Assembly (NCBI GenBank): GCA_947653505.1
Contig: CANTHI010000191.1
Span: 1 to 7,061, forward strand
Reading direction: 5' to 3'
DNA from: an uncultured Eubacterium sp.
Lineage (GTDB): Bacteria; Bacillota_A; Clostridia; Lachnospirales; Lachnospiraceae
DNA: 7,061 nt
Part shown: positions 1 to 7,061 of the stretch, one piece after another
How the letters are laid out: every line of letters starts with the position of its first letter
Position numbering within the stretch: position 1 is the first letter of the stretch
Translations under genes and position numbers: made by a program
The notes under the pieces: model-generated
Told to the model about the DNA's origin: nothing
Databases searched by the model: none
The model's input: only the letters and a program-made list of their open reading frames with translations

Positions 1-9
1 GCAGAATAC

Positions 10-184
10 TTAGAGCTTCTTACATTCTGGAAACCGGAACAATGAAACAGGGCCGCTTCCCTCATCCGGCGTCCGGAAAGCCGATATGTACTGTTCTGGT
101 TTATCCAGGTTAGGGCTTTCTGCATTCTGGAGCAGTCACAGCAGACGGGGCAAATTTTCTCTCCCGGCGTCCGTATAGCCAATA
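10..184. repeat. Diverged tandem repeat, two copies, period about 98-100 bp
   Basis: Two related blocks lie side by side. TTAGAGCTTCTTACATTCTGG at 10-30 matches TTAGGGCTTTCTGCATTCTGG at 110-130 (17 of 21 positions). CCGGCGTCCG occurs at 66-75 and again at 164-173, each followed by a related AGCC-ATA stretch. The offset is 100 at the left edge and 98 at the right, so the copies have drifted with small indels. Read on the minus strand, both copies give a similar peptide pattern (an RTP motif, then PV, then a K-x-L end). No start codon with a ribosome site and no sustained frame were found, so I treat it as a non-coding or decayed repeat. The function is unknown. Confidence 0.55.
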
Positions 185-249
185 CGCAACACTTTTATGT
201 AAATTGTTGCTTTCTTTACTTTAAGTTCGCGCCTATGGGAGCAGACCCT

Positions 250-276
250 GCGCATTCCTGACCCGTGAAAAGTAAC
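250..276. repeat. Block sharing two words with the element at 6029-6143
   Basis: GCGCATTCCTGA (250-261) and CCGTGAAAAGTAAC (263-276) recur as GCGTATTCCTGA (6130-6141, 11 of 12) and CCGTGAATAGTAAC (6106-6119, 13 of 14), in the opposite order. Just upstream, GCGC (229-232) and GCGC (250-253) flank a GGG/CCC pairing, so a weak hairpin is possible. This suggests a degenerate member of a dispersed intergenic repeat family. It lies just upstream of the promoter of the first operon. Confidence 0.4.
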
Positions 277-287
277 GGAAAAACAGC

Positions 288-316
288 TTCTCATAAGTTC
301 TTTTCTGTGTTATAAT
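288..316 (+). promoter_or_regulatory. Sigma-A-type promoter for the three-gene operon
   Basis: A perfect TATAAT -10 box lies at 311-316, preceded by TG at 308-309 (extended -10). A TTCTCA -35 box (4 of 6 to TTGACA) lies at 288-293, with the ideal 17-bp spacer. Transcription would start near 323 and give a leader of about 110 nt. The leader is A-rich between 358 and 390 and no terminator-like hairpin was seen in it. This is the only convincing promoter upstream of the genes at 434-4931. Confidence 0.75.
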
Positions 317-402
317 GAAAGCCGTTGTATGGAATATACATCTATTGTGACTTTTATATAAAAAACAGAAAGAAAAATAGAAAAAAGATAACAGGGGACA
401 GG

Positions 403-432
403 ATGACAGAGAGGAAAAAGCGAGGTGTCTGA
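403..432 (+). CDS. Possible 9-codon leader ORF, MTERKKRGV
   Basis: An ATG at 403 is preceded by a GGGGAC purine stretch (394-399) at usable spacing. The frame runs nine codons and stops with TGA at 430-432, one base before the ATG at 434 of the next gene. The layout would suit translational coupling or re-initiation. The peptide has no recognisable features, and the SD-like sequence may be chance in a purine-rich leader. It is listed only because its end abuts the downstream start. Confidence 0.2.
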   Translation: MTERKKRGV

Positions 433-433
433 A

Positions 434-2422
434 ATGCTGGTTTTGCATGCGAATCAGGAACAGGAAAAGGTATTCCGTGATCTGATACAGGAAATTGACG
501 GGCAGGTTGTATGGGATGGCCGGTTTGTCTTTATGGGGGACCGTCTGATACTGGAAGGACTGGTGCGGTCTTTGGTGTTTCATTTTGATATTCAAAAGAC
601 GGAGGTCAGTCTGGAGGAGCTGCCTTCCGGTCATACAAAGGAACTGGAGACAGGACAGTATCCGGGGCTGGAAGATCTGATTGCAATGGCGGTCTGGATG
701 ATCCGGCAATGGGAAATGCCGTCTGAAATGCCATCGGAAGGATTAGGAGAAATCATAATCAGTAAGACAGATTCCGGGCAGGAGGTAACGCTTCGTCAGG
801 TGGCGGAGCAGATTCTGGGCAGGTATCAGCTCGAGGCGGTATTTACAGATGAGGCGATTGCATTCAGCCAGTCAGGGATGCGGATTACTTATGAGGACGC
901 TGTCTGGACAGTGATCTCGTATGAAAAGGAGCATCCGCAGACAGCGGCACAAAAGCGGCTGTTAAAACTGCCGGATATTTGTAAGAAAAAAACCGGTGCA
1001 GATAACGGACGAAGAGCAGAAGCTGCGGGCAGAGAGAAGGCAGAGCGGGATGAGCAGGCAGCGGCGCAGAGGATGGAAAAGCTGCGTGCCAGAATCGGTG
1101 TGCTGGACCGTTTGTCTGAAATGCAGAAAAAGGCGCTCGTACGGGATATCCGCAATGACAGATTTTTGAGCGAACCTCAAAAAGAAGAGCTGTATTTTCC
1201 GATTCAGGATTATGAGTGCCAGCAAAGAATGAGCCGGATCGATGCAGAGCTTCGTGATGCAAAAGCGGCTAATTATGCGCATATCTGCAAAATGATGCAG
1301 GATGTATCAAAAGAAGAGCTGTTTGAGAAAACGAGACAGGTGGTTCTGGAAAGACTCCGCGAGCTGCGGATGCAGTATGGGAGTCAGGAAGTAAAGCAGA
1401 TCATGGAGCAGTCGCCGGCGCATGTGGAACGGGCAGAATACCAGGAGCTGATGGAAAAACTGGCTCCGTATGAGGATATTGATTTTGCGGAATATAAAGA
1501 ACCACTTCGAAAGATGCGGGAAACACTGGAGATCAAAGAAATCAGCAACCTTCTGACGCAGTCGCCGAAAAAAAGCCGCAGGGATTATACAAAACTGCTG
1601 CTCCGTATCGAAGAGCAGGATTTTGCCAGGGAAAACGCGGCTCCGTATGTGGAGCAGATTTTAGACTGGATCGCAGAGTCAGATAAAGCGAGGCTGAACC
1701 AGCTGCTGTTACATGTGGGAGCGATGGATTTTGAGACAGCTGCGTCACTGTATGAGATGATTGCGGAAGAAAGCTTTCTGCCGCATTTAAGAAAAGGAGC
1801 GCTGGCGGTCATATCCGGGCGTCTGGAAGAGATCAGTCTGGGTGAATGCAGGATACTGGTCCGGATGCTGAAAAAAAGTATGGACGGTGTGATCGCGGAT
1901 TATCCACAGCATTATTTTTATCCGGCGGAAGAAATCCTGAAAAAGGCGCCTGTTCCGGAAGAAAAAAAGCGGATCGACGCAGCGGCTGCGACTTACGCGG
2001 AGAAAAGGGGCATGTTTGAGTATCCGCTTCTGGTTGTGGATACATCAAAGGAAAGAAACGGCAGGGATGGGATGCTGCTGACGCCGGAGCATTTGTTTTA
2101 CAGTACAAGATTAAGCGGTTACAGGATAAAGATGCCAGCCATCCGGTCGGTTCATGTATCCTCAGGACTGCTGAATCATAAATCGCTCATTGTGGAAGAG
2201 ACAGGAGGGATCCGGCATAAGATCCCGTATGCGGTGCAGACAGACGAGCTGCAGAGCTGGGCGGAGGTGCTGGGACAGTTTATACGCCAGCTTCAGGCGC
2301 GTCCGGTGTCTGAAAAACTGACGTATGACGCATTGGAAGCAAATCATGCGAACTGCTGTGACCGCTGCGGATGTGTTTATCCGGAGGGAACAGTCTGTCC
2401 GGAATGCGGACGGAAACAGTAA
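434..2422 (+). CDS. Unrecognised coiled-coil protein with possible PH-like domain and C-terminal zinc ribbon
   Basis: I do not recognise this 662-residue protein as a named family. Seen: an N-terminal mixed region (about 1-175); a charged, Lys/Glu/Ala-rich stretch likely to form a coiled coil (about 180-226); and a long, mostly helical Glu/Lys/Leu-rich middle (about 226-520). Then comes a beta-rich segment (about 529-625) whose pattern (MLLTPEHLFYS, then basic strands and a closing amphipathic helix) resembles bacterial PH-like domains. It ends in a zinc ribbon with CxxC pairs at 642/645 and 655/658. There is no signal peptide or membrane segment, so it is probably cytoplasmic. Start choice: ATG 434 has GAGG at 422-425 with 8-nt spacing. 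An in-frame GTG at 425, with GAGG at 411-414, would add three residues. It is the first gene after the promoter and lies 26 nt before the phosphoesterase fusion, so the two are very likely co-transcribed. The PH-like call is inference; the ribbon is directly visible. Confidence 0.85.
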   Translation: MLVLHANQEQEKVFRDLIQEIDGQVVWDGRFVFMGDRLILEGLVRSLVFHFDIQKTEVSLEELPSGHTKELETGQYPGLEDLIAMAVWMIRQWEMPSEMPSEGLGEIIISKTDSGQEVTLRQVAEQILGRYQLEAVFTDEAIAFSQSGMRITYEDAVWTVISYEKEHPQTAAQKRLLKLPDICKKKTGADNGRRAEAAGREKAERDEQAAAQRMEKLRARIGVLDRLSEMQKKALVRDIRNDRFLSEPQKEELYFPIQDYECQQRMSRIDAELRDAKAANYAHICKMMQDVSKEELFEKTRQVVLERLRELRMQYGSQEVKQIMEQSPAHVERAEYQELMEKLAPYEDIDFAEYKEPLRKMRETLEIKEISNLLTQSPKKSRRDYTKLLLRIEEQDFARENAAPYVEQILDWIAESDKARLNQLLLHVGAMDFETAASLYEMIAEESFLPHLRKGALAVISGRLEEISLGECRILVRMLKKSMDGVIADYPQHYFYPAEEILKKAPVPEEKKRIDAAAATYAEKRGMFEYPLLVVDTSKERNGRDGMLLTPEHLFYSTRLSGYRIKMPAIRSVHVSSGLLNHKSLIVEETGGIRHKIPYAVQTDELQSWAEVLGQFIRQLQARPVSEKLTYDALEANHANCCDRCGCVYPEGTVCPECGRKQ

Positions 2423-2448
2423 GGACAGGGAAGGAGCAGAGGGTTTTT

Positions 2449-3717
2449 ATGGAACAAAAAAGAATGATCAATGTGCAGGAGCCTGTCATATATCTGAAAG
2501 GTGTACATTCGGTCGGAGTGATCGGAGATCCGGGATGTGAAGGACTTGGCACTTATAATATGAAAGTATATGCGGGCGCGCTGGAGGAAACAGCAAAAGA
2601 TGATATTACGCTGATCGCCGGGGATCTGGTTCCGGCAGGCACCAGCCATTATTACCAGATGATACGGGAAATGACACAGGTGCTGGCGGGAAATGATGTA
2701 TACACACTCAGGGGCAATCATGATACCGGCGCGTATACGGCATATTTTGGACGCAAAAACTATGCGCTGCTGGCAGAGCGGTTTGCGGTCGTTGTGCTGG
2801 ATAATGCAGGCAGGACGTTTGAAGAGGAAGGTCTGGAGCTGCTGGCACAGGTGCTTGCGATGGACGAGGTACAGCAGGTGGTACTGGCATTTCATATTCC
2901 GGTTCCGAATCATTTTATTTTAAACTGTGTATCCGAAGAAGAATTTTCCCGTCTGAAAAAGACTTATGAACCGTGGAAGGAGAAAGTCAGATACCTGCTT
3001 TGCGGACATGTACATTCACGGTTTGAGGATGAAGTGGATGGAATCCGGCTGATCTGTACCGGAGGCGGCGGTGCGATGATTGAAGACGTATCGGAAGAGA
3101 TCCGTTCCTGTGATGTGGAGCATCATGTCGTTCATTTTTTTGAAAAAGACGGAAAGCTGGACTATCAGATCGTGGATCTGTCTGAGGACTGTTACGCAAG
3201 AGAACGGAAAGACGGCATTTTAAGACAAAAGCTTGAAGAAACCGTGCAGGGCGAGCTGATGGCGCATTTAAAATATCTGATGTACGCAGACCGCGCCAGC
3301 CGCAGGGGAATGGAACGGATTGCCAATCTGTTCCGGGCGCTGGCAGCTTCGGAGTATTATCATGCACGCAATTTTTATGCCGTGCTGGAGCGTCCGGCAG
3401 CTTTTACGGAGGCGGTAAAGACGTACGTGCCGGCGGAACGGTTTGAATATGAGCGGATTTACCAGATGCTTGCGGGGTACGCGAAAGAGCATCAGTATCC
3501 GCTGGCGGAACAGGCTTTTTGCAGCGCTTCGGCTGCAGAAAAAGAACATGCGCTGCTGCTGGAGGAAGCATCCGGTATGGAAGCTTTTTCAGAGGATGTG
3601 ATTTATGTATGTCCAATCTGCGGGTATGTAATGACAGGAGATTCTGTGCCGGAACGCTGTCCGGTCTGCGGCGGGCCACAGCGGCAGTATGAAGTATTTG
3701 ATGGTAGAAAATCATGA
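2449..3717 (+). CDS. Metallophosphoesterase-rubrerythrin-rubredoxin fusion protein
   Basis: A 422-residue, probably cytoplasmic protein with three modules. Residues about 16-245 are a calcineurin-like phosphoesterase: Asp27 (motif I), GD 58-59, GNHD 89-92, His149 and GHVH 186-189. Motif I is VIGDPG, so the usual DxH histidine is missing. Residues about 256-372 are a ferritin-like rubrerythrin four-helix domain: GE at 268-269, ExxH at 302-305, acidic residues 330/333/335 in the third helix, ExxH at 364-367. These are the expected diiron ligands, although helix 3 needs an alignment. Residues 384-412 are a rubredoxin-type site, with CxxC at 388/391 and 404/407. Rubrerythrins reduce peroxide with electrons passed through the rubredoxin iron. 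Start: ATG 2449 is preceded by AGAGGG (2438-2443) at 5 nt. The frame is open further upstream to an ATG at 2371, but that would overlap the previous gene by 52 nt and lacks a clear SD. The phosphoesterase substrate is unknown. Its stop overlaps the rtcB start. Confidence 0.9.
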   Translation: MEQKRMINVQEPVIYLKGVHSVGVIGDPGCEGLGTYNMKVYAGALEETAKDDITLIAGDLVPAGTSHYYQMIREMTQVLAGNDVYTLRGNHDTGAYTAYFGRKNYALLAERFAVVVLDNAGRTFEEEGLELLAQVLAMDEVQQVVLAFHIPVPNHFILNCVSEEEFSRLKKTYEPWKEKVRYLLCGHVHSRFEDEVDGIRLICTGGGGAMIEDVSEEIRSCDVEHHVVHFFEKDGKLDYQIVDLSEDCYARERKDGILRQKLEETVQGELMAHLKYLMYADRASRRGMERIANLFRALAASEYYHARNFYAVLERPAAFTEAVKTYVPAERFEYERIYQMLAGYAKEHQYPLAEQAFCSASAAEKEHALLLEEASGMEAFSEDVIYVCPICGYVMTGDSVPERCPVCGGPQRQYEVFDGRKS

Positions 3718-4931
3718 TGATTTTAAAAGGAAAGTATAACGAAGCGAAGATTTTTACAGACACGGCAGACGACGCATCCATCGCACAGGTGCGTCTTTTG
3801 CTGGATCAGGAATTTACCGCGGGCAGCAGGATCCGGATGATGCCGGATATTCATGCAGGGGCGGGCTGTACGATCGGCACGACGATGACGATTACAGATA
3901 AGATCGTACCGAATCTGGTCGGCGTGGATATCGGATGCGGGATGGAGACGGTTGCGATTCGGGAAAAGCATCTGGAGCTGCAGAAGCTGGATAAGCTGAT
4001 TTATGAAAAGATTCCGTCCGGATATCATGTCCGCGAAAAGACACACCGTTATTTTGAGGAGGTTGCGCTAAAAGAGCTGTATTGCTATAAGAATATTCAC
4101 AAAGAACGCGCGGAAAAAAGTCTGGGCACTCTGGGCGGCGGAAATCATTTTATCGAAGTGGATAAGGACAGCGACGGAACGATTTATCTGGTCGTGCATT
4201 CCGGGAGCCGCCATCTTGGCGTGGAAGTGGCACAGTACTATCAGGAAGAGGGATATAAAGCGTTAAATGGCCGGACCAGAAAAGATCTGGATCAGATCAT
4301 CGCGGATTTAAAATCGCAGGGCAGGGAACAGGAGATTCAGGAAACGATCCTTGCACGCAAAAAGGAGCAGAGGACCGATATTCCGAAAGCGCTGGCCTAT
4401 GTGTCAGGGGAATTACGGGAGCAGTATATCCATGATATGAAAATCGTCCAGCACTATGCGCAGATGAACCGGCAGGCTATGATCCATGAGATTCTGAAAG
4501 GAATGAAGCTGCATGTGACAGAGCAGTTTACGACGATTCATAATTATATCGATACAGATGCCGGTATTCTCAGAAAAGGCGCGGTATCCGCAAAAGAAGG
4601 AGAAAAGCTGCTCATACCGGTGAACATGCGGGATGGCGCCCTGATCTGCACGGGCAGGGGAAATGATGACTGGAACCAGTCCGCGCCGCACGGAGCCGGA
4701 CGGCTGATGAGCCGTGCGGCGGCAAGGCAGTCGTTTACCGTATCAGAGTTTCGCAGGCAGATGGACGGCATTTATTCCACATCGGTAAAGAAAGAAACAC
4801 TGGATGAGTGCCCGATGGCGTATAAGGGAATGGATGAGATTATCAGAAATATCGGGGACACGGCTAAGATCGAAAAAATTATCAGACCGATTTATAATTT
4901 CAAAGCTGGCGAAGAGTGGCAAAAAAGATAA
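3714..4931 (+). CDS. rtcB: RtcB-family RNA ligase (3'-phosphate/5'-OH RNA joining)
   Basis: A 405-residue protein close to the length of E. coli RtcB (408). RtcB is a Mn-dependent, GTP-using ligase that joins RNA 2',3'-cyclic phosphate or 3'-phosphate ends to 5'-OH ends, in tRNA splicing or repair. All the hallmark active-site positions are visible: VDIGCGM with Asp72 and Cys75, GGGNHF with Asn144 and His145, VHSGSRH with His162, TIHNY with His276, and SAPHGAGRLMSR with His326, the expected guanylylated histidine. The spacing agrees with the E. coli metal ligands D75/C78/H168/H185. The start ATG (3714-3716) overlaps the TGA of the fusion gene (ATGATGA arrangement) and has only a weak SD, so translation is probably coupled to that gene. 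A second ATG follows at once, at 3717. No archease or RtcA partner is seen in the window. The enzyme looks intact; its physiological RNA substrate cannot be told from the sequence. Confidence 0.95.
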   Translation: MMILKGKYNEAKIFTDTADDASIAQVRLLLDQEFTAGSRIRMMPDIHAGAGCTIGTTMTITDKIVPNLVGVDIGCGMETVAIREKHLELQKLDKLIYEKIPSGYHVREKTHRYFEEVALKELYCYKNIHKERAEKSLGTLGGGNHFIEVDKDSDGTIYLVVHSGSRHLGVEVAQYYQEEGYKALNGRTRKDLDQIIADLKSQGREQEIQETILARKKEQRTDIPKALAYVSGELREQYIHDMKIVQHYAQMNRQAMIHEILKGMKLHVTEQFTTIHNYIDTDAGILRKGAVSAKEGEKLLIPVNMRDGALICTGRGNDDWNQSAPHGAGRLMSRAAARQSFTVSEFRRQMDGIYSTSVKKETLDECPMAYKGMDEIIRNIGDTAKIEKIIRPIYNFKAGEEWQKR

Positions 4932-5017
4932 AATCCGGAAAGATAAAATCGAAAAGATAAAATCCGGAAAGATAAAATCTAAAAAGAAAAATTTAAATAT
5001 AAAATCCAAAAAGAAAA
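4925..5017. repeat. Purine-rich tandem repeat, about 15-bp unit, between rtcB and the nuclease gene
   Basis: The unit AAGATAAAATCCGGA starts at 4925 and recurs with small changes. The G of AAGATAAAATC falls at 4927, 4942, 4956 and 4971 (periods 15, 14, 15), and degenerate copies follow at about 4986, 4998 and 5013. The array covers the rtcB stop codon (TAA 4929-4931) and runs up to the SD of the next gene (GAGGGGG, 5018-5024). It is almost free of C and G and would be unstructured in mRNA. It contains no terminator hairpin, so the nuclease gene may be read through from rtcB. Copy number may vary between strains. Confidence 0.8.
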
Positions 5018-5030
5018 GAGGGGGATCATA

Positions 5031-5969
5031 ATGGGAAGGTTCAAAAAGACGCTCGTATGTATACTGCTTTGCATGTTTACGATGCTATCGGGCTGCGTGT
5101 ATGCAGAATGGGATTTTACCCCCACAGGTACTGCGGAGCAGGAAGCAGAAATTAGTACGGATGATACGGATGCCGGTAAAAAAGCGGATCAGAACTCCAA
5201 AAAGCAGTTAAAAAATACAGATACAGATGAACCGTATATCATAGTAGACGATAATATACCAGGCTTTACCAAAGAAGAAATTACAACAGAGTCTTTTGAA
5301 CACTATTCTGATCTGGATGAGCTTGGCAGATGCGGTGTGGCGACCGCCTGTGTCGGCACGGATCTGATGCCGATGGAAAAACGCGGCAATATCAGCAGGG
5401 TAAAGCCTACGGGCTGGCACAGTGTCAGGTATGATTTTGTAGAAGGAAAGAGCCTGTACAACCGCTGTCATCTGATCGCGCACCAGCTGTCCGGCGAAAA
5501 TGCCAATGAGAAAAATCTGATCACCGGAACCCGCTATATGAATGTATCCGGTATGCTGCCATTTGAAGAACAGGTGGGGGATTATGTACGCGGGACGGGC
5601 AATCATGTCATGTATCGTGTCACACCTGTATTTGAAGGAGACAATCTGATCGCGGACGGTGTGCAGATGGAGGCGCTGTCTGTAGAGGACGATGGTAAAG
5701 GAGTCTCTTACAATGTCTATGTCTTTAATATCCAGCCGGGCGTGGAGATCGATTATGCGACGGGTGAGAGCAGGGAAAGCACACAGGACGGAGAGGAAGA
5801 TGCAGCAGAAGACGTAACGTACGTGATCAATACGAATACAGGGAAGTTTCATCTGCCGGATTGTGACAGCGCGTTAAAGATTCAGGATGAAAATAAGAAG
5901 AACTTTACGGGTGGACGCCAGCAGCTGATCGACAGCGGGTATGAGCCATGCGGGAGTTGTAAGCCGTAA
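5031..5969 (+). CDS. Secreted lipoprotein DNA/RNA non-specific endonuclease with Ada-like metal-binding tail
   Basis: A 312-residue protein of the EndA/Spd-type beta-beta-alpha-metal nuclease family, which cuts DNA (often RNA too) without sequence preference outside the cell. The N-terminus is a lipoprotein signal: basic start, hydrophobic core, and LSGC lipobox with Cys22 as the lipid-anchored residue. An acidic, low-complexity linker follows (about 27-65). The nuclease domain (about 66-245) has LGRCG, DLMP, YNRCHLI with the catalytic His147 (NRCH in place of the classical DRGH), the GENANEKNLITGTRYMN block with metal-ligand Asn candidates 157/159/162, and a conserved YNVYVFNIQPG end. After a second acidic linker, residues 264-312 resemble the Ada N-terminal metal-binding fold: FHLPDC (His274, Cys278) and CGSC (Cys307, Cys310). 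The SD GAGGGGG lies 6 nt before the ATG. The 99-nt gap to rtcB holds a tandem repeat. The likely role is nutrient scavenging, biofilm DNA turnover or DNA processing. Confidence 0.92.
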   Translation: MGRFKKTLVCILLCMFTMLSGCVYAEWDFTPTGTAEQEAEISTDDTDAGKKADQNSKKQLKNTDTDEPYIIVDDNIPGFTKEEITTESFEHYSDLDELGRCGVATACVGTDLMPMEKRGNISRVKPTGWHSVRYDFVEGKSLYNRCHLIAHQLSGENANEKNLITGTRYMNVSGMLPFEEQVGDYVRGTGNHVMYRVTPVFEGDNLIADGVQMEALSVEDDGKGVSYNVYVFNIQPGVEIDYATGESRESTQDGEEDAAEDVTYVINTNTGKFHLPDCDSALKIQDENKKNFTGGRQQLIDSGYEPCGSCKP

Positions 5970-6040
5970 GGCAGGAATGATTTTTTATAAATAATTGCAG
6001 ATAGTGCCTGTCTGTTTCCAGCGGTATGATTCAGGAGTGA

Positions 6041-6077
6041 GGGGCGATTTTGCGAAGCAAACTTTCCATATCGCCCC
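6041..6077. other. Nested hairpin 1
   Basis: GGGGCGAT (6041-6048) pairs perfectly with ATCGCCCC (6070-6077). Directly inside, TTTGC (6049-6053) pairs with GCAAA (6057-6061) across a GAA loop, leaving an 8-nt bulge (6062-6069) on the 3' side. The contiguous nested pairing is unlikely to be chance. It forms one arm of the larger element. Confidence 0.65.
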
Positions 6078-6082
6078 GAATC

Positions 6083-6119
6083 GTTACTATGAGCGGCCTC
6101 CCAGGCCGTGAATAGTAAC
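6083..6119. other. Long near-perfect hairpin 2
   Basis: GTTACTAT (6083-6090) pairs with ATAGTAAC (6112-6119). After two mismatches, GCGGCCT (6093-6099) pairs with AGGCCGT (6103-6109, one G-T wobble) around a CCC loop. The dyad is symmetric on both strands, as expected of a REP-like palindrome. No T run follows on the + strand, so terminator activity is doubtful. Confidence 0.7.
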
Positions 6120-6179
6120 ACAGGGCATGGCGTATTCCTGAATTTATAAAAATTTTACTGGAATACCCCCAGCCGGATG

Positions 6180-6188
6180 TGTTATAGT
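6180..6188 (+). promoter_or_regulatory. Extended -10 promoter for the CobW-family gene
   Basis: TATAGT at 6183-6188 is preceded by TG at 6180-6181 (extended -10), closely resembling the GTGTTATAAT context of the first promoter. No good -35 box sits at 17-18 bp. A TTTACT at 6154-6159 is too far upstream (23 bp). Transcription would start near 6195 and leave a leader of about 95 nt. Confidence 0.5.
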
Positions 6189-6203
6189 AAATACGTATGT
6201 GTT

Positions 6204-6253
6204 GTAACAGGCCAGTGAGTCTGAACAGTTACCATGTGTTCACGCCGGCATGG
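6204..6253 (+). other. Dyad-rich leader of the CobW-family gene
   Basis: GTAAC (6204-6208) pairs with GTTAC (6228-6232), with an inner CAG (6213-6215)/CTG (6221-6223) pair separated by symmetric 4-nt loops. It is followed by CCATG (6232-6236) and CATGG (6249-6253). The stems are short and no known riboswitch consensus or Zur-like box was matched. It could be a regulator site or RNA fold controlling a metal-chaperone gene, or chance. Confidence 0.3.
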
Positions 6254-6288
6254 GTTATGGAAATTAGAAAAAGAAAGAAGATGGAAGC

Positions 6289-7061
6289 ATGACAAAGATT
6301 GATATTATTTCAGGATTTTTAGGTGCAGGAAAGACGACATTTATAAAAAAAATGATCGAAGAGGTCTTTCAGGGACAGAAAATTGTACTGATTGAGAATG
6401 AATTTGGAGAAGTCGGCATTGACGGTGGATTTTTAAAAGATGCAGGGATTGAGATTTCGGAGATAAATTCCGGATGTATCTGCTGTTCTTTAGTTGGTGA
6501 TTTTGACAAAAACCTGAAGGAAGTACTGGAAAAATTCCATCCGGACCGGATCATGATAGAACCGTCTGGTGTTGGAAAATTATCGGATGTTATGAAGTCT
6601 GTCATTGATCTGGAAAAAGAACGGGATGTAAAGTTAAACGCTCTTGTAACCGTTGTAAACGCGGCAAAGGCTTCCAAGCAGATGAAAGCTTTCGGAGAGT
6701 TTTTTAACAATCAGATCGAATTTGCAACTACAGTTGTACTGAGCAGAACCCAGAACGTAACACAGGAAAAGCTGGAGCTTTGCGTAAAACAGATACAGGC
6801 GCTGAATGCAAAAGCTGCTGTCATTACAACCCCTTGGGACGAAATCAGCGGGGAAGCGGTTTTAAAGGTAATAGAGCAGAGTGATTCTATGGAAATGCAG
6901 CTGCTGGCAGAGGCACGGCATGAAAAGGAAGCAGCAGAGCACGCACACCATCATCATGACCATGACCACGATCATCACGGGCATGAGGGACATGACCATG
7001 ACCACGATCATGATGGGCACGAGGGACATGACCATGACCACGATCATCACGATCATGAGGG
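6289..7061 (+). CDS. COG0523/CobW-family GTPase metal chaperone, His-rich, 3' end cut by window
   Basis: The 257 visible residues of a G3E-family GTPase that delivers or stores metal (zinc, cobalt or nickel in known members); cytoplasmic. Motifs: Walker A GFLGAGKTT (9-17), ENEFGEVGIDG (36-46), the family metal site GCICC (62-66), and the Walker B-region EPSGVG (91-96). The guanine-specificity NKxD position reads SRTQ (152-155), a departure from the textbook motif. From residue 218 the chain becomes a His/Asp-rich tail built of 12-residue GHEGHDHDHDHx units, a likely metal-binding region, and it continues past the window end. The usual C-terminal CobW_C domain would lie beyond. Start: ATG 6289, with AAGAAG (6275-6280) as SD at 8 nt. 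The ATG at 6281 hits a stop after three codons. It has its own promoter and is separated from the nuclease gene by a structured element. The metal cannot be told from the sequence. Confidence 0.92.
   Translation, partial: MTKIDIISGFLGAGKTTFIKKMIEEVFQGQKIVLIENEFGEVGIDGGFLKDAGIEISEINSGCICCSLVGDFDKNLKEVLEKFHPDRIMIEPSGVGKLSDVMKSVIDLEKERDVKLNALVTVVNAAKASKQMKAFGEFFNNQIEFATTVVLSRTQNVTQEKLELCVKQIQALNAKAAVITTPWDEISGEAVLKVIEQSDSMEMQLLAEARHEKEAAEHAHHHHDHDHDHHGHEGHDHDHDHDGHEGHDHDHDHHDHE
6955..7050 (+). repeat. 36-bp in-frame tandem repeat coding for the His/Asp-rich tail
   Basis: Two 36-bp units (6979-7014 and 7015-7050) differ at only a few positions: GGGCAT/GGGCAC at the start and CATGAT/CATCAC at the end. 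A 24-bp partial unit at 6955-6978 is identical to 7027-7050. The pattern continues at 7051-7061. Thirty-six bp is 12 codons, so gain or loss of a unit keeps the frame and changes the number of His residues available for metal. Confidence 0.85.

Follow-up and report, generated by a model that had tools for sequence, protein, structure and literature searches.

A conserved protein family in which a metallophosphoesterase is joined to a rubrerythrin and rubredoxin module, with a possible role in redox-controlled phosphodiester cleavage

Calcineurin-like metallophosphoesterases (MPEs) usually carry DxH as their motif I, and purple acid phosphatases, in which this block reads GDxG, are active enzymes. 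Passages of PMC4436580 place such GDxG variants within the MPE superfamily, with GDxG as the first block and GDxxY as the second. For rubrerythrins, passages of PMC5114695 describe a short-spaced rubredoxin with 10–14 residues between its CxxC pairs. In Bhr-HD-GYP of Ferrovum, a hemerythrin-HD-GYP redox sensor phosphodiesterase, a diiron domain is paired with a diiron phosphodiesterase whose activity is confined to the ferrous state, according to passages of PMC9388753. We found no paper in the open-access literature that describes a fusion of rubrerythrin and MPE: in the passages of PMC10434189 that use them, 'rubrerythrin' and 'calcineurin-like' refer to different genes, and passages of the rubrerythrin survey PMC5114695 describe no such architecture, the word 'phosphoesterase' being absent from its main text.

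The window analysed here, a stretch of DNA of 7,061 nucleotides, carries at 2449..3717 a stop-free frame that encodes a single chain of 422 residues (genes and motifs given by window position are on the + strand). A Shine-Dalgarno-like AAGGAG, identified by direct reading of the sequence, lies 12 nt 5' of its ATG (2431..2436); the frame extends upstream to an alternative ATG at 2371, and the start is at or near 2449 in most relatives. The chain comprises an MPE domain (residues ~18–248; 2500..3192), a rubrerythrin four-helix diiron domain (residues ~257–376; 3217..3576) and a short-spaced rubredoxin (residues ~386–415). All three exceed the curated Pfam cut-offs, with Metallophos at residues 22–190 (E 1.9e-11, 45.2 against 21.5 bits), Rubrerythrin (PF02915) at 262–373 (E 9.7e-12, 45.9 against 22.8 bits) and RUBY_RBDX (PF21349) at 386–415 (E 1.2e-10, 41 against 26.5 bits). 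The original prediction had proposed that phosphoesterase, rubrerythrin and rubredoxin share one chain, and both the open frame and the domain search that it suggested bear this out. NCBIfam scores lie far below their cut-offs for the rubrerythrin equivalog (70.5 against 200 bits) and for the cAMP-phosphodiesterase CpdA (PRK11148; 35 against 225 bits), so that by this library the protein qualifies as a standard member of neither family; a Pfam scan that admitted matches up to E 1 showed no hemerythrin or HD-GYP domain. The AlphaFold2 model (pLDDT 88.6) resembles GpdQ/Rv0805 and P. furiosus rubrerythrin, and the four-helix diiron domain, whose failure to form had been named as evidence against the assignment, is predicted with confidence.

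The join between the two halves is genuine, and the fusion constitutes one conserved protein family. A search with the whole chain scored 7,998 candidates, of which 697 had an E of 1e-3 or below; among the best 120 of these 697, query included, Metallophos and Rubrerythrin are fused in every case, and the rubredoxin domain is also present in 119, the exception (P0048) having lost one rubredoxin cysteine. On genome contigs, where GDPGCEGL and LRGNHDTG served as search patterns, 91 relatives were found and 80 loci retained. Identities across the family range from 83% down to 40%; the closest relatives of the window protein stand at 81–83%, and the relative at 40% (L088) has the same three-part layout. 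When 57 members were scanned with Pfam at E 1e-3, Metallophos was recovered in 57/57 and Rubrerythrin and rubredoxin in 55/57 each; the two that have neither of the latter domains (P0193 and P0196) are stand-alone or partial proteins. The idea that an assembly or gene-calling error united two genes would sit well with some truncated relatives on short contigs, which resemble fragments, but we found no support for it, and its probability is practically negligible given that the full-length fusion recurs across independent genomes, including a complete genome of Blautia parvula (L074) and a genome of Schaedlerella arabinosiphila (L033). The survey of the architecture suggested earlier therefore speaks against a sequencing artefact, since relatives keep both halves joined.

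Length-limited searches that excluded full fusions gave 97 hits for the MPE half and 64 for the rubrerythrin half. Eleven of the 97 MPE hits were inspected (ten read, and P0178 seen aligned); several are truncated or frameshifted fusions, and no clear case of an unfused MPE sister was present among these eleven. P0193, at 43% identity, is a candidate stand-alone GDSGC enzyme and may be a genuine one, but its contig is merely 988 bases long. P0217 does not carry the motif, and P0196, a partial protein named Spirochaetales (41%), is a GDPGC MPE that by eye appears to end in the first rubrerythrin helix, with Pfam calling MPE families only. Annotation names vary among the relatives between 'metallophosphoesterase' and 'rubrerythrin family protein', and the source name of P0178, 'rubrerythrin/predicted phosphodiesterase', indicates that an annotation pipeline had already recognised both parts.

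Conservation was assessed over 210 full-length sequences, or 196 once 14 identical copies had been removed (window protein included; L070 and L071 left out). Some loci in this set were fetched by pattern, and positions 26–33 and 87–94 are consequently partly selected for in the counts; the protein-search matches and the profile-found genome loci were chosen independently of both patterns. Motif I, G26-D-P-G-C30 (2524..2538), is present in 196/196 sequences, a set partly fetched via GDPGCEGL, as is motif III, GNHD 89–92 (2713..2724), with the set partly fetched via LRGNHDTG. The same count holds for motif II, G58-D59 (2620..2625), motif IV, H149 (2893..2895), and motif V, GHVH 186–189 (3004..3015), so that motifs II–V (GD, GNH[D/E], H, GHxH) are found throughout. 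The domain is highly constrained: D27, D59, N90, H91, D92, H149, H187, H189 and H226 are invariant, and C30 is the only invariant cysteine within it. Of the motifs on which the original prediction was based (GD, GNHD, GHVH, two ExxH and CxxC/CxxC), none is missing from more than one of the 196 distinct sequences; H149 was not among them.

The reading of this half as a calcineurin-like MPE holds for GD, GNHD and GHVH, but the site is not a plain one, because motif I is devoid of its histidine, usually the second ligand, in all 196 sequences, with DPG in place of DxH. The GDxG block of purple acid phosphatases is matched, as GDPG, in 196/196. Their GDxxY block is not: motif II reads GDxxP in 196/196, with an invariant proline (Pro62) where the purple acid phosphatases have the tyrosine. 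Judging from the GpdQ/Rv0805-like fold of the model, the substrate is likely to belong to the small phosphodiesters, such as a cyclic nucleotide or a glycerophosphodiester.

In the rubrerythrin domain, helices are predicted at residues 256–285, 289–313, 319–347 and 351–374, and the best Foldseek match is P. furiosus rubrerythrin (1nnq; TM 0.84 on target, rmsd 2.3). The VIA list covers mainly residues 1–313, and the assignment of the rubrerythrin fold therefore rests on Foldseek. Whole-chain fits are poor for C. difficile 9fj2 (TM 0.62, rmsd 11) and D. vulgaris 1b71 (TM 0.31, rmsd 14.9), indicating that the helices and the rubredoxin are placed better against some rubrerythrins than against others. 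Alignment to 3mps and 1nnq shows a complete E, ExxH, ExxE, ExxH ligand set, each position being kept in at least 194/196: E269 (3253..3255; 196/196), which aligns with the GE of P. furiosus rubrerythrin, E302xxH305 (3352..3363; 196/196), E330xxE333 (3436..3447; 196/196 and 194/196) and E364xxH367 (3538..3549; 196/196 and 195/196). We take these to be the residues that bind iron in solved rubrerythrins. The claim of a complete rubrerythrin is thereby supported, with E269 and E330xxE333 added to the motifs named before. Y276 and Y338 are also invariant; P. furiosus rubrerythrin and nigerythrin have tyrosines at the aligned positions, which presumably sit beside the diiron site. In both Megasphaera members (L077 and L078) a glycine replaces E333, and their rubrerythrin half may be altered.

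The rubredoxin-like domain (PF21349) is built on C388xxC391 and C404xxC407 (3604..3693), with C404 present in 195/196 sequences and the other three cysteines (C388, C391 and C407) in all. Twelve residues separate the two CxxC pairs in the window protein, which places it among the short-spaced rubredoxins, and in 185/196 of the set; the spacing is 10–14 in 194/196, with one sequence at 15 and one unmatched. The notion that rubrerythrins normally stand alone is only roughly right. Besides the MPE fusion, two genomes that carry it encode a protein, hydrogenase-like and iron-sulphur by eye, that continues into rubredoxin and rubrerythrin (L094, 1922-3961 (-), 679 aa; L100, 1560-3608 (-), 682 aa).

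By their record titles, fusion loci belong mostly to Lachnospiraceae or unplaced clostridia, and also to Butyricicoccus, Agathobaculum, Megasphaera and Acidaminococcaceae. The family is patchy, not common. With profile A2, the fusion was detected in 5/299 genomes sampled from the family of G001, centre included (E 1e-60), and in 1/398 from the phylum of G003, namely the centre itself (E 1e-45); with the MPE profile A4 at E 1e-20, it was detected in 2/341 from the class of G003 (the centre and G717) and in 3/250 from the class to which the Megasphaera genome belongs, each of the three being a known locus already. Six of eight examined fusion-bearing genomes hold extra rubrerythrin matches, apparently as separate genes (five of the six confirmed as separate ORFs), and no separate full rubrerythrin was seen in the other two, G004 and G1018. 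In a tree of 25 fused rubrerythrin domains, hand-picked from the loci, and 12 others, a branch with 99/96 support sets the fused domains apart, their nearest non-fused neighbours being P0272 and P0273; the hydrogenase-fused domains sit elsewhere. A single origin of the fusion is thus supported, short of proof, in a tree where L088 forms a long branch and the comparison set is small. A mobile origin was considered and rejected: no relatives were found in viral contigs and no full-length fusion matches in plasmids or phages, and the window DNA gave no match to plasmids.

Neighbouring genes were compared over flanks of up to 6 kb, less at contig ends, with a basic gene caller, which failed to call the fusion itself in 4/80 loci. 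No neighbour is generally conserved, the commonest adjacent clusters reaching 4/73 upstream and 4/75 downstream genes. Among the downstream genes, 23/75 (window included) are operon-like, on the same strand and within 60 nt, and fall into 18 clusters, of which the recurring ones are an uncharacterised cluster (4 loci), an alpha/beta hydrolase (2) and RtcB (2, the window and L007); Pfam scanning covered 20 of these 23 genes plus the window RtcB, with L013 and L026 left out. A protein of 665 aa with no Pfam family above cut-off is encoded 26 nt 5' of the fusion (425..2422), and by eye it carries a C-terminal CxxC/CxxC zinc-ribbon-like tail. Its homologues occur in 7/40 fusion-bearing genomes (E 1e-10) and adjoin the fusion in one of 80 loci (L042, 45% identity). 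It is mildly odd that both local neighbours, RtcB and the 665-aa protein, recur once each beside the fusion elsewhere. PerR regulation was also rejected, though as a weak negative: with no more than 3 mismatches allowed, an assumed PerR box occurred in 5/56 upstream regions, which is no enrichment over a shuffled mean of 3.1 and maximum of 8. An Rfam scan gave nothing at gathering score, and promoter- and terminator-like sites were about as numerous as in shuffles. Further downstream, 5031-5969 (+) encodes a DNA/RNA non-specific endonuclease domain (E 4.5e-24) with a weak C-terminal Ada-type zinc-binding match (E 0.014) and, by eye, a lipoprotein-like start, and 6289-7061 (+) a CobW-family nucleotide-binding protein that runs off the window end, its histidine/aspartate-rich tail arising from a 36-base tandem repeat at 6955-7061. 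Another tandem repeat, of period 15/29 (AAAGATAAAATCCGG), lies at 4922-5014, where it covers the tail end of the RtcB gene and continues into the intergenic gap that follows.

The RtcB-family RNA ligase gene lies immediately downstream (3714..4931; PF01139, E 1.5e-61), its ATG overlapping the fusion stop by 4 nt. The encoded protein falls under the NCBIfam RtcB-related cut-offs despite its Pfam score, and perhaps represents a divergent subfamily. This arrangement, together with that of L007, where the fusion is followed after about 40 nt by a different RtcB, could be taken to mean that the fusion is a redox guard of RtcB, as PYROXD1 is of human RTCB, whose active-site cysteine is prone to oxidative inactivation and whose activity PYROXD1 preserves (abstract of PMC12263435). 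We consider this highly improbable, as RtcB is found within the flanks in only 1/80 loci (L007, also the single one among 86) and 20/40 fusion-bearing genomes, some of them possibly incomplete MAGs, gave no RtcB match at E 1e-15; no paper on a link between RtcB and rubrerythrin was found in the open-access literature. A partnership with RtcB as the general function was accordingly discarded; it fits the window locus at most, and RtcB lies outside the conserved unit.

We favour, with a probability of roughly 40%, the reading that the fusion is a peroxide- or redox-controlled phosphodiesterase, for which Bhr-HD-GYP serves as a model. The domains, their conservation and the one supported clade are established here; peroxidase activity, electron path, coupling and substrate are inferred. 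Electrons would pass from an NAD(P)H-linked donor through the rubredoxin to the diiron site, which would reduce peroxide. Whether the MPE cleaves its phosphodiester would depend on the redox state of this diiron site, or on that of MPE iron, reached directly or via the rubredoxin, and cleavage would halt, or begin, under oxidative stress and be reset once the peroxide is gone. A more specific version, in which the rubrerythrin both senses and consumes peroxide and signals to a redox-sensitive, rebuilt first metal site in the MPE (GDPGC, in which Cys30 is invariant and the usual His or Tyr is missing), with the NAD(P)H-driven reset built in, strikes us as rather unlikely in all its parts; if true, anaerobic gut bacteria would have a means of converting exposure to oxygen or peroxide into a change in a phosphodiester, such as a second messenger. 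To our knowledge rubrerythrins are peroxidases and not sensors, which counts against redox control. This reading is also weakened because no conserved neighbour names a pathway, the PerR box is not enriched and whole-chain fits to rubrerythrins are poor, as well as by the glycine at E333 in the two Megasphaera members and by G004 and G1018, in which no separate full rubrerythrin was seen.

Both ideas of the original prediction, that redox state gates the cleavage of phosphoesters and that an oxidation-sensitive site is protected, are compatible with the present evidence. In a maintenance role, the rubrerythrin and rubredoxin would keep the MPE metal site working through peroxide removal nearby or iron re-reduction, with no regulation. 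Sites in the MPE superfamily can hold redox-active iron, and those of plant purple acid phosphatases are typically Fe(III)-Zn(II) or Fe(III)-Mg(II) (passages of PMC4436580); the electron-relay residues are conserved, and the hosts, by record title mostly gut clostridia, are presumably anaerobes. As a general argument, however, peroxide diffuses fast, so that a tethered scavenger would protect little locally unless the sites were coupled, and most MPEs do without one, which makes maintenance somewhat unlikely. Of the same low order is the chance that peroxidase and phosphoesterase act independently in one stress response, for example in the clean-up of damaged phosphoesters, and are joined for co-expression only: both halves appear complete, and rubrerythrin modules are joined to other enzymes too, as in L094 and L100, but the fusion is retained over the whole identity range with no clear unfused sister among the inspected hits, which suggests that the join itself matters. 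That the MPE, whose motif I offers no metal-binding histidine in any of the 196 sequences, is a non-catalytic binding domain is very unlikely, since its other ligand positions are invariant, the domain is highly constrained and a GDxG block is compatible with activity in purple acid phosphatases. Should the halves be coupled as in the redox-controlled reading, a rubrerythrin would govern the enzyme to which it is joined, and gut anaerobes would have a direct link between peroxide and phosphoester chemistry; uncoupled, the protein is still a conserved one that combines two metal-site domains, a rubredoxin and an unusual MPE motif I that is free of histidine.

Compared with classical rubrerythrins (P. 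furiosus 1nnq, nigerythrin 1yux and C. difficile 9fj2), the fusion shows the same four-helix diiron ligand pattern and a C-terminal short-spaced rubredoxin; here, however, these form the C-terminal half of a chain that begins with an MPE, and the NCBIfam rubrerythrin score is below its cut-off. GpdQ, Rv0805 and CpdA, at about 15–19% identity in structural alignments, differ in carrying DxH where the fusion has GDPGC. The latter resembles the GDxG block of purple acid phosphatases, whose GDxxY tyrosine is replaced by Pro62. In the hydrogenase-like proteins of L094 and L100, the rubrerythrin is likewise a module of a larger enzyme, C-terminal with its rubredoxin, whereas the partner is a different one and the rubrerythrin belongs to another part of the tree. 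In Bhr-HD-GYP both halves are of other folds, their order is reversed and there is no rubredoxin, and it is only the working principle that we compare: there too, a diiron redox domain is joined to a metal-dependent phosphodiesterase.
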